Source: Furfurilactobacillus milii (lineage in GTDB: Bacteria > Bacillota > Bacilli > Lactobacillales > Lactobacillaceae). From it: a stretch of DNA of 64,000 nucleotides. The notes under the pieces are model-generated. The model made no database searches and was not told the origin of the DNA. It saw only the letters and a program-made list of their open reading frames with translations. The stretch lies in the NCBI RefSeq assembly GCF_021654115.1, contig NZ_JAIWJF010000002.1, positions 248,001-312,000 on the forward strand, given 5' to 3'. A program made the position numbers and the translations under genes. Below, piece by piece: positions 1 through 64,000 of this stretch; the stretch's first letter is position 1, and every line of letters begins with the position of its first letter.

Positions 1-643
1 CAGAACTGTTAACAAACATGGCTAACGTAGCGTCACCTTGACGGAAGGAAACGGCCCACAAAACCATTTGTGCTAAACCAGAAGCAACCCACCAGATATA
101 CTGCTGTTTGAACCGCATGAAGCAGATGACACCGGCACATGCGGAGATACTGAATGAAATGGCATCAATCCAAGGACGTGGGTCGTTGGTAACTGCGCCA
201 ATGACGTAACCGGAGATCCCGTAAACAATTAATGTAGCAATAATAGCAACTGTGGTACTGCGCCATGTAAATGAACGAATTTTGCTGACCATGTTTTTGT
301 TCCAGCTTGGGCTTAGCAAAACTGGCAGGTCAAGTGTTGCCATGTAAACAATCTGTTCACCGATGGACAGGTAGTTTTTGGCAGAAAAACCAACATAAAT
401 AAAGCAAAGTGCAGATAACACACCAAGTAAGCCGTTAACACTCTTAGCTTGGTTGATGGCCAAGATACAAAGTACCCCAAGTGTTGTTCCGATGAACGTA
501 ATCAGGCTAACCAAACTGAAGGGGTTTGAAACTAAGGTCATCACTTGTGCACCCAATGAAAAACCAAAGAGCCAGTATGAAGCCTTGTGCCAGCCAGTTA
601 GCTGGTGGCCGAGAAACTTAAAATAATTGGTAACGTGACGCAT
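1..643 (-). CDS. pnuC: PnuC-family nicotinamide riboside transporter (C-terminus cut by window edge)
   Basis: The minus strand reads from an ATG at 643 to the window edge, 214 codons, without a stop. The N-terminus (MRHVTNYFKFLGHQLTGWHK) and the following hydrophobic segments, with GTTLGVLCILAINQAKSVNG and a later IDAISFSISACAG stretch, match the PnuC family of NAD-precursor importers, which are usually about 240-260 residues, so roughly the last tenth is missing. PnuC passes nicotinamide riboside, which is then trapped by phosphorylation in the cytoplasm. A GGAG ribosome binding site precedes the ATG. The upstream leader is listed separately. Family assignment is from remembered family sequence and is fairly secure; the exact substrate is inferred. 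Confidence 0.82.
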   Translation of the reverse strand, partial: MRHVTNYFKFLGHQLTGWHKASYWLFGFSLGAQVMTLVSNPFSLVSLITFIGTTLGVLCILAINQAKSVNGLLGVLSALCFIYVGFSAKNYLSIGEQIVYMATLDLPVLLSPSWNKNMVSKIRSFTWRSTTVAIIATLIVYGISGYVIGAVTNDPRPWIDAISFSISACAGVICFMRFKQQYIWWVASGLAQMVLWAVSFRQGDATLAMFVNSS

Positions 644-900
644 GAAAAGATCTCCATTCTATGATTTGTATTTGTGGCCCGGTAGAAGTAAAAGATTCAG
701 GCCTGCAACGCACTGATAGATATGTTAGCACCCAGACCGTGGAAAACAAAATGCCTGTCAAACGCTTATTGTATGTAGCATGAGTTAACGCTGCGTGGCG
801 ATTTGAGACCGTGATGGCGGCACTGAGAGCTATTTTGTGATGGACACAAGATGATGTGAAAACTTTTTTGAAAAATCTATATATTGTATGCAAAATTCAT
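644..900 (-). promoter_or_regulatory. pnuC upstream leader, possible regulatory RNA
   Basis: This stretch upstream of pnuC has no supported gene; the 91-codon frame across it lacks a ribosome binding site. A hairpin with a 6-bp GGCCTG/CGGGCC stem lies just before the pnuC ribosome binding site. pnuC genes in related bacteria can be controlled by NAD-sensing riboswitches, but I could not match a consensus here, so this is only a flagged leader. Confidence 0.2.
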
Positions 901-959
901 GAAAATGAATGAAAACAATCTGCAGTAATTTTTGCATTTCACGGTTAAAACCGTGTCAG

Positions 960-1009
960 AACAAGAAAAGGCTCCACAAAATGGCTACGAAAGCCCATTT
1001 TGTGGAGCC
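960..1009 (-). terminator. Intrinsic terminator of the 73-residue gene
   Basis: A perfect 15-bp stem (970-984 with 995-1009) is followed on the minus strand by UUUUCUU. It lies 40 bp past the stop of the small gene at 1049-1270. Confidence 0.8.
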
Positions 1010-1048
1010 ACAACATCTAGATGCCTCATTGAGGGGGGAGTGAGTCAA

Positions 1049-1270
1049 CTAGATGAGTTGGAAACTAAGTTGTTGGTCGCGCAGTTTGAAAATCTGACCG
1101 AGGTGGCTGAAACGTAATTGCAGGCGTTTAACGCCGTCCAAGTTAGTATCCAGAATTTCAATGCGGTAGGCGGCAGTTGGCGCCGGGTGAATCAGGTTAA
1201 ATGTGATGTATTTACCTTTAGGGAAGTGAATGCTGTGATGGCCAAGTTCGTTATGGAAAATTGTAATCAT
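1049..1270 (-). CDS. Small protein of unknown function, 73 aa
   Basis: A 73-codon minus-strand frame starts MITIFHNELGHHSIHFPKGK. It has a strong ribosome binding site (AAGGAGG, 7-8 bases before ATG) and its own strong terminator, so it is very likely a real, separately transcribed gene. There is no signal peptide, membrane segment or recognised motif; the sequence looks like a small mostly beta protein with several aromatic and histidine residues near the N-terminus. It lies between pnuC and the accessory zinc-ribbon block and is transcribed in the same direction as both. I do not recognise the family and propose no function. Confidence 0.65.
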   Translation of the reverse strand: MITIFHNELGHHSIHFPKGKYITFNLIHPAPTAAYRIEILDTNLDGVKRLQLRFSHLGQIFKLRDQQLSFQLI

Positions 1271-1384
1271 AGTTATTCCTCCTTGTGTTTGCTAAGTATG
1301 AGTACGAGTTTAGCATGCGTTTTTGAGGAGGGGTAATTATGTGCCTGTGAATGGCAGGAATAGTTTTTGATGAACACTATTCCG

Positions 1385-3313
1385 TTACTGTAAGCCCAAA
1401 ATTTGACTTTTGGCTTTTTCAAAGTCCTGTTCAGTAATAATATTATCGTCTAAAAGTTCTTTGAGTTTTCTTAATTTATCATAATCAGCGCCTGTTGAAT
1501 CAAATTCATTTTGACTGTGTGGTGATGTGGATTGAATGACATATTGACCCATTATATTGATATCTTGACTGATATTTTCAAAATACGCTTTTGTTTGATT
1601 ATCATCTTGCAAATCGAGTGTATCAGTATTTAATTCACTGATTTTAAACCAAAAATCGTAAGTAGTGGAGGGTATGTTAGAAGTAAGTAGATTGGATTGA
1701 GAAGCGAGAACCAAAATGAAATGATTTTTGAATGTGCAATGTTCCATCAAATATTTATAAGCTAGAAAAAGTTCATTTTTTAATTCAGTCCAAAGTTCAT
1801 TGTTTCTTACAAAACTAGCTATTATCTTGGGTAATTCTTTTGGCTTAATGCTAAAAGCAAGCACAGTATCTGATTCACTTGAAAAGTTTATAATAGTTGG
1901 CTTGGTATCTATAGATTTTACCATTGCTCTTGCTTTTTGAAGACAATCATCCAGTGATTCGTATATAGCGTCATCTGAGACGGAGGTCTTAGAGTACACG
2001 TTGGTTTTAAAATCGTTCAACGGGAGAAAACTAGAGAAGGAAAGTACTGATATTTCCGCTATGCGAATGGTTGTTTGTTTTGTATCTTCAGTTCGCAATG
2101 TGTCGTAAATATTGATTGTAGGTTCAGCAGCGCCTTGGATATTCAAATTAGATATAAGTCGACTCAACGGCAGTACAATTTTTTCGAAAAATATAACTTT
2201 ATCATTTTTCTCAACAATATCATGAACACTTCGAGAATCTGAGGCTGTTTTGAGATACACGTAAATATCTTCAGCATCAACATCATTGAAATTAATAGCA
2301 TGTGTTATTTGAACTGAAACATTTAAATTGGTTGTGGAAAAAATTTTTTGCTTAAGTTCATTTTCGCTCATGGAAAGCAGGTTTTCATCACCTGAAAATA
2401 TAAGTCCGCTATTTGTGATTTTAGCCACATCAGGAATCATATTAGTGGTATTTTTTGTTACCACTCTCTTTAAAATTGAAAAAATGATTTCAACATTATT
2501 GACTTCTCTATGGGTGCGAAAGTCACTACTTTCCAGAAAAAAACTTGAATTTGGCTGAGAACACATGACTCCATCTATGCTCTTCTTATTGGCAACAATG
2601 GTTGTTCTTTGGACAGATATAATGTTGTTTAAATCAATTGTTTGGGGATGTGATTCTAAATCATTAGGATCAGGATGAATATAAATGTGACGATCAGTTA
2701 TTAGAACCTCCCCGGCGTTAACAATCTGTAAATCGTAGTCAGTAGTCTGTTTATAATCATAAGAGCCTGCTGATAAATGTTTAAAAGCACCTCTAAAGCC
2801 TTGATATGAGACGTGCCTTGTGGAGGCTTTCTTTTTCCATACTAAGCAGGATGAACTAAAAAATATTCTAGACTCATCGATTATGTTAAAAAAAGGATTT
2901 TCTTCAAGCTGATCAGAAACAAACTGGTCGACTGTTGAAAGTGGTAATTTTTCATAAAGGAGTTTTAAAACGGCACTTTGATCGTCGCTATTATCAACAT
3001 TTTCGAATAATGAGTTTAATATCTGGGTTACTGGACTTTGCTTATCTGACGACAGACTTGCGTCTCGCTTAGCTCCACATATCAACATGTTAAGTATTTC
3101 TTTTATATTATTTTCCGAATTTATACTACCAAGATCTGATAAGAGTTCGTGAATTCTATAACCGATAAATCGGCGTGTGTCGTTTTTTTCTATTGAGTCA
3201 AAAAAATCAGACAATGAATTGAAAGGGACAGGACTTAAAGAAAAATGATACTTATTATCTAAGTTAGTTAGTTGTTGAAAACCGTTACTGGTTTGCTCCG
3301 AAAATTCGTTCAT
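1385..3313 (-). CDS. Large protein with PH-like region and C-terminal SHOCT domain, 642 aa
   Basis: I start the gene at the ATG at 3313, which follows AAAAGGAGATACT; the upstream in-frame ATG has no such site. The last ~32 residues (DKLRKLKELLDDNIITEQDF and onward) are a classic SHOCT domain, a short helical oligomerisation module usually appended to other domains. Around residues 180-300 a stretch with GEVLITDRHIYIHP and an IDLNNIISV strand resembles bacterial PH-like domains, often linked to membranes or stress. The rest is acidic and low in recognisable motifs, with no membrane segment. It is the most downstream member of the minus-strand accessory block. The SHOCT call is firm, the PH-like call tentative, the function unknown. 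Confidence 0.7.
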   Translation of the reverse strand: MNEFSEQTSNGFQQLTNLDNKYHFSLSPVPFNSLSDFFDSIEKNDTRRFIGYRIHELLSDLGSINSENNIKEILNMLICGAKRDASLSSDKQSPVTQILNSLFENVDNSDDQSAVLKLLYEKLPLSTVDQFVSDQLEENPFFNIIDESRIFFSSSCLVWKKKASTRHVSYQGFRGAFKHLSAGSYDYKQTTDYDLQIVNAGEVLITDRHIYIHPDPNDLESHPQTIDLNNIISVQRTTIVANKKSIDGVMCSQPNSSFFLESSDFRTHREVNNVEIIFSILKRVVTKNTTNMIPDVAKITNSGLIFSGDENLLSMSENELKQKIFSTTNLNVSVQITHAINFNDVDAEDIYVYLKTASDSRSVHDIVEKNDKVIFFEKIVLPLSRLISNLNIQGAAEPTINIYDTLRTEDTKQTTIRIAEISVLSFSSFLPLNDFKTNVYSKTSVSDDAIYESLDDCLQKARAMVKSIDTKPTIINFSSESDTVLAFSIKPKELPKIIASFVRNNELWTELKNELFLAYKYLMEHCTFKNHFILVLASQSNLLTSNIPSTTYDFWFKISELNTDTLDLQDDNQTKAYFENISQDINIMGQYVIQSTSPHSQNEFDSTGADYDKLRKLKELLDDNIITEQDFEKAKSQILGLQ

Positions 3314-3402
3314 AGTATCTCCTTTTAATGAGTTCAAAAAATATATAATGAATTTGTGACATGAAAACATAAGTGATTTTTTTGACTTATGTGACGTTGT
3401 TT

Positions 3403-3441
3403 AAATAGACTCTGCAGTGAATATCTTTTGCCAGAGTCTAA
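3403..3441 (-). terminator. Weak hairpin between the membrane protein and the SHOCT gene
   Basis: A 7-bp GACTCTG/CAGAGTC stem with a long loop is followed on the minus strand by UAUUUAAA. It may attenuate transcription from the upstream gene. The rest of 3314-3689 shows no supported gene. Confidence 0.3.
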
Positions 3442-3689
3442 CTGTTTTCATTTATCAGAAAACAGATTCGTAATATCGAGGCCTTGGAGGTGACTACCGT
3501 TATCTGAAGATCGTCAACAATTTGCCTGCGGTCAATTGAATCGTTTTCTTTGTCTGACCAGCCAGAAATCGATGTCGAATAGCAAAAACATAAGCGATAT
3601 CATCGCTAGAGTGTCAGTCCAAGTTCTCCAGAATAGCATTACGGAAATGGATAATAGAAATATTGCACATCCATACTTTTCTCCTATTC

Positions 3690-4112
3690 CTACTGTTTTA
3701 ATTTGAGGTGAACTTTTAATGAACCTGAATCATCTTTAACGACCTTGATAGCCTTTTTTGCGTTTTTGGTAAGCTGAATGTATTCAGTAACGTTATTTTC
3801 TAAGTTTGGAAAAGCATTATGCAAATCGTCCGAATCAAGTAATAAGCGATTGCCACTTCGCTTATAACTAATATCGTTCCATGTGGCGTTATCTGTGTTC
3901 AAATCATAGTTGACGATAGAAAGGGTCGACTTTGATTTTATTTTTAAATAGTCTTTACCACCTGAAGTTACATATGTGTTACCTACAATGGTGGCACCTG
4001 AATTATTAACGAAAAAGTGACCAATGGTGTGAACTGACATACCGATAACAAATATCAAAAAAATGATAGTAAATATTGAAGTTAGTATGTTGGGTTCTTT
4101 ATTTTTGTCCAT
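3690..4112 (-). CDS. Single-pass membrane protein of unknown function, 140 aa
   Basis: The frame begins MDKNKEPNILTSIFTIIFLI, giving one membrane segment at about residues 9-30 with a short charged cytoplasmic tail. The remaining ~105 residues would face outward and look like a small beta-rich domain (SGGKDYLKIKSKSTLSIVNY). A GAGGT ribosome binding site lies 7 bases before the ATG. It lacks the zinc ribbon of its neighbours but shares their layout of a membrane anchor plus a small extracytoplasmic domain, so it probably belongs to the same accessory group. No family recognised. Confidence 0.6.
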   Translation of the reverse strand: MDKNKEPNILTSIFTIIFLIFVIGMSVHTIGHFFVNNSGATIVGNTYVTSGGKDYLKIKSKSTLSIVNYDLNTDNATWNDISYKRSGNRLLLDSDDLHNAFPNLENNVTEYIQLTKNAKKAIKVVKDDSGSLKVHLKLKQ

Positions 4113-4128
4113 GTCGTGACCTCATGTT

Positions 4129-4272
4129 TTAGTTTACATCCTGTATAGAAAAGTTACTCTCGACGTAGTCAATAGTTGCTTTGCATACTGCCTTATCATC
4201 AAAATTGTAAGTAATGTGTGCATGGCCTGTTTGATTCTTGTTGGAAATGTCAGTAAGAGTGGTTTTGCATAT
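4129..4272 (-). pseudogene. Decayed 3' fragment of a gene in the zinc-ribbon block
   Basis: About 47 codons on the minus strand read as protein-like sequence (TTLTDISNKNQTGHAHITYN, then a segment ending in SIQDVN and a stop) but have no start codon or ribosome binding site. The preceding coding-like stretch (SNNYY) is one base out of frame at 4272. The 4273-4473 interval otherwise holds only short, stop-interrupted frames. I read this as the C-terminal remnant of a former secreted or membrane protein of the cluster. Which gene it came from is not clear. Confidence 0.45.
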
Positions 4273-4473
4273 ATAATAATTGTTGCTAGTGTTCTTTTAA
4301 GTAGTTGGTTGAATAGTGGGGGGCGCTACCAGCAACTGGAATTCTATGAGCTCATTCGGTGCCTAACCCTCCATCAGCACTGTGTTCTTTGAATTTAGAT
4401 TTTTCATCTCCTCACAAGATTTTGAATTAGCGGAGTCTTTGCCATGCCGCTCATGTACTGAAAAGTGACTTTA

Positions 4474-4713
4474 TTATTGATTGTCCTGGAAATCATAAAG
4501 TTCGTTTCCATTTTCAAAAATCATTATCACAGAATCCTTTCTATCGGGGTTCATAATCATCAGCTTCCATTTGGAACCAAGCGATTTTTCGATGTCGTTA
4601 GACATATTTGTTGAGTCTTCTCGTAAGGTATTTAAACTATTATCGTATTGACTTCCGTATGCGTAAGATTTTTCTATGCCAGATTTTGCTGGTGTTCCAT
4701 CTTTTGCTGTCAT
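4474..4713 (-). CDS. C-terminal half of a split zinc-ribbon membrane protein, 79 aa
   Basis: This frame starts at an ATG whose last two bases overlap the TGA of the preceding gene (ATGA) and has only a weak GAG upstream, so translation would need coupling or frameshifting. It encodes a small extracytoplasmic-type domain (SLGSKWKLMIMNPDRKDSVI, then FENGNELYDF). One extra A in the A7 run just upstream would fuse it in frame to the zinc-ribbon and membrane half at 4710-5096, giving one protein of about 208 residues with the architecture of its neighbours. It is either the tail of a broken gene or the product of a -1 frameshift. Confidence 0.55.
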   Translation of the reverse strand: MTAKDGTPAKSGIEKSYAYGSQYDNSLNTLREDSTNMSNDIEKSLGSKWKLMIMNPDRKDSVIMIFENGNELYDFQDNQ

Positions 4714-5096
4714 CTCAATCTGCTTTTTTTAACGTTAATTGAGGTATCAAAGGTTCCTTTAACCCAATAATCATCAATTATTTTAGCGATTTTTTGTTTT
4801 TGCTCATTAGTTTTATTATATTTTCCAATTTGTACACCTGCTAAAACAATAATTGCTAAAACAACTATGAGTATGAAAAAGTTTCGACTCTGTTTGCGTA
4901 AACTTGTAAGGTCGGCTTGTGGAGTTACTTTCCTTTTCGGAGAAGTAGAAGGGGAAGATGACTTAACTTTCACTGGAGTTGAAACCTTGTTCTGAGGTGA
5001 ATCACTTTTATTAGGAAACTTCATTCCACAGTTAATACAGAATTCGGCATCAAGTGCATTTGCTTCTCCACAATTGGTACAGTATTTTGTTCCCAT
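4710..5096 (-). CDS. Zinc-ribbon membrane protein, N-terminal half of a split gene, 128 aa
   Basis: Residues 4-25 form a zinc ribbon with two Cys pairs (CTNCGEANALDAEFCINCG). A Ser/Pro/Lys-rich linker follows and a membrane segment lies at about residues 72-92 (FFILIVVLAIIVLAGVQIGK). The predicted topology puts the ribbon in the cytoplasm. The frame ends abruptly after NVKKSRLR, right after an A7 tract; a -1 shift there continues into the 79-codon frame downstream. The start lies 3 bp from the previous stop, so the two genes are cotranscribed. Function unknown; the ribbon may sense or scaffold. Confidence 0.65.
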   Translation of the reverse strand: MGTKYCTNCGEANALDAEFCINCGMKFPNKSDSPQNKVSTPVKVKSSSPSTSPKRKVTPQADLTSLRKQSRNFFILIVVLAIIVLAGVQIGKYNKTNEQKQKIAKIIDDYWVKGTFDTSINVKKSRLR

Positions 5097-5098
5097 AT

Positions 5099-5512
5099 TT
5101 ATTGCCCTTTGTCTTTAGTGATGCCATCACCATACAAGATAAGTGTTAATTTAGCGTCCTGAATAGAAGTTTGAAAAGGGGATAGAACACGGTAGTTTGC
5201 AATACCGTCAAAATGCTTAACTGGAAGCATCGCATTTAGGCTTTCCATCAGAGAACGCCAAGCCATCATGTAATTCTCACCACCACCTATAACTTCAACA
5301 GTAGAAGCTAGACTATAACCGGCTGGTATTGCTCCGACAGTAATTACTTTGGCCCCCTCAGTATCTAAGCTCATTGGTAGACAGTAAGTACCGGGTAAAT
5401 CTGTCGTGATCTTGACATTTTTTAGGTCAGAGCCACACTTCAAACAAAACTTTGCGTTTACATCGTTTTTAGCACCACAGTGTGGACATTTTTTATATTT
5501 ATTGACTACCAT
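5099..5512 (-). CDS. Zinc-ribbon protein of unknown function, 137 aa
   Basis: An N-terminal zinc ribbon (CPHCGAKNDVNAKFCLKCG, residues 9-27) is fused to a ~105-residue soluble domain with GTYCLPMSLDTEGAKVITVG and YGDGITKDKG. Unlike its paralogous neighbours it has no membrane segment. The ATG follows AAGGAGAATTTCAAC. It sits 3 bp upstream of the next zinc-ribbon gene. The ribbon is shared with three neighbours, while the C-terminal domain is not; I do not recognise that domain. Confidence 0.65.
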   Translation of the reverse strand: MVVNKYKKCPHCGAKNDVNAKFCLKCGSDLKNVKITTDLPGTYCLPMSLDTEGAKVITVGAIPAGYSLASTVEVIGGGENYMMAWRSLMESLNAMLPVKHFDGIANYRVLSPFQTSIQDAKLTLILYGDGITKDKGQ

Positions 5513-5571
5513 GTTGAAATTCTCCTTAGTGTATTGCGGCAGATTAATATTCTCAGTTGCTTTAGAATGCC

Positions 5572-6738
5572 TTACTCATCATCGTCACTGTTGTCATCGT
5601 TAGTGTCAGCAGTGTTATTGTTGTCGCTATCATTATTATCGGAATCATCATCGTTATCGTTGTCCTCAGAATTATTATCATCGGAGTCAGCATTACTGCT
5701 ATTGTTATTATCAGCATCGCTACCGTAATTGTTGTCAGCATCTGGAACGACAGTACCATCTGTGTAAACGTAGAAGTCCAAACTGTCATAACTACTCATA
5801 TTAGTGTCTGTAGAACGTCGGCCTCGAACCCAGTAACATGATTTGCCATTAGTGTCTTGACTCATTTCACTTCCAGCAGTTCCCATGGTGCTCCAGCTCA
5901 CTGGAACACCGTTAATACTTGTTCCAATTTTTGCTTTAACAGCAGCAATTGCCTGAGCACTCGAGGTTATCGACTGACTAGCTTGCGAGCTAGAGGAACT
6001 GGCAATACTACTGGAACTGCTGTCAGCATTTGGATTAACTGTGTCGCCTTTTCGATTAGGCTGTGTAGTATCGTTTGGTAACTTTTCTGTATCACTCAAA
6101 GGTTGTAGCTTTAAATCACTTTGTCCATAGTCCCAGTAACCATTGGTTGTTTCTAGATTATCCAGGGAATTTCCTATGACCTGACTGTAAACTAAGTATG
6201 CTTGGCTCTTTGCATGCGGAGCAAGACTTATCATTGTCGAAGCAGCCTCAACGCCAATGTCACTGTTACTTGAAGTAATTTTGTTCGGAGAAATTTGAAT
6301 TGTTTTGTTGGTAGGATTTGAAAGTTTTATGAACAACCGATGATACTGTGACTGAGCACCAATATATTGTTGTATTTGAAATTTGATACCAAGCTTTTTT
6401 AAATCTGATGATGAAAGCTGGTCAAGTTCCTTAGTTTCAGTTTTTGAATTATGTACTTTCTTTTTGGGAGAGTTAGAAACTTTGGTGGCCTTAACAGCGG
6501 AAAAATGATGTTTAGCAGATTTAGGTAATGTTTGAGACCAAATAGTACCGGCTACAAGGGCCAGCAAAACTAGAAGAATGATACTGTTTCTGGCGATGCT
6601 TTTATGATGATTAGTCTTTGTTTGACTCTCCTGACTGGTTTGGACGCCCTGAAGACTTTTGCCACAATTGATACAAAATTGTGCGGTTGGTTTATTCTTG
6701 GTACCGCAGTGAGGACAGATAATAGAATTATTGTTCAT
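5572..6738 (-). CDS. Zinc-ribbon, membrane-anchored protein with Asp/Asn-rich tail, 388 aa
   Basis: The order is zinc ribbon (CPHCGTKNKPTAQFCINCG, near residues 8-26), one membrane segment (about 48-66), an outward domain (roughly 110-190) resembling DUF4352-like beta sandwiches, a Ser-rich linker, and a second small domain (about 260-330) with SCYWVRGRR. The last ~60 residues are almost only Asp, Asn and Ser. AAGGAG is 2 bases before the ATG at 6747 and 11 before the one at 6738; I prefer 6738. The acidic tail suggests a surface-exposed or cation-binding end. Function unknown. Confidence 0.65.
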   Translation of the reverse strand: MNNNSIICPHCGTKNKPTAQFCINCGKSLQGVQTSQESQTKTNHHKSIARNSIILLVLLALVAGTIWSQTLPKSAKHHFSAVKATKVSNSPKKKVHNSKTETKELDQLSSSDLKKLGIKFQIQQYIGAQSQYHRLFIKLSNPTNKTIQISPNKITSSNSDIGVEAASTMISLAPHAKSQAYLVYSQVIGNSLDNLETTNGYWDYGQSDLKLQPLSDTEKLPNDTTQPNRKGDTVNPNADSSSSSIASSSSSQASQSITSSAQAIAAVKAKIGTSINGVPVSWSTMGTAGSEMSQDTNGKSCYWVRGRRSTDTNMSSYDSLDFYVYTDGTVVPDADNNYGSDADNNNSSNADSDDNNSEDNDNDDDSDNNDSDNNNTADTNDDNSDDDE

Positions 6739-6760
6739 AATTGGCATTACTCCTTAATTT

Positions 6761-7201
6761 TTAGAAAATTGACATGAATGTTACTATGCTTGCTGTTATG
6801 CCCATAAGAAAAATTTGAAAGATGCTGTGTTTATTTAGGCTTGAACCATTGAGTTCTGTAATAACTACACCACCTAATATATTGAAGGCGGTTGCCATAA
6901 CTCCCCAACCGCTCGCATAGAAAGCACCACTAAAACCACCGATAATGATTGCTATTGTGACGCCAAGATTACGGCCTTTTAGATTATCTTGATGAGTAAC
7001 ATTTGTTTGATTATTTTCTGGTTCAACTTTTGGTGCAGGCGATGGCTCAAAGTGTTCTTCAGGAGTGTTGAATGATGTTGTTGATGCAATCGTGGCAGAA
7101 TCAGGAGTTTCAGATTCATTGATTTCAAAATGAAAACCACAGTTTATGCAAAACTGAGCACTAGATTTGTTTTGTGTGCCACATTGAGGGCAAAATTTCA
7201 T
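6761..7201 (-). CDS. Zinc-ribbon membrane protein, 146 aa
   Basis: Residues 4-22 are a zinc ribbon (CPQCGTQNKSSAQFCINCG). An acidic Pro/Thr-rich linker follows, then about three hydrophobic segments from residue 78 to the C-terminus (LGVTIAIIIGGFSGAFYASG and onward). GGAGG lies 7 bases before the ATG. It is the first zinc-ribbon gene after the XRE regulator at 7232-7453, in the same direction, 31 bp apart, so the block from 7453 leftwards may be one operon. Function unknown. Confidence 0.65.
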   Translation of the reverse strand: MKFCPQCGTQNKSSAQFCINCGFHFEINESETPDSATIASTTSFNTPEEHFEPSPAPKVEPENNQTNVTHQDNLKGRNLGVTIAIIIGGFSGAFYASGWGVMATAFNILGGVVITELNGSSLNKHSIFQIFLMGITASIVTFMSIF

Positions 7202-7231
7202 ACTGATACCTCCGATAACTAAAATGGTCTA

Positions 7232-7453
7232 TTACGGAAAGAAAAGTTTTAACGGAACTTTAAAGCGTTGATGTATCTGTTCCGCTTCATCCACCGTGAA
7301 GGAGCCTTGACCATGTAATCGTCGGTTTACAGTGGTGCGGTGCATATTAATCGTCAGACCAACGTCTGTTTGAGTAATTCCATGCTTTTTAAAATAATTC
7401 AGTAATCTTTTTGTCGTTTCCATTTTTGAAATTTGATTATTTTCTGCTTTCAA
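7232..7453 (-). CDS. Small XRE-like DNA-binding protein, 73 aa
   Basis: The protein is essentially one helix-turn-helix (GITQTDVGLTINMHRTTVNR, then a region ending FKVPLKLFFP), as in short XRE/Cro regulators. The start is a TTG preceded by AGGTGA; the first internal ATG, 30 bases later, has no ribosome binding site. A consensus promoter lies upstream (TTGAAG at 7523-7528, TATAAT at 7500-7505 on the minus strand, spacer 17). It is the first gene of the leftward block and divergent from a second XRE gene, an arrangement typical of a switch or mutual repression. Target unknown. Confidence 0.7.
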   Translation of the reverse strand: MKAENNQISKMETTKRLLNYFKKHGITQTDVGLTINMHRTTVNRRLHGQGSFTVDEAEQIHQRFKVPLKLFFP

Positions 7454-7499
7454 TATGAATCACCTAATCCCTTTGCAAGTTAGAAATATTCACTTCTGA

Positions 7500-7582
7500 A
7501 TTATAATTCGAAAATTGTAGCCCTTCAACTACTTTTACTTTGCAGTTGCTACGGGTGTAGCGGCTGTGCAACACTCTATAAT
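7500..7582. promoter_or_regulatory. Divergent promoters with inverted repeat
   Basis: The minus promoter is TTGAAG-N17-TATAAT (7523-7528 and 7500-7505). The plus promoter has a perfect TATAAT at 7577-7582 but a poor -35 box. The inverted repeat GCTAC-gggt-GTAGC (7548-7561) covers the plus -35 region and is a likely operator for one of the flanking XRE proteins. Confidence 0.55.
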
Positions 7583-7613
7583 ATATGTTTTTTATTGTGG
7601 AGGAGATGGCAAT

Positions 7614-7895
7614 ATGCTTGGAGACGCCATTAAGCGAGCACGAATTGAAAAAAGTTTGACACAAATGGAACTATCTGAAAACATTTTAAAAATTTATGGA
7701 ATTCCAAATTCTTCAGGGATGATTTCCAGATATGAGCACGCTAGTAAACCAGTTACTTCTGGTCAAATGGCAATTCCACTTTTGTTTGCGTTGTGCGATT
7801 TCTTACAACTTGACTTGAACAACATCGCTAAACAAGAAATGAAGTTATTAAAAGAACGGCCCGGCAGAATACCGTTCCAGCATCAGCAAAAATAG
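7614..7895 (+). CDS. XRE-family transcriptional regulator, 93 aa
   Basis: The ATG at 7614 follows GGAGGAGATGGCAAT. Residues 4-65 form an XRE helix-turn-helix (IKRARIEKSLTQMELSENIL, then SSGMISRYEHASKPVTSGQM), with a short C-terminal helix and basic tail. It is divergently transcribed from the second small regulator and from the zinc-ribbon block, so it probably controls that block or itself. No toxin-antitoxin partner is seen next to it. Family assignment is secure, the target is inferred from position. Confidence 0.75.
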   Translation: MLGDAIKRARIEKSLTQMELSENILKIYGIPNSSGMISRYEHASKPVTSGQMAIPLLFALCDFLQLDLNNIAKQEMKLLKERPGRIPFQHQQK

Positions 7896-8120
7896 ACTTT
7901 AATTGATGAATACAGTAATAACGAGCTCCTAATACGTAAAATAATTCACTACTGAATTTTATAGGTGTCACCAATAATAGTGACAAGAAAATTAATAACC
8001 ATCCTCAATGGGCATAACGAGAAAGACTGGCAAGAAACTTAGCGAAAGTACTAGTAGGATTTTTGGAGGGATTTAAAGTCAAAATTTTAATTTACTAATC
8101 AGCAGATCTTTCTTCCGATA

Positions 8121-8151
8121 CACAAAAAGGGAATGATAAATTATCATTCCC
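8121..8151 (-). terminator. Minus-strand intrinsic terminator
   Basis: Two 11-base arms around a single central base (8129-8151) are followed on the minus strand by CCCTTTTTG. It may back up the tRNA terminator 70 bp upstream. The rest of 7896-8215 shows no gene. Confidence 0.6.
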
Positions 8152-8217
8152 AGTGTTCAAAGACCTCTCAACTTCAAAATGCTTTTGAAATTAAATCCGA
8201 TGTCATACGTTATTCAA

Positions 8218-8257
8218 TCAAAAAACCGATATCGCCTGAAATAGCAACATCGGTTAA
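8218..8257 (-). terminator. Terminator of tRNA-Arg
   Basis: On the minus strand AACCGAT and ATCGGTT arms flank a ~20-base loop and are followed by a T6 run. It lies about 30 bp past the tRNA 3' end. Confidence 0.6.
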
Positions 8258-8286
8258 CTGTGTCTCACTTTATTGAATCTTCCGAT

Positions 8287-8357
8287 GCGCTTGGGGGGAA
8301 TCGAACCCTCATCTCAAGAACCGGAATCTTACGTGCGATCCATTACACTACAAGCGC
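8287..8357 (-). tRNA. tRNA-Arg (anticodon CCG)
   Basis: A 71-nt cloverleaf can be drawn on the minus strand. The acceptor stem is a perfect 7 bp (GCGCTTG/CAAGCGC), the anticodon loop is TTCCGGT with CCG at positions 34-36, and the T loop is TTCGATT with one A-C mismatch in its stem. CCA is not encoded, so the 3' end must be added by the CCA enzyme. It reads CGG codons. It stands alone at the edge of the accessory block, but no integrase or attachment-site repeat was found. Confidence 0.9.
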
Positions 8358-8536
8358 AAACCGTTTATACCAAACAGGTACCCTACTATATTAGCGAAAA
8401 CGGTTCGGAAACACAAGTCTATTTAACCGATTTTCAATGGAATTGGTTGGTTCCCGGTTGAAAGGAAAGTTAGCTGCTTATGAATGGCCAACTATTTGTC
8501 AGTTTGTCTGCACTATAAACGACAGTGTGCATTGAA

Positions 8537-9571
8537 TTACTTAGGATTAAATGAGGTTAAGAATCGTTCACGCCAATCGTCTGAAGCCTTTAGCCAATCC
8601 TGAACGATTTCATCAGTAGGTGAGACATTATATAAATACACCATGGCTAAATCATGTTCAGGGGATAAGAAAAAGTCTGACCAGTAGCCAAGAATTTGAC
8701 CGCTGTGCCAATACCAACTGTTAATTTTCATCCAACCCATGCCGTATTTTTCATGTTTTAAGTTAAAGCACAAATGCTGGCTAGCGGATGATAATAAAGC
8801 GTTTGTCGTGGTCGCACAGGCCCATTTTTTAAGGTCGACTAAGTTTGTTACCATGGCACCGTCACCAAGTTGGTGATTGCCTCGACCAAGGTTGACGACA
8901 TTGCTGCCTTGGTAAAGATAACTGTCTACCTGACTTTTCTCTGTGCCAACGTGGGTGTTGGAAAGGGTCAGTGGAGTCAAAATGTGCTCTTGAATATAGG
9001 CAGCATAGGGAGTGCCGGTCACTTGTTCTAGAATTTCAGTTAGTAAAGCGTAATTAGTATTGCTGTATGCAAACTGTGAACCTGGTTTGAAGTCCAACTG
9101 TTTGCCATTAATCATACTTACAATCGTTTTAAGTGAGAAATCAGTACCTAATATTTTATTGATCATGACTTCTGTGGCTTCTGACGATAAGCCCGTATGT
9201 TGGGCTTTTTCTTCAGCTTTGGAAACAATAAGATCTGTGTAATCTGGAATACCAGAGTCCATATTGAGCAATTGTCGAATTGTGACCTTATCACCAAGCT
9301 GATAATCAGGTAAATATGTTTTAAGCGATTGATTCAAACTGAGTTTACCAGCTTCCACCAATTGAAGAATCGCAGTAGCGGTAAATTGCTTGGTAAGTGA
9401 ACCAATGCCCATGATTGTTTCATCTGTAAATGGTGTGTGTCGTTCAAAACTGGCGTAACCCGAAGCATGCTGGTAGAGCGTTTGAGATGGCGTCAGCACT
9501 GCTAATGCACCATTGAAGTGGTAGTGAGCATTGATGTCAGTAAGCTCATTGAAAAGACTATCAAATTTCAT
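8537..9571 (-). CDS. Serine hydrolase of the beta-lactamase/class C family, 344 aa
   Basis: The three signature motifs of the AmpC/EstB-like family are present in order: SLTK (SxxK, residues ~57-60), YSN (~169-171) and HSG (~287-289). These hydrolases act as DD-peptidases, esterases or D-aminopeptidases; true beta-lactamase activity is not implied. There is no clear signal peptide, so the product is probably cytoplasmic. No strong ribosome binding site precedes the ATG at 9571, and an AT-rich stretch with AACGCTTTC lies just upstream. It is divergent from the MerR gene, which could control it. Confidence 0.8.
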   Translation of the reverse strand: MKFDSLFNELTDINAHYHFNGALAVLTPSQTLYQHASGYASFERHTPFTDETIMGIGSLTKQFTATAILQLVEAGKLSLNQSLKTYLPDYQLGDKVTIRQLLNMDSGIPDYTDLIVSKAEEKAQHTGLSSEATEVMINKILGTDFSLKTIVSMINGKQLDFKPGSQFAYSNTNYALLTEILEQVTGTPYAAYIQEHILTPLTLSNTHVGTEKSQVDSYLYQGSNVVNLGRGNHQLGDGAMVTNLVDLKKWACATTTNALLSSASQHLCFNLKHEKYGMGWMKINSWYWHSGQILGYWSDFFLSPEHDLAMVYLYNVSPTDEIVQDWLKASDDWRERFLTSFNPK

Positions 9572-9629
9572 AATTATGTTTTTAACGCTTTCTGTTGTTA
9601 AATATCTAAAAGATATTGCCGTAAACTGC

Positions 9630-9660
9630 TTGACCCTTGTCTGTACACCAATGTTATATT
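9630..9660 (+). promoter_or_regulatory. MerR-type promoter with 19-bp spacer
   Basis: TTGACC (9630-9635) and TATATT (9655-9660) are separated by exactly 19 bp, the over-long spacing that MerR-family activators correct by untwisting DNA. It stands upstream of a MerR gene, which suggests autoregulation. Confidence 0.65.
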
Positions 9661-9700
9661 GAGCGCAATGTTAGTGCTGATGAATCGAAAGGGAAAGCAG

Positions 9701-10105
9701 ATGAATATTGCTCAATTTGCTAAGTTAGCAGGCTGCACTGTTGAAACGCTAAGATATTATGACCGGGCCGAACTGTTTCAACCGCTCCGCCGTGGAAATG
9801 GGTATCGTGAGTATGCTCAGACTGATTTAGATGTCGTCAAAATGATTATTAATCTTCGTAAAGCCGACGTTGACGTTAAGACGATTAAACAAATAATGGT
9901 CCTTTTTGAAACGCCGGTAACGACGGCATGCTACGATGACACACTTTCATTTATTGCCGGACAAAAACAATCTTTTAAAGAAAAGGCCGAATTGTTTACG
10001 CGGTTAGCAAAAATCACCAACATCCTGGAGTCACAGGTGATGAATGGCGAACCCTTAACTACGCTTCAGAGAACATTGAAAAAGGCAGGCGAGGGAAATG
10101 CTTAA
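9701..10105 (+). CDS. MerR-family transcriptional regulator, 134 aa
   Basis: The N-terminus (MNIAQFAKLAGCTVETLRYY followed by DRAELFQPLRR) is the MerR winged helix-turn-helix, and a dimerisation helix follows at about residues 75-115. The start at 9701 follows GAAAGGGAAAGCAG. There is no Cys cluster of the metal-binding type, so a small-molecule or stress ligand is more likely. The gene overlaps the next one by 8 bp, so MerR and the YrdB-like membrane protein are cotranscribed. Confidence 0.85.
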   Translation: MNIAQFAKLAGCTVETLRYYDRAELFQPLRRGNGYREYAQTDLDVVKMIINLRKADVDVKTIKQIMVLFETPVTTACYDDTLSFIAGQKQSFKEKAELFTRLAKITNILESQVMNGEPLTTLQRTLKKAGEGNA

Positions 10106-10424
10106 ACTGGCAAACGATGGCGTTCGTTTCGTATTCGAACAGGCCACCCTGTTATTGATTGTTTGGAGTGGCTTCAGAGGCAATTTAACGAGTAAATTGG
10201 TAATTGGTATTTTAATCCCCATTGCTGCCATCATCTTTTGGACGCGGTTTATGGCGCCGGCCTCTCCCAATCGCTTGACAGAAAGTCGTCGAATAATCGC
10301 CGAATGTGTTTTATTTGGTGGCACAGGTGTTTTGGTCGCTCAAAGGTTTAGTTCAAAATTGGCAATTGTCTACTTAATCATGATTACGATTAATACAATT
10401 TTGGATCATGCGTTAAATGCATAG
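10098..10424 (+). CDS. YrdB-family (DUF2568) membrane protein, 108 aa
   Basis: Four hydrophobic segments cover most of the protein, with FMAPASPNRLTESRRIIAEC between segments 2 and 3, a feature of the YrdB/DUF2568 family of small integral membrane proteins with no known function. It overlaps the end of the MerR gene by 8 bp, so it is translated by coupling and is probably the MerR target. Family call from memory. Confidence 0.65.
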   Translation: MLKLANDGVRFVFEQATLLLIVWSGFRGNLTSKLVIGILIPIAAIIFWTRFMAPASPNRLTESRRIIAECVLFGGTGVLVAQRFSSKLAIVYLIMITINTILDHALNA

Positions 10425-10429
10425 TCGGG

Positions 10430-10750
10430 TTAGTTGATGAAACGCGTATTTTTGGCTTTCCAGTCATTTAGTTTGATGCGAACCCAGAAGCTATAAATGC
10501 CTAGCGTAATAATTGACAGCAACAGCCACTTAATCCAGTTGCCAAATAAGCCAACGGCGGAACCGGTAAATTGCATTCGGTGACCATCAATGACTGTATG
10601 ATTGATTCGCCAGCCGTAGAGCATCGTAATCGACCATGGATAACAAATACCTAAAGTGAAAAAGGTGACAAGAAAGCCTAAAATTGACCAACCGATGTAA
10701 GCGAGTAAACCACCATCAAAGAAAGAATTGCGGCCATATTTCATTTCCAT
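10430..10750 (-). CDS. DUF898-like small membrane protein, 106 aa
   Basis: I start at the ATG at 10750, seven bases after GAGGT, rather than at the longer frame. Two to three membrane segments and the repeated pattern TLGICYPW / TLGIYSFW followed by aromatic and Lys residues are typical of DUF898 (YjgN-like) proteins. The gene is convergent with the YrdB-like gene, with 5 bp between stops. Function unknown. Confidence 0.65.
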   Translation of the reverse strand: MEMKYGRNSFFDGGLLAYIGWSILGFLVTFFTLGICYPWSITMLYGWRINHTVIDGHRMQFTGSAVGLFGNWIKWLLLSIITLGIYSFWVRIKLNDWKAKNTRFIN

Positions 10751-10913
10751 ACTAGAAACCTCGTATTCATAATAATAGTTTAATAACTTGATTCTACTAA
10801 TTCCGGATTGTGTTAGCAATGGGTTTCGCTGGATTCAGCCGACTTGACAGGTCACAGGCAATCCGGTTTATGATACTCTTGTTTGAATGTGAAAACTAAG
10901 AAGAGGTGCGCAG

Positions 10914-11732
10914 ATGGGTCAAACAAAATTTGAATTACCTAAAGTCGGTTTTGGTACGTATCAACTGACGGGCGAGACTGGTATGAACACGATTAAACAA
11001 GCTATTAATACAGGATACCGCCTAATCGATACGGCTATTAGCTATGAAAATGAAGGCGCAGTGGGTGCCGCCATTAAAGCCAGCGATGTCGATCGTGATC
11101 AGTTGATTGTGAGTTCAAAGTTGCCCGGTCGCGACTATCATCATGACGATGCGATTAGTGCCGTTCAAGAATCCCTATATCGAAGTGGCTTAGATTACTT
11201 CGATTTGTTTCTACTCCACTGGCCCAATCCTAAACAGAATTTGTATGTGGAAGCTTGGACGTCTTTGATCGAAGCGCAACGCCGTGGGTATGTTAAGTAC
11301 ATTGGTGTTTCAAACTTTACTGGTGAATACATTGATCGTTTGCGAAATGAAACTGGCATTCAGCCGGTAGTCAATCAGGTCGAACTTCATCCGTACTTTA
11401 ATCAAGAAGCGCAACGTCGGTATGACTACGTAAATGGCATCATCACTGAAGCGTGGAGTCCACTAGGGCGTGCCTCGGCGATGTTGAAAGATCCAGTGTT
11501 GCAACAAATTGCTGATAAACATCAGTGTGGCGTTGGTCAAGTGATTTTGCGCTGGGAACAGTCGTTAAATGTCGTGCCATTACCTAAGGCAGCACATGGT
11601 GATCGGCAACGGGCAAACTTGAATTTGGATGCAATTGATTTAGACCAGGCAGACATCACTGCAATAAATCAACTCACTAAGCCTGATGGACGGACGTTCA
11701 ATCAGGATCCCACGGTTTACGAAGAATTTTAA
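10914..11732 (+). CDS. Aldo/keto reductase, 272 aa
   Basis: This is an NADPH-dependent carbonyl reductase of the AKR5-like bacterial group. The catalytic tetrad is visible: Asp in LIDTAISYENE, the Tyr of that same segment, Lys in SSKLPGRD and His in LLHWPNP. The NADP-binding C-terminal part includes ILRWEQSLNVVPLPKA. The length fits the family (about 270-285). GAAGAGGTGCGCAG precedes the ATG. It is monocistronic, ending before a long inverted repeat. The physiological substrate cannot be read from sequence. Confidence 0.9.
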   Translation: MGQTKFELPKVGFGTYQLTGETGMNTIKQAINTGYRLIDTAISYENEGAVGAAIKASDVDRDQLIVSSKLPGRDYHHDDAISAVQESLYRSGLDYFDLFLLHWPNPKQNLYVEAWTSLIEAQRRGYVKYIGVSNFTGEYIDRLRNETGIQPVVNQVELHPYFNQEAQRRYDYVNGIITEAWSPLGRASAMLKDPVLQQIADKHQCGVGQVILRWEQSLNVVPLPKAAHGDRQRANLNLDAIDLDQADITAINQLTKPDGRTFNQDPTVYEEF

Positions 11733-11785
11733 GTGCCTTGTGGCGAAATTTTGTAACACAAACGCAATAAACAAACGATAACGCG

Positions 11786-11832
11786 AAAAAATGACAACCT
11801 GTTGTGTTACACAACAGGTTGTCATTTCGTTA
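11786..11832. terminator. Bidirectional terminator-like hairpin after the reductase
   Basis: A long nearly perfect stem built on GACAACCTGTTGTG is flanked by an A6 run on the left and ATTTCGTT on the right. Confidence 0.6.
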
Positions 11833-11866
11833 TCTAGGCAATTTTGTCCTTGAATCATTTAATTGC

Positions 11867-11939
11867 ACACCATATATAGTTATCCACAGGATATCCACAT
11901 ACCACATATTGATTTAAAGCTCGCAACCAGTATTATAAA
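11867..11939 (+). promoter_or_regulatory. nrdDG promoter with two NrdR-like boxes
   Basis: Two 16-bp sites resembling the NrdR box (ACACWATATATWGTGT) start at 11867 (13 of 16 matches) and 11899 (11 of 16), 32 bp or about three helical turns apart, which is the spacing NrdR needs. The second overlaps a TTGATT -35 element (11909-11914); TATTAT/TATAAA lies at 11931-11939. NrdR represses ribonucleotide reductase genes when dATP is high. Confidence 0.5.
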
Positions 11940-11968
11940 TACTATCATCAATAAAAGGTTGTGAGCGA

Positions 11969-14179
11969 ATGGAGAATGTTCAAATTACGAATCCCTTGGC
12001 AATATTAAAATTGTTGCCAGTTCAAAAACGCGGCGGAGCAATGACTCAATTCTACCCCTATAAGATTGTGTTTGTCCTCCACAAATTGGTCAGTGACGAA
12101 GATTTAATTAACGAAATTGAACATGACCTTGTGAATGCACTGCACGATTTAGAGACTATTCCAACAGCAGAAATTCACCGAGTTTTACATAATAGTTTAT
12201 TGAAACACGATCAAATGGAAGCTGCTGATGCTTATGAGGCCTATTTTAAGCATGACCAGGATCAATTTGCAGCAGCGACCAGTGTTGAGGCTCGTATTCA
12301 AAGGTTGTTTAGTCGGGACGCGGACGTGGTTCATGAAAACGCGAATAAGGACAGTCATGTTTTTAACACGCAGCGTGACCTTGAGGCTGGTGCAGCGAGT
12401 CGAGCTATTGGTTTAAAAATGCTACCAGATATCGTGGCTAAGGCCCATTTGCGTGGTGACATTCACTGGCATGATCTTGACTATTCACCAGTCACACCTG
12501 AGACAAACTGCTGCCTAATCGACTTCGATGAAATGCTGGCGCATGGTTTTAAAATTGGTAACGCGTGGGTTTCATCGCCACATTCCATTCAAACAGCGAC
12601 CGCTCAAATGTCACAAATCATTGCCAACGTTGCGTCACTTCAATATGGTGGGTGTTCGGCAAACCGAGTTGATCAGCTGCTGGCACCATACGCGCAACTG
12701 AATTACGACAAGCACATGGCAGATGCTGAACAGTGGGTCGCCGAAGACAAACGCGAGGATTACGCACGTCAGAAGACGCAAAAAGATATTTACGATGCCA
12801 TGCAGGCCTTGGAGTACGAAATTAACACGTTGTATTCGTCGCAAGGGCAGACGCCATTTACAACGGTGAACTTTGGATTGGGAACCAGCTGGATCGAGCG
12901 TGAAATTCAACGGGCTATTTTACAGATTCGGATTAAAGGCTTGGGAAAAGAACACCGGACCGCAATTTTTCCGAAACTGATTTTTACTGTTAAACGCGGT
13001 CTCAACTTGAATCCACAAGATCCTAATTATGATATTAAGCAATTAGCAATTGAGTGTTCGACCAAACGAATGTATCCAGATCTCTTGATGTATGACAAAA
13101 TCAAGTCGCTCACTGGCAGTTTTAAGACGCCAATGGGGTGTCGTTCTTTTCTCCAAGGATGGAAAGACGAAAATGGCGTGGAAGTTAACTCTGGCCGCAT
13201 GAACTTAGGTGTAGTGACCGTCAACTTGCCACGGATTGCGTTATCAGCACACGGCGACAAGAAGCTATTTTGGGATATTTTTGAAGAACGCATGGCCGTT
13301 TGTCATACTGCGCTGGCTTACCGAATTGAGCGAACGAAAGAAGCTAAACCGGAGAATGCACCGCTACTCTACATGTACGGTGCGTTTGGCAAACGACTTA
13401 AAGCAGACGACGACGTTGATGAGTTGTTCAAGAATGAACGGGCGACAATTTCACTTGGTTACATTGGTATCTATGAAGTGTGCACGACCTTCTATGGACC
13501 TAAATGGGAACATAATCCTGAAGCGCACGATTTCGCTGAAAAGATTGTCGCCGCACTGCGCGAAAAATGTAATCAATGGGCAAAGGAAAGCGGGTATCAC
13601 TATAGTCTGTATTCCACTCCGGCTGAATCGCTAACCGACACGTTTGCCAAGGATGACATTGAGAAATTTGGTCGGGTAGCTGACGTGACAGACAAAGAGT
13701 ATTACACGAATAGTTTTCACTATGATGTTCGTAAACACCCGTCACCGTTTGAAAAACTGACTTTCGAAGAAGTTTTTCCTAAATATGCGTCGGGTGGATT
13801 TATTCATTACTGTGAGTACCCGAACTTGAAGCAGAATCCTAAAGCTCTCGAGGCTGTTTGGGACTGGGCCTATGATCACGTCGGCTATCTAGGCACAAAT
13901 ACGTCTATTGACCAGTGCTTCAAATGTGGCTTTAAGGGTGAATTCAAAGCGACAGCCAAGGGCTTTGAGTGTCCACAATGTGGCAATCACGATCCGCAAT
14001 ATTGTGACGTGGTCAAACGGACGTGTGGTTATTTGGGCAACCCACAGCAACGTCCAATGGTTCACGGTCGCCACATTGAGATTACGTCACGAAAGAAAAA
14101 CATGACTTCGGAGATGATTAAACATGCAGCAGCGTATGAAAGGACCAAACAATCCGACACCCAAAGAATGGCTCGCTAG
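11969..14179 (+). CDS. nrdD: Anaerobic ribonucleoside-triphosphate reductase
   Basis: The enzyme reduces ribonucleoside triphosphates to deoxy forms using a glycyl radical and formate, for DNA synthesis without oxygen. An ATP-cone lies near residues 15-110 (VQKRGGAMTQFYPYKIVF). The C-terminal zinc site has two Cys pairs (CFKCG and CPQCG) and is followed by the glycyl-radical loop KRTCGYLG, with Gly the radical site. At 736 residues it has normal length. It is followed by its activase nrdG, which starts inside it. NrdR-like boxes lie upstream. Confidence 0.95.
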   Translation: MENVQITNPLAILKLLPVQKRGGAMTQFYPYKIVFVLHKLVSDEDLINEIEHDLVNALHDLETIPTAEIHRVLHNSLLKHDQMEAADAYEAYFKHDQDQFAAATSVEARIQRLFSRDADVVHENANKDSHVFNTQRDLEAGAASRAIGLKMLPDIVAKAHLRGDIHWHDLDYSPVTPETNCCLIDFDEMLAHGFKIGNAWVSSPHSIQTATAQMSQIIANVASLQYGGCSANRVDQLLAPYAQLNYDKHMADAEQWVAEDKREDYARQKTQKDIYDAMQALEYEINTLYSSQGQTPFTTVNFGLGTSWIEREIQRAILQIRIKGLGKEHRTAIFPKLIFTVKRGLNLNPQDPNYDIKQLAIECSTKRMYPDLLMYDKIKSLTGSFKTPMGCRSFLQGWKDENGVEVNSGRMNLGVVTVNLPRIALSAHGDKKLFWDIFEERMAVCHTALAYRIERTKEAKPENAPLLYMYGAFGKRLKADDDVDELFKNERATISLGYIGIYEVCTTFYGPKWEHNPEAHDFAEKIVAALREKCNQWAKESGYHYSLYSTPAESLTDTFAKDDIEKFGRVADVTDKEYYTNSFHYDVRKHPSPFEKLTFEEVFPKYASGGFIHYCEYPNLKQNPKALEAVWDWAYDHVGYLGTNTSIDQCFKCGFKGEFKATAKGFECPQCGNHDPQYCDVVKRTCGYLGNPQQRPMVHGRHIEITSRKKNMTSEMIKHAAAYERTKQSDTQRMAR

Positions 14180-14705
14180 TGAGCACAGTTTAGATTATGT
14201 AGCGGACTATAAACCGTTTAACTTTGTTGACGGGGAAGGCGTGCGTTGCAGCTTATACGTGAGCGGCTGCTTATTTCATTGTCCAGGTTGCTACAATGTG
14301 GCCGCACAGAACTTTCATTATGGTCATCCGTATACACAAGATCTAGAGGATCAAATTATCACGGATTTGAGTCAGGATTATGTCCAAGGTTTGACCCTAT
14401 TGGGTGGCGAACCATTTCTCAACACGCATGTGTGCATTCAGCTGTGCAAACGAATTCGTCGGGAGTTTGGCCACGACAAAGATATTTGGTCATGGACCGG
14501 TTACAAGTGGGACGAGTTGCTGAAGGATTCTGATGACAAGCTTGAGTTATTATCGTTGATTGATATTTTGGTTGATGGGCGGTTCCTTGAGTCAAAAAAG
14601 GACTTAACGCTGCAATTTCGTGGGAGTTCGAACCAACGAATTATTGATGTGCCGAAGTCGTTAGCTCAAGACAAGGTTGTGATTTGGGACAAACTCGTTC
14701 GTTAA
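14124..14705 (+). CDS. nrdG: Anaerobic ribonucleotide reductase activating protein (radical SAM)
   Basis: NrdG uses a 4Fe-4S cluster and S-adenosylmethionine to generate the glycyl radical on NrdD. The cluster motif CLFHCPGCYN (CxxxCxxC) is at about residues 50-59, followed by LTLLGGEPFLN. The ATG at 14124 has CGGAGA upstream and places the start 56 bp inside nrdD; an alternative ATG at 14136 has no ribosome binding site. Such overlap implies tight coupling with nrdD. 193 residues is typical. Confidence 0.93.
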   Translation: MQQRMKGPNNPTPKEWLASEHSLDYVADYKPFNFVDGEGVRCSLYVSGCLFHCPGCYNVAAQNFHYGHPYTQDLEDQIITDLSQDYVQGLTLLGGEPFLNTHVCIQLCKRIRREFGHDKDIWSWTGYKWDELLKDSDDKLELLSLIDILVDGRFLESKKDLTLQFRGSSNQRIIDVPKSLAQDKVVIWDKLVR

Positions 14706-14855
14706 TTGCTGATGGTTATGCGCATGTTGATTGTCAGCTGTGGTGGGCAAGTGTGCATACTCGTCGTGGGATCGGTTTATCGCTACGGTTCTTCATTTTT
14801 TGTTCTACGTATTTCACTTCAACGTTTGAGTTCTGCGAAAACGAATGTTCTGTAA

Positions 14856-14906
14856 AACATTTCAAAAGCTAGATGTTAAAATGGCTAGTTTTTGAAATGT
14901 TTTTTC
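14856..14906 (+). terminator. nrdDG terminator
   Basis: ACATTTCAAAAgCTAG and its complement form a long stem ending in a T6 run, 150 bp past nrdG. The stretch 14706-14855 has no supported gene. Confidence 0.75.
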
Positions 14907-14948
14907 TGTCTAAGAGGCCAGTTGGAAGAAGGAGTTAATTAAATGCTC

Positions 14949-15000
14949 TTGAAACCGCTTCCATCAAAACCTATAATGGCTCTAGTAAAGTTTAGTAAAA
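14949..15000 (+). promoter_or_regulatory. galM promoter with cre and tandem GalR-like sites
   Basis: TTGAAA (14949-14954), 17-bp spacer, TATAAT (14972-14977). A cre-like sequence TGAAACCGCTTCCA (14950-14963, 13 of 14 to TGWAANCGNTNWCA) covers the -35 box. Two tandem sites, CTCTAGTAAAG (14980-14990) and GTTTAGTAAAA (14990-15000), lie over the start point and match sites upstream of the galP genes. Confidence 0.65.
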
Positions 15001-15018
15001 ATTGTGGAGGCATCCTTT

Positions 15019-16062
15019 ATGAATTTTAGTCAGCAACCGTTTGGTAAATTAAGTGACGGTCGGTCAGTCGACCAATTAATTTTAAGTAATGATAATCAAG
15101 TATCATTGCGTGTATTAACGTTAGGGGCAACGTGGCAGGGATTTGACGTGCCTGATGGTAACAATCGTAAGAATTTGTTGATCAGCTATGACCAACTCAA
15201 GGATTACGAAGCCACACCGTTTTATGTTTGTAAGACAGTTGGTCGGGTAGCTGGTCGGATCGGCCAAGCGACTTATGACATTGATGGGACGACTTATCAC
15301 AGTGATCAGAACGAAAACAAAAACACGTTGCACGGTGGTTTACATGGCTTCTCTGACCGTGTTTGGCGGGTTGTTGGCCATCAAGAGACGAGCGATACTG
15401 TTTCCGTTACATTAGGAATTAGCGTTCAGGGTAGTGAGGATAATTTCCATGGCGACATGGACGTTCTTGTGACCTATAGTTTGACGAACGCTAACCGGGC
15501 AACGTGGTCAATTACGGGTACGGCAACAGCTAAGACACTATTTAATCCTACGTTACACACATACTTTAATGTGACGGATAACGAAGCACTGACCACGCAA
15601 CAGTTGCACATTAATGGCAAGCAGCGCGTTTTGTTGAACAGCGAAAAAGTTCCTACTGGTGAACTCAGTGATGCTACTGGTACGGCCTATGATTTCAGTA
15701 AGACGGGTACTGTGACAGATCATTTGGCTCAGTTGAAAGAAGAAAACGGTGGCAAAGAATTCGACGATGCCTATCGTGTCAATGGGGATGAACATACGCC
15801 GATTGCAACGGTCAGTGACCCGGCTAGTGGCCGCGCTGTGGACCTATATTCTAGCCGGAACGGCTTAGTGATTTTTACGGCCGACCCACTAGCCTATGAT
15901 AAGGACGAAGCTTATCAGGCCAGTCATCCGTATACGGCCTTGGCCATGGAAGCACAGTGGCTACCAGATGCCATTCATCACGATGGTTTTGGTGATGTTG
16001 TGTTACCAGCAAATGCACCACAAACGTATAGCATCAGTTATCAATATCGGGAAATGAAATAG
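15019..16062 (+). CDS. galM: Aldose 1-epimerase (mutarotase)
   Basis: GalM interconverts alpha and beta anomers of galactose so that GalK receives alpha-D-galactose. The start at 15019 follows GGAGG by 8 bases. Family signatures include the His-containing KNTLHGGLHGFSDRVW region (near residue 100), TLHTYFNV with the second His (~180), and the C-terminal YTALAMEAQWLPDAIHH segment that carries the catalytic Glu. 347 residues is normal. It has its own promoter and terminator and stands at the head of the galactose locus. Confidence 0.93.
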   Translation: MNFSQQPFGKLSDGRSVDQLILSNDNQVSLRVLTLGATWQGFDVPDGNNRKNLLISYDQLKDYEATPFYVCKTVGRVAGRIGQATYDIDGTTYHSDQNENKNTLHGGLHGFSDRVWRVVGHQETSDTVSVTLGISVQGSEDNFHGDMDVLVTYSLTNANRATWSITGTATAKTLFNPTLHTYFNVTDNEALTTQQLHINGKQRVLLNSEKVPTGELSDATGTAYDFSKTGTVTDHLAQLKEENGGKEFDDAYRVNGDEHTPIATVSDPASGRAVDLYSSRNGLVIFTADPLAYDKDEAYQASHPYTALAMEAQWLPDAIHHDGFGDVVLPANAPQTYSISYQYREMK

Positions 16063-16077
16063 TTTAATTAGGCTAAA

Positions 16078-16127
16078 TAACGTCCGTTTGATGTTCAGCA
16101 GCAGCTGATGTCAAGCGGACGTTTTGT
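16078..16127 (+). terminator. galM terminator
   Basis: AACGTCCG(c/t)TTGA and complementary arms form a long hairpin ending in GTTTTG, just past the galM stop. Confidence 0.8.
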
Positions 16128-16155
16128 TTGTCAGTTGAAAAAAGAAGCTAAAAAG

Positions 16156-16289
16156 TTTTAGTAAAAATATTTAAAAGCTATGAAACTGATTAGGTAGGCA
16201 AAACAACCGGTTGCATAGCATTTGTATACAAAATCACATTGTTGAAACTTTTAGTAAAACTGTTATTATCGATTTTGAAATCGCTTACA
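16156..16289 (+). promoter_or_regulatory. galP-operon promoter with two GalR-like operators and a perfect cre
   Basis: The promoter is TTGAAA (16242-16247), 16-bp spacer, TATTAT (16264-16269). TTTTAGTAAAA occurs at 16156-16166 and again at 16249-16259, the second inside the spacer; the two are 93 bp apart, suitable for a repression loop. TGAAATCGCTTACA (16276-16289) matches the cre consensus at all 14 positions and lies just downstream of the -10 box. This implies double control by GalR and CcpA. Confidence 0.7.
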
Positions 16290-16316
16290 TAACTATTTTA
16301 TTTGGAGGTTAGCAAG

Positions 16317-16562
16317 ATGGCTGATAAGAATCAGAAAATCAAAATTGACCCTGATAAGTTTGCACGGGCGGTGTTGGGCGGTAATGCGCAACGCGAGGGT
16401 GAGGAAAACAAGTTGTACATCAAACGTCAATTGACGTTGTACCTTGAATCCGTTTTGCTCGTGCAAGATTTCAACGGTTTGGAAGAAACATCATTCGACA
16501 TGGCAAAAGAGAAGCAACGTAATGCCATTCTCGAAAAAGTCATTGAGCGTCGCTATAACTAA
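16317..16562 (+). CDS. Small conserved-looking protein of the galactose operon, 81 aa
   Basis: The ATG at 16317 follows TTGGAGGTTAGCAAG. The protein is short, charged and probably all-helical (KIDPDKFARAVLGGNAQREG, then LYIKRQLTLYLESVLLVQDF), with no membrane segment. It is the first gene behind the GalR/CcpA-controlled promoter and is 50 bp upstream of galP, so it is made together with the galactose genes. I do not recognise a family. Its position suggests a regulatory or accessory role in galactose uptake, which is inference only. Confidence 0.7.
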   Translation: MADKNQKIKIDPDKFARAVLGGNAQREGEENKLYIKRQLTLYLESVLLVQDFNGLEETSFDMAKEKQRNAILEKVIERRYN

Positions 16563-16612
16563 TTCGACAAACGAACGTTAAATGAGTCGAATGGAAAAAG
16601 GAGAACTTGAAA

Positions 16613-18046
16613 ATGAATCAAGTTAAACAATATTTATCCTATGCGCTTGGGGCGTTTGGTCACGACGCATTCTATGCAACACTTAGCACTTATTTTGTTA
16701 TTTTCGTTACTAGTCAATTATTTAGTTCAGGTAATCATGCAAATGATGCCAAGATGATCAGTGCTGTTACGATAACGATGGTCGCAATTCGACTCATTGA
16801 AATCGTCTTCGACCCACTTATCGGTGGTGCCGTTGATAACACCAGAACCCGATGGGGCAAATTCAAGCCTTGGTTGATGATTGGGGCCACAATCAGTTCC
16901 ATCATGTTAATTCTGATCTTTACAGATTTTGGCGGCTTAACTGTTAACAAGCCTACTCTCTATTTAATCTTGTTTGGTATTGCGTTTGTTATTTTGGATG
17001 TGTTTTATTCATTTAAGGATATTTCGTTCTGGTCAATGTTACCTGCTTTGACCGTTGATTCTGGAAAGCGTGCTCGCTTTGGGACGATTGCCCGTTTCGG
17101 ATCAACTTTAGGTGCACAAGGTGTTGCACTTGTCATTATGCCAACAGTTACACTTGTATCTGGTTGGTTTGGTGGCGCCAAAGGCCAACAAACTCAAATC
17201 GGTTGGGTTGGTTTCGCTATTCTGATTGGTGCTGTTTCCTTCCTCGGTGCTTTAGCCACTGCTTTGGGGACCAAAGAAGAAGACAATATTATTCGTGAAA
17301 ATACTGAAAAAGTCGGGATTGTTGGTATTTTCAGAGTTCTATTTAAAAATGACCAATTAATGTGGTTATCACTTTCATACTTTATGTTGGCTTTCGGTTA
17401 CGTTATCACCAACTCACTGTTCTTGTATTACTTTAAGTACGTAATGGGCAAGTCAGGTGAATTCTCACTTGTTGGTGCCGTAACTGCGGTTCTTGGAATT
17501 ATTTCAGTTATTTTATTCCCATTCTTAGAAACCTTAATCAAACGGAAGGCCATTTATGTCGGTGGCATTTGTTTGATGTTGGTTGGTTACATCATTTTCA
17601 ACTTTGCTGGAACGAACCTGTTCATGGTTTTGTTAGCTATCTCATTTATTTTCTTCCCATACCCAATGATTTTCTTAGCTGCATTGATGACCATTACTGA
17701 TTGTGTTGAATATGGCCAGTTACATTTGGGAACACGTAATGAATCAGTTACATTAGCTGTTCGTCCACTGATTGATAAGGTCGCCGGTGCGTTTGCGAAC
17801 GGGATTGTCGGTATTGCAGCGGTTCATGCAGGGATGATTGGTAACGCAAAGCCGAGTGACATTTCTGCCTCACAGATGTTGAACTTCAAGACCTACATTT
17901 TCTACGCACCAATGGTTATGTTGGTTATCGCTGCCATTGTGTACTTTGCCAAAGTTACCTTGACTGAAGCTAAACACGCTGAAGTTGTTAAGGAATTGGA
18001 AAAGAAGCTTGGTGCGGATTCAGAAGATATCGCCAAGATTAAGTAA
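16613..18046 (+). CDS. galP: GPH-family sugar:cation symporter, probable galactose permease
   Basis: Twelve hydrophobic segments and the GPH signatures are present: DPLIGGAVDNTRTRWGKFKP after segment 2 and the YGQLHLGTRNESV region near residue 370. The family includes MelB, LacS and lactococcal GalP; the C-terminal IIA-like domain of LacS is absent, so HPr control by that route is not expected. The ATG at 16613 follows AAAAGGAGAACTTGAAA. Its neighbours galK and galT indicate galactose as substrate, although a galactoside is possible. Confidence 0.85.
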   Translation: MNQVKQYLSYALGAFGHDAFYATLSTYFVIFVTSQLFSSGNHANDAKMISAVTITMVAIRLIEIVFDPLIGGAVDNTRTRWGKFKPWLMIGATISSIMLILIFTDFGGLTVNKPTLYLILFGIAFVILDVFYSFKDISFWSMLPALTVDSGKRARFGTIARFGSTLGAQGVALVIMPTVTLVSGWFGGAKGQQTQIGWVGFAILIGAVSFLGALATALGTKEEDNIIRENTEKVGIVGIFRVLFKNDQLMWLSLSYFMLAFGYVITNSLFLYYFKYVMGKSGEFSLVGAVTAVLGIISVILFPFLETLIKRKAIYVGGICLMLVGYIIFNFAGTNLFMVLLAISFIFFPYPMIFLAALMTITDCVEYGQLHLGTRNESVTLAVRPLIDKVAGAFANGIVGIAAVHAGMIGNAKPSDISASQMLNFKTYIFYAPMVMLVIAAIVYFAKVTLTEAKHAEVVKELEKKLGADSEDIAKIK

Positions 18047-18090
18047 TTAAAATGCAGCAATAAAAAATGTTAAAAGGTGGTTTATACATT

Positions 18091-19260
18091 ATGGATGCAG
18101 CAAGTATTAAACAAGAATATCAAGATGCTTTTGATGTCGCACCACAGTCTGTTTTCTTCTCACCTGGCCGAATCAACCTGATCGGTGAACACACTGATTA
18201 CAACGGTGGTCACGTATTTCCATGTGCAATTACATTAGGCACATACGGCGCTGCTTCACCACGGACAGATACCACGGTTCGTTTGTACTCAGGGAACTTA
18301 CCCAAGGATGGCGTGCTTACTTTTGATGTAAACGACTTATCCTTCAACAAGGATTTCGGTTGGGGTAACTACCCAAAGGGGATGCTTTACGAACTAGCAA
18401 AGAAAGGGGCCAAGTTTGACCATGGCTTTGATTTATACGTTCATGGTAACTTGCCTGATGGTTCTGGTTTGTCATCCTCAGCATCTTTGGAATTATTGGT
18501 TGGCGTCATTGCCAAGAAACTTTACAACCTCGACGTTGAACAGATGGACTTAGTTTATGCTGGTCAACAAGTTGAAAATGACTATATTGGGTTGAATTCC
18601 GGTATCATGGACCAGTTTGCGATTGGCATGGGTAAAAAAGACCAAGCCATGTTCCTAGACGTTAACACCATGAAATATGAATATTATCCGGTTGATTTAG
18701 GCGATAACGTTGTCTTAATCATGAACAGTAACAAGTCTCATGACTTGGCTAGTTCGAAGTACAATGAACGTCGCTCACAGTGTGAAGAAGCATTGCGTCG
18801 CATTCAACAGGGTGTTGATGTGAAAACATTGGGTGACTTGACCAAAGAACAATTTGACCAAGCAACCTACCTAATTAACGATGCTACCTTGATCCGTCGG
18901 GCACGCCACGCTGTGTTTGAAAACCAGCGGACAATTGATGCCAAACAGGCATTGGATGATCATGATTTAAAGACGTTTGGTCACCTTGTTAGCGCATCAC
19001 ACATCTCATTGCAGTATGATTATGAGGTGAGCGTCCCAGAACTCGACACGCTAGTTGATACTGCTTGGGCACAAGACGGTGTTCTTGGTGCTCGGATCAT
19101 CGGTGGAGGCTTCGGTGGTTGCGCAATTGCAATCGTTAAACGCGACCAAGTTGATCATGTTAAGCAAGTTGTTGGCGACACGTACCTGAAGCGCTTTGGT
19201 TATGCAGCAGACTTTTACGTGGCTGAAATTGCCGATGGGACTCACGAAGTTACGGCATAA
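18091..19260 (+). CDS. galK: Galactokinase
   Basis: GalK phosphorylates alpha-D-galactose at C1 using ATP. The galactokinase signature GRINLIGEHTDYNGGHVFP lies near residue 30, the GHMP-kinase ATP loop LPDGSGLSSSASLE near 120, and the C-terminal GGGFGGCAIA motif near 335. The ATG at 18091 follows AAAAGGTGG; the longer frame has no better site. 389 residues fits the family. It sits between galP and galT in the operon. Confidence 0.96.
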   Translation: MDAASIKQEYQDAFDVAPQSVFFSPGRINLIGEHTDYNGGHVFPCAITLGTYGAASPRTDTTVRLYSGNLPKDGVLTFDVNDLSFNKDFGWGNYPKGMLYELAKKGAKFDHGFDLYVHGNLPDGSGLSSSASLELLVGVIAKKLYNLDVEQMDLVYAGQQVENDYIGLNSGIMDQFAIGMGKKDQAMFLDVNTMKYEYYPVDLGDNVVLIMNSNKSHDLASSKYNERRSQCEEALRRIQQGVDVKTLGDLTKEQFDQATYLINDATLIRRARHAVFENQRTIDAKQALDDHDLKTFGHLVSASHISLQYDYEVSVPELDTLVDTAWAQDGVLGARIIGGGFGGCAIAIVKRDQVDHVKQVVGDTYLKRFGYAADFYVAEIADGTHEVTA

Positions 19261-19276
19261 ACGTAGGAGTGACATT

Positions 19277-20743
19277 ATGGTAGAAGATGCAGTAGAGAAT
19301 TTAATTAGCTTAGCTGTTCAGAATGGCGCGGCAGAACCGCTAGACCGGGTTTATTTGAGAAATCGGATTTTTGCCTTAATTGGTGATGAAATGGCTGTTG
19401 CCTTAGAGGGCAATGGTGTTGAAGCTGTCAGTGAGGCGCTGGTTAATGCGGCCGTGGAAAACGGTAAAATTGAAGATAATCAAACAGCCCGTGAGCTATT
19501 GGATGCGCAGCTGATGGACTTGACGACACCACGACCAAGCCAGGTCAATGAACGTTTCTGGGAAGATTATCAGACTAGTCCTGAAGCAGCAACAAAGTAT
19601 TTTTACGGCTTGAGTAAAGCCAATAACTACATTAAAACAAAGGCAATTGCAAAAAACATTGTCTTTAATTCAGCAACAACGTTTGGCGATTTGGAAATCA
19701 CAATTAACCTATCCAAACCGGAAAAGGATCCGAAAGCGATTGCGGCAGCCGCCCACACAGCAGCGAGTGGTTATCCACTTTGTCAGTTATGTTTGGAAAA
19801 TGAAGGTTATCTAGGTCGCCTTGGTTATCCCGCACGAAGTAATCACCGGGTGATTCGACTAACGGTGGGTGGTCGCCCATGGGGCTTCCAATATTCGCCA
19901 TACGCATACTTCGGCGAACATGCGATTTTCCTCGATCAACAACATGTCCCAATGAAAATTAATCGGCAAACATTTACTAATTTGTTTGAGATTATTACGC
20001 AATTTCCACAGTATTTCGTTGGTAGCAATGCTGATTTACCGATTGTGGGTGGCTCTATGTTGAGCCATGAACATTATCAGGGTGGTCGACACAACTTCCC
20101 AATGATGAAGGCGCCGATTGCTTCAACGTTTAAATTAGCTGATTATCCAGACGTTAAGTGTGGTGTTGTGAAATGGGCGATGTCGACAATTCGTTTGACC
20201 GGCACTAACCAGCAGAGCGTTGCAGATGCTGCTGAACACATTCGTGAAGTTTGGAATCATTATGATGATCCAGCAGTTTCTGTAAAAGCATATGACGGTG
20301 AGACCCGACATCATACGGTTACGCCAATTGCTTATCGGAACGGTGACCAATTTGTTCTCGATATCGTGTTGCGGGACAACCAAACTTCCACCGCTTATCC
20401 GGATGGCATTTTCCATCCTCACAAGGATGTGCAACACATTAAGAAAGAAAACATTGGTTTAATCGAAGTTATGGGCCGTGCAATTTTGCCTGCTCGTTTG
20501 AAGACCGAAATGCAAGAAGTTCAAAAATTCTTGTTGGATCAACCAAACGACATGGCGGACTATCACCGTACTTGGGCAGAGGAGCTCAAGGAAAACAATA
20601 CGATTACGAATGATAATGTCGAACAAGTAGTTGACGATGCGATTGGTAAAGTCTTTGGTCGCGTTTTGGAGGATGCTGGTGTGTTCAAGTGGAATGCTGC
20701 TGGTCGTGAGGCACAAGCTCGGTTTATTAAAGCGATTGAATAA
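19277..20743 (+). CDS. galT: UDP-glucose:hexose-1-phosphate uridylyltransferase, class II
   Basis: GalT exchanges galactose-1-phosphate and UDP-glucose. At 488 residues it belongs to the Firmicutes class II family, with TPRPSQVNERFWEDYQTSPE, NYIKTKAIAKN, YPLCQLCLENEGYLGRL and MLSHEHYQGGRHNFPM, the latter with the candidate catalytic His. The start at 19277 follows AGGAG and is 16 bp after galK. It is followed closely by galR. Class II enzymes still need a UDP-galactose 4-epimerase, which is not in this window. Confidence 0.95.
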   Translation: MVEDAVENLISLAVQNGAAEPLDRVYLRNRIFALIGDEMAVALEGNGVEAVSEALVNAAVENGKIEDNQTARELLDAQLMDLTTPRPSQVNERFWEDYQTSPEAATKYFYGLSKANNYIKTKAIAKNIVFNSATTFGDLEITINLSKPEKDPKAIAAAAHTAASGYPLCQLCLENEGYLGRLGYPARSNHRVIRLTVGGRPWGFQYSPYAYFGEHAIFLDQQHVPMKINRQTFTNLFEIITQFPQYFVGSNADLPIVGGSMLSHEHYQGGRHNFPMMKAPIASTFKLADYPDVKCGVVKWAMSTIRLTGTNQQSVADAAEHIREVWNHYDDPAVSVKAYDGETRHHTVTPIAYRNGDQFVLDIVLRDNQTSTAYPDGIFHPHKDVQHIKKENIGLIEVMGRAILPARLKTEMQEVQKFLLDQPNDMADYHRTWAEELKENNTITNDNVEQVVDDAIGKVFGRVLEDAGVFKWNAAGREAQARFIKAIE

Positions 20744-20767
20744 TATCTTGAATGTGTGGGAAGGTGA

Positions 20768-21766
<999 letters not shown>

Positions 21767-21778
21767 ACAGGACTAAAA

Positions 21779-21994
21779 GCAGGATCTAACACGGTTTGAC
21801 TTTCATAGGTAACACAAATGCGATGTTTATGGGTGATTCCCATGAGCATCGCATTTTTTGCTAAATGAACGAATTTTTTTATCTCACGATTGCGGCAATT
21901 TTTCACCCACATGAACTTTTACGGTTGAAGAAGAATTGCCTGTTGCTGTTTCACTAAGATTCAAGTTGAAATGTTATGTTTTGGTCTACCTGGC
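21779..21994 (+). ncRNA. Structured repeat element R2, copy 1 (after galR)
   Basis: This ~215-nt non-coding stretch has a diverged second copy at 52741-52956. A closing pair CAGG/CCTG (21780-21783 with 21989-21992), a TAACAC/ATGTTA helix and ACTT/AAGT precede a hairpin of 10 bp plus 5 bp around an internal loop (21816-21833 with 21839-21856). The second copy keeps the same helices with different base pairs. The hairpin is followed by a T6 run and can end galR transcription. It could be a 3'-UTR-derived RNA or a short mobile repeat. Confidence 0.55.
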
Positions 21995-22013
21995 GAGTGT
22001 AAAACGAAAGTAA

Positions 22014-22042
22014 TAGACAGTTGCTATGACGGCGCTTACAAT
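22014..22042 (+). promoter_or_regulatory. Promoter of the diacetyl reductase gene
   Basis: TAGACA (22014-22019) and TACAAT (22037-22042) with a 17-bp spacer, about 50 bp upstream of the ATG. Confidence 0.55.
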
Positions 22043-22090
22043 AAAAGTGTCTCAGTCACTTTAGACAAACCAGAAAATGAGGTATTTTTT

Positions 22091-22867
22091 ATGAGTAAGA
22101 AAGTTGCAATTGTTACTGGTGGCGGTCAGGGTATCGGTGCTGGAATTGCTTTGCGATTAGCGCAGGATGGCTTGGCTGTTGTCGTCAATGGTCGAACTGA
22201 ATCAAAACTAACTTCCGTTGTTGATAAAATCAAAGCGAACGGTGGCGAAGCCTCAGCATTTGCTGGCGACGTTCAATTCAAGAAAACCAATACAGATTTA
22301 GTTCAATTTGCTCTGGAAAAGTATGGACGCCTCGATTCTTTTGTTGCTAACGCTGGGATTGATTGGGTGGACACCATTGAAGATACCCCAGAAGAACAGG
22401 TTGACAATATTCTAAACATCAATCTCAAATCCCAAGTATGGGCTCTACAAACGGCACCAAAGGCATTACGTAAGAATGGCGATGCTGGCGGGTCCATTAT
22501 CCTAGCTTCATCAATTGCTGGAATGCAGGGCTTTGAAATGCTGGGCCTGTACTCTTCAACAAAGTTTGCCACACGCGGACTAGTTCAGGCAGCAGCAAAA
22601 GAACTTGGCCCAGATAAGATTAGGGTTAACGCATACAATCCTGGTATTGTTCTAACACCGATGTGGGACGAAATTGATGCGCGTTTTGCAGAGCGTACTG
22701 GTGCGGCTATTGGAGAGACACGGCAAAAGTTTGTCGATTCAATTTTGCTTGGTCGTGGTGAGGAACCTGAGGATATTGCAAACTACGTATCCTTCTTAGT
22801 TTCTGATCAGGCCAACTATATTACTGGTCAATCCTTAGCAGTTGATGGTGGAATAATGTTCCAGTGA
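22091..22867 (+). CDS. butA: Short-chain dehydrogenase, probable diacetyl/acetoin reductase
   Basis: A classical SDR of 258 residues with the NAD(H) motif TGGGQGIGAGIA (residues ~8-19), NAG at ~90, and the catalytic Ser-Tyr-Lys set in ILASSIAGMQG and YSSTKFATRG. The C-terminus (ITGQSLAVDGGIMF) and the central NPGIVLTPMWDEID match (S)-acetoin-forming diacetyl reductases, which reduce diacetyl and acetoin to regenerate NAD. The ATG at 22091 follows GAGG; the upstream extension reads through the R2 element and is not coding. Monocistronic with its own promoter and terminator. Confidence 0.83.
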   Translation: MSKKVAIVTGGGQGIGAGIALRLAQDGLAVVVNGRTESKLTSVVDKIKANGGEASAFAGDVQFKKTNTDLVQFALEKYGRLDSFVANAGIDWVDTIEDTPEEQVDNILNINLKSQVWALQTAPKALRKNGDAGGSIILASSIAGMQGFEMLGLYSSTKFATRGLVQAAAKELGPDKIRVNAYNPGIVLTPMWDEIDARFAERTGAAIGETRQKFVDSILLGRGEEPEDIANYVSFLVSDQANYITGQSLAVDGGIMFQ

Positions 22868-22897
22868 TTAGTCCAAATTAATATACTGTGCAAAAAT

Positions 22898-22927
22898 GAG
22901 CGGATCGAAACCTGTTCCGCTTTTTTG
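22898..22927 (+). terminator. Terminator of the diacetyl reductase gene
   Basis: AGCGGA and TCCGCT arms followed by a T6 run, 30 bp after the stop. Confidence 0.85.
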
Positions 22928-23070
22928 CTTGCAATTGGTAAACTTCAACCCGTCTAACATGCTTTTTATGAGTAATATGTGTACGCTAGAATAGGTGTGC
23001 AGAAGGCCGCCATCTTACTGAGCTGACCGGTTAACACATTTAGATTTACGGAAGGAATGACATTTAAGAT

Positions 23071-23571
23071 ATGAATAACGCATCATTTAAATACCCGGAT
23101 CAGGCTGCTTATAAGCTGGTAACTGACCAGTTAGCAGCCAAAAATATTACCTACAAAGAGATTGCTGCGATTACGCAGGACATGCAACGCGACTATTTAC
23201 CAGACGTTCCGCTCAGCGAGTTTGAAACGGAAACTGAGGATGTACTCCACAAACGCGAAGTGATGAACAACGTAATGGTGGCGCTTGAGTTGGATCGACT
23301 GGCAACTGAGAATCAACTGAAGGAACCGTTGGAATCGATTATCAGAAATGATGCCGGCGTGTTTGGTGTCGATGAGGGACTGGCGCTCAACATCGCAAAT
23401 ATCTATGGCACGATCGGTGTGACCAACTATGGCTATGTGGATAAGGTTAAAGAAGGCGTGATCAAACGGCTGGATGAAGAAAAAACCGACCAGGTCAATA
23501 CCTTTATTGATGATATCATTGGTGCGATTGCAGCAGCGGTGGCTGCAAAAATGGCACACAAATACGCTTAG
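23071..23571 (+). CDS. pgpA: Phosphatidylglycerophosphatase A-like protein
   Basis: The 166-residue sequence (VTDQLAAKNITYKEIAAITQ, ..., GTIGVTNYGYVDKVKEGVIK, ending in an Ala-rich DDIIGAIAAAVAAKMAHK helix) matches the Firmicutes PgpA/YutG family, soluble alpha-helical proteins annotated as dephosphorylating phosphatidylglycerol phosphate. GGAAGGAATGA lies rather far (about 10-14 bases) before the ATG. It is followed by gap but separated by a gap-specific promoter. Family call is good; enzymatic role in this branch is from homology. Confidence 0.75.
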   Translation: MNNASFKYPDQAAYKLVTDQLAAKNITYKEIAAITQDMQRDYLPDVPLSEFETETEDVLHKREVMNNVMVALELDRLATENQLKEPLESIIRNDAGVFGVDEGLALNIANIYGTIGVTNYGYVDKVKEGVIKRLDEEKTDQVNTFIDDIIGAIAAAVAAKMAHKYA

Positions 23572-23649
23572 AGTTTGGTAAGAATTTGAACTTTTAGCAA
23601 ACGGAAGAATCTTCTGCTAAGTCGCGTCACGCTTATGAAACAATCAAAT

Positions 23650-23717
23650 GTAAGCGAATGAAAGCACTTGTGAAAACGATCCTAACGTTTGCAGGATTTG
23701 GTCGATTGTCATATAAT
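23650..23717 (+). promoter_or_regulatory. gap promoter with cre-like sites
   Basis: TTGCAG (23689-23694), 17-bp spacer, TATAAT (23712-23717), a near-consensus promoter for a highly expressed gene. TGAAAACGATCCTA (about 23671-23684, 12 of 14 to cre) lies just upstream of the -35 box, where CcpA could activate; a weaker cre-like sequence lies near 23650. Confidence 0.6.
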
Positions 23718-23764
23718 TACATCTGTGTTAAACATATATTTTCCTTAAGGGAGGAAGTTCACCA

Positions 23765-24781
23765 ATGACTGTTAAAATTGGTATCAACGGATTTGGCCGT
23801 ATCGGTCGTTTAGCTTTAAAGCGGATCCACGAATTGAACACTAACGACATCGAAGTTGTTGCAATCAATGATTTGACTACACCTTCAATGTTGGCTTACT
23901 TACTCAAGTATGACTCCACTCATGGTAAGTTCCCTGGTGAAGTTAGTTCAACGGACAAGGGCATTGTCGTTGACGGTAAGGAAATCCCTGTATACGCAGA
24001 ACGCGATGCAAAGAACATTCCTTGGGTTAAGAACGATGGTGTTGACTACGTGCTTGAATGTACTGGTTTCTACACTTCAGCAGAAAAGTCACAAGCCCAC
24101 TTGGATGCCGGCGCAAAGCGTGTTCTGATCTCAGCACCTGCTGGTAAGATCACAACTGTTGTTCCTGGCGTTAACTTGGACGTTTTGAGCAACGACGACA
24201 AGATCGTTTCCGCTGGTTCATGCACGACTAACTGTCTTGCACCACTGGCTTACTTCATGAACGAAGAATTCGGTATCAAGGTTGGTACGATGACGACGGT
24301 TCACGCCTTCACATCAACGCAATCAATCCTTGATGGCCCTCGTGGTTCAAAGCCTCGTAACAACCGTACTGCTTCTGTTAACACGATTCCTCACTCAACT
24401 GGTGCTGCTAAGGCCCTTGGTTTGGTTATCCCAGAATTGAACGGCAAGTTACAAGGACACGCACAACGTGTTGCTGTTGTTGATGGTTCATTAACTGAAT
24501 TAGTAACTGTTCTGGACAAGAAAGTTACTGCTGACGAAGTTAACGCAGCTATCAAGAAGCACACTGAAGGCAACGAAGCCTTTGGTTACAACGACGACGA
24601 AATCGTTTCAAGCGATATCATCGACGATTCACACGGTTCCGTATTTGACCCAACTCAAACGGAAGTTACAACTGCCGGTGACAGTCAATTAGTTAAGACT
24701 GTTGCTTGGTACGACAACGAATGGGGCTTCACTTGCAACATGATCCGTACGTTGTTGAAGTTCGCCATTTTGGAAGCTTAA
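23765..24781 (+). CDS. gap: Glyceraldehyde-3-phosphate dehydrogenase
   Basis: Oxidative phosphorylation of glyceraldehyde-3-phosphate to 1,3-bisphosphoglycerate with NAD. The Rossmann start [17 protein letters not shown] and the active-site [10 protein letters not shown]-type motif (here [11 protein letters not shown], Cys near residue 155) are intact, as is [12 protein letters not shown] near the end. Codon use is strongly biased (AAG, GGT, GTT, AAC), as expected for very high expression. It stands alone with its own promoter and a GC-rich terminator; no cggR precedes it, unlike in many lactobacilli and bacilli. Confidence 0.98.
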
Positions 24782-24815
24782 TTTAAATCATTACGTTTTT
24801 GATTAAATGTGGCAA

Positions 24816-24849
24816 AGGCGGGAGGAGGAAGACTCCGCCCGCCTTTTTC
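24816..24849 (+). terminator. gap terminator
   Basis: A GC-rich stem (GGCGGG...GGAG with CTCC...CCCGCC) followed by TTTTTCTTT. Confidence 0.9.
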
Positions 24850-24979
24850 TTTGAATGATTTAGTGGAATGGTTCACAAATAGTCACGTTTGTTTTCAGAA
24901 AATTGGGCTGTGAGTGGCTTTTACCATTAAAAATCGTTAAAATATATGCGTACGCAAAAATCGTTGGGAGGAAACTACC

Positions 24980-26179
24980 TTGGCTAAATTAACTGTTTCT
25001 GATTTAGATTTAACTGGAAAAAAAGTTTTAATGCGTGTTGACTTTAATGTGCCGATTAAAAACGGCGTGATTGGTAACGACAACCGAATCGTGGCTGCAT
25101 TACCTACGATTAACTATGTTCTGGATCACGGTGGCCGTGCCATCTTATTCAGTCACTTAGGTCGTGTTAAGACTGAAGAGGACAAAAAGGAATTATCCAT
25201 GCGTCCTGTTGCAGAACGCTTGAGTAACTTATTGGGCAAACCTGTAACGTTTGTACCAACTACCCGTGGTCCACAACTTGAAGACGCCATCAACAACTTG
25301 AAAGACGGCGAAGTTCTGTTATTCGAAAACACCCGTTTTGAAGATTTGGATGGCAAGAAGGAATCTGGTAACAACCCTGAATTGGGTCAATACTGGGCTT
25401 CACTTGGCGACGTTTTCGTTAACGACGCCTTTGGTACTGCTCACCGTGAACATGCCTCAAACGTTGGTATCGCAACGGCCATGAAAGCAGCCGGCAAGTC
25501 AGTTGCTGCTGGTTTCTTAATGGAAAAGGAAATCAAGTTCTTAGGTAACGCTGTTGATAACCCTGTTCACCCATTCGTTGCTATCTTGGGTGGTGCTAAG
25601 GTTTCTGATAAGATCGGTGTTATCGACAACTTATTGAGCAAAGCTGACAAGGTTATCGTTGGTGGTGGGATGGCTTACACCTTCTTTGCTGCCCAAGGCC
25701 TATCAGTTGGTAACTCATTGCTTGAAAAGGACAAGATCGACACAGCCAAAGCAATCATTGAAAAGGCTGGCGACAAGCTTGTATTGCCAATCGACTCTGT
25801 TGTTGCTAAGGAATTCAAGAATGACTCACCTGCAGAAACTGTTGATGGTTCAATTCCTGATGGCTACATGGCTCTTGACATCGGTCCAAAGTCTGTTGAA
25901 TTATTTGAAAACACTTTGCGTGATGCTAAGACTGTTGTTTGGAACGGACCAATGGGTGTCTTCGAAATGCCTAACTTTGCTAAGGGTACCTTAGCTGTTG
26001 GTAAGTTCTTGGGTGACTTGGATGCTACAACAATCGTTGGTGGTGGTGACTCAACTGCTGCCGTTCAACAATTGGGTGTTGCAGACAAATTGACTCACAT
26101 CTCCACTGGTGGTGGTGCTTCCCTTGAATACCTTGAAGGTAAGACTTTACCTGGGATCGCAGCAATCAGCGACAAGTAA
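24980..26179 (+). CDS. pgk: Phosphoglycerate kinase
   Basis: Transfers phosphate from 1,3-bisphosphoglycerate to ADP. The start codon is TTG after an excellent GGGAGGAAAC site. The N-terminal [15 protein letters not shown] motif, the LGRVK/HLGR region, [15 protein letters not shown] and the C-terminal GGGDSTAAV nucleotide loop are complete; 399 residues is standard. Codon bias is strong. It has its own terminator, followed not directly by tpi but by a long non-coding element. Confidence 0.98.
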
Positions 26180-26198
26180 TTTAATACCTTTCTACTTA

Positions 26199-26241
26199 AC
26201 GCCCGCCAATCTGTTTCTTAACAGGTTGGCGGGCGTTTTTG
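26199..26241 (+). terminator. pgk terminator
   Basis: AACGCCCGCCAA and TTGGCGGGCGTT arms followed by TTTTT, 20 bp after the stop. Confidence 0.9.
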
Positions 26242-26261
26242 TGTTTTGAGTGGTTAAGGAC

Positions 26262-26738
26262 GCTTGCGGTTGTCAACATTGAAATGCGCCGTGGGACCGG
26301 TTCAAGCCTCCTGAAATTCGGAGTCTTTCACCTCGCCGTGAAGCCTCATGAGAACCTGAGTCTCCACGACCGTCCGTGCTGTAAATTCGGCACAAAACCA
26401 CCGAATTAACACCACTTGCACGTCTTGATTTCAATGTTGACGCCCTCCAGCTCATAGTCATATAACCTTGAAAAGCCCAAGAAGTGGTCGAGCAACAAAT
26501 TTAAATGTGTACTAATATATCTGTTGAAGGTCCTGGCGACTTATATGTGAGTGGAGATGACTGAAGACAGAGTTTCGTGTCGACAATACTTGATGGCGGG
26601 TTTTGCCATTTAGTATTGTGGGACGAGTTCTGAAACGTGGTTTTCGGTTCAGAATCGAGTTGAAGACCGTGTACTTCAGCGGGCTGAAACGTTCCCCACG
26701 AAACGGCGTCTTCGGTCATCGCAACGACAGGTCACTGC
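26262..26738 (+). ncRNA. Candidate large structured RNA R1, copy A (between pgk and tpi)
   Basis: No supported reading frame covers this ~480-nt stretch. It aligns along its length with 35697-36151. Helices: P1, 14 bp perfect (26272-26285 with 26428-26441); P2 (26337-26348 with 26357-26368); P3, 7 bp (26384-26390 with 26401-26407); P4 (26583-26597 with 26605-26619); P5 (26624-26634 with 26648-26657); P6 (26662-26667 with 26708-26713). Most of these differ in sequence but not in pairing from copy B. A 45-nt segment at 26291-26335 is nearly identical in both. G-U pairs favour the plus strand. It follows the pgk terminator, and no convincing promoter or terminator of its own is seen. Confidence 0.75.
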
Positions 26739-26843
26739 TTACCAAAGCAATCAGGCAAGGTGAAACTGGCTTTTTAGGATCGATTTCACTACAATGCATG
26801 TGTAGGAGAAAGAGTTGTGAGTGTTCGTTTGGCAACGAGTGCT

Positions 26844-26872
26844 TTGACAGATTAAAAGAGTAATGCTAAGAC
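26844..26872 (+). promoter_or_regulatory. Probable tpi promoter
   Basis: Perfect TTGACA (26844-26849), 17-bp spacer, weak TAAGAC (26867-26872), about 25 bp upstream of the tpi start. Confidence 0.45.
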
Positions 26873-26896
26873 CCATTATGAAGAGGGGGCTAACCC

Positions 26897-27658
26897 ATGC
26901 GGATTCCAATGATTGTTGGAAATTGGAAGATGAATAAGACTGCGGACTCAGTAGAATCGTTTGTAAATGGTATTAGAGGCAATTTGCCTAATGCGATGCA
27001 GTTAGAAACAGCTATTTGTGCACCTGCTTTGTTTTTAGAACAAATGGTTGATCAGACTCGCGACATGCCTTTAGAAGTTGGCGCGGAAAATTGTTACTTT
27101 GAGGACAATGGTCCGTTTACCGGTGAAACCAGTCCATATGCGTTAAGCAAAGCTGGCGTTGATTTTGTTATTTTAGGACATTCTGAGCGTCGGAAGATTT
27201 TCCGTGAAACCGACGAGATGATTAATTTAAAAGTTCAAGCCGTTTTTCGGAACCATATGCGACCGATTATCTGTTGTGATGAAACGATGGGGCAGCGAGA
27301 ATCTAATGATGCTGTTCACTGGGTTGTTGCTCAGGTAATTGAGGCGTTAAAGGGCGTTGATGAGGAGCAGGCAGGAACTGCGATTATTGCGTATGAGCCA
27401 AGCTGGGCGATTGGTGTGGGTACACCGGCGTCACCTGATCAAATTGAGGAAGGCTGTTATCTGATTCGTCAAACGGTCGCAGACGTTTACGATGATGAAA
27501 TTGCTGACGAAGTGCGAGTATTATATGGCGGTTCTGTTAAGCCTGCAAATATAAACACGATCATGCAGAAACAGGACGTCGATGGGGTTTTGGTCGGCAA
27601 TGCTAGCCTCCAACCTGAATCATTTCTGGAACTTATTAGCAATGATCCTGGAAAATAA
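26897..27658 (+). CDS. tpi: Triosephosphate isomerase
   Basis: Interconverts dihydroxyacetone phosphate and glyceraldehyde-3-phosphate. The N-terminal NWKMNK lysine, the catalytic His in VILGHSERRK (near residue 95), the catalytic Glu in AYEPSWAIGVG (near 168, with loop 6) and the phosphate-binding YGGSVKPANI are all present. 253 residues is standard. AGAGGGGGC precedes the ATG. Codon bias is less extreme than in gap, pgk and eno, so it may be expressed at a lower level; it is separated from pgk by the R1 element. Confidence 0.97.
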   Translation: MRIPMIVGNWKMNKTADSVESFVNGIRGNLPNAMQLETAICAPALFLEQMVDQTRDMPLEVGAENCYFEDNGPFTGETSPYALSKAGVDFVILGHSERRKIFRETDEMINLKVQAVFRNHMRPIICCDETMGQRESNDAVHWVVAQVIEALKGVDEEQAGTAIIAYEPSWAIGVGTPASPDQIEEGCYLIRQTVADVYDDEIADEVRVLYGGSVKPANINTIMQKQDVDGVLVGNASLQPESFLELISNDPGK

Positions 27659-27670
27659 TTGCTCATAATC

Positions 27671-27699
27671 TTGATAGTGAAACGCGTAACACATATAAT
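27671..27699 (+). promoter_or_regulatory. eno promoter
   Basis: TTGATA (27671-27676), 17-bp spacer, TATAAT (27694-27699). TGAAACGCGTAACA within the spacer resembles a cre with the central CG inverted (12 of 14). Confidence 0.7.
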
Positions 27700-27736
27700 G
27701 GTAGGGAAGTCATTGCGACTACATTTACCCATATAA

Positions 27737-29068
<1,332 letters not shown>

Positions 29069-29102
29069 TTTCGTATTGAAATAGGTTGTTATGATAATAA
29101 AA

Positions 29103-29133
29103 TTCCTCACTTTTCGAAGTGGGGATTTTTTTG
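29103..29133 (+). terminator. eno terminator
   Basis: TCCTCACTT-ttcg-AAGTGGGGA hairpin followed by a T7 run. Confidence 0.9.
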
Positions 29134-29271
29134 TCGCCAAGTTTTGATAGATTATGAAATTCTAAAGATTCAAAAGAAAAGCTGAAATATACATGAAGTC
29201 ATTAATGTGTTTACTTTGTTCACCTATACTGAATTTGAATGTTTTTGGCAACAATGAAACGGGGGAGCTAC

Positions 29272-29934
29272 ATGGCAACACAACGTGAGGTGGCAAAACG
29301 GCATGCGCTATTAGAACGAATGGCCGTTGTTTTTATGCGGGAAGGCTTTAGCCAGCTAACAATGAACGACCTGATTAAAGTAATGGGGGTTTCACGAAGA
29401 ACGGCTTATAAATATTTCAGCTCGAAAGAAGACATTGTGCACGCTGTTGTTAAGTTGTACTTAGACTACATAGAGGACCTTGACATGCCTCAGCTTAATG
29501 GGGATGTGGCAAACTTTTTTCGTCAGTTTCAAATGCTGTTCGATCAATCTTTGACAATTTCACGAACAATTTCTGATGAATTCTTGGCTGACCTGAAGTC
29601 AGCAAATGATTCAGATTATCGCAATTTGCAAGATGCACTTAATCAGCAACAGCAGCAAGCAATTATTTACTTCGAGACCGGTGTAAAGCGCGGACTTTTT
29701 CGCACGTATCAGTGGGATGTTTTATTGTTGCAAGATCGCGTGATGGTGCGCGGCCTAATTGACCGTCACTTTTTGTTGCGCCATAGTTTGAATCTCACGA
29801 AGGTATTGACTGATTACTATAATTTAAAGAAGACGCAGTTGCTTTTACCTGAGCAGTTAAATGTAATTGATGATCAGCCTGTCCGGTTGATTATTGAATA
29901 TTTTGTGAATGAGTATAATCGAACATTCTTATAA
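29272..29934 (+). CDS. TetR-family transcriptional regulator, 220 aa
   Basis: The N-terminal helix-turn-helix (LTMNDLIKVMGVSRRTAYKY followed by FSSKEDIV) is typical of TetR proteins. The ATG at 29272 follows GGGGGAG. The C-terminal ~160 residues form the helical ligand domain, with a basic middle and no recognised ligand signature. It lies just upstream of a ClC-type antiporter gene in the same direction (28 bp between stop and start), so it may regulate that transporter. Confidence 0.85.
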   Translation: MATQREVAKRHALLERMAVVFMREGFSQLTMNDLIKVMGVSRRTAYKYFSSKEDIVHAVVKLYLDYIEDLDMPQLNGDVANFFRQFQMLFDQSLTISRTISDEFLADLKSANDSDYRNLQDALNQQQQQAIIYFETGVKRGLFRTYQWDVLLLQDRVMVRGLIDRHFLLRHSLNLTKVLTDYYNLKKTQLLLPEQLNVIDDQPVRLIIEYFVNEYNRTFL

Positions 29935-29962
29935 AAACTGTCCTAAAAAGAGAGATGATCAT

Positions 29963-31525
29963 TTGAAGAAAAAAAGTAAACGCCGACTTTCGCACGATCT
30001 AACGCGGGTTGGAACTGTCATCACAGGTTTAGCAGTTGGATTAGTGGCGGGGCTTATTGTTAGTTTGTTTCGCCTGGCAATTGAGCATGGTCTTGATTTG
30101 GTGAAAATGGGTTATGCGGCGATGCATCACCAACCTTGGTTAATTGTACCGTGGCTTTTGGGCATGATTATTTTGGGCATTTTAGTGGGGCTACTGGTTA
30201 AGACCAGTCCACAAATTAGTGGGTCTGGGATTCCCCAAGTTGAGGGTCAATTGGCTGGGGAGTTTGACGAACCGTGGTGGCCAACACTCTGGAAAAAGTT
30301 TGTTGGTGGCATTGCAGCGATTGGTTCTGGTCTGATGTTGGGTCGGGAAGGTCCTTCGATTCAACTTGGGGCTGCTGTGGGGCAAGGCTACGCCACGCTT
30401 CGTGGCCATCAAGGGACTAATCGCCGGGTCGCAATCGCCAGTGGGGCAGCGGCAGGTTTGTCAGCGGCATTCAATGCACCGATTGCCAGTACACTATTTG
30501 TTTTGGAAGAAATTTATCATAATTTTTCACCGTTGGTTTGGCTGACATCGTTAACCAGTGCTGTTGTCGCAAACTTTGTGTCACTGGCATTTTTCGGACA
30601 AACGCCAGTTTTACATATTCCGTACTCCAGTGGACTACCATTACGTGATTACGGTCATTTGATCGTATTGGGCATTATTTTGGGCTTATTAGGACGGTTG
30701 TATCAAACCGTTTTGCTGCGTTTGCCAAGTTGGTACGCTAAGTTAAGACTGCCGCGTTATTTAGACGGCATTGTGGCACTGCTACTAACCGTTCCTGTTG
30801 GTTGGTGGTGGACGGCCAGTTTGGGCGGCGGTAATAGCGTTATTTTGGATTTGGCACGCATCCATCCAGGCATTTGGGTGCTCATCGGGCTGTTTGTGGT
30901 TCGGTTCGTATTCTCGATGGTGGCGTATGGCTCTGGATTACCCGGTGGGATCTTCTTACCGATTTTAACGTTAGGTGCCGTCATCGGTGCAATTTATGGC
31001 CGGGCGATGGTCATGATGGGCTTACTGCCTAGTATTTACGTGGTCAACTTAGTTATTTTTGCAATGGCAGGATATTTCGCCGGAATTGGGAAAGCACCAT
31101 TCACGGCGATTCTCTTGATTACGGAAATGGTCGGGTCATTGCAACATTTGATGCCTTTAGCCGTGGTTTGTCTAGTTGCCTATATTACAGTAGATGTGTG
31201 CGGTGGCGCGCCGATTTATGAATCCTTATTGGGACGAATGTTGTCACCGACGGAGGAACGAGCTGCTGGTTTTACGGACCGAATTGAAGTACCTGTGTTC
31301 GATGGTTCGTTTTTAGTTGGCCATCAGGTACGGGAATTTAGATGGCCGACCAATGCTCTATTAATTGGTGTTCATCGTGGCGAACGGCAGATTATTCCGC
31401 ACGGCGATACGATTTTGCGTGCCGGTGATACCTTGATTGTGGAAACACAACATGATAATCGTGCCTTTATTCGTGAACGAATTGCCGGGATGGCAGAGCA
31501 AATTAGTGTGCGTGGTGAAGACTGA
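29963..31525 (+). CDS. ClC-family H+/Cl- antiporter with C-terminal TrkA-C domain
   Basis: The ClC selectivity motifs are present: GSGIPQVEG, GREGPSIQLGA (with the gating Glu of antiporter types), AAFNAPIAS and GSGLPGGIFLPILTLGA. About ten membrane helices occupy residues 15-420, followed by an RCK_C/TrkA-C regulatory domain (GDTILRAGDTLIVETQHDN). I choose a TTG start at 29963 after AAAAAGAGAGATG; a GTG 54 bp upstream would lie inside the TetR gene. The protein likely exchanges chloride (or fluoride or nitrate) for protons and may serve acid resistance. Confidence 0.88.
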   Translation: MKKKSKRRLSHDLTRVGTVITGLAVGLVAGLIVSLFRLAIEHGLDLVKMGYAAMHHQPWLIVPWLLGMIILGILVGLLVKTSPQISGSGIPQVEGQLAGEFDEPWWPTLWKKFVGGIAAIGSGLMLGREGPSIQLGAAVGQGYATLRGHQGTNRRVAIASGAAAGLSAAFNAPIASTLFVLEEIYHNFSPLVWLTSLTSAVVANFVSLAFFGQTPVLHIPYSSGLPLRDYGHLIVLGIILGLLGRLYQTVLLRLPSWYAKLRLPRYLDGIVALLLTVPVGWWWTASLGGGNSVILDLARIHPGIWVLIGLFVVRFVFSMVAYGSGLPGGIFLPILTLGAVIGAIYGRAMVMMGLLPSIYVVNLVIFAMAGYFAGIGKAPFTAILLITEMVGSLQHLMPLAVVCLVAYITVDVCGGAPIYESLLGRMLSPTEERAAGFTDRIEVPVFDGSFLVGHQVREFRWPTNALLIGVHRGERQIIPHGDTILRAGDTLIVETQHDNRAFIRERIAGMAEQISVRGED

Positions 31526-31634
31526 GGAATTAACTGTTTGCATACGTCTAGTAGCATGCTCATACTAGCAATCCCCACCATTTTATGTTAAATTAGTTGA
31601 GACATACCGCGAAGTTTGAATGGGAGGAACCACT

Positions 31635-31877
31635 TTGTATAATTTTTTGTTAACTGCACTGATTGTGATCGCAATCTTAATCGTTATTGCAGTCATGATG
31701 CAACCCACGAAAACAGATGATGCATTAGGTGCCTTGTCTGGCGGCGGTGCAAACGACTTATTTGCTCAACAAAAGTCACGGGGCTTTGAAGGCTTTATGC
31801 AACGGGTTACAGTAATCCTTGGCATTTTGTTCTTTGCTATTGCCTTGGCGTTAGTGTACTTGTCCTCGCATAAGTAG
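31635..31877 (+). CDS. secG: Preprotein translocase subunit SecG
   Basis: An 80-residue protein with two membrane segments (residues 3-22 and 56-75) and between them MMQPTKTDDALGALSGGGAN, typical of Gram-positive SecG. The start is a TTG after GGGAGGAACCACT; starting at the upstream ATG would put the ribosome binding site inside the gene. SecG assists protein export with SecYE and SecA. It is followed by a terminator before the esterase gene, yet the order secG-esterase-rnr-smpB is the common Firmicutes arrangement. Confidence 0.93.
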   Translation: MYNFLLTALIVIAILIVIAVMMQPTKTDDALGALSGGGANDLFAQQKSRGFEGFMQRVTVILGILFFAIALALVYLSSHK

Positions 31878-31911
31878 GCTTGTTTTTTGACGACTAACGT
31901 TTACAAATTGG

Positions 31912-31974
31912 TGATGGCCTCGTGCCATCTTCATTGATGTATGACAAAGCTGGGCTTAGTCCCGGCTTTTTTTC
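31912..31974 (+). terminator. secG terminator
   Basis: A GATGGC/GCCATC hairpin, then GCTGGG-cttagt-CCCGGC followed by a T7 run (to about 31973). Confidence 0.75.
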
Positions 31975-32004
31975 ATGCAATTTTTCAGTGAAAGGATGGA
32001 AAGA

Positions 32005-32766
32005 ATGACAATTCATTTTCGTCAACCAGAACCACTGTTTATTGAGGCGGGTGCAAACGCAGTCTTGTTGCTGCATGCATACTCTGGCAGTAGCAATGAC
32101 ATGGGGATGATTGGGCGTGGCTTGGCGCGTGATGGTTATACAGTCTATGCCCCAATATTCGCCGGTCATGGCACCATGGAGCCCAAAGATATTATCACAA
32201 AGGGCGGCGTGGCCGCTTGGCTGAAGAACGCGCAAGATGCAGTGGCCTTTCTAAAAGCACACGGTTATCAACAGATTGCAGTCTTTGGTCTATCTATGGG
32301 CGGCTTGTTTGCCACGCGCTTATTGGAAATTGATAATACGTTAGTCGGTGGTGGGACGTTTGCATCGCCAGTTATTCGGGTTGGTCAAACGAATGTGCCA
32401 CAAAGCTTTTTAAGTTTGAGCAACAAAATTTATTCACGTACACAAATGTCAACGGATGAAAAGCAACAAAGTCTCGACTGGTTAGCTCAGCACAATCCAG
32501 AACAGTTGAGCGACATTGAAGCCTTTGTCCAAACACAAGTGGCAGCAAATTTACAAATGATTAATAAGCCATTCTTTATCGCCCAGGGTGATGCGGATCA
32601 AATGATTGATCCTGGCAGTGGGGCGGCTTTTAATGAACGAATGGAGAGTTTAAATAAAGATGTCACGTTTAAGCTGTATCCGAACGCGGGCCATGTTTTA
32701 ACAGTAAATAACGCGCATCACCAATTGCAAACAGACGTTGAAGCATTTCTTGAACGACTGTTTTAA
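32005..32766 (+). CDS. Carboxylesterase (Est30-like alpha/beta hydrolase)
   Basis: An alpha/beta hydrolase of 253 residues. The oxyanion region is LLLHAYSGSSNDM, the nucleophilic Ser lies in FGLSMGG (near residue 97), the Asp is probably in QGDADQMIDP and the His in YPNAGHVLTV. This matches Est30/YvaK carboxylesterases, which cleave short-chain esters and usually lie between secG and rnr, as here. The ATG at 32005 has GAAAGGATGGAAAG upstream; two earlier ATGs are too close to the signal. Confidence 0.88.
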   Translation: MTIHFRQPEPLFIEAGANAVLLLHAYSGSSNDMGMIGRGLARDGYTVYAPIFAGHGTMEPKDIITKGGVAAWLKNAQDAVAFLKAHGYQQIAVFGLSMGGLFATRLLEIDNTLVGGGTFASPVIRVGQTNVPQSFLSLSNKIYSRTQMSTDEKQQSLDWLAQHNPEQLSDIEAFVQTQVAANLQMINKPFFIAQGDADQMIDPGSGAAFNERMESLNKDVTFKLYPNAGHVLTVNNAHHQLQTDVEAFLERLF

Positions 32767-32795
32767 CCTAACGCGAAAGTAAAAATGAGGTAATT

Positions 32796-35162
32796 ATGAC
32801 AGAAAGCAATTTACAACAACAAATTTTGACGTTTTTAAACGCCAATCAGGAGGGCTCGTTTACAGCGGCCGAAATCGGCACTGCACTTAAACAACCAGAA
32901 GCTGAATTCACGCTAAGCGTGCAGGCACTTGCTGGGTTGGAACGTGCTGGCAAAGTGGCTGTTACGGATACCGGTAAGTGGGCCATTGTTAAAGTGGCAG
33001 CTGGGTTATCAGGAACTTTCCATGGTAACGACAAGGGGTTTGGTTTCGTCGCATATGATGATGAACAACCAGATGCTTACATCAATCCAGATCATACCAA
33101 GCATGCAATGACAGGTGACACGGTTGAGATGAAGATTTTACGCCCATCTAAACCGGGATCTGATCGTGGACCTGAAGGTGAAGTAACAAAAGTGACTGAG
33201 CGCCACTACACACAAATCGTTGGTGAGTTTAGGTCCAAACGTGACGCCAAGTTGCCTAGTGTTATTGGTGAAGTGCTCCTTAAAGATAAGAAACTCGGCA
33301 GTTATACGTTTGATGTACTCGACGGCGGTATTCATCCAGTTGATGGTGAAGTTGTCACGGCCGATGTTACCGGTTATCCAACGGATCTCAATCCACAGTT
33401 GTTAAGTGGTGTGGCCACGAAGGTGATTGGGAACGCCGACGAACCAGGTATCGATATTCTCCAAATCGTTTACGCTCATGATGTGCCTTCCGAATTTCCA
33501 CAGGAAGTATTGGATGAAGCCAATGCAATTTCTGATACGGTGCAAGAAGCTGACAAGGCTGGTCGAGTTGATATTACTGATCAACCGTTAGTTACCATCG
33601 ATAGTATTGAAAGTAAGGACTTGGATGACGCAGTCGTTGCGTGGAAACTGCCAAATGGTAACTATCATCTGGGCGTATCCATTGCCGACGTTAGTTACTA
33701 CGTGAAGGAAGGTTCTGCGCTCGATAAAGAAGCTTACAAACGTGGAACTTCTGTTTATCTGACTGACCGCGTTATTCCAATGTTGCCAAAACGCTTATCA
33801 AACGGCATTTGTTCACTGAACGAGGGCGTTGAACGTTTATCAATGACCTGTGACATGGAAATTGATGGTACTGGTAAGGTCGTTAGCCATAAAATTTATC
33901 CTAGCTTGATGAAGAGTCATGCCCGGATGACTTATAAGGGCGTTAATAAGATTTTGGAAGCTCATGATGCCAAAACCATGGAACGTTATGACAGTCTTGT
34001 TGGCATGTTTGAAACGATGGCAGAATTACACAAGATTCTGGTTAAGAAACGTCACCAGCGTGGTGCAATTGACTTCGATGCTCCAGAAGCAAAGATCATT
34101 GTTGACACAGAAGGGCATCCGACCGACATTGAGTTACGTGAACGTGGCCTGGCAGAACGGATGATTGAATCCTTTATGCTGGCTGCTAATGAAACCGTGG
34201 CTGAACATTATGACCGGATGCATGTCCCATTCTTATACCGTGTCCATGAAACACCAGATGGTGATCGGGTAAAGAGTTTCTTTGATTTGTTGAATGTCTT
34301 TGGAATTAATGCCAAGGGTGATCCAAACAACCTGAAACCGAAGATGTTACAGTCTGTGTTGAAGGAAGTTGCCGGAACACCTGAAGAGCAGATGGTTCAA
34401 ACCATGATGCTTCGTTCCATGAAGCAGGCAAAATATTCAGATCAGCCGCTAGGACACTTTGGTCTTGGTGCTGAATACTACACACACTTCACGTCACCAA
34501 TTCGTCGTTATCCAGATGACATGGTTCACCGGATGATTCGCTGGTATGCAGCAAACGGTGATAGTGATGCTGCTAAGGCAAAATACGCAGATAAGCTACC
34601 ACAGATTGCCCAAGATACTTCTGAACGCGAGCGTCGTTCAATCGATACTGAGCGGGCTACCGATGACATGAAGAAGGCCGAATACATGGCTGATCACGTT
34701 GGCGAGGATTTTGATGCGGTTGTCAGCTCTGTTCTGAAATTTGGGATGTTTGTGGAATTGCCAAACACGGTTGAAGGACTTATTCACATTTCTAACATGA
34801 AGGATGACTTTTACGATTACGATGAAAGTCATTTAGCCCTGATTGGTGAACGGCATCATCACATCTTCCAAATTGGCCAGCCAATCAAGGTTCATTTGGA
34901 AAAGGTCGATAAGGATGCTGCCGCAGTGGACTTTACCATCGTGGACCCACGGACTGCGCCAACGACAGACATCCGTGTGGCCCATGATAATCATGGCAAT
35001 GGCGGCCGTCGTGGAAACGATAACCGTGGTAACCGTAACTTCCATAACAATGCCAAACGTGATGAGAAGAATGGTGGCAAGAAATTTAACCACTATCAAA
35101 GTAATCGCAATAAGGCTGGTCGTAGTGGTAAAACCAATTTTCACGGTGACCGGAAAAAGTAA
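32796..35162 (+). CDS. rnr: Ribonuclease R
   Basis: A processive 3'-5' exoribonuclease that digests structured RNA. Domains in order: N-terminal winged helix (1-65), cold-shock domains (about 70-220; LSGTFHGNDKGFGFVAYDDE), RNB catalytic domain (about 255-590; DSIESKDLDDAV with the metal-binding Asp residues, and HFTSPIRRYPD), S1 domain (about 640-720), and a 70-residue basic Asn/Gly/Arg/Lys-rich tail that helps unwind RNA. It is followed by smpB; RNase R, SmpB and tmRNA act together in trans-translation. Confidence 0.96.
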   Translation: MTESNLQQQILTFLNANQEGSFTAAEIGTALKQPEAEFTLSVQALAGLERAGKVAVTDTGKWAIVKVAAGLSGTFHGNDKGFGFVAYDDEQPDAYINPDHTKHAMTGDTVEMKILRPSKPGSDRGPEGEVTKVTERHYTQIVGEFRSKRDAKLPSVIGEVLLKDKKLGSYTFDVLDGGIHPVDGEVVTADVTGYPTDLNPQLLSGVATKVIGNADEPGIDILQIVYAHDVPSEFPQEVLDEANAISDTVQEADKAGRVDITDQPLVTIDSIESKDLDDAVVAWKLPNGNYHLGVSIADVSYYVKEGSALDKEAYKRGTSVYLTDRVIPMLPKRLSNGICSLNEGVERLSMTCDMEIDGTGKVVSHKIYPSLMKSHARMTYKGVNKILEAHDAKTMERYDSLVGMFETMAELHKILVKKRHQRGAIDFDAPEAKIIVDTEGHPTDIELRERGLAERMIESFMLAANETVAEHYDRMHVPFLYRVHETPDGDRVKSFFDLLNVFGINAKGDPNNLKPKMLQSVLKEVAGTPEEQMVQTMMLRSMKQAKYSDQPLGHFGLGAEYYTHFTSPIRRYPDDMVHRMIRWYAANGDSDAAKAKYADKLPQIAQDTSERERRSIDTERATDDMKKAEYMADHVGEDFDAVVSSVLKFGMFVELPNTVEGLIHISNMKDDFYDYDESHLALIGERHHHIFQIGQPIKVHLEKVDKDAAAVDFTIVDPRTAPTTDIRVAHDNHGNGGRRGNDNRGNRNFHNNAKRDEKNGGKKFNHYQSNRNKAGRSGKTNFHGDRKK

Positions 35163-35201
35163 GTTTAAGACCAAAATGCTGAACGAAAGGCAGGCGTGAA
35201 C

Positions 35202-35672
35202 ATGGCCAAACGAAAACAAACTGGCAACGACGCGCTGGCAAATAATCGTAAGGCGCGTCATGAATATTCGATTCTCGACACATATGAAGCTGGTATTTCA
35301 CTAACCGGGACGGAAATTAAATCCGTTCGGGCGGCCCGAATCACGATTGGTGACGGGTTTGTGTCGATCAAAGATGGGGAAGCTTACCTCATGAATGTCA
35401 ATATTGCCGAGTTTACGCAGGGAAATCGTTTCAACCACGATCCGTTGCGTACACGAAAGCTATTGCTACATCAAAAAGAAATTAGTAAGTTACAGTCGGC
35501 AGTGTCCCAAAAAGGGATGACCATTGTGCCATTAAAGGTTTACATCAAGCATGGTTTTGCGAAGGTGCTGATTGGTGTGGCACAAGGAAAGCATTCTTAT
35601 GACAAACGTGAGACATTGAAGAAACGCGACCAACAACGTGATATCGATCGTGCATTGTCGCGCCGCCGATAA
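35202..35672 (+). CDS. smpB: SsrA-binding protein SmpB
   Basis: SmpB binds tmRNA and brings it to stalled ribosomes. The 156-residue sequence shows [55 protein letters not shown]-type motif (here [17 protein letters not shown]) and a basic C-terminus. I use the ATG at 35202; the upstream in-frame GTG is two codons earlier. AAGGCAGGCG lies upstream. No terminator separates smpB from the R1 copy B that follows, so that RNA may be its 3' UTR. The partner tmRNA is at 59978-60341. Confidence 0.96.
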
Positions 35673-35696
35673 TCACTTTTGTAGGGTCTTTACTGC

Positions 35697-36210
35697 CGCT
35701 TACGGTTGTCAACAATGACACGCTCGCTGTGGGACCGGTTCATGCCTCCTAAAATTCGGAGTCTTTCACCTCGTCGCCAAGACTCGTGAAAAGCCGAGTC
35801 TTGGCGACCGTCCGTAACCTAAATTCGAGTAAACCACTCGAATTAACGTTACCTGCACTGCTCGGTATCACTGTTGACGCCCTTCAGTTACTGTAGAGTG
35901 TTTGGTTCGCATCGATTGTGATTGCGGGCCGCAGATCAAATAACGATAGCTATTGAGTGGAGTTGACTAGAAATAGAGTTCCGTGTCGGCCACACTTGGC
36001 GGCAGGAATTTGGCCGCTTAGTGTGGCGGGATGAATTATGAGACGTGTTCTTCGGCTCATAATCAAGGATGAAAACCGCGATTTGTGCGGGTTGAATCCG
36101 GTCCTCAGGGAACGGCGTTTCTGGTCGACGTAACGGCAGAAGAGACAGTGAATAATGAACAAAAAATGTAAGAGAAAACGATTCTGCGCTAATTGCAGGA
36201 TCTTTTTTTG
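35697..36210 (+). ncRNA. Candidate large structured RNA R1, copy B (after smpB)
   Basis: Homologous to 26262-26738 but diverged. Helices: P1 (35708-35721 with 35865-35878, 12 of 14 pairs), P2, 14 bp perfect (35773-35786 with 35795-35808), P3, 9 bp perfect (35822-35830 with 35836-35844), P4 (35989-36003 with 36013-36027), P5 (36032-36042 with 36056-36065) and P6 (36071-36076 with 36117-36121). The segment 35729-35773 is nearly identical to copy A. The element ends in an intrinsic terminator, so its 3' end can be placed near 36208. The ~500-nt interval has no supported gene. Confidence 0.77.
36180..36210 (+). terminator. Terminator of R1 copy B
   Basis: GATTCTGC-gctaatt-GCAGGATC stem (one U-G pair) followed by a T7 run. 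Confidence 0.85.
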
Positions 36211-36238
36211 TGTACTTTTAGGAATTTAAAAGAGATCA

Positions 36239-36269
36239 CAAAAAAGACTCATCCGAAGATGAGTCTTAA
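36239..36269 (-). terminator. apf terminator
   Basis: AAGACTCATC-ttcg-GATGAGTCTT followed by a T6 run on the minus strand, 28 bp past the gene. Confidence 0.9.
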
Positions 36270-36297
36270 ATCAGAACATAGTTAGATTAACAGTTGA

Positions 36298-36972
36298 TTA
36301 CCAACCGCGGTATGCAGCCCAGTGGGAAGCAGCAGCTGACCATGAACCGTAACGTGAAACAGCGTAAGCAGATGCAACACGTTCTTGGTTAGCAGCAGAG
36401 TAGTCACCGTTCAACTTGTCAGCACTCAATTGGTATTTACCAATGTACTGACCGTTACGAGCGCTGTAACTACCACCAGATTCACCGGCAGCGATATAAG
36501 CCATGGCAGCTTCGTCAGATGATGAAGCTGTTGAAGTTGAGGCAGCCTGTGTGTTTTGTGTGGTTGAAGCTTGTGTAGTTTGAGCTTGTTGAACAGGGGC
36601 AGTCTGTTGTGCAGGAGCAGCTTGCGTAGTTGTTTGAGCTACTGGAGCTTGTGTCTTAGCAACAGGCTGTGTTTGTGCAACTGGTGCAGCTTGTTGAACA
36701 GGGGCTGCAGCTTGTGTTGTCGTAGTTGTTGTAGTGTTGGAAGTGCCGTCAGGGATAATCAAGTTTTGACCAACGTAGATTAAGTCTCCCTGGTTTTGCA
36801 ACTGGTTAGCGTTGATGATTGCATCAATGCTTGTGTTGTTGGCATATGCCAATGCGGAAACAGTGTCTCCGCTCTTAACAGTAACGTTTGAGTCTGCGTT
36901 TGCGGCAACAGTTCCAGCGGCTAATAAAGCACCGGCGCTTAAAGTAGTTAACAAAATTTGTTTGATCTTCAT
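36298..36972 (-). CDS. apf: LysM-containing secreted surface protein, Apf-like
   Basis: The precursor has a signal peptide (MKIKQILLTTLSAGALLAAG, cleavage near ANADS), one LysM domain (about residues 30-75: VTVKSGDTVSALAYANNTS) that binds peptidoglycan, a long Gln/Thr/Ala/Pro linker (about 78-150), and a C-terminal ~70-residue domain with AAGESGGSYSARNGQYIGKY and ending in SHWAAYRGW. This is the layout of aggregation-promoting factors of lactobacilli, whose C-domain resembles transglycosylases. GGAG precedes the ATG at 36972. A hairpin-rich leader and a strong terminator suggest high expression. Confidence 0.85.
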   Translation of the reverse strand: MKIKQILLTTLSAGALLAAGTVAANADSNVTVKSGDTVSALAYANNTSIDAIINANQLQNQGDLIYVGQNLIIPDGTSNTTTTTTTQAAAPVQQAAPVAQTQPVAKTQAPVAQTTTQAAPAQQTAPVQQAQTTQASTTQNTQAASTSTASSSDEAAMAYIAAGESGGSYSARNGQYIGKYQLSADKLNGDYSAANQERVASAYAVSRYGSWSAAASHWAAYRGW

Positions 36973-37100
36973 GTAGAAATTTTCACTCCTATATTGTGTA
37001 TGGCGTCGCATCTTAATTGGCGACGCGCTTGGCAACCCCTCACGAGGATTCGTGGCTGGGGTGTTGTTCTCTTCCAAACAACGATGCCTACTATACATGG
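36973..37100 (-). promoter_or_regulatory. apf 5' leader with two stable hairpins
   Basis: On the minus strand the leader folds into CAACACCCC...GGGGTTG, with inner CACGA/TCGTG, and into GCGTCGC/GCGACGC closer to the gene. Stable leaders are known for highly expressed surface-protein mRNAs and may slow decay. No riboswitch consensus was recognised. Confidence 0.45.
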
Positions 37101-37353
37101 TGTAAATAACAACGAAATACCGTAGACATTACAAAATCAGAGCGTTTTGTCACATAAAGATGCTTTTGAAATATTTTGTAACATGATAATGTTTATAACT
37201 CGAAAATTATTGAAGTGTTGCCGAACTGACGGCAATGAGCATGATTACAAACATGTAACTATCCCTCAAAACGTTGATTTAACGGCATTTGTCGCACATA
37301 AAAACGCCGTGAATCATCAAATAACGATAATCACAGCGAATTTCTTTACTAAT

Positions 37354-37908
37354 TTATTCCTTTTCTCGATATTCGGGCCCAAGCGTTTTTGGTTCTTGCC
37401 CCAAACGAAGGGGCTGATTATGAACGAGGCGCCGCCGCCCATTTTGTTTGGACCAACGATCCATGATTGCCGCAATCAGCAAGCAGACAGGTTCGGCCGA
37501 ATGGTTAGCCACACTGAGTTGATCATAACCACCGTCTGAACCGTCAACTGGGCGCATACTGGCAATAATATGGGTGCCATGGTAGATCTTGTATTTTCCA
37601 GACATGAGGTTACCTATAACGACCCAGTTAAGACCGTGAATATAAATAACCTCGCGCCAAAAACCAAATGTGCGTCGAACCGAGCCAACTTCTTTACCAT
37701 TAAAGTAAATGGCAAACTTTGGCATAATGCCTAAAGAGAGTTGTTTTGCTTCCGCCAGAGCTTCACCTGAGGCAGAAGAAGCAATTAATTGTGCCCGTGA
37801 CCAGCCGAACTGACCGGAGATTAGGTAGAGTGTTTGTCGATGAACATCTAATACGGGGCGGACACCGTTTAAAACGCCCGGGGTTTGTCTAATGTATAAC
37901 TGACGCAT
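37354..37908 (-). CDS. LURP-one-related/Tubby C-like domain protein, 184 aa
   Basis: The sequence (QLYIRQTPGVLNGVRPVLDV, ..., LMSGKYKIYHGTHIIASMRP, then a segment rich in small residues and a basic C-terminus) matches the LURP-one-related (YxjI-like) fold, a beta barrel with a central helix related to scramblases. GGAG lies 9 bases before the ATG. There is no signal peptide. It is transcribed toward apf; 37101-37353 between them has no supported gene. Biochemical role unknown. Confidence 0.7.
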   Translation of the reverse strand: MRQLYIRQTPGVLNGVRPVLDVHRQTLYLISGQFGWSRAQLIASSASGEALAEAKQLSLGIMPKFAIYFNGKEVGSVRRTFGFWREVIYIHGLNWVVIGNLMSGKYKIYHGTHIIASMRPVDGSDGGYDQLSVANHSAEPVCLLIAAIMDRWSKQNGRRRLVHNQPLRLGQEPKTLGPEYREKE

Positions 37909-38097
37909 GATTAGTCTCCATTATAAGGACGAGTGATTTAGTAAACTGTTGTCTACGTTTGATTGTAACACGGTCCATGCTCTGAACCGCGGGAAACTCG
38001 TTGTTTCTCTCGACTATCTTTTAGATTGATGAAGACAGTTAGTTGATAATGTATTTTACGCTAGAGGTCTGCTACAATAAACGTTGAGGTGCAGGGA

Positions 38098-38802
38098 ATG
38101 AAACCGTTTATTCATAATGACTGGTGGGATATTTTACAGCCTGAATTTGAACAGGCTTACTACCAAGAATTACACAACTTTTTGAAGCAGGAATATCGCA
38201 CGCAAACAATTTATCCTGATATGAACCACATCTTCACGGCTTTCGAATGGACGCCGTTTCAAGATGTTAAAGTGGTTATTTTAGGACAGGATCCGTATCA
38301 TGGACCGCATCAGGCGTTTGGTCTGAGCTTTGCTGTGATGCCGGGTGTGCAAGTGCCACCGTCGCTTCAAAATATTTATAAGGAATTGCAGGATGACTTG
38401 GGGATTGCGCCAGTGAATCACGGTTTTCTAAAATCATGGGCTCAGCAGGGCGTGTTATTACTCAACTCCGTTCTGACGGTTCGAGATGGCAGGGCATTCT
38501 CTCATGCTGGTAAAGGCTGGGAACGCCTGACCGATACGGCAATCAGACGATTGTCAGAACGTGAGACTCCGGTTGTCTTCATTCTTTGGGGTCGAGCTGC
38601 TCGAGACAAGATTAAACTGATTGATACGCATACTAACATTGTGTTGCAGTCAGCACATCCGAGTCCACTCTCTGCATATCGTGGCTTTTTTGGTTCCAAA
38701 CCGTTTTCGAAAACAAATGAGGCGTTGGTTGCGATGGGGGAAGCCCCCATTAATTGGCAGCTACCAGCTTCGGTTTCGATGGCGGATTTAAAAAATGGGT
38801 AA
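38098..38802 (+). CDS. ung: Uracil-DNA glycosylase
   Basis: Removes uracil from DNA. The water-activating loop [16 protein letters not shown] (catalytic Asp near residue 64), the uracil-recognition LLNSVLTVR and the DNA-intercalation loop [13 protein letters not shown] are present. The ATG at 38098 follows GAGGTGCAGGGA. 234 residues is typical. It is followed 28 bp later by pta, a pairing common in lactobacilli. Confidence 0.96.
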
Positions 38803-38830
38803 TTAGACTAAATTATTGGAGGAATCACGC

Positions 38831-39808
38831 ATGGATTTATTTGATAGTTTAAAGGATAAAATTGGTGGTCAAGACAAAACCATTGTCTTTCCAGAAGGTC
38901 AGGACCCGCGGATCTTGGGTGCTGCGATTCGGTTGGCCAAGGATGGCTTGGTAAAGCCAATTATTTTGGGACACGAGGCCGATATTGAAAAGACCGCAGC
39001 TGACAACAATTTGGATGCCAGCGGCGTATTATTGATTGACCCAGAAACGTATCCTGAAGATAAGAAGAAGGACATGCTTGATGCCCTCACTGAACGTCGT
39101 GCTGGTAAGAACACGCGCGAACAGTTGGCAGATTGGTTAAAGGATGTTAACTACTTTGGCACGATGTTGGTTTACATGGACCAAGCTGATGGGATGGTTT
39201 CTGGTGCTGTTCACCCAACTGGCGATACGGTTCGCCCAGCACTTCAAATCATTAAAACCAAGCCAGGTGTCAAACGAATTTCTGGTGCGTTTGTGATGCA
39301 AAAGGGTGACGAACGTTATGTTTTTGCCGATTGTGCTATTAATATCGAATTAGACGCTGCTGGCATGGCTGAAGTTGCTATTGAATCGGCCCACACGGCG
39401 AAGGTTTTTGATATCGATCCAAAGGTTGCTATGTTGAGCTTTTCAACCAAGGGTTCCGCTAAGGGCGACATGGTGACTAAGGTTCAAGAAGCTACTAAGT
39501 TAGCTAACGAACAGGCGCCTGATTTAGCACTGGATGGTGAATTACAATTCGATGCTGCGTTTGTACCAACGGTCGGCGCGGCCAAAGCACCTGGCTCAAA
39601 AGTTGCTGGTCACGCAAATGTGTTTGTCTTCCCTGAATTACAATCTGGTAATATTGGCTACAAGATTGCTCAACGCTTTGGTGGGTTTGAAGCAATCGGC
39701 CCAATCCTACAGGGGTTGAACAAACCGGTATCTGATCTTTCTCGTGGCTGTAACGAAGAAGATGTTTATAAGGTTGCAATCATCACAGCCGCACAATCCG
39801 TTAAGTAG
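38831..39808 (+). CDS. pta: Phosphate acetyltransferase
   Basis: Interconverts acetyl-CoA and acetyl phosphate. At 325 residues it is the short Pta/EutD form. Family sequence includes IVFPEGQDPRILGAAIRLAK, SGAVHPTGDTVRPALQIIKT and the C-terminal NVFVFPELQSGNIGYKIAQR. GGAGG precedes the ATG at 38831. In an operon with ung, ending at a terminator near 39828. Confidence 0.95.
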   Translation: MDLFDSLKDKIGGQDKTIVFPEGQDPRILGAAIRLAKDGLVKPIILGHEADIEKTAADNNLDASGVLLIDPETYPEDKKKDMLDALTERRAGKNTREQLADWLKDVNYFGTMLVYMDQADGMVSGAVHPTGDTVRPALQIIKTKPGVKRISGAFVMQKGDERYVFADCAINIELDAAGMAEVAIESAHTAKVFDIDPKVAMLSFSTKGSAKGDMVTKVQEATKLANEQAPDLALDGELQFDAAFVPTVGAAKAPGSKVAGHANVFVFPELQSGNIGYKIAQRFGGFEAIGPILQGLNKPVSDLSRGCNEEDVYKVAIITAAQSVK

Positions 39809-39827
39809 TTAGATAATGTCACAATTA

Positions 39828-39866
39828 ATCGCGATTCCACTTGTTTTGGGATGGCGATTTTTATTC
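39828..39866 (+). terminator. pta terminator
   Basis: AATCGCgATTCC and GGGATgGCGATT arms followed by TTTATT. Confidence 0.75.
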
Positions 39867-39907
39867 AAAGAATGACGCGTTAAGCACGTTTGAGGAGTGG
39901 ATCACAC

Positions 39908-40381
39908 ATGTTTTCAATCACCACGAAGACTGACGAAGAAACACAGGCTATTGGGCGACATCTTGCAGAGCTGGTGTCTGCGGGCGATGTTATTTTATTG
40001 GATGGCGATCTTGGTGCTGGTAAGACGACCCTGACTAAGGGATTAGCGGCCGGTTTAGGCATCCACAGGTATGTTAAAAGCCCTACGTTTACCATCATTC
40101 GTGAGTATAAAGAAGGCCGTTTGCCACTGTATCACATGGATGTATACCGACTGGAAAATGGCGGTGGTGATGATTTGGGCCTCGATGAATATTTTAACGG
40201 GCAAGGTGTCAGTGTCGTTGAGTGGTCACAGTTTGTTAAGGGTGAGTTGCCGGCCGACCGGTTAACAATTCATTTACACCGTGATGAAAGTAATATTGAT
40301 CGACGCACCCTAACGTTTGACCCACAAGGTGAACACTATCAAAAAATGACTGATAAATTGGAGGCACAATACGATGAGTGA
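39908..40381 (+). CDS. tsaE: tRNA threonylcarbamoyladenosine biosynthesis ATPase TsaE
   Basis: TsaE is the ATPase partner of TsaBD in making the t6A37 modification of tRNAs. The Walker A loop GDLGAGKTTLTKGLA (residues ~37-51) and the motifs SPTFTIIREY and HMDVYRLE are diagnostic. The ATG at 39908 follows GAGGAG; the earlier in-frame start has no site. It overlaps the GNAT gene by 8 bp. Confidence 0.94.
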   Translation: MFSITTKTDEETQAIGRHLAELVSAGDVILLDGDLGAGKTTLTKGLAAGLGIHRYVKSPTFTIIREYKEGRLPLYHMDVYRLENGGGDDLGLDEYFNGQGVSVVEWSQFVKGELPADRLTIHLHRDESNIDRRTLTFDPQGEHYQKMTDKLEAQYDE

Positions 40382-40892
40382 ACCAACTGTAGACATTCGG
40401 CCTGTTACTGAAAATGATGCAGCAGACCTGCTAACCTTATTGGAAGATTTAAAAAAAGAATCTACCACATTCACTGCTGATCCTGCCTTGGCACATTTGT
40501 CTGTTGAAGAGGAAGCCGCTCAATTACGGGTGATGATCAGTTCACCACAAAATCATCTGATGGTAGCAGATTATGGGGGTCAGTTGATTGGCGTTGCCAG
40601 TATCATTGCTAAAAATGAAACCGTTGGCGAAATCGGAGTAGCCATTCTAAAGTCGTATTGGAATGAGGGGCTCGGGTCAGCCCTCATGGAAGAAATGCTT
40701 TATTGGGCAAAAACGGCCAGTTCGCTAACGAATATCGTTTTAACAGTGCAGTTGGAGAATACGTATGCCAAACGGCTATATCGCAATTTAGGGTTTAAGG
40801 TCACTCATTCTGATTCTGTTGTGAATGCTGTCGGGGATGAGGTGCCTGCCCAGGAAATGACGTTAACGGTTCATCATGGGTATCAGGCGTAG
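40374..40892 (+). CDS. GNAT-family N-acetyltransferase, 172 aa
   Basis: The acetyl-CoA-binding motif (V...LKSYWNEGLGSALMEEM) and the C-terminal LENTYAKRLYRNLGFKV segment define a GNAT enzyme. GGAGGCAC lies upstream and the ATG overlaps the end of tsaE, so the two are coupled. GNAT genes next to tsaE are often called rimI-like, but this one resembles the broader acetyltransferase group and its substrate is unknown. Confidence 0.85.
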   Translation: MSEPTVDIRPVTENDAADLLTLLEDLKKESTTFTADPALAHLSVEEEAAQLRVMISSPQNHLMVADYGGQLIGVASIIAKNETVGEIGVAILKSYWNEGLGSALMEEMLYWAKTASSLTNIVLTVQLENTYAKRLYRNLGFKVTHSDSVVNAVGDEVPAQEMTLTVHHGYQA

Positions 40893-40973
40893 GTCGTGCA
40901 TAAATGTCACTGAGGTCAGGGTTAATCGACAATGTTGTAAGTATTAATTCTGTCAAAATGCACTAGCAAAAAT

Positions 40974-41020
40974 AAAAATCGTTTCGCCATCAGATGTAAA
41001 TCTGTGGCGAAACGATTTTT
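40974..41020. terminator. Bidirectional terminator between the GNAT and exonuclease genes
   Basis: AAAAATCGTTTCGCCA and its complement form a long stem with A-rich left and T5 right flanks, serving convergent genes. Confidence 0.85.
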
Positions 41021-41054
41021 ATTGTCGATGGTAGGTTACGGGAATCAAGATAAG

Positions 41055-41588
41055 TTATTGTAATTTTACAAATGGCTTGATCGCTGAAGCACCAAACTGT
41101 TGATCTTGGTAGATTAAAATATTGGCGCAAGCTAAACTATCATCTAGCGCATTGTGATGGTGTTCCAAATTGACATGAAGCCGTTCACTGACAGTATTAA
41201 GTTTGTGGTTTGGAAATTCTGGGAAAAAGCGACGGCTTGTTTTGACCGTGTCTAAGGTCAAGTAGTGGACTGGTGCCAGATCATAGTGAGCTAACGTGCT
41301 TTTCAATACGCCATTATCAAATGGGGCATTGTGAGCCACGACAAGTTGGTTATTTGTATAAAACTGATTAATGTGTGGCCAGATTTCTGGGAAGGTTGGC
41401 GCGTCCGCGACATCACTAGCATGGATGCCATGAATCTGCGTGTTACGCCAAGAGAATTCTGTGTCGGGTTTAATCAGCGTATAAAATTCATCGACGACCT
41501 TGTTTTGTCTGACGATGGTTAGTGCCAATGAACACGCACTGTGGCGTTTGGCACTAGCAGTTTCAAAATCCATTGCGACAAAATTCAC
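41055..41588 (-). CDS. DEDDh 3'-5' exonuclease (DNA polymerase III epsilon-like), 177 aa
   Basis: The metal-binding residues appear in order: DFE in VAMDFETASA (residues 7-9), Asp in AHNAPFDNGVL (near 92), His and Asp in HHNALDDSLACA (near 147-152). The start is GTG after GGAGG about 13 bases upstream; no ATG lies nearer. It is a stand-alone proofreading-type exonuclease, common in lactobacilli, rather than the replicative subunit. Its role (DNA repair or RNA trimming) cannot be read from sequence. Confidence 0.87.
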   Translation of the reverse strand: MNFVAMDFETASAKRHSACSLALTIVRQNKVVDEFYTLIKPDTEFSWRNTQIHGIHASDVADAPTFPEIWPHINQFYTNNQLVVAHNAPFDNGVLKSTLAHYDLAPVHYLTLDTVKTSRRFFPEFPNHKLNTVSERLHVNLEHHHNALDDSLACANILIYQDQQFGASAIKPFVKLQ

Positions 41589-41717
41589 GACGCTGTGACC
41601 TCCTTAATCATTGGGTAACGTTAAACTTAAATTATTATGTCAGTCTAAGGCCTTCACGTTTAAATGTAAAGAAATCTGTTAACGGGTTCAGGCAAGGGGC
41701 TGATTAACGAACTAGGA

Positions 41718-42479
41718 TCAGTCCAACGCTTCTGTTTCTAAGGCAACTGGACAGTGATCAGAGCCAAGCACATCATTAAGGATTTTAGCATCGGTGACTT
41801 TAGCCATCAAAGGCGTTGATACAACGAAGTAGTCAATTCGCCATCCGGCGTTATTTTTACGAGCGTTAAAACGATAACTCCACCATGAATATTGGCCGGT
41901 TAGGTCGGGATAGAAGTGCCGGAAGCTATCCGTAAATCCGGTACCCAGTAAAGCCGTGAAGTTGTCACGTTCGGTGTCTGTAAAGCCAGCATGCTGACGG
42001 TTGGTCTTAGGATTCTTGAGATCGATTTCCTCATGGGCGACGTTTAAATCGCCGCAGAAAATGACGGGTTTCTTAGTCGCTAATTCATTTACATAAGCGG
42101 AAAAGGCTGCGTCCCAGCCGTCACGGTAGTCTAACCGCTTAAGCTCTTGACCAGAGTTAGGTGTGTAACTCGTGAGCAGGTAGTACGTTTGGTATTCCAA
42201 CGTAATCACGCGACCTTCGTGATCGTATTCATCGACGCCAATGCCGTAGGTGACGTTCACCGGTTCATGTTTGGTAAAGATGGCTGTGCCTGAGTAGCCT
42301 GGACGATCGGCATAATTCCAGTACTGATGGTAGCCGGGCAGGTTGACCGTCGCTTGACCCTCATGCATCTTGGTTTCTTGAATACAAATAGCATCGGCGT
42401 CTAACTCCATCGCCGTTTGTTCAAAGCCCTTTTTTAAAACTGCTCGTAATCCGTTAACATTCCATGATACAAATTTCAT
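41718..42479 (-). CDS. exoA: Exodeoxyribonuclease III (AP endonuclease)
   Basis: Base-excision repair nuclease. MKFVSWNVNGLRAVLKKGF, IQETKMHEGQ with the metal-binding Glu, CGDLNVAHEEIDLKNPK, the YSWWSYRFNARKNNAGWRID motif and the C-terminal GSDHCPVALE with the catalytic Asp-His are intact. The ATG at 42479 follows TTGGAGGATAG; the upstream extension is not coding. 253 residues is standard. Divergent from murB. Confidence 0.96.
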   Translation of the reverse strand: MKFVSWNVNGLRAVLKKGFEQTAMELDADAICIQETKMHEGQATVNLPGYHQYWNYADRPGYSGTAIFTKHEPVNVTYGIGVDEYDHEGRVITLEYQTYYLLTSYTPNSGQELKRLDYRDGWDAAFSAYVNELATKKPVIFCGDLNVAHEEIDLKNPKTNRQHAGFTDTERDNFTALLGTGFTDSFRHFYPDLTGQYSWWSYRFNARKNNAGWRIDYFVVSTPLMAKVTDAKILNDVLGSDHCPVALETEALD

Positions 42480-42725
42480 GATGCTATCCTCCAAGAATTT
42501 TGTGTGAGCGGCGTTGTCCACCGGTGGTCGCGCTATGTAGTTTAACAAGTTGATTTTACCACAGCCGTAAAAAATGAAGTCTTTAATAAGGAAAACTGGT
42601 TTGAACTCAAATCGTGGTAGAATAGGACGAGGTTTACGGGCACCAGCTAATTGTGGCAACAAGCCACTTTATTGCAAAGTGAAACCGAAACGGTTAATTA
42701 ATGAAGAAAGTAAATGGGTGACATC

Positions 42726-43625
42726 ATGCAACAGGTTGATTTAAAAACTGTTTTTGCGTCCAGCAAGGTGATGCAAAACGAACCATTGGGGAATTACACA
42801 AATACGAAAACCGGCGGGCCAGCTGACTGGCTCGCATTTCCTGAGTCGCGCGCTGAAGTGGCAAAGTTTGTCGATTTTGCCAGACTTCACGAGATGCCAG
42901 TAACGGTCATCGGCAATGCTAGTAACTTGATTGTTCGTGATGGTGGCATTCGTGGGTTGGTACTTATTCTGACCCAAATGAAGACGATTACTGTGACGGG
43001 TAACACGGTCACTGCTGATGCTGGTGCAGCGTTAATTGATGCGACTGAGGTTGCTTATCAAAATCACCTGACTGGTTTTGAGTTTGCAGCTGGCATTCCC
43101 GGCAGTGTTGGTGGAGCAGTTTTCATGAACGCCGGCGCATATGGTGGGGAAGTCAAAGACATTGTTAGCTCTGTTGATGTGTTGACACGTGCTGGTGAGT
43201 TCGTGACATATCCTGCTGAAGAGATGGCGTTTGGTTATCGACACAGTCTGGTTCAAACGACCGGTGATATTGTTGTCGGTGCTAGTTTTACCTTAGTACC
43301 AGGCGAAGCAACGACAATTCGGGCAAAAATGGACGATTTGAATGCACGGCGGGCCGCCAAACAGCCGCTGGAATTGCCTTCCTGCGGTTCTGTGTTCAAA
43401 CGACCAGAGGGTTACTTTGCTGGCAAATTGATTACGGACAGCGAATTACGCGGCTATACATCTGGTGGTGCGCAGGTCTCAACCAAGCACGCTGGTTTCA
43501 TCGTGAATGTTGGTGAAGCGACGGCCACGGATTACCTAGCAGTTATTCACCATGTTCAAGAAACGGTCTATGCCAAGTTCGGTGTACATCTTGAAACAGA
43601 AGTTAGGATCATTGGTGACAACTAA
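42726..43625 (+). CDS. murB: UDP-N-acetylenolpyruvoylglucosamine reductase
   Basis: Reduces enolpyruvyl-UDP-GlcNAc to UDP-MurNAc with FAD and NADPH, an early peptidoglycan step. FAD-binding signatures are [33 protein letters not shown] and [20 protein letters not shown]; the proton-donor Ser lies in [16 protein letters not shown] and the Glu in [11 protein letters not shown] favour the ATG at 42726, whose GGTGA signal is ideally placed; 42714 is possible. 299 residues fits the short (type II) form. Confidence 0.95.
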
Positions 43626-43728
43626 ATGTTTGCTGTCGGCTGAGCGTATTAACGTACTTGCTGGCTTATTGAAACAGTTAATTAAACAAAGGTGAGTTTT
43701 CAAACTTTAAATAACATTATTTTATCTG

Positions 43729-43776
43729 CTGACGCAGGCCAATCTGATTGGTCATGCGTCAATTTTTTTGTATGAT
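43729..43776 (+). terminator. murB terminator overlapping the antiporter promoter
   Basis: TGACGCA...CCAAT and ATTGG...TGCGTCA arms end in a T7 run. TTGGTC (43748-43753), 17-bp spacer and TATGAT (43771-43776) read as a promoter for the next gene, so its -35 box lies in the terminator stem. Confidence 0.65.
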
Positions 43777-43836
43777 AGAAGTAGATGCATGTTGAGCGTG
43801 GTGCCAATACGTGGCCACAGGAAGGGAGACAACAAC

Positions 43837-45984
43837 TTGAATATTATTGAAGCGGTGATCATTCTTGTCCTGCTAGTGCTGCTGTCAAACGTACTGGGAC
43901 ACTACTTGGAGGCCATTCCGGTCAGCTTGATTCAAGTGACCTTGGGACTATTATGGTCCGTTATTTTTCACATTACGATTCCACTCGAAACTGATTGGTT
44001 CCTATTATTATTTATCGCGCCACTACTATTTAATGATGGGCGGCGTTTTCCAAAAAGTGAGTTGTGGACATTGCGGGGGCCAATTTTGGCAAACGCAGTC
44101 TTACTTGTGTTCTTAACCACATTACTAGGCGGCTGGTTATTTCACTTGCTCATTCCCGGCTTGCCGTTATCCGTGGGATTTGCGTTGGCCGCTATTTTGT
44201 CACCCACGGATCCCGTAGCGGTAACATCTATTGCTGAGCAGGTGAGTTTACCGTCCGCAATTATTCATCTGGTCAGTGGCGAAAGTTTGATCAATGATGC
44301 CAGCGGTCTGATTGGATTTAAATATGCGTTAGCAGCGGCCGTGACTGGAACCTTTTCACTGTGGTCTGCTGCTGGCGACTTCCTTTACACCAGTATTGCC
44401 GGTTTTGTGGTCGGCTTTGTCGTGATGACAGGACTACAAATGTTGCGGGAGGTGTTGAGGCGCTCGGGAATCAATGACCCAGTGTTTAACACAGTGTTAC
44501 AGCTAGTGGGGCCTTTTGTGATCTATCTCGGCGCAGAGGCGATTTATGCTTCTGGCGTTATTGCCGTTGTCACGGCTGGTGTTTTAGCCCATGTTTCAGA
44601 AAACCGAATTGTTGAGGATTTACCGGAACAACGGCTTTTGATTGAGCGGACATGGGATATTGTGGTGTACGTGTTAAACGGGATTGTGTTCATTATCCTT
44701 GGGGATGAGTTGCCTAGCGCGACGAAGGCAACAATTGCTGATCCGGCAACAGGAACGTGGCGTGCAATCGGCTATGTCGTTGTGATTTGGCTCATCCTTT
44801 TTATCCTGCGAGCTGTTTGGATTTATGTTTATGGTACATTGAGTCGTTTAAGCAAAAACTGGCGTATTGAACATAAGAATACGGAGCCAGTTACGGTTAA
44901 AACAGCGATTGTTTCTGGTTTAACAGGTGTTCGTGGTGCAATTACGTTAGCGGGTGTGTTGACGATTCCGGCGACCATTAGTAATGGAGATGCATTTCCG
45001 GAACGGTCATTAATTTTGTTTGTCGCTGCTGGTGTTATTGTGCTGAGTTTGGTCATCGCGGCAGTGACATTGCCATTGATCAGTCGGCGTGGGGCCATGC
45101 TGTTGACCCGAGGTAGTCAGGTTGACACTTTGGAAGAATTGACTGCGCAAGAAGAGGCCGACGATGGCGAAACGGTGCCGTTAATGTCGGTAGATGAGGC
45201 AAAAACATACCTTTCTAAAACGGCAGTTAGAGTGCTGGAGTCACTGCGACGGCCTGAAAATCAACGGGCTGCGTATGACTTGATTCTCGATTATCAATTT
45301 ATTATTCGACGGTTACAGATGCGAACGCAGCCTTCCGAAGATGTGAAAATAATGATCGATTTTGAAGTTGATATTCGTCGAATTGCTTTGCAAGGTGAGT
45401 TGAAACGGCTACAAGAGTTACATGATGCTGGCTTAGTCAATATTTGGAATTTTCGTTATTACCGTCGCCAAATCAAGTGGCGGTTACGTAATGTGGATGC
45501 CCATCAGCGACGGGAAGCCTTACCCGCTTGGCGAACAGCTAGGCGTTTGATTCGACACGGTTTACGGCGTCTACGAATTTTAATGACCGGCAATGATATG
45601 GTTACCTTTCGCCAGCAGCGTCAGTTAGTTGAAACGGAAACTGCCAAGGCAGCGATTGCCCTGTTATCACGTTTCTTTAAAGTCCATAACGCCAAGAAAA
45701 ACGCACAGCAACGACAAAGTGTGTACCATTTGATTGTCCACTACCGCTACCGGATTGAACGGCGTCATCCTGTGACAAATGGCAGTGCTCGACAGCTCCA
45801 GTATGAAACTAATTTACGGGACTTGCGGGTGCGTGCGCTCGCAGCCGAACGTTCAGCGGTGACAGAATTGTTGGATGCTGGGCGGATCAATGCTGTAATG
45901 GCAGCTAACTTGCGCCAATACGTTAACTACTCGGAAAATGTGTTGATGCTTGGTGAAGATTTGCAAACGGAGGCAACAAGCTAG
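43837..45984 (+). CDS. CPA1-family Na+/H+ antiporter
   Basis: A 715-residue monovalent cation:proton antiporter. About 12 membrane segments fill residues 1-430, with the CPA1 motifs LSPTDPVAVTSI and GESLINDASGLIGF carrying ion-site Asp/Asn residues. The last ~280 residues are a long soluble, highly basic helical tail, as in NhaP-type proteins of lactobacilli. The start is TTG after GGAAGGGAGACAACAAC. It probably exports Na+ or K+ in pH and salt homeostasis; its neighbour is the c-di-AMP cyclase, and c-di-AMP controls K+ and osmolyte transport. Confidence 0.9.
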   Translation: MNIIEAVIILVLLVLLSNVLGHYLEAIPVSLIQVTLGLLWSVIFHITIPLETDWFLLLFIAPLLFNDGRRFPKSELWTLRGPILANAVLLVFLTTLLGGWLFHLLIPGLPLSVGFALAAILSPTDPVAVTSIAEQVSLPSAIIHLVSGESLINDASGLIGFKYALAAAVTGTFSLWSAAGDFLYTSIAGFVVGFVVMTGLQMLREVLRRSGINDPVFNTVLQLVGPFVIYLGAEAIYASGVIAVVTAGVLAHVSENRIVEDLPEQRLLIERTWDIVVYVLNGIVFIILGDELPSATKATIADPATGTWRAIGYVVVIWLILFILRAVWIYVYGTLSRLSKNWRIEHKNTEPVTVKTAIVSGLTGVRGAITLAGVLTIPATISNGDAFPERSLILFVAAGVIVLSLVIAAVTLPLISRRGAMLLTRGSQVDTLEELTAQEEADDGETVPLMSVDEAKTYLSKTAVRVLESLRRPENQRAAYDLILDYQFIIRRLQMRTQPSEDVKIMIDFEVDIRRIALQGELKRLQELHDAGLVNIWNFRYYRRQIKWRLRNVDAHQRREALPAWRTARRLIRHGLRRLRILMTGNDMVTFRQQRQLVETETAKAAIALLSRFFKVHNAKKNAQQRQSVYHLIVHYRYRIERRHPVTNGSARQLQYETNLRDLRVRALAAERSAVTELLDAGRINAVMAANLRQYVNYSENVLMLGEDLQTEATS

Positions 45985-46087
45985 TGGATTGGTTTGCATG
46001 ATGGTAAATCTGCTATACTTAAATGAGCGATTTGTCGCGTAATGCGAAGATTGCACGCCAATATTTGGCGATTTTAGGAGGAGTGTT

Positions 46088-46927
46088 ATGTTACTTAATC
46101 CTAGCAACTGGTTCACCTGGACGGCCGCAGCACGTTTGCTCGACATTCTAGTGATTTGGTTTGTTATTTATGAGCTGATTATGCTATTACGAGGCACGCG
46201 AGCAGTGACGTTGTTCCGCGGCATCCTTGTGATTATCATTATTAAGATTGCTAGTTGGTATCTGGGCTTAGAGACAGTTTCCTGGGTCATGGACCAGATC
46301 ATTAACTGGGGGGTTATTGCCCTAGTGATCATCTTCCAACCGGAAATTCGGCAAGGACTTGAGCGTTTGGGCCGCGGCTCATTCATTCAACGAGGCCGGA
46401 CGGCTCATGACGACGAAGAAAAGTTAATTGATGCGTTGGATAGGGCCATTCAATATATGAGCAAACGCCGAATCGGGGCGCTAATCTCTATTCAAATGGA
46501 AACTGGTTTGGAAGAGTACATTGAAACTGGGATTGATTTGGATGCGGACGTGACCGGCGAGCTATTGATCAACATTTTCATCCCCAACACACCATTGCAT
46601 GACGGCGCCGTTATCATTAAGGATAATCGAATTGCGTCTGCTACCGCATATTTGCCGTTATCAGATAGTAATTTGATTCCTAAAGAGTTAGGGACACGTC
46701 ATCGTGCTGCTGTGGGGATTAGCGAGGTAACGGATGCGTTGACCATTGTTGTTTCTGAGGAAACTGGCGAAGTGATGTTTACGCGGAATAATGAAATGAT
46801 GCGTAATTTGACTCAGGAAGACTATTTAAATTACCTTCGCAAACAATTGATCCCGGCAGAGCCAGAACGTCACAATTGGTTCTTGGACATTGTTAACCGA
46901 ATTTTTAGGGGAGGTGGCCATAAATGA
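46088..46927 (+). CDS. cdaA: Diadenylate cyclase CdaA (c-di-AMP synthase)
   Basis: Makes cyclic di-AMP from two ATP. Three N-terminal membrane helices (about residues 10-85) precede the DAC domain, with the DGAVII and RHRAAVGISE motifs that bind ATP and metal. TAGGAGGAGTGTT precedes the ATG. cdaA, cdaR and glmM form one operon with a 4-bp overlap between the first two; GlmM is a known inhibitor of CdaA in related Firmicutes, linking c-di-AMP to wall precursor supply. Confidence 0.96.
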   Translation: MLLNPSNWFTWTAAARLLDILVIWFVIYELIMLLRGTRAVTLFRGILVIIIIKIASWYLGLETVSWVMDQIINWGVIALVIIFQPEIRQGLERLGRGSFIQRGRTAHDDEEKLIDALDRAIQYMSKRRIGALISIQMETGLEEYIETGIDLDADVTGELLINIFIPNTPLHDGAVIIKDNRIASATAYLPLSDSNLIPKELGTRHRAAVGISEVTDALTIVVSEETGEVMFTRNNEMMRNLTQEDYLNYLRKQLIPAEPERHNWFLDIVNRIFRGGGHK

Positions 46928-48096
46928 AAAAGTTTAATCGCTTTCTCAATAGCACGCTCTTCTACCGTTTATCAGCGTTAGTTTTGGCCATTTTCTTAGT
47001 TGTTTACGTGACCGGTTCAACAGGCAACGACACCCGTTTAGCACGTCAGGACAATCCTAGTAGGGTATCTTCACTGACTTCGACCAAAACGAAAACAGTG
47101 TCGATGCCACTGCAACTAAATATCAATTCAAATAAATACTTTGTAACAGGTTATCCAGAACGAGTTAAAGTTAAAATCACAGGACCGGCTGCATTAGTCA
47201 CGGCAACGACGAACACGCAGAACTTTAGCATTAATGCAGACTTGTCAAAGCTGTCAATGGGTAAACACAAGGTGACGTTGAAGGCCGATGGACTCAACAA
47301 AGAATTAACCTATCAAATTGAGCCGAAGACAATCAATGTCACGATTGCCCATCGTGAAACGATTACAATGCCTGTCCACGTGAAGTATGACGCCAACAGT
47401 TTGGCAAGCGGCTATCAGGTTGGCACGCCAACAACGTCAGTTAATAGCGTTACGGTAACCGGTGCGACGTCTGAAGTTGAACAGGTAGCCCAAGTGGTTG
47501 CGCCAATTAATTTGACTAAGAATAGTACATCAACTTTAACGGCGACTGTTCAGTTGGAGGCTCAAGATGCTAATGGCCATACAGTTAACGTGGTGATGAC
47601 ACCTTCAACGGCTAGTGTGACCGTGCCAATTACATCCAACGAAAGTTCTAAGAAGGTTAAGGTTAATTACGAGCCGAAGAATGCTGAGGATGGTAAGAGT
47701 TATTCGATCACCGGTGACGTTGATAGTTTGACCGCATACGGCACAAAGAGTGCGATTAGCAAATTAAAGAGTAGTATAGTAGCTAACGTAGATGTTTCTG
47801 GTCTGCCAATTGGAACGACCAAGCAACAAGTTAATCTAACACCTTCTGCCAGTGGCATTAGAAGCTATTCTGAGACGACTGCCAATGTCACGATTAAAGT
47901 GACATCCAGTAACGCAGATAGTAATGGGGTTCAGCATGGCGATTCGTCAACAAGTTCCTCTGATGAATCATCTAGTGAAGCGGCTGGTAGCAGTGAAACG
48001 TCTTCTAGTAGTGGTGATACAAATAGCTCGGCGAGTAGCAGCGAAACGGGCAGTAGCACAAGTGCGTCCAGTAGTTCAGCTGCCAGTAGCAACTAG
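46924..48096 (+). CDS. cdaR: CdaA regulator CdaR (YbbR-domain protein)
   Basis: One N-terminal membrane helix (about residues 12-29) anchors an extracytoplasmic chain of YbbR repeats (about 40-335; recurring V-V..TGAtSeVeqV and TVNVTI-like strands). The last ~60 residues are almost entirely Ser, Thr, Glu and Asp, probably a disordered wall-spanning or surface tail. CdaR binds CdaA and modulates its activity. The ATGA overlap with cdaA couples translation. Confidence 0.93.
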   Translation: MKKFNRFLNSTLFYRLSALVLAIFLVVYVTGSTGNDTRLARQDNPSRVSSLTSTKTKTVSMPLQLNINSNKYFVTGYPERVKVKITGPAALVTATTNTQNFSINADLSKLSMGKHKVTLKADGLNKELTYQIEPKTINVTIAHRETITMPVHVKYDANSLASGYQVGTPTTSVNSVTVTGATSEVEQVAQVVAPINLTKNSTSTLTATVQLEAQDANGHTVNVVMTPSTASVTVPITSNESSKKVKVNYEPKNAEDGKSYSITGDVDSLTAYGTKSAISKLKSSIVANVDVSGLPIGTTKQQVNLTPSASGIRSYSETTANVTIKVTSSNADSNGVQHGDSSTSSSDESSSEAAGSSETSSSSGDTNSSASSSETGSSTSASSSSAASSN

Positions 48097-48148
48097 TTAG
48101 TAAATAAACAAGTCTTTAGGGACAATCGACGAAGTGAGGAAGAAACAA

Positions 48149-49501
48149 ATGAAATATTTTGGAACAGATGGTGTACGAGGCATTGCAAATCAGAATTTGA
48201 GTCCTGAACTTGCATTCCGACTTGGCCGTGCCGGCGGGTACGTGTTAACGGAGCACGCCGATGAAGATCATCAACCACAGGTTTTGGTGGCGCATGATAC
48301 GCGTATTTCGGGTCAAATGTTGGAAGAAGCACTGATTGCAGGGCTCCTGTCAGTTGGGATTGAAGTACTTAAGCTCGGTGTTATTACAACTCCTGGAGTA
48401 GCCTATCTTGTCCGGGTACAACAAGCGGATGCTGGTGTCATGATTACGGCGTCTCACAATCCAGTTGCAGATAACGGAATTAAGTTCTTTGGTGGAGATG
48501 GGTTTAAACTATCTGATTCTTTGGAAGAAGAAATCGAAACCCTTTTGGATGCGCCTAAAGATGAATTACCACGTCCGTCGGCAGAAGGACTAGGGACCGT
48601 TGAAGACTATCAAGAAGGTGCTGCCAAATACACGCAATTCTTGGAGCAAACGATTCCTGATCAACTAAATGGTTTGCACATTGCCGTGGATGCGGCCAAC
48701 GGTGCTACCAGTAAATTGGTGTCACGTTTGTTTGCAGATGTAGACACTGATTTTGACACGATGGCTACGAATCCTAATGGGTTGAACATTAATGATGGCG
48801 TTGGTTCCACTCACCCTGAGGCACTACAACAGTTCGTTGTTGAGAAAGGTGCCACTATGGGTGTTGCGTTCGATGGTGATGGTGATCGCTGTATTGCCGT
48901 AGATGAAAATGGTGACATCGTTAATGGTGATAAGATCATGTTCATCTGTGGTAAATATATGCATGAACATGGTCGTCTTAAGAAAGACACGGTGGTTACC
49001 ACTGTGATGAGTAACCTTGGCCTTTATAAGGCTCTGGAAGGCAATGAAATGCACAGCGTGCAAACGCAAGTCGGTGACCGATACGTGGTTGAAAAGATGT
49101 TAGCGGATGGCTATAACGTCGGTGGAGAACAGTCTGGACATGTTGTTTTCTTGGACTTCAATACAACCGGTGATGGCATGTTAACTGCTTTACAACTTAT
49201 GTACATTGTTCAAACGACTGGTAAAAAGTTGTCCGAACTGGCCAGTGAAGTAACGACATATCCTCAAAAGTTGGTTAATGTAAAAGTTGCTGATAAAAAG
49301 GCGGCTTTGGAAAATGACCAGATTCAGGCGATCATTAAAAAGGTCGAAACTGAAATGAATGGTGATGGACGTGTGTTGGTTCGTCCAAGTGGCACTGAGC
49401 CATTGTTGCGGGTGATGGCTGAGGCACCAACTCAGGAAGTTGTTGACGGTTATGTCGATGAAATCGCTGACGTTGTGCGTCAAGAAGTCGGTATTGAATA
49501 G
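48149..49501 (+). CDS. glmM: Phosphoglucosamine mutase
   Basis: Converts glucosamine-6-phosphate to glucosamine-1-phosphate for UDP-GlcNAc synthesis. The substrate loop [13 protein letters not shown], phosphoserine loop [13 protein letters not shown], metal loop FDGDGDR and phosphate loop [12 protein letters not shown] are all present in 450 residues. The start at 48149 follows GTGAGGAAGAAACAA. It is the last gene of the cda operon and connects with glmS 350 bp downstream. Confidence 0.97.
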
Positions 49502-49568
49502 CGGCAACGCATACTGAAGGCTGATTATTTTGTTGGCGGATGAGCATAAGCAATGAACGCGATAATTT

Positions 49569-49604
49569 AAGCTGTGTTTCCATTTCTGGAGGCACGGCTT
49601 TTTG
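49569..49604 (+). terminator. glmM terminator
   Basis: AGCTGTG...TCC and GGA...CACGGCT arms followed by TTTTT. The remaining 49605-49750 shows nothing further; in particular no glmS ribozyme core was recognised. Confidence 0.75.
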
Positions 49605-49753
49605 TTTGCGGTTTGATATATGACGTTAATGTAGTCAAATACGAATTCAGCATGTTGAGTCGATATTAGCCGTGCTTGTTGGCTTTGTCTTTAATGTTCC
49701 TTTTTAGAGAAAATTAAAGTTTGGTAATCATATAGACCACTAAAGACAAAAGG

Positions 49754-49830
49754 TTGACGTATTGTGCCTAAAAACGTTATTATAATACTGCTTTCAAAAA
49801 AGAAAACGTATTATAATAGTCTATACCAAT
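49754..49830 (+). promoter_or_regulatory. glmS promoter region and NagR-like site
   Basis: TTGACG (49754-49759) with TATTAT at 49778-49783 (18-bp spacer); a second TATAAT lies at 49812-49817. ATAGTCTATACCAAT (49816-49830) overlaps the latter and is half of the TTGGTMTATACCAA palindrome seen upstream of nagB and pgi. Confidence 0.5.
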
Positions 49831-49848
49831 TTGAAAAGGATGAACGTT

Positions 49849-51666
49849 ATGTGTGGAATTGTTGGAGTGACAGGAAACGAAAATGCGGTTGAAATGTTGA
49901 TGAATGGCCTTCGTCGTTTGGAATATCGTGGCTATGATTCAGCCGGAATCTACGTGAACGACCAAAATGGTAAAGATTACTTAGTTAAAGAAAAAGGTCG
50001 AGTGGCTGATCTGGCTAAGGCAATCGGTGAAGATGTCCACGGTTCTACGGGAATTGCGCATACGCGGTGGGCAACACATGGACAGCCTAGTGTTGCCAAT
50101 GCACATCCACAAGTATCCGCTGATGGGCGTTTTTACTTGGTCCACAATGGCGTCATCGAAAACTACATCGAATTAAGAGACAAGTATCTCCAAGATGTAA
50201 CGTTCAAGAGTGAAACGGATACTGAAGTCGTCGTTCAATTGATCGATTATTTTGTCAAACATGATAACTTAACAACCTTAGAGGCCTTCCGCAAGGTGCT
50301 TTACTTGGTGGGGGATTCTTCATACGGTTTCTTGCTGATGGACCGTGAAGAACCGGACACCTTGTTTGTTGCTAAAAATAAAAGCCCATTGTTAGTTGGT
50401 GTCGGCAATGGCTTTAATGTTGTTTGCTCAGATGCCATCGCAATGCTGAACTACACTCATGATTTCATTGAGATGCAGGATGGCGAAATCATGATCTTGA
50501 CGCCCGAAAAAGTGGACATTGAAGATGAAGAAGGACACCACATTACCCGTTTGCCATTCCACGTCAGCATGGATGCCAGTGAGGCCGATAAGGGAACTTA
50601 TCCACATTACATGTTGAAAGAAATTGATGACCAACCAACTGTCATGCGTAAATTAGTGCAAACGTATTTCAATGACGACGGACAAGTGACTATCGATGAC
50701 GAACTGTTGGCGGATCTGCAATCAGCCGACCGGTTGTATATTGTTGCTGCGGGGACAAGCTACCACGCTGGTCTAGTCGGTGAACGTTTATTTGAACGGC
50801 TAGCAGCGGTGCCGACCGAAGCCCACGTTTCCTCAGAGTTTGCTTATAATTCACCCATTCTCTCCAAACATCCTTTCTTTATTTTTCTGAGTCAAAGTGG
50901 TGAAACTGCTGATTCCCGTGAAGTGTTAACTGAGGTAAACGCAAAGGGTTATCACAGTTTGACAATCACAAATGTGCAAAACTCAACGTTATCGCGTGAA
51001 GCAACTTACACAATGCTGTTAAACGCGGGGCCAGAAATTGCGGTTGCTTCGACCAAGGCTTATACGGCTCAAATTGCTGTTGAAGCTATTATTGCTAAGG
51101 CATTAGGAGAAGCAACGCAACAAGTGGCCGCAGCCGATTTTGACTTACGTCGCCAATTGGGACTGGTCGCTAATGGTATCCAAGCTTTAGTTGATCAGAA
51201 AGAACGTTTTGAAGCTGTTGCTAAAGATAATTTTGTCGATCAACGTGATGCCTTTTACATTGGGCGTGGCATTGACTATGCGGTTTCACTTGAAGCCTCG
51301 TTGAAATTAAAGGAAATTACTTATATTCATTCCGAAGGGGTTGCCGCAGGTGAATTAAAACACGGCCCAATTGCATTGATTGAGTCCGGCACGCCGGTCA
51401 TCGGTATCATTACTCAAGAAAGAACTGCTTCACTGACACGTAGTAACTTGGCAGAAACTGCCGCTCGGGGTTCTCACATCATGACGATTGTGACGAAGTC
51501 GTTGGCTAAAGCACATGATGATATCATTTTGGAAGACGTCGATGAGATGTTAACGCCATTATTAACCATCATTCCGGCCCAACTAATTTCCTACTACACG
51601 AGTTTGCTTAAGGGATTAGATGTTGATAAACCACGGAATTTGGCTAAGAGTGTCACGGTTCAATAA
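49849..51666 (+). CDS. glmS: Glutamine-fructose-6-phosphate aminotransferase (isomerizing)
   Basis: Makes glucosamine-6-phosphate from fructose-6-phosphate and glutamine. The start must be the ATG at 49849, because the next residue is the nucleophilic Cys (MCGIVGVTG). The glutaminase half (1-~240) has RRLEYRGYDSAG and AHTRWATHGQP; the isomerase half has two SIS domains (SQSGETADS..., and GRGIDYAVSLEASLKLKEI) and ends in the conserved DKPRNLAKSVTV. Followed by a long hairpin and then nagB, the opposing enzyme. Confidence 0.98.
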   Translation: MCGIVGVTGNENAVEMLMNGLRRLEYRGYDSAGIYVNDQNGKDYLVKEKGRVADLAKAIGEDVHGSTGIAHTRWATHGQPSVANAHPQVSADGRFYLVHNGVIENYIELRDKYLQDVTFKSETDTEVVVQLIDYFVKHDNLTTLEAFRKVLYLVGDSSYGFLLMDREEPDTLFVAKNKSPLLVGVGNGFNVVCSDAIAMLNYTHDFIEMQDGEIMILTPEKVDIEDEEGHHITRLPFHVSMDASEADKGTYPHYMLKEIDDQPTVMRKLVQTYFNDDGQVTIDDELLADLQSADRLYIVAAGTSYHAGLVGERLFERLAAVPTEAHVSSEFAYNSPILSKHPFFIFLSQSGETADSREVLTEVNAKGYHSLTITNVQNSTLSREATYTMLLNAGPEIAVASTKAYTAQIAVEAIIAKALGEATQQVAAADFDLRRQLGLVANGIQALVDQKERFEAVAKDNFVDQRDAFYIGRGIDYAVSLEASLKLKEITYIHSEGVAAGELKHGPIALIESGTPVIGIITQERTASLTRSNLAETAARGSHIMTIVTKSLAKAHDDIILEDVDEMLTPLLTIIPAQLISYYTSLLKGLDVDKPRNLAKSVTVQ

Positions 51667-51735
51667 TAAATAGTTTGTTTTTAGTTTGGACAGAAGCTGT
51701 GACATATCTCTGTTTTTGAGAATAAGCATTAAATG

Positions 51736-51780
51736 TAATAGCACCTGATTCCTACTTTGGAAATCAGGTGCTATTACGTT
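51736..51780 (+). terminator. Hairpin after glmS
   Basis: GTAATAGCACCTGATT and its complement form a ~16-bp stem, followed by GTTTAAG, a weak T tract. Confidence 0.5.
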
Positions 51781-51796
51781 TAAGCAAGAAATTTGT

Positions 51797-51958
51797 AATG
51801 CGATAGCGCCGCTCACAGCGTTTGTTCAAAAAGAACTCATGCCACGGGTTTCGCTCTATTTACCAAGTCCCTCTGAATCGGCTGAACGGTCAGTCCTTAC
51901 TGGTATGAAGAAAGCAGTGACAAACAAAAATCAGATTTACAGCTTAGGTGACTTGTAA
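51797..51958 (+). pseudogene. Possible gene remnant between glmS and nagB
   Basis: An open stretch of about 53 codons (including AIAPLTAFVQKELMPRVSLY and AERSVLTGMKKAVTNKNQ) ends in TAA just before the nagB promoter. It has protein-like composition but no start codon with a ribosome binding site at its left end; an internal ATG at 51838 is poorly placed. I read it as the tail of a decayed gene. Family not recognised. Confidence 0.25.
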
Positions 51959-51994
51959 AATTGTCTAGACCTGTTATAATTGGACTATACCAAT
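51953..51994 (+). promoter_or_regulatory. nagB promoter with NagR-like palindrome
   Basis: TTGTAA (51953-51958), 16-bp spacer, TATAAT (51975-51980). The palindrome ATTGGACTATACCAAT (51979-51994) begins at the -10 box, a good position for repression by a GntR/NagR-type regulator sensing glucosamine-6-phosphate derivatives. Confidence 0.6.
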
Positions 51995-52014
51995 AAGAAA
52001 AAGGGAGACTCGAC

Positions 52015-52728
52015 ATGAAGGTTATTGTTGTAAAGAACGCCGCTGAAGGCGGTAAGCAAGGTTTTCAAGTGTTTAAGGACGCATTAGCTAATGGTGCTAA
52101 GGTATTTGGGTTGGCAACTGGTAGTACGCCAATTTCAACATATGATGAAATTACGAGTTCAGACTTGGACTTTAGTCATGTGACTTCTGTAAACTTGGAT
52201 GAATACGTTGGTCTTGGACCTGATCATCCACAAAGTTACAACTACTTCATGCACGAGCATTTCTTTAACAAGAAGCCATTTGCAAACTCATATTTGCCAG
52301 ATGGGTTAAACAAAGATGCTGAAGCTGAAACGAAGCGTTACGACAAGGTAATTGCTGATAACCCAATCGACTTAGGTATTCTTGGATTAGGCCGTAATGG
52401 ACACATTGGTTTCAACGAACCAGGTACGCCATTTGATTCCACAACACATCAGGTTAAATTAACTGAATCTACTATTGCTGCCAACGCACGTTTCTTCGAT
52501 AACGAGGAAGAGGTTCCTAAGTATGCTTACTCTATGGGGATTGGTTCAATCTTAAAGGACAAACAAATTTTGCTGGAAGCTTATGGTGAAGAAAAAGCAG
52601 ATGCAGTGAAGGGTATGATTGAGGGACCTGTTACGCCTGATTTACCTGCTAGCTCATTACAGAACCACGACAATGTTATCGTTGTGATTGACGAAGCAGC
52701 TGCTTCAAAGCTCAGCAAGAAATACTAG
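52015..52728 (+). CDS. nagB: Glucosamine-6-phosphate deaminase
   Basis: Converts glucosamine-6-phosphate to fructose-6-phosphate and ammonia, opposing GlmS. Signatures: [14 protein letters not shown] (phosphate binding), NLDEYVGLG with the catalytic Asp, and [15 protein letters not shown] with the catalytic His. 237 residues corresponds to the short monomer-type enzymes of Gram-positives. AAGGGAG precedes the ATG. Monocistronic, followed by R2 copy 2. Confidence 0.97.
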
Positions 52729-52740
52729 AAATAAAAAGAA

Positions 52741-52956
52741 AGCAGATATAACACGTTTAAGCTTTCTCAGGTCACACAAATAGACGTTCATGGGTGGATG
52801 CCCATGAACGTCTATTTGTGTTAAATGGGCAAAAGACAGCGCTATGGCTCGCATTTACGACAATTTTTCATCTGCGCGAATTTTGCGATTGAAGGGGAGC
52901 TGCTTGTTGCCATTTCACTAAGATTTAAGCTGAAGTGTTATGTCCCAATACCTGCG
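52741..52956 (+). ncRNA. Structured repeat element R2, copy 2 (after nagB)
   Basis: This is the diverged partner of 21779-21994. Pairing: GCAG/CTGC (52742-52745 with 52952-52955), ATAACAC/GTGTTAT (52748-52754 with 52935-52941), AGCTT/AAGCT (52760-52764 with 52927-52931) and a perfect 21-bp hairpin (52774-52794 with 52801-52821). The distal part (52850-52920) also aligns with copy 1. No T tract follows the main hairpin, so here it is not a simple terminator. No reading frame is supported. Confidence 0.55.
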
Positions 52957-52967
52957 TGTTTATGAAG

Positions 52968-53013
52968 AAAAATAACCAAAGCATCATTTATAAATGGCAA
53001 TTTGGTTATTTTT
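52968..53013 (+). terminator. Terminator-like hairpin after R2 copy 2
   Basis: AAAAATAACCAAA (52968-52980) pairs with TTTGGTTATTTTT (53001-53013), a bidirectional A/T-rich terminator. Confidence 0.65.
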
Positions 53014-53037
53014 CTAATAAAAACATTAAAATATGGA

Positions 53038-53198
53038 TAGACATAATTTAAAATACGTGATAACTTTAAATTACCATTTATTTACTTCCTCTTCCAAGGA
53101 CGTTCACCCCAATGACGCCTTGGAACGGTACATCGTTGATTTGGTGTTCCTAACCTAAATGGCCCTTGAAAGGAACCGATGCCCGTCGGTTCCTTTTT
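53038..53198 (+). ncRNA. Possible small RNA upstream of a terminator
   Basis: A plausible promoter (TAGACA 53038-53043, 17-bp spacer, TAACTT 53061-53066) is followed by a hairpin (TTCCAAGG 53092-53099 with CCTTGGAA 53118-53125) and then a strong terminator (AAAGGAACCGA...TCGGTTCC and T6, 53170-53197). No gene lies between. The terminator may instead serve the convergent gene at 53214-53549, being bidirectional. Confidence 0.3.
53170..53198. terminator. Bidirectional terminator
   Basis: AAAAGGAACCGA-like and TCGGTTCCTTTTTT arms around a short loop; T6 on the plus strand and CCTTTC on the minus strand. Confidence 0.8.
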
Positions 53199-53213
53199 TG
53201 GCCGCTTTTTTTG

Positions 53214-53549
53214 TTAACCGACTTGGTTTTCTCTGAGAATAGCATCGACAACAGCTTGCATTTCTGGTGTCTTAATCCATTCTTCCCAGTGATCCATATC
53301 CCAACCTTGCATGAGAAAATGATGATTAATGTAATCTTCATATTTAATCACGTTTGCTGATTCAGGAATATTGAGTTTTAGAATGCGGACCTCTTTAATG
53401 AACTTTTTCTCGGCTGCAAATTCTGCACGCCCATTGTGGACCATGTTGCCAATTTCCATGTACTTTGAGCCATCATTTCGGGTGATTTCCTCAATCATGT
53501 CTAACGATTCATGGCCTGGTTCTTCTAATGGTGCTGGTTCTTCTGCCAT
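53214..53549 (-). CDS. Acidic protein of unknown function, 111 aa
   Basis: The frame (MAEEPAPLEEPGHESLDMIE at the start, EWIKTPEMQAVVDAILREN near the end) follows AAAGGAG at good spacing. It is acidic, soluble and probably helical, with a DGSKYMEIGNMVHNGRAEFA middle part. No motif is recognised. It lies between a bidirectional terminator and the sRNA terminator, so it is an isolated transcription unit. Confidence 0.65.
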   Translation of the reverse strand: MAEEPAPLEEPGHESLDMIEEITRNDGSKYMEIGNMVHNGRAEFAAEKKFIKEVRILKLNIPESANVIKYEDYINHHFLMQGWDMDHWEEWIKTPEMQAVVDAILRENQVG

Positions 53550-53624
53550 CGTATATGACTCCTTTCTGTAAAAACAACGCTAGTCTATTATCGCATGAAA
53601 CTTATTTGTTGACGAAAAAAGAGT

Positions 53625-53705
53625 AAAAAAAACCACCATCTTGCGACGGTGGCCGGCATAAGAGAGAAAGAGAATTGATTAGAAGGTAATTACTAAATAC
53701 CTTAC
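53625..53705 (-). ncRNA. Candidate CcpA-controlled small RNA (~80 nt)
   Basis: The minus strand carries a complete transcription unit. The predicted start is near 53705, after the promoter listed next. A small hairpin (AAGGTA/TACCTT, 53683-53703) is followed by a ~25-nt CU-rich single strand (complement of 53658-53682), then an 8-bp terminator stem capped by GCAA (53633-53652) and U8. The G-U pair in the stem fits only the minus strand. The only reading frame is 18 codons, starts in the terminator region and has no ribosome binding site. The CU-rich part is complementary to purine-rich ribosome binding sites, as in many base-pairing sRNAs. Confidence 0.65.
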
Positions 53706-53711
53706 AAGAAC

Positions 53712-53740
53712 AATATACCTAATAATGAAAGCGCTGTCAA
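53712..53740 (-). promoter_or_regulatory. sRNA promoter with perfect cre
   Basis: Minus strand TTGACA (complement of 53735-53740), 17-bp spacer, TATATT (complement of 53712-53717). TGAAAGCGCTGTCA (53726-53739, read on the plus strand) matches TGWAANCGNTNWCA at all 14 positions and covers the -35 box, implying repression by CcpA. Confidence 0.7.
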
Positions 53741-53976
53741 TGGCTATTTTAAAAATACTTTTATAGCGTGCTTTACAGTTTTCTTGTTCCAAGAGACCTA
53801 TTATCAGGAATTGATCATTAGGGACTACTTGATCAGTTCAAGAACCATGTGATTCAAAAATCTTCATCGCAGTATCAAAGCCTTGTGAGACCCTCAAGTT
53901 TCTGTATTAGTATGACTCTCTGTTGGGCAGCAGTCCCACGATTTAGTAAACAGAAGTAATTTAAAATAATTCGAGT

Positions 53977-54013
53977 TGTAAGCGGTTACAAAACAAGCAG
54001 AATCGGTTAAAAT
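53977..54013 (+). promoter_or_regulatory. Promoter with perfect cre upstream of the 34-residue gene
   Basis: TGTAAGCGGTTACA (53977-53990) matches cre at all positions and is nearly palindromic. It overlaps the -35 box TTACAA (53986-53991); TAAAAT lies at 54008-54013 after 16 bp. The interval 53741-53976 has no supported gene. Confidence 0.65.
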
Positions 54014-54053
54014 AGATGTATGGAAAGAAGTTATTAATTAAGGAGATGAGCTT

Positions 54054-54158
54054 ATGGGGTTTCAGGTTGAACTAGCAATCATTGCCATTACCGCAATTTT
54101 GATTATGGTGTTGTTGGGCATTTTGGGACTGCATGACGGGCGTCACCTACACACTTAA
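54054..54158 (+). CDS. Very small single-pass membrane protein, 34 aa
   Basis: An ATG six bases after AAGGAGATGAG opens a 34-codon frame: a short amphipathic start (MGFQVELAI), one membrane helix (IIAITAILIMVLLGILGL) and a His-rich tail (HDGRHLHT). Strong ribosome binding site, own promoter and perfect cre argue that it is real. It lies 35 bp upstream of the NTF2-like gene and is probably cotranscribed. Single-helix proteins of this size often modulate larger membrane proteins; the partner is unknown. Confidence 0.6.
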   Translation: MGFQVELAIIAITAILIMVLLGILGLHDGRHLHT

Positions 54159-54193
54159 TATCCGTAAGACTAATAAAACGGGGGTGGGGTTAG

Positions 54194-54901
54194 ATGACTA
54201 TGCAACTTTTTAATCGCAAGATTTTGGTAAAACAGGATGATGGACGTCAATTTATTGACGTTGTCGAAGATGAAACGCATTTGTCCTGGACGTCGACAGT
54301 TGATGAAACGCTGCAACAACGCAATGTAGATGCAGTTATCACGCGGCTCGCTGACGGCGTATTCAATTTAAATTGGTCGGGATTACGCGGCGCAATGTCC
54401 GAAACGATGGATTTTAACCGGCATACGTTAGTCGGCGTTCGGTTTGATTCGGAAAAGGGCCCCCAACGGTTTACCGGTAGTGTTCAACTGTTAAATGACG
54501 ATGGAACGCCTGATTTGAGTCCGTTTACGAATTGCCAAGTCGTGTTGGCTTTTTGGAATGCCTTCTTTAATCGTCACGATGTCTCTGCAGTGACGCAATA
54601 TGTGGCGCCAGAGTTCATCCAACACAATCCAAGCATTGCTGATGGCGCAGAAGCATTTACGCATTATTATCGGGTTTTGTTTGGTCCTCAAGGCAGTTTG
54701 CGCGAGTCGAAGCGTACGGTTGTCAGTGTAGCTGACCGAGATGATCTTGTGTATTTGCATGTTATTAGGCAGGATTCTCCGACAGCGACCGAAATGGCCG
54801 AAGTTGACATCTTTCGGGTTCGCGATGGTCAATTAGTTGAACACTGGGCTGTGAAGCAACCGTTTCCAAACCATAGTGCAAATGGACACCCGATGTTTTA
54901 A
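54194..54901 (+). CDS. SnoaL/NTF2-like fold protein, 235 aa
   Basis: The C-terminal half (about residues 108-225; VLAFWNAFFNRHDVSAVTQY, then FIQHNPSIADGAEAF and LVEHWAVKQPFP) is a SnoaL-like cone-shaped domain as in predicted SnoaL-like aldol condensation enzymes. The N-terminal ~100 residues look like a separate lipocalin- or MoaF-like beta domain (FNLNWSGLRGAMSETMDFNR). GGGGGTGG precedes the ATG. It follows the 34-residue membrane protein and ends at a strong terminator. Substrate unknown. Confidence 0.72.
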   Translation: MTMQLFNRKILVKQDDGRQFIDVVEDETHLSWTSTVDETLQQRNVDAVITRLADGVFNLNWSGLRGAMSETMDFNRHTLVGVRFDSEKGPQRFTGSVQLLNDDGTPDLSPFTNCQVVLAFWNAFFNRHDVSAVTQYVAPEFIQHNPSIADGAEAFTHYYRVLFGPQGSLRESKRTVVSVADRDDLVYLHVIRQDSPTATEMAEVDIFRVRDGQLVEHWAVKQPFPNHSANGHPMF

Positions 54902-54986
54902 ACTTTTTAGCAAAAAACTAATACACCACTTTTGATGAGAATAATTAGGGAGACTAGTTTGTGATTTTTGAAAAACACTAGAATAC

Positions 54987-55031
54987 CAAGGTAACTGCTA
55001 TGTTGAAAGAAAACTGGCAGTTACCTTTTTT
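54987..55031 (+). terminator. Terminator of the NTF2-like gene
   Basis: AAGGTAACTGC and GCAGTTACCTT arms followed by a T6 run. Confidence 0.85.
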
Positions 55032-55182
55032 CGTTGGAAAAGTTACCGTTCTTTCATTGTAAACAAAACAGTGTAATTGGTTCATTTTTTAAGGATGAAT
55101 AATATCTCTCGCGTTAATGAAATCATATATTAAAGGCGGAAAGTTTTTAAAGCCGAACTAAGATTTGGAAAGGGAGATAATC

Positions 55183-56178
55183 ATGGCAATTAAACATGTA
55201 ACTGTTGCAGGCAGCGGTGTTTTAGGGAGTCAAATCGCGTTTCAGGTCGCCTTTAAGGGGTTTGATGTCACTATTTACGACATCAATGATGATGTAATTG
55301 ATAAAGCCAAGACGCGTATTGGTGGACTGGCTGAAATCTATGCTAGTCAAATTGCGAGCTCGCAAAGTCAGTTCAGTAACCTTGTGAAGGGAACAAACTA
55401 TAATGCTAACTTGTTGCCTGGATTACCGGACGCTATTATTGGCAGAATTCAGGATGCGGAAAAAGTTGCGCGAGAGACTCCAGCTCGAATAAGCTATGCG
55501 ACGGATCTGAAAACTGCCGTTCAGGACAGCGACTTGGTGATTGAAGCCATTCCTGAACTGTTGGATTTAAAAACAAAATTTTATCAACAATTAAGCCAAG
55601 TAGCCCCCAGCAAAACGATTTTTGCCACTAATTCCTCTACACTAATTCCAAGTCAATTTGCAGAAGCAACTGGGCGTCCTAAACAGTTTCTTGCGTTGCA
55701 CTTTGCTAATGAAATCTGGAAGAACAATACTGCCGAAATCATGGGGCACGCGGGGACTGATGCAAATATTTATCAGACGATCGTTCAGTTTGCAAAGGAT
55801 ATTGGCATGATTGCAATTGAAGTTAAAAAAGAACAGCCCGGTTACATCTTGAATTCAATTTTGGTGCCGTTTTTGAATGCAGCACAACTTTTGTATTTGA
55901 AGGGTGTCGGTGATCCACAAACGATTGATCGCACTTGGATGATCGTGACGGGTTCACCGATAGGGCCGTTTGCGATTCTAGATGTGGTCGGCATTCAGAC
56001 GGTTTACAATATTATTCAGAACTATGTTACAACGACTGGAGATCCAGACTTCAAACAGTTGGCGACGATGTTGAAAACGGACTACCTTGATAAAGGAAAG
56101 CTTGGTGTCTCAAGCGGAGAAGGATTTTACCACTATCCTAACCCAGCCTTTGAGGATGAAAATTTCTTAAAGGGATAA
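55183..56178 (+). CDS. 3-hydroxyacyl-CoA dehydrogenase family protein, 331 aa
   Basis: An NAD-binding start (VTVAGSGVLGSQIAFQVAFK), LVIEAIPELLDLKTKFYQQL, FATNSSTLIPSQFAEATGRP and LHFANEIWKNNTAEIMGH match the 3-hydroxyacyl-CoA dehydrogenase fold; the C-terminal helical domain has EQPGYILNSILVPFLNAAQL. In lactic acid bacteria such genes usually stand apart from beta-oxidation genes, as here, so the true substrate may be a short hydroxy acid. The ATG at 55183 follows AAAGGGAG. Monocistronic by position. Confidence 0.82.
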   Translation: MAIKHVTVAGSGVLGSQIAFQVAFKGFDVTIYDINDDVIDKAKTRIGGLAEIYASQIASSQSQFSNLVKGTNYNANLLPGLPDAIIGRIQDAEKVARETPARISYATDLKTAVQDSDLVIEAIPELLDLKTKFYQQLSQVAPSKTIFATNSSTLIPSQFAEATGRPKQFLALHFANEIWKNNTAEIMGHAGTDANIYQTIVQFAKDIGMIAIEVKKEQPGYILNSILVPFLNAAQLLYLKGVGDPQTIDRTWMIVTGSPIGPFAILDVVGIQTVYNIIQNYVTTTGDPDFKQLATMLKTDYLDKGKLGVSSGEGFYHYPNPAFEDENFLKG

Positions 56179-56287
56179 TTTGAACCGACTCGAAACTAAT
56201 GCTCATAAAGTGGCAAGCAAAATAAAGGGTGTTTCACCGGATGACATGCTACACTACCCGTAACACGCCTAAGGAGGAAGACCCTTT

Positions 56288-56464
56288 ATGAATGATCATG
56301 ATGCAAAATGGGTATTAGATGAACTAGCAAAATTGCGAACGGACGACAATCGGGTGACTGTTGATGCAGCAATTGATTTAATCAAGGAACAGCGCGATGA
56401 AATTGAAAGTTTGCATGGGTCGATGGAAGGGCAACTGTGGAGTCCTAAGCAGTGGCGACAGTAG
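56288..56464 (+). CDS. Small acidic protein of unknown function, 58 aa
   Basis: An excellent AAGGAGGAAG site precedes an ATG opening a 58-codon frame (MNDHDAKWVLDELAKLRTDD, then NRVTVDAAIDLIKEQRDEIE). The sequence is charged and predicted helical, with no membrane segment. It is convergent with the lipoprotein gene, 17 bp between stops. Codon use looks like its neighbours. Not recognised. Confidence 0.6.
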   Translation: MNDHDAKWVLDELAKLRTDDNRVTVDAAIDLIKEQRDEIESLHGSMEGQLWSPKQWRQ

Positions 56465-56481
56465 ATGATTTCTCAGTTAAT

Positions 56482-57057
56482 CTATTCGTTTCCATTGATT
56501 GTCAATGTCGTCGTGCCGATGTTTTTCTGACCATCATGCACGGTCAATGTGACCGGGCCAGCTGACGGCGAAATTTTATACATGGCTGCCACTGTGACGT
56601 GTTGGCCAGCATCAACTGGCGTCACAGAATTGTTGATGTCATCATTGTCGCTGTCGCTGTTTTGACCCGACAGTGATAATGAACCACTAACTAAGTTTTT
56701 ACCATCCTGGGTGGCCTTAAAATGTTTTGACCACAAATCTGATGGCACTTGCTGTTTTGTCGATTGATTTGAGTACTCGTAAGTGATGAGCAATTGCTGA
56801 TGGTTTGGAAATGCCGAGGCAACTTGACGTTGGCCTGTAATTTTAATAGTACCGGTGCTGGATGTAAGCGTATTGTTTGCAAACGTCGCTACCGGTGCTT
56901 TTTTATTTGCCCGAGTGGTTCGTGTTGATTCACTAGAAACTTTTTTACTCGATGTTTGACGTTGAGATGATGGCGAGTGCTTTGCTGATGGTGCACAACC
57001 AGTCAATACAGTGGCTGAAATAGCCATGACTAATAAGGGAGAGACGATTTTATTCAT
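56482..57057 (-). CDS. Lipoprotein with DUF5067-like domain, 191 aa
   Basis: The N-terminus is a lipoprotein signal (MNKIVSPLLVMAISATVLTG followed by Cys; lipobox LTGC), so the mature protein is lipid-anchored outside the membrane. A Ser/Lys/Arg-rich linker (about 25-55) is followed by an Ig-like beta domain (TFANNTLTSSTGTIKITGQR, ..., HVTVAAMYKISPSAGPVTLT) resembling DUF5067. The ATG at 57057 follows GGAGG; the longer frame includes that site. Ligand unknown. Confidence 0.78.
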   Translation of the reverse strand: MNKIVSPLLVMAISATVLTGCAPSAKHSPSSQRQTSSKKVSSESTRTTRANKKAPVATFANNTLTSSTGTIKITGQRQVASAFPNHQQLLITYEYSNQSTKQQVPSDLWSKHFKATQDGKNLVSGSLSLSGQNSDSDNDDINNSVTPVDAGQHVTVAAMYKISPSAGPVTLTVHDGQKNIGTTTLTINGNE

Positions 57058-57280
57058 GAAAACCTCCAAAAAGGTATATTTATATTTTCGTAGCTAACGT
57101 TTATTTTATCGTGCACTATTTTATTTATTAACGCAATTAATGTGGTTAAAACGGTTGCACAAAGGCGTAGGCCTTTTTCCTAGAAGCCACACCGTTTATG
57201 TATATAATAGTAGATGAGTATGTAGGCCACGGTAGTCGTTTTTTTGGTGGTGCCTCGTTTGTAAATGGAGGAAGAAGCAA

Positions 57281-57745
57281 ATGGCCAACGAAGAATTATT
57301 GAATGAATCAATTGATGTTTATATTCACTTTTTAAAATACTTAGATGAATTTGTGTCACGACCAGCGGCAGAGTATCAAATTTCGTTTGAACAGTATTTG
57401 ATTTTGCACGATGTCTCGCGGGAGAAAAACTTGACGTTGATGGAAATTGCAGCACGTCGGAATGTTACACGGAGCGCAGTTTCTCGTCAAATTCGTGCCT
57501 TATTAACCAAAGACTTGATTAAGCAATTTGCGGATAGTCATGATCGTCGTCGAATGAATCTCAGCCTAACCGCTAAAGGTAGCAAGGCGGAATCGCAAAT
57601 TAGTGAACGGGTTACTCACCGCTTCAGTGTTTGGATTAATGAATTCGGGGAGGATCAGGCTAAACAAGTGTTAGCCTTTATTCGTGAATTTGGAACTAAG
57701 TTTGCCGATCCAAATGGCACACACGATTCGCGCAAGCCAAAATGA
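57281..57745 (+). CDS. MarR-family transcriptional regulator, 154 aa
   Basis: The winged helix (LTLMEIAARRNVTRSAVSRQ, then IRALLTKDLIKQFADSHDRR with the wing Asp-Arg) is at residues ~50-105. AATGGAGGAAGAAG precedes the ATG; a TATAAT at about 57203-57208 lies upstream. It precedes a small gene by 37 bp, probably cotranscribed. MarR proteins commonly repress their own operon and respond to small aromatic or oxidising ligands. Confidence 0.85.
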   Translation: MANEELLNESIDVYIHFLKYLDEFVSRPAAEYQISFEQYLILHDVSREKNLTLMEIAARRNVTRSAVSRQIRALLTKDLIKQFADSHDRRRMNLSLTAKGSKAESQISERVTHRFSVWINEFGEDQAKQVLAFIREFGTKFADPNGTHDSRKPK

Positions 57746-57782
57746 GATAAGTCAATTTTAATGAAAACGGGGTAGTTGGTAA

Positions 57783-58040
57783 ATGACAACAGTCGTTGTG
57801 AATGAGGGCAGTGTTGATTTAGTAAATGGTGCGAGCGTTCAAGCTCATTTTGAGATTCACGATGTTGAACAGGGCGTGTTATTGGTTCTGACTAATAGCA
57901 ATGTGAGTGCAGATCAACTTGTCTCTTTAATGAACAAAAAAGAGGACGCAATTGGTGATGCGCTAGCTGATGCGACCAACCAGGATGTTAATGTGGTCTC
58001 TTGGCGTGACGCGGCAGGACAGACACATCAGTTGCAGTAA
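57783..58040 (+). CDS. Small protein of unknown function, 85 aa
   Basis: A frame beginning MTTVVVNEGSVDLVNGASVQ and ending AAGQTHQLQ, soluble and acidic, with alternating beta strand and helix predicted by eye. GGGGTAG lies upstream at long spacing. It follows marR in the same direction and ends before a strong terminator, so the two form an operon. No family recognised. Confidence 0.6.
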   Translation: MTTVVVNEGSVDLVNGASVQAHFEIHDVEQGVLLVLTNSNVSADQLVSLMNKKEDAIGDALADATNQDVNVVSWRDAAGQTHQLQ

Positions 58041-58087
58041 GATGAAATGTGGACACCTGTTGAGAATGTTATTTTAATGAAATTAAC

Positions 58088-58118
58088 GTGATGCTGTGTT
58101 GATCAGCATCTTTTTTTA
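58088..58118 (+). terminator. Terminator of the marR operon
   Basis: GATGCTG-tgttga-TCAGCATC followed by a T7 run. Confidence 0.85.
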
Positions 58119-58282
58119 TGGATTTGATAAAAATAACAAAAAAACTTCAATGTAACCATTTTCAAACGACCTTTATGGCTTGTAATTTGGGCAATTTCGG
58201 CACATAGTATACGTGGTTCAAAAAGGACTATCAATTTCGCAAAGACGGAGTGATTGTGACGGTTTTAAAATCTAAAAATTAA

Positions 58283-58480
58283 ATGCGTAACAGTCCGATG
58301 TTACGTCGACTTGGCAAAAAGCCAATCAGTATCACTGATGTGTTTTTTGATGATGCGACGCTAGCGACCATCTTTGAAGGATTAGACCTGATTATTCAGG
58401 AATCAAAACGGAAAAGAGGGCACGAAAATGAGCAAAAAACACGAAAAAAAAGAAGTCATGGACGACACGTTGGTGGCTGA
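58283..58480 (+). CDS. Doubtful small frame overlapping the mntH start, 65 aa
   Basis: The first ~45 residues ([20 protein letters not shown], then [16 protein letters not shown]) look protein-like, but the last ~18 lie inside mntH in another frame. No ribosome binding site precedes the ATG directly; an eight-codon GTG frame with GGAG upstream (GTG at about 58256) ends in TAA immediately before and in frame with this ATG, so reinitiation is conceivable. It could be a leader frame for mntH or chance. Confidence 0.25.
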
Positions 58481-59840
58481 GAAGACTTCTAAGAAAAAAC
58501 ACTTTGTTGATACAACTGGCAATCATGCCAAAAGTTTGGACGAGGTGAACGGTTCCATTCTGGTGCCGCAGCACGCAGGTTATTTCAGAACGTTACTAGC
58601 CTATACTGGACCAGGGGCATTGATTGCCGTTGGGTACATGGATCCTGGTAACTGGATCACGTCAATTGCCGGTGGTGCTCAGTACAAATACGCTTTAATC
58701 AGTGTCATTCTGTTGTCGAGTTTAATTGCGATGTTGTTGCAAGCAATGTCAGCTCGGCTAGGAATTGTAACTGGTAAAGATTTGGCACAGATGACCCGTG
58801 AGCGAACGTCCCGTGGTATGGGAATCTTTCTATGGATCATTACAGAACTTGCAATTATGGCGACGGATGTCGCAGAAATTATTGGTTCAGGGATTGCGCT
58901 AGAGTTGTTGTTTGGTTTCCCGTTGATCGTTGGTTTGATTATCACGGCGTTTGATGTTTTGCTGCTGCTAGTGTTGATGAAAATGGGCTTCCGTAAAATT
59001 GAAGCCATTGTGGCCACACTGGTAGCGGTTATCCTGTTCGTCTTCTTGTATGAAGTCATTCTGGCCCAGCCAAACGTACCACAGATTTTCGCTGGCTTCG
59101 TGCCACATCCGGGACAATTGCTAACGCACAAACCAATGCTTTATCTGGCATTAGGGATTGTGGGGGCCACGGTTATGCCACATGACTTGTACTTGGGCTC
59201 ATCTATCTCCCAAACGCGGGCTTTGGATCGTGACGATCACGACAGTGTTAAAAAGGCCATTCGTTTTACAGTTGCTGACTCAAACATTCAATTAACGATT
59301 GCGTTTGTGGTTAACTGTCTGTTATTGATTCTGGGTGCGGCTCTGTTCTATGGCACTAACAGTGAACTCGGTCGCTTTGTTGATTTATTCAATGCGTTAA
59401 GCAACTCAAAGATTGTGGGTGCCATTGCCAGCCCACTGCTCAGCATGCTGTTTGCCATCGCCTTACTTGCTTCTGGTCAAAGTTCGACCATTACCGGTAC
59501 GCTGGCTGGGCAAATTATTATGGAAGGTTTCATTCATCTTCGCATTCCGCTTTGGGCTCAGCGGCTGTTAACACGACTGATGTCCATTACGCCAGTGCTG
59601 ATATTTGCCTTTATCTATCATGGCAATGAGGCCAAGATTGAAAATTTGCTGACGTTATCACAGGTTTTCTTGAGTGTCGCGTTACCGTTTGCCATGGTGC
59701 CACTGGTTCTGTTCACCAGTAACAAAGAATTGATGGGTGATTTCCGCAATAAGGCATGGGTAAAGTGGACGGCATGGCTCGTCACTGTCGTATTGATTAT
59801 TTTAAACCTATGGTTGATTGCTGGGGTCTTCACTGGCTGA
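58428..59840 (+). CDS. mntH: Nramp-family Mn2+/H+ symporter MntH
   Basis: Imports manganese with protons. The metal site is visible: DPGNW in segment 1 and MPHD in segment 6 ([13 protein letters not shown]). Eleven to twelve membrane segments cover residues 55-470; an unusually long Lys-rich cytoplasmic start of ~50 residues precedes them. AGAGGGCACGAAA lies upstream of the ATG. Lactobacilli accumulate Mn as an antioxidant, and mntH genes are often under MntR control; I see no clear MntR box. Followed by a terminator. Confidence 0.93.
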
Positions 59841-59873
59841 TCAGGGTTTAAAGGTGAATTTACTTTGTAAAAA

Positions 59874-59910
59874 ATAAAGCGTCTGCCAATATTTGGTGGG
59901 CGTTTTTGTT
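59874..59910 (+). terminator. mntH terminator
   Basis: AGCGTCTGCCAA and TTGGTGGGCGTT arms (with G-U pairs) followed by TTTTTG. Confidence 0.75.
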
Positions 59911-59933
59911 AGCCTTAAGGCAAGCCTCATACG

Positions 59934-59962
59934 TAGACGTTTATAAGGTCTCGTGTTATGAT
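59934..59962 (+). promoter_or_regulatory. ssrA promoter
   Basis: TAGACG (59934-59939), 17-bp spacer, TATGAT (59957-59962), ending about 15 bp before the mature 5' end. Confidence 0.65.
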
Positions 59963-59977
59963 AATAGAGCACCTTTC

Positions 59978-60341
59978 GGGGGTGTTCTGGATTCGACAGG
60001 TATAGGTCGAGCTTGAATTGCGCTTCGTGGGTTGCGTCCACGTAAAAACGCTACCTAATTTTTATCTGCAAAAGATAACAATTCTTACGCTTTAGCTGCT
60101 TAATTGTAGCTTGACGTAGATCCGTCCGTTACGGCCCAGGTGGCGGGTTACGGGTCTCAAAAATTTGGGCTACGCTGTTAACTCACGCCTGAAGTGAGCA
60201 GAAGAGATTAATCAGGCTTAGCTAATCACGGTTGCCCGGTCAAACGGCGTTTTGGTTAGTGAAATTTAAATGGTTTGACTATGAGCGTAGAGGTTCGGGT
60301 GGCGATATGCTTGGACGCGGGTTCGATCCCCGCCACCTCCA
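59978..60341 (+). ncRNA. ssrA: Transfer-messenger RNA (tmRNA)
   Basis: tmRNA rescues stalled ribosomes and tags the unfinished protein for degradation. The 5' end GGGGGTGTTCTGGATTCGAC and the 3' end GGTTCGATCCCCGCCACCTCC form the tRNA-like half: GGGGGTG pairs with CACCTCC, and a T-arm with TTCGATC is present. CCA is not encoded. The tag frame (60068-60103) starts at the GCA resume codon and reads AKDNNSYALAA then TAA, close to other lactobacillar tags. Several pseudoknot-like repeats follow. Its partner gene smpB is at 35202-35672. Confidence 0.96.
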
Positions 60342-60401
60342 TAAAACTATACTAGTAATGAACTGAATGAGATTAATGCTCATTCTAGATTCATAGAGAA
60401 C

Positions 60402-60438
60402 GCGTCATTCTGGCAAATCGTCAGAATGGCGCTTTTTC
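60402..60438 (+). terminator. ssrA terminator
   Basis: GCGTCATTCTG and CAGAATGgCGC arms followed by TTTTTCTTTT. Confidence 0.9.
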
Positions 60439-60640
60439 TTTTGACAAAAGTACGTCTGCAAAATCGTTCACACAGGCAATCTTTAAAACCGTAAGCCTAA
60501 TTAGTAAACAATGAAAACTTTTTTCGTACAAAAATTAATTTATAATGGACTAGTCCACAACCCGCTAAGCCGCGCGGATTAACGACTTTGTGAGTTGTAA
60601 ACGTTATCAATAAATTAGAAAAGTTATGTAAAAGGGGTTG

Positions 60641-60654
60641 TAAAAACGCTTTCA
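60641..60654 (+). promoter_or_regulatory. cre-like site upstream of glcK
   Basis: TAAAAACGCTTTCA matches cre at 13 of 14 positions, 71 bp before the glucokinase start. A TATAAT-like element also lies near 60540. The 60439-60724 interval holds no gene. Confidence 0.45.
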
Positions 60655-60724
60655 TTGTAAGAGAATAAACCGTAAACCTTTTACATGTTTATTTGTTAAG
60701 AAGAGAATTGAGGAGAAAAATTTT

Positions 60725-61753
60725 ATGGCTAAGAAGAAAAAGTTAATCGGTGTTGACCTTGGTGGGACAACAATTAAATTCGCGATTTTAACCCTAGATG
60801 GTGACGTTCAACAAAAGTGGAGCGTACCAACCAACATTCTTGATGAGGGTTCACACATTATTCCTGATATTGTGCAATCAATCAATCATCACTTGGACTT
60901 GTACAAAATGAGTGCCAACGATTTCGCTGGTATTGGGATGGGGACGCCAGGGACAGTTGATCTTGCAAATGGCACGGTAACGGCCGCTTACAACTTGAAC
61001 TGGAAGACCACTCAAAATGCTAAGGAACAGATCGAAGCTGGTACACACATGAAGTTTGCGTTGGACAACGATGCTAACGTTGCAGCCTTGGGTGAACGTT
61101 GGAAGGGTGCCGGTAACAACGAACCAGACGTTGACTTCATTACTTTAGGAACCGGTGTTGGTGGTGGCATCATTGCCAGCGGTCGTTTGCAACACGGTGT
61201 TAACGGCGCCGGTGGTGAAGTTGGTCACGTGACCGTTCAACCTGGTGGTTACTTATGTACTTGTGGCAAACATGGTTGTTTGGAAACCTACGCTTCAGCA
61301 ACAGGTGTTGTTCACTTGGCACACGACTTTGCCGAAGAATATTCTGGTAACTCCAAACTTAAAAAAATGGTCGACAACGGTGATGAAATCACGTCCAAGA
61401 TTGTCTTTGATTTAGCTAAACAAGGTGACTTTTTGGCTAATGAAGTAACAAACAAAGTGGGCCAGTACCTTGGTTTAGCTGTTGCAAACATGGCAAATGT
61501 GTTGAACCCAAGTTACGTTGTTATTGGCGGTGGCGTGTCAGCTGCTGGTCAGTTCTTACTTGACCTTGTTGACAAGACATTCCAACAGGAAGCCTTTTCA
61601 ACCGTCCGTGCTTCAACAACGCTGAAATTAGCTAAACTGGGTAACGATGCCGGTGTTATCGGTGCATCATCACTAGCATTACGTTTTGTCGACGGTGCTG
61701 ACTTAAGTGAAGCTGCTAAAGTAGCCAATGTTGCGGCAACGCTTGCTGAATAA
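60725..61753 (+). CDS. glcK: ROK-family glucokinase
   Basis: Phosphorylates glucose with ATP. The ATP loop LIGVDLGGTTIKFAIL, the active-site Asp in DNDANVAALGE, GTGVGGGIIASGRLQHG and the ROK zinc motif CTCGKHGCLETYAS are present; 342 residues is slightly longer than typical (~320). TTGAGGAG precedes the ATG. It is followed 51 bp later by the glucose uptake gene glcU and then pgi, a compact glucose entry module. Confidence 0.95.
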   Translation: MAKKKKLIGVDLGGTTIKFAILTLDGDVQQKWSVPTNILDEGSHIIPDIVQSINHHLDLYKMSANDFAGIGMGTPGTVDLANGTVTAAYNLNWKTTQNAKEQIEAGTHMKFALDNDANVAALGERWKGAGNNEPDVDFITLGTGVGGGIIASGRLQHGVNGAGGEVGHVTVQPGGYLCTCGKHGCLETYASATGVVHLAHDFAEEYSGNSKLKKMVDNGDEITSKIVFDLAKQGDFLANEVTNKVGQYLGLAVANMANVLNPSYVVIGGGVSAAGQFLLDLVDKTFQQEAFSTVRASTTLKLAKLGNDAGVIGASSLALRFVDGADLSEAAKVANVAATLAE

Positions 61754-61804
61754 TTGAATAAACTAGACAACGAAGAGATTTAGAGAATTGGAGATTTTTG
61801 AATC

Positions 61805-62707
61805 ATGGGAGTTACAAACATTCTTATTGCCTTAGTCCCTGTCATTGCCTGGGGGAGTATTGGCCTTGTTTCAGGCCGATTGGGTGGTTCTGCCGCTCAG
61901 CAAACGCTCGGTATGACAATGGGGGCTGTTGTTTTTGGGATCATTGCTTGGTTTATTTATCGACCAACATTGGATGCCAAGGTTTGGATTGCCGGAATCT
62001 TATCCGGGTTATTCTGGGTAATTGGTCAAGGCGGCCAGTTTACCTCCATGAAGGCACTGGGTGTTTCCAAGACGATCCCGATTTCGACCGGGATGCAGCT
62101 TGCTGGTAACGCGCTAGCTGGCGTGCTGTTGTTCAGAGAATGGACAACGGGCCGTCAGTACACGTTGGGTACGCTTGCTGTGATTGCCTTGATCATTGGG
62201 GCAGCGCTTACGTCAAGAGTTGACAAGCGCAATGCTACAAAAACGGATCGTCATGAAAATACTGGCGCCGGTGCACGTGCTTTGACGTACTCAACCCTTG
62301 GTTATGTTGCTTACACGATTGTGATCAAGAGTTTTGAAAAATGGGGTAACGTTGGTGATGTTACGAACTTTACCCATGCCGTTGTTTTACCACAGTCCAT
62401 TGGGATGTTCCTTGGTGCAATCGTGTTCGTTATCATGATTGGTGCCCGTAAAGAAATGTGGCAGTTACCATCTTGGAAAAACATTATTACCGGGCTTTTC
62501 TGGGGTACTGGTAACCTGTTCATGTTCTTGGCCACAATCAAAGTTGGTTTGGCGGTTGCCTATTCAATGGCCCAGATGGGAATCATTATCTCTACTTTTG
62601 GTTCTATTTGGCTGTTGGGCGAACGCAAGACTCATTGGGAAATGGTCAATATCATCATCGGTTCTGTCTTGATTATCGTTGGTGGTATCATGCTTGGAAC
62701 AATGTAA
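61805..62707 (+). CDS. glcU: Glucose uptake protein GlcU (GRP family)
   Basis: A ten-helix DMT-superfamily sugar transporter. PVIAWGSIGLVSGRLGG, LSGLFWVIGQGGQFTSMKAL, GVSKTIPISTGMQL and the C-terminal half repeat (GLFWGTGNLFMFLATIKVGL) match GlcU/RhaT-like glucose permeases. It imports glucose with protons for GlcK rather than through the PTS. GGAG lies about 12 bases before the ATG. In operon with glcK; terminator follows. Confidence 0.9.
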   Translation: MGVTNILIALVPVIAWGSIGLVSGRLGGSAAQQTLGMTMGAVVFGIIAWFIYRPTLDAKVWIAGILSGLFWVIGQGGQFTSMKALGVSKTIPISTGMQLAGNALAGVLLFREWTTGRQYTLGTLAVIALIIGAALTSRVDKRNATKTDRHENTGAGARALTYSTLGYVAYTIVIKSFEKWGNVGDVTNFTHAVVLPQSIGMFLGAIVFVIMIGARKEMWQLPSWKNIITGLFWGTGNLFMFLATIKVGLAVAYSMAQMGIIISTFGSIWLLGERKTHWEMVNIIIGSVLIIVGGIMLGTM

Positions 62708-62723
62708 TAGCATTTAAAAAAGT

Positions 62724-62756
62724 TACAGCAGACGATGGATGTCTGCTGTTTTTTGT
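62724..62756 (+). terminator. glcK-glcU terminator
   Basis: ACAGCAGAC-gatggat-GTCTGCTGT followed by TTTTTTG. Confidence 0.9.
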
Positions 62757-62885
62757 TTGGCAAACAAAAAAACGAACGGGCTCTATGTCATTCAATTGAG
62801 AAGAAAATTAAAAATTAGACCAAAAAAGATTTGAGTGGTCTAGGTGTTGATGGCATGGGGATGACGAGCAAAAATATTATTAATT

Positions 62886-62899
62886 TTGGTATATACCAA
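62886..62899 (+). promoter_or_regulatory. NagR-like palindrome upstream of pgi
   Basis: TTGGTATATACCAA is a perfect 14-bp palindrome, 88 bp before the pgi start, and shares its core with sites before glmS and nagB. A possible -10 (TATACT) lies near 62945. Confidence 0.5.
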
Positions 62900-62987
62900 T
62901 TTTATGAATTGGCTTTCATTGCCCACAGACCAATGTATTAGTGTATACTTGTAACCGTAATCATTATAAGAAAGAGGTAGGAGAAGC

Positions 62988-64000
62988 ATGGCATATATTT
63001 CCTTTGATAGCTCGAATCTGACAAAGTTTGTTCACGATAATGAACTGGGTGAAATGCAGGCAATGGTCACTGCAGCTGACTCAGAATTACGTAATGGTAC
63101 AGGTGCGGGCGCTGATTTCCGTGACTGGATCGATTTACCAACGAATTACGATAAGGACGAATTCAGCCGCATTAAGGCCGCTGCAAAGAAAATTCAAAGT
63201 GATTCAGAAGTATTGGTTGTCATTGGAATCGGTGGCTCATATCTTGGTGCACGTGCTGCCATTGACTTCTTAAACGAAGCCTTTTACACAGCACTACCTG
63301 CTAGTGAACGTAAGGGTGCTTTGGTTCTGTTTGCTGGGAACTCAATTTCATCTTCATATGTTCACGATTTGATTCATGTTATTGGTGACCGTGACTTTTC
63401 TGTTAACGTTATTTCGAAATCTGGGACTACGACTGAACCATCAATCGCCTTCCGTATCTTCAAAGATAAGTTGGTTGAAAAGTATGGTGAAGCCGAAGCT
63501 AAGAAGCGTATCTATGCAACAACTGACCGTGCGCGTGGCGCGTTGAAGACTGAATCTGATGCTGAGGGTTACGAAGAATTCGTTGTTCCTGATGGTATTG
63601 GTGGTCGTTTCTCTGTATTGAGTGCTGTTGGTTTGTTACCAATTGCTGCTTCTGGTGCTGACATTGATAAATTGATGCAAGGTGCTGCAGATGCTTCTAA
63701 AGATTACACATCAGACAAGATTGAAGACAACGATGCTTACCGTTACGCTGCTTTGCGGAACATTTTATACCGCAAGGGCAAGACGACGGAATTGTTGGAA
63801 AACTACGAACCAACCATGGCTTCCTTTGCTGAATGGTGGAAGCAATTAATGGGTGAATCAGAAGGAAAGGACCAAAAAGGCATTTACCCATCAAGTGCTA
63901 ACTTCTCCACTGACTTGCATTCACTAGGCCAGTACATTCAAGAAGGCCGTCGTAACTTAATGGAAACCGTTGTTAAGGTGGATAAACCAAATTATGACAT
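62988..64000 (+). CDS. pgi: Glucose-6-phosphate isomerase (3' end beyond window)
   Basis: Interconverts glucose-6-phosphate and fructose-6-phosphate. About 337 codons are present of a usual ~450. [19 protein letters not shown] (sugar-phosphate site) and [17 protein letters not shown] are intact; the segment ending [10 protein letters not shown] is near the right edge and the C-terminal lysine motif is outside. AGGTAGGAGAAGC precedes the ATG. Strong codon bias indicates high expression. Confidence 0.97.

Follow-up and report, generated by a model that had tools for sequence, protein, structure and literature searches.

A folded intergenic repeat in the probable rnr-smpB 3′ UTR of Furfurilactobacillus milii is one copy of an old family whose fold is kept by selection

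The stretch that follows smpB in Furfurilactobacillus milii is one copy, here called copy B, of a folded repeat that occurs at least 49 times in the genome. The best explanation, which is given a probability of about 0.55, is that copy B is a member of an old intergenic repeat family, similar to MITEs and REPINs, that was inserted into the 3′ UTR of rnr-smpB and is now kept by selection. The element would have used single-stranded DNA for its spread, with replication forks as the probable place, and its folded units would be bound by a putative protein and would now be kept by the host. Structured repeats between bacterial genes tend to be classed as the debris of mobile elements in decay. In this genome, purifying selection on the fold was measured over dozens of copies at fixed sites, including sites into which no neighbouring gene reads, and there are hints that the two arms fold on opposite strands. 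An old question, namely whether such repeats serve their host and whether they do so as DNA or as RNA, thus becomes testable in food-grade bacteria.

The features of interest are listed in Table 1, where positions are those of the window, the 64,000-nt stretch of F. milii DNA that was analysed. Two covariance models were used, R1 built from right arms of the element and R2 built only from left arms. Both copies in the window were part of the R2 training set, which bears on the scores of their left units.

Table 1. Positions of the two repeat copies and of the neighbouring features in the window.
Feature	Position	Strand	Evidence
pgk terminator, ahead of copy A	26198..26237	+	terminator scan
Copy A left unit	26259..26450	-	model R2, 196.4 bits
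Copy A right unit	26546..26734	+	model R2, 56.7 bits, E 1.7e-16
Triosephosphate isomerase gene, beyond copy A right unit	starts 26897		NCBIfam TIGR00419
rnr, ribonuclease R	32796..35162	+	NCBIfam TIGR02063, E 3.7e-246
smpB, SsrA-binding protein	35202..35672	+	NCBIfam NF003843, E 7e-64 (35199-35672 scanned)
smpB stop codon	35670-35672	+	
Copy B left unit (L arm)	35695..35887	-	covariance model R2, 203.9 bits
Variable middle of copy B	35888..35951	.	
Copy B right unit (R arm)	35952..36143	+	model R2, 59.5 bits, E 2.2e-17
Intrinsic terminator behind copy B	36180..36209	+	terminator scan; stem 36180-36202, T run to 36209

A sequence-only reading had noted that no terminator separates the smpB stop codon from copy B and that a terminator closes copy B, and these observations were borne out. 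A scan of positions 25500-37200 found no terminator-like site on the plus strand between 35672 and the terminator stem, and no plus-strand consensus promoter was detected between 34991 and the terminator, which is presumably that of rnr-smpB. The stretch 35670-36225 was predicted to fold at -215.3 kcal/mol, compared to -162.1 ± 6.6 kcal/mol for 100 shuffled sequences (z = -8.1), none of which was as low. Given its position between smpB and the terminator, copy B is very probably part of the rnr-smpB 3′ UTR, into which transcription would read through from smpB. The tmRNA gene (ssrA) lies at 59978-60344, approximately 24 kb downstream of smpB.

That part of the earlier reading stands; the claim that the RNA belongs to rnr-smpB is not supported. 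According to this claim, copy B is a functional 3′ UTR RNA that is processed out of the message and tied to RNase R or to trans-translation. The position, the stable fold and the persistence of the element at the same site in two relatives (G002 and G005), along with an element behind smpB in a third (G001), are all in its favor. Nevertheless, it is very improbable given that at least 49 copies adjoin unrelated genes, that copy A stands behind the pgk terminator, and that G003 lacks the right arm and G004 lacks the element while both still possess smpB followed by a terminator. Furthermore, the fold is kept equally between divergent genes, where no neighbour reads into the element, and σ70-type promoter signals are not enriched before the units; RNase R as the explanation is likewise not supported. 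An RNA unique to rnr-smpB is ruled out by the copy number. Copy B is best described as a passenger on the rnr-smpB message. Folded structures are ordinarily expected to slow 3′ exonucleases, and copy B may still do so on this message. As a result of the insertion, a long folded sequence lies in the 3′ UTR of rnr-smpB, where RNase R itself would encounter it.

When copy B was searched against its own genome, at least 47 matches were found with the best 40 of 97 candidates scored. A strand-aware profile applied to 28 fetched stretches identified at least 49 elements, consisting of 27 with two arms, 18 with a left arm only, three with a right arm only and one fragment. The two-arm copies are on average 71% alike and 26 of the 27 are 425-492 nt in length, the other (512 nt) being cut by the end of its stretch. 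The longest closed frame per copy spans 37-100 codons. In three respects the family resembles a MITE: inverted homologous arms, no long open frame, and a length under 500 bp in nearly all copies. The neighbouring open frame upstream runs in the same direction as the element at 32 of 49 places and in the opposite direction at the remaining 17, and the gap to it may be as short as 8 nt. Judged by eye, several copies are located between a gene and its terminator and others behind a terminator, and some copies are found between divergent genes. At two places (L026:16325-16879 and L037:4018-4602), an inverted pair of left-type units was found instead of a left-right pair.

The second copy in the window, copy A, extends from about 26255 to 26740. 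At the corresponding site before tpiA, the distant congener G004 has a different palindromic sequence (L090:970-1445) that represents a dispersed repeat family of its own, with 24 matches in G004, four of which are inside the query stretch. This family is unrecognised at the copy A site by models R1 and R2.

A full element is composed of a left arm, a middle and a right arm, where the arms are two related units of about 190 nt in inverted (divergent) order. The left consensus aligned to the reverse complement of the right consensus with a score of 119.5, compared to 89.6 ± 6.9 (maximum 110) for 200 shuffles and 86.5 in the direct orientation. The right arms of both copies are matched by R2 (Table 1), a model trained on left arms, and R1 picks up a left-type unit on brewery plasmids (E 2.4e-20). 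By sequence, the right arm is homologous to the left arm in inverted orientation and has diverged from it. The modeled fold of the unit is branched and not a simple palindrome, with a terminal stem that closes a junction bearing three hairpin arms. Base pairs that were kept while both sides changed were observed at 42 of 55 pairs among 31 right arms and at 32 of 51 pairs among 44 left arms. Counted as cells with both sides changed, there were 222 in the right arm (shuffled mean 59) and 212 in the left arm (shuffled mean 52), and for neither arm did any of 500 shuffles reach the observed value; slid controls gave 8-24.

The history of the smpB site may be followed in other genomes of the genus, of which G003 is probably F. 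milii C5, G002 probably F. milii FUA3583 and G005 probably F. rossiae DSM 15814. In the distant G004, a terminator recognised by eye lies within about 20 nt of smpB and there is no element. The whole element is present at the site in G002 and G005 with a terminator behind it, G003 has the left arm alone followed by a terminator (all by eye), and an element is also present behind smpB in G001. Since G004 has smpB and a terminator without the element while the relatives have the element, copy B is regarded as an insertion between smpB and its terminator. By this comparison, the insertion predates the divergence of F. rossiae from F. milii. For the sampled sites, 302 of 325 comparisons were filled, 22 were shortened and one was empty; these comparisons are not independent and were drawn from fetched loci, mostly of G000, G002, G003 and G005. 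The close relatives had no cleanly empty site that carries a target duplication, nor was any recent movement seen over the sampled sites of this clade. Recent transposition in the clade is rejected on the basis of these sampled sites, which are old and mostly filled. The Y1 transposases (PF01797), the sole mover family searched, had no match in G000, G002, G003 or G004 and were found in two of six genus genomes. With no match in four of the six genomes, mobilisation by a resident Y1 transposase in the manner of a REP/RAYT system is rejected.

Divergence at orthologous sites indicates what has happened to the copies since they were inserted. In these tests each site contributed one pair, either the most diverged pair or the own genome against the most diverged, and strand and rate counts cover arms with at least 75% of the model positions. 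Against G005, the arms of the own genome diverged by 0.044-0.076, compared to 0.245 for the middle, 0.200 for fourfold sites and 0.145 for the outer 60-nt flanks. Against G003, the corresponding values were 0.031-0.059, 0.213, 0.139 and 0.097. Unpaired sites in the arms were also slow (0.056-0.076), and the left arms of left-only units were conserved like those of full elements (0.051 vs. 0.068, and 0.037 vs. 0.051). Double changes from one Watson-Crick pair to another numbered 13 in left arms (40 site pairs) and 21 in right arms (29 site pairs), compared to 0-2 at each of eight slid positions. Because orthologous double changes exceed the slid controls and the arms are slow, each locus has retained its fold since the insertion. 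The comparison of orthologues shows that the units, fixed at their sites, are under selection for the fold. Some of the double changes could come from gene conversion or from template switching in quasi-palindromes.

These two processes are central to a further alternative, in which the elements are inert remains of an old MITE and owe their conservation only to gene conversion and to template-switch correction of palindromes. The inverted ends, the lack of a long open frame and the loss of arms at some sites in some species are what such remains would display. It is a very unlikely account, however, since conversion among two-arm copies with their average likeness of 71% should raise, not lower, the divergence of orthologues, and since even the unpaired arm sites evolve more slowly than the outer flanks (0.097-0.145) and the fourfold sites (0.139-0.200).

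Between divergent genes, 11 arms had a rate of 0.075 and six double changes in 481 pairs, in comparison to 31 Watson-Crick double changes in 2738 pairs for all 62 arms. Tandem and convergent places resembled divergent ones, with the exception of 10 arms opposed by both neighbours (rate 0.042, one double change in 437 pairs), where the changes are too few to tell. Over this small number of sites, the fold is kept whether or not neighbouring genes read into the element. On the same few sites between divergent genes, RNA made by read-through is rejected as the main target of selection.

The two arms differ in the strand that is predicted to fold better. In copy B this is the minus strand for the left arm and the plus strand for the right arm, and across the genome it was the antisense strand in 44 of 45 left arms and the sense strand in all 30 right arms, although the copies share descent and are not independent. 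Single changes to GU or AC, given in sense letters and with structures predicted on the favoured strand, followed the same division, with 56 GU and 19 AC in right arms and 22 GU and 51 AC in left arms. This direction held in most neighbour classes; the subsets included left arms with an opposite upstream gene (10/13) and three right-only sites (5/4). With pairs predicted from both strands, the counts were 26/13 for right arms (p 0.053) and 14/25 for left arms (p 0.11), the difference between the arms having a p value of 0.012. With the structures of the opposite strand, the counts were 26/14 and 31/34, respectively (p 0.11). The asymmetry is thus weaker than the favoured-strand counts imply. 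A mutational strand bias would not account for the difference because it would push both arms the same way. Of 26 Aerococcus units, 24 fold better on the corresponding strand, although the shared pairs point the other way with three GU cells against nine AC cells. Taken together, these data suggest that the left arm folds as the antisense strand and the right arm as the sense strand, or, put differently, that the folded strand of each arm is the one whose 3′ end points outward.

A pattern of this kind might be expected if the units were trans- or cis-acting RNAs, such that low-level transcription of one or both strands yields a folded arm transcript to which a protein binds. Strong covariation is typical of RNA, covariation with GU pairs would suit it, GU tolerance being a classic sign of RNA, and the excess of GU over AC in right arms with the reverse in left arms agrees with a folded transcript. 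Set against this, sites of the σ70 type, whose consensus was the one scored, were not enriched upstream of units (1/25, 4/40 and 2/78, compared to 2.2, 3.3 and 7.3 in shuffles), paired units may be as close as 32-44 nt, and left-only units are conserved though several are in tandem gene order with the folded strand antisense. A few units do have a σ70-type site upstream; a dedicated σ70 promoter in the middle is ruled out by the lack of enrichment before units. On balance, RNA units are a possibility to be taken seriously but not the expected outcome.

The orientation of the elements offers another perspective. In this genome, 45 of 49 elements are aligned with the strand of positive GC skew, compared to 174 of 244 predicted genes (p 4e-4), and six of eight elements opposed by both neighbouring open frames are likewise aligned with the skew. 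Members of the IS200/IS605 family use the lagging-strand template and spread via single-stranded DNA (PMC6006769). By analogy, the skew orientation of the elements would fit a spread through single-stranded DNA at forks, and a spread that probably took place there would in turn account for the orientation. Independence from neighbouring transcription, the lack of promoters and the GC-skew orientation together tilt the interpretation toward the folded strand acting as DNA. A bolder extension, which is best regarded as tentative and rather doubtful, is that the folded repeats in divergent pairs constitute a Lactobacillales-wide, fork-oriented element with opposite strands selected at its two ends, in other words an element of single-stranded DNA that has been domesticated for replicating or organising the chromosome. 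If this were true, there would be dozens of marked sites per genome that are read by a putative protein, and the enterococcal EFAR repeats would be one named branch.

Comparison with catalogued RNAs and repeats places the family near several known systems. In the window, tmRNA and one tRNA alone reached the gathering score of an Rfam 15 family. Permissive Rfam 15 scans of the two copies returned nine and five matches, each far below the gathering score, and nine loci of relatives returned none; a known Rfam RNA is ruled out given that the element did not reach any gathering score. A literature search on repeats and structured RNA in Lactobacillus, Furfurilactobacillus, Lactobacillaceae, Aerococcus and Lactobacillales did not find the family among the matches listed, as judged from titles and the openings of abstracts in a collection with few subscription papers.

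As judged by description, the likeliest named relatives are the EFAR repeats. EFAR has a length of about 170 bp, an L-shaped fold and a habit of insertion into stem-loops. Efa-1 is described as a 163-nt pair of stem-loops with 65 copies in E. faecalis (PMC2267715) and EFAR as an enterococcal MITE (PMC3733652). Like the present units, EFAR and Efa-1 are folded, intergenic, of many copies and of similar unit length, all by description only. The tests of divergent pairing, selection at fixed sites and GC-skew orientation covered Furfurilactobacillus or Lactobacillaceae. REPINs and BIMEs are characterised as two inverted palindromic units about a less conserved spacer, extragenic and with singlets beside doublets (PMC3116915), an arrangement that matches the inverted pairs around a variable spacer and the single units beside pairs seen here. 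REPs are 20-40 bp, tagged with GTAG and accompanied by RAYT transposases (PMC3733652). In contrast, the present units contain internal hairpins and measure about 145-200 nt, GTAG is at the inner end in only seven of 79 units, and four of six genus genomes had no match to a Y1 transposase. Bacterial MITEs such as bcr1, RUP and NEMIS are short and intergenic, with inverted ends, a fold and no long open frames (PMC10969869 and PMC3733652), as is the present element; their inverted repeats are given as about 4-30 bp (PMC10969869), whereas the inverted arms here are whole folded units under selection. There was also no parent insertion sequence in the Y1 family searched.

The family extends beyond the genus. 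A blastn search at E 0.001 matched five of 60 genomes, namely this one and four further members of the genus. With model R2, 36 of 201 Lactobacillaceae genomes were matched, representing 10 of 40 genera. Here and in the other many-genome model searches, copy numbers are lower bounds with 6-12 candidates scored per genome. Two R2 matches (g5 and g50) scored 185.2 bits, which is the score of the Pediococcus and Loigolactobacillus plasmid copies, and are probably plasmid-borne. The pairing of units outside the genus was counted from 79 of 81 matches, the plasmid-borne L169 and L170 being left out: 23 of 24 close pairs were divergent with spacers of 32-366 nt, and 31 of 79 units were alone in their stretches. 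Unit length was 146-198 nt (median 182), and the inner end carried GGAG in 56 units, GTAG in seven and neither in 16. Complementarity of the flanks, which would mark insertion into stem-loops as in EFAR, was found in other genera (z = -4.0 within genomes) and in Aerococcus (0 of 200 permutations); none was found in the own genome or G005, or for the outermost flanks of pairs in the other genera. Because the stems of the units may themselves run past the ends of the model, no weight is placed on this complementarity.

Across the order, R2 matched nine genomes out of 246, including five from other families with scores of 22-32 bits, and the other genomes of the class draw had no match at E 1e-4 (0/397). 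Of these five other-family genomes, two are multi-copy, with at least 47 and at least 52 matches when 40 candidates were scored in each; another had 13 weaker matches and a fourth had none with that query. The family of these genomes is identified as Aerococcaceae by a match on a plasmid of Aerococcus tenax. A third covariance model, R3, was built from the forms outside Lactobacillaceae and matched 37 of 395 genomes, or 16 of 81 genera in four families. In family f3 there were six such genomes, five with 5-6 matches of six scored. One f3 unit matched 70 plasmid records, of which 68 are from Enterococcus and the 15 listed share one score, and for this reason f3 is probably Enterococcaceae; two other f3 units had no plasmid match. 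R3 found no match in the own genome and gave E 0.15 on the window. Since R3 is blank here, the tie from Lactobacillaceae to Aerococcaceae and Enterococcaceae rests on R2 matches of about 12-32 bits, on the fold that the forms have in common and on the multi-copy nature of some of these matches. Thus, the family has multi-copy relatives in other Lactobacillaceae, with Aerococcaceae linked more weakly and Enterococcaceae probably included; the models link repeats of several lactic acid bacteria, and perhaps the enterococcal ones too.

With respect to mobile DNA, plasmid searches with units from four other genera and with one f2 unit had no match, nor did a search of a phage collection. Viral contigs contained two exact pattern matches, and the models report one at E 0.34. 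A left-type unit that is 79% identical was found on mobilisable plasmids of the beer-spoilage bacteria Pediococcus damnosus and Loigolactobacillus backii, with a MerR regulator on one side and a carboxymuconolactone decarboxylase gene on the other (L078:4001-4198 and L079:2501-2698). Its presence in two genera is likely due to transfer between them. On an E. faecium plasmid (L268:1501-1678), a copy that neither R3 nor R2 reports is 72.5% identical to an f3 unit and lies about 500 bases from a lincosamide resistance gene. In the Aerococcaceae genome G366 (L270-L288), most units share 80-91% identity with the query unit, and some are tandem instead of divergent; among the matches listed, many are located at 300-410 kb of the chromosome. 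In G293 (L229:2400-2700), a single unit stands between a terminator that by eye is T-box-like and the start of a long open frame.
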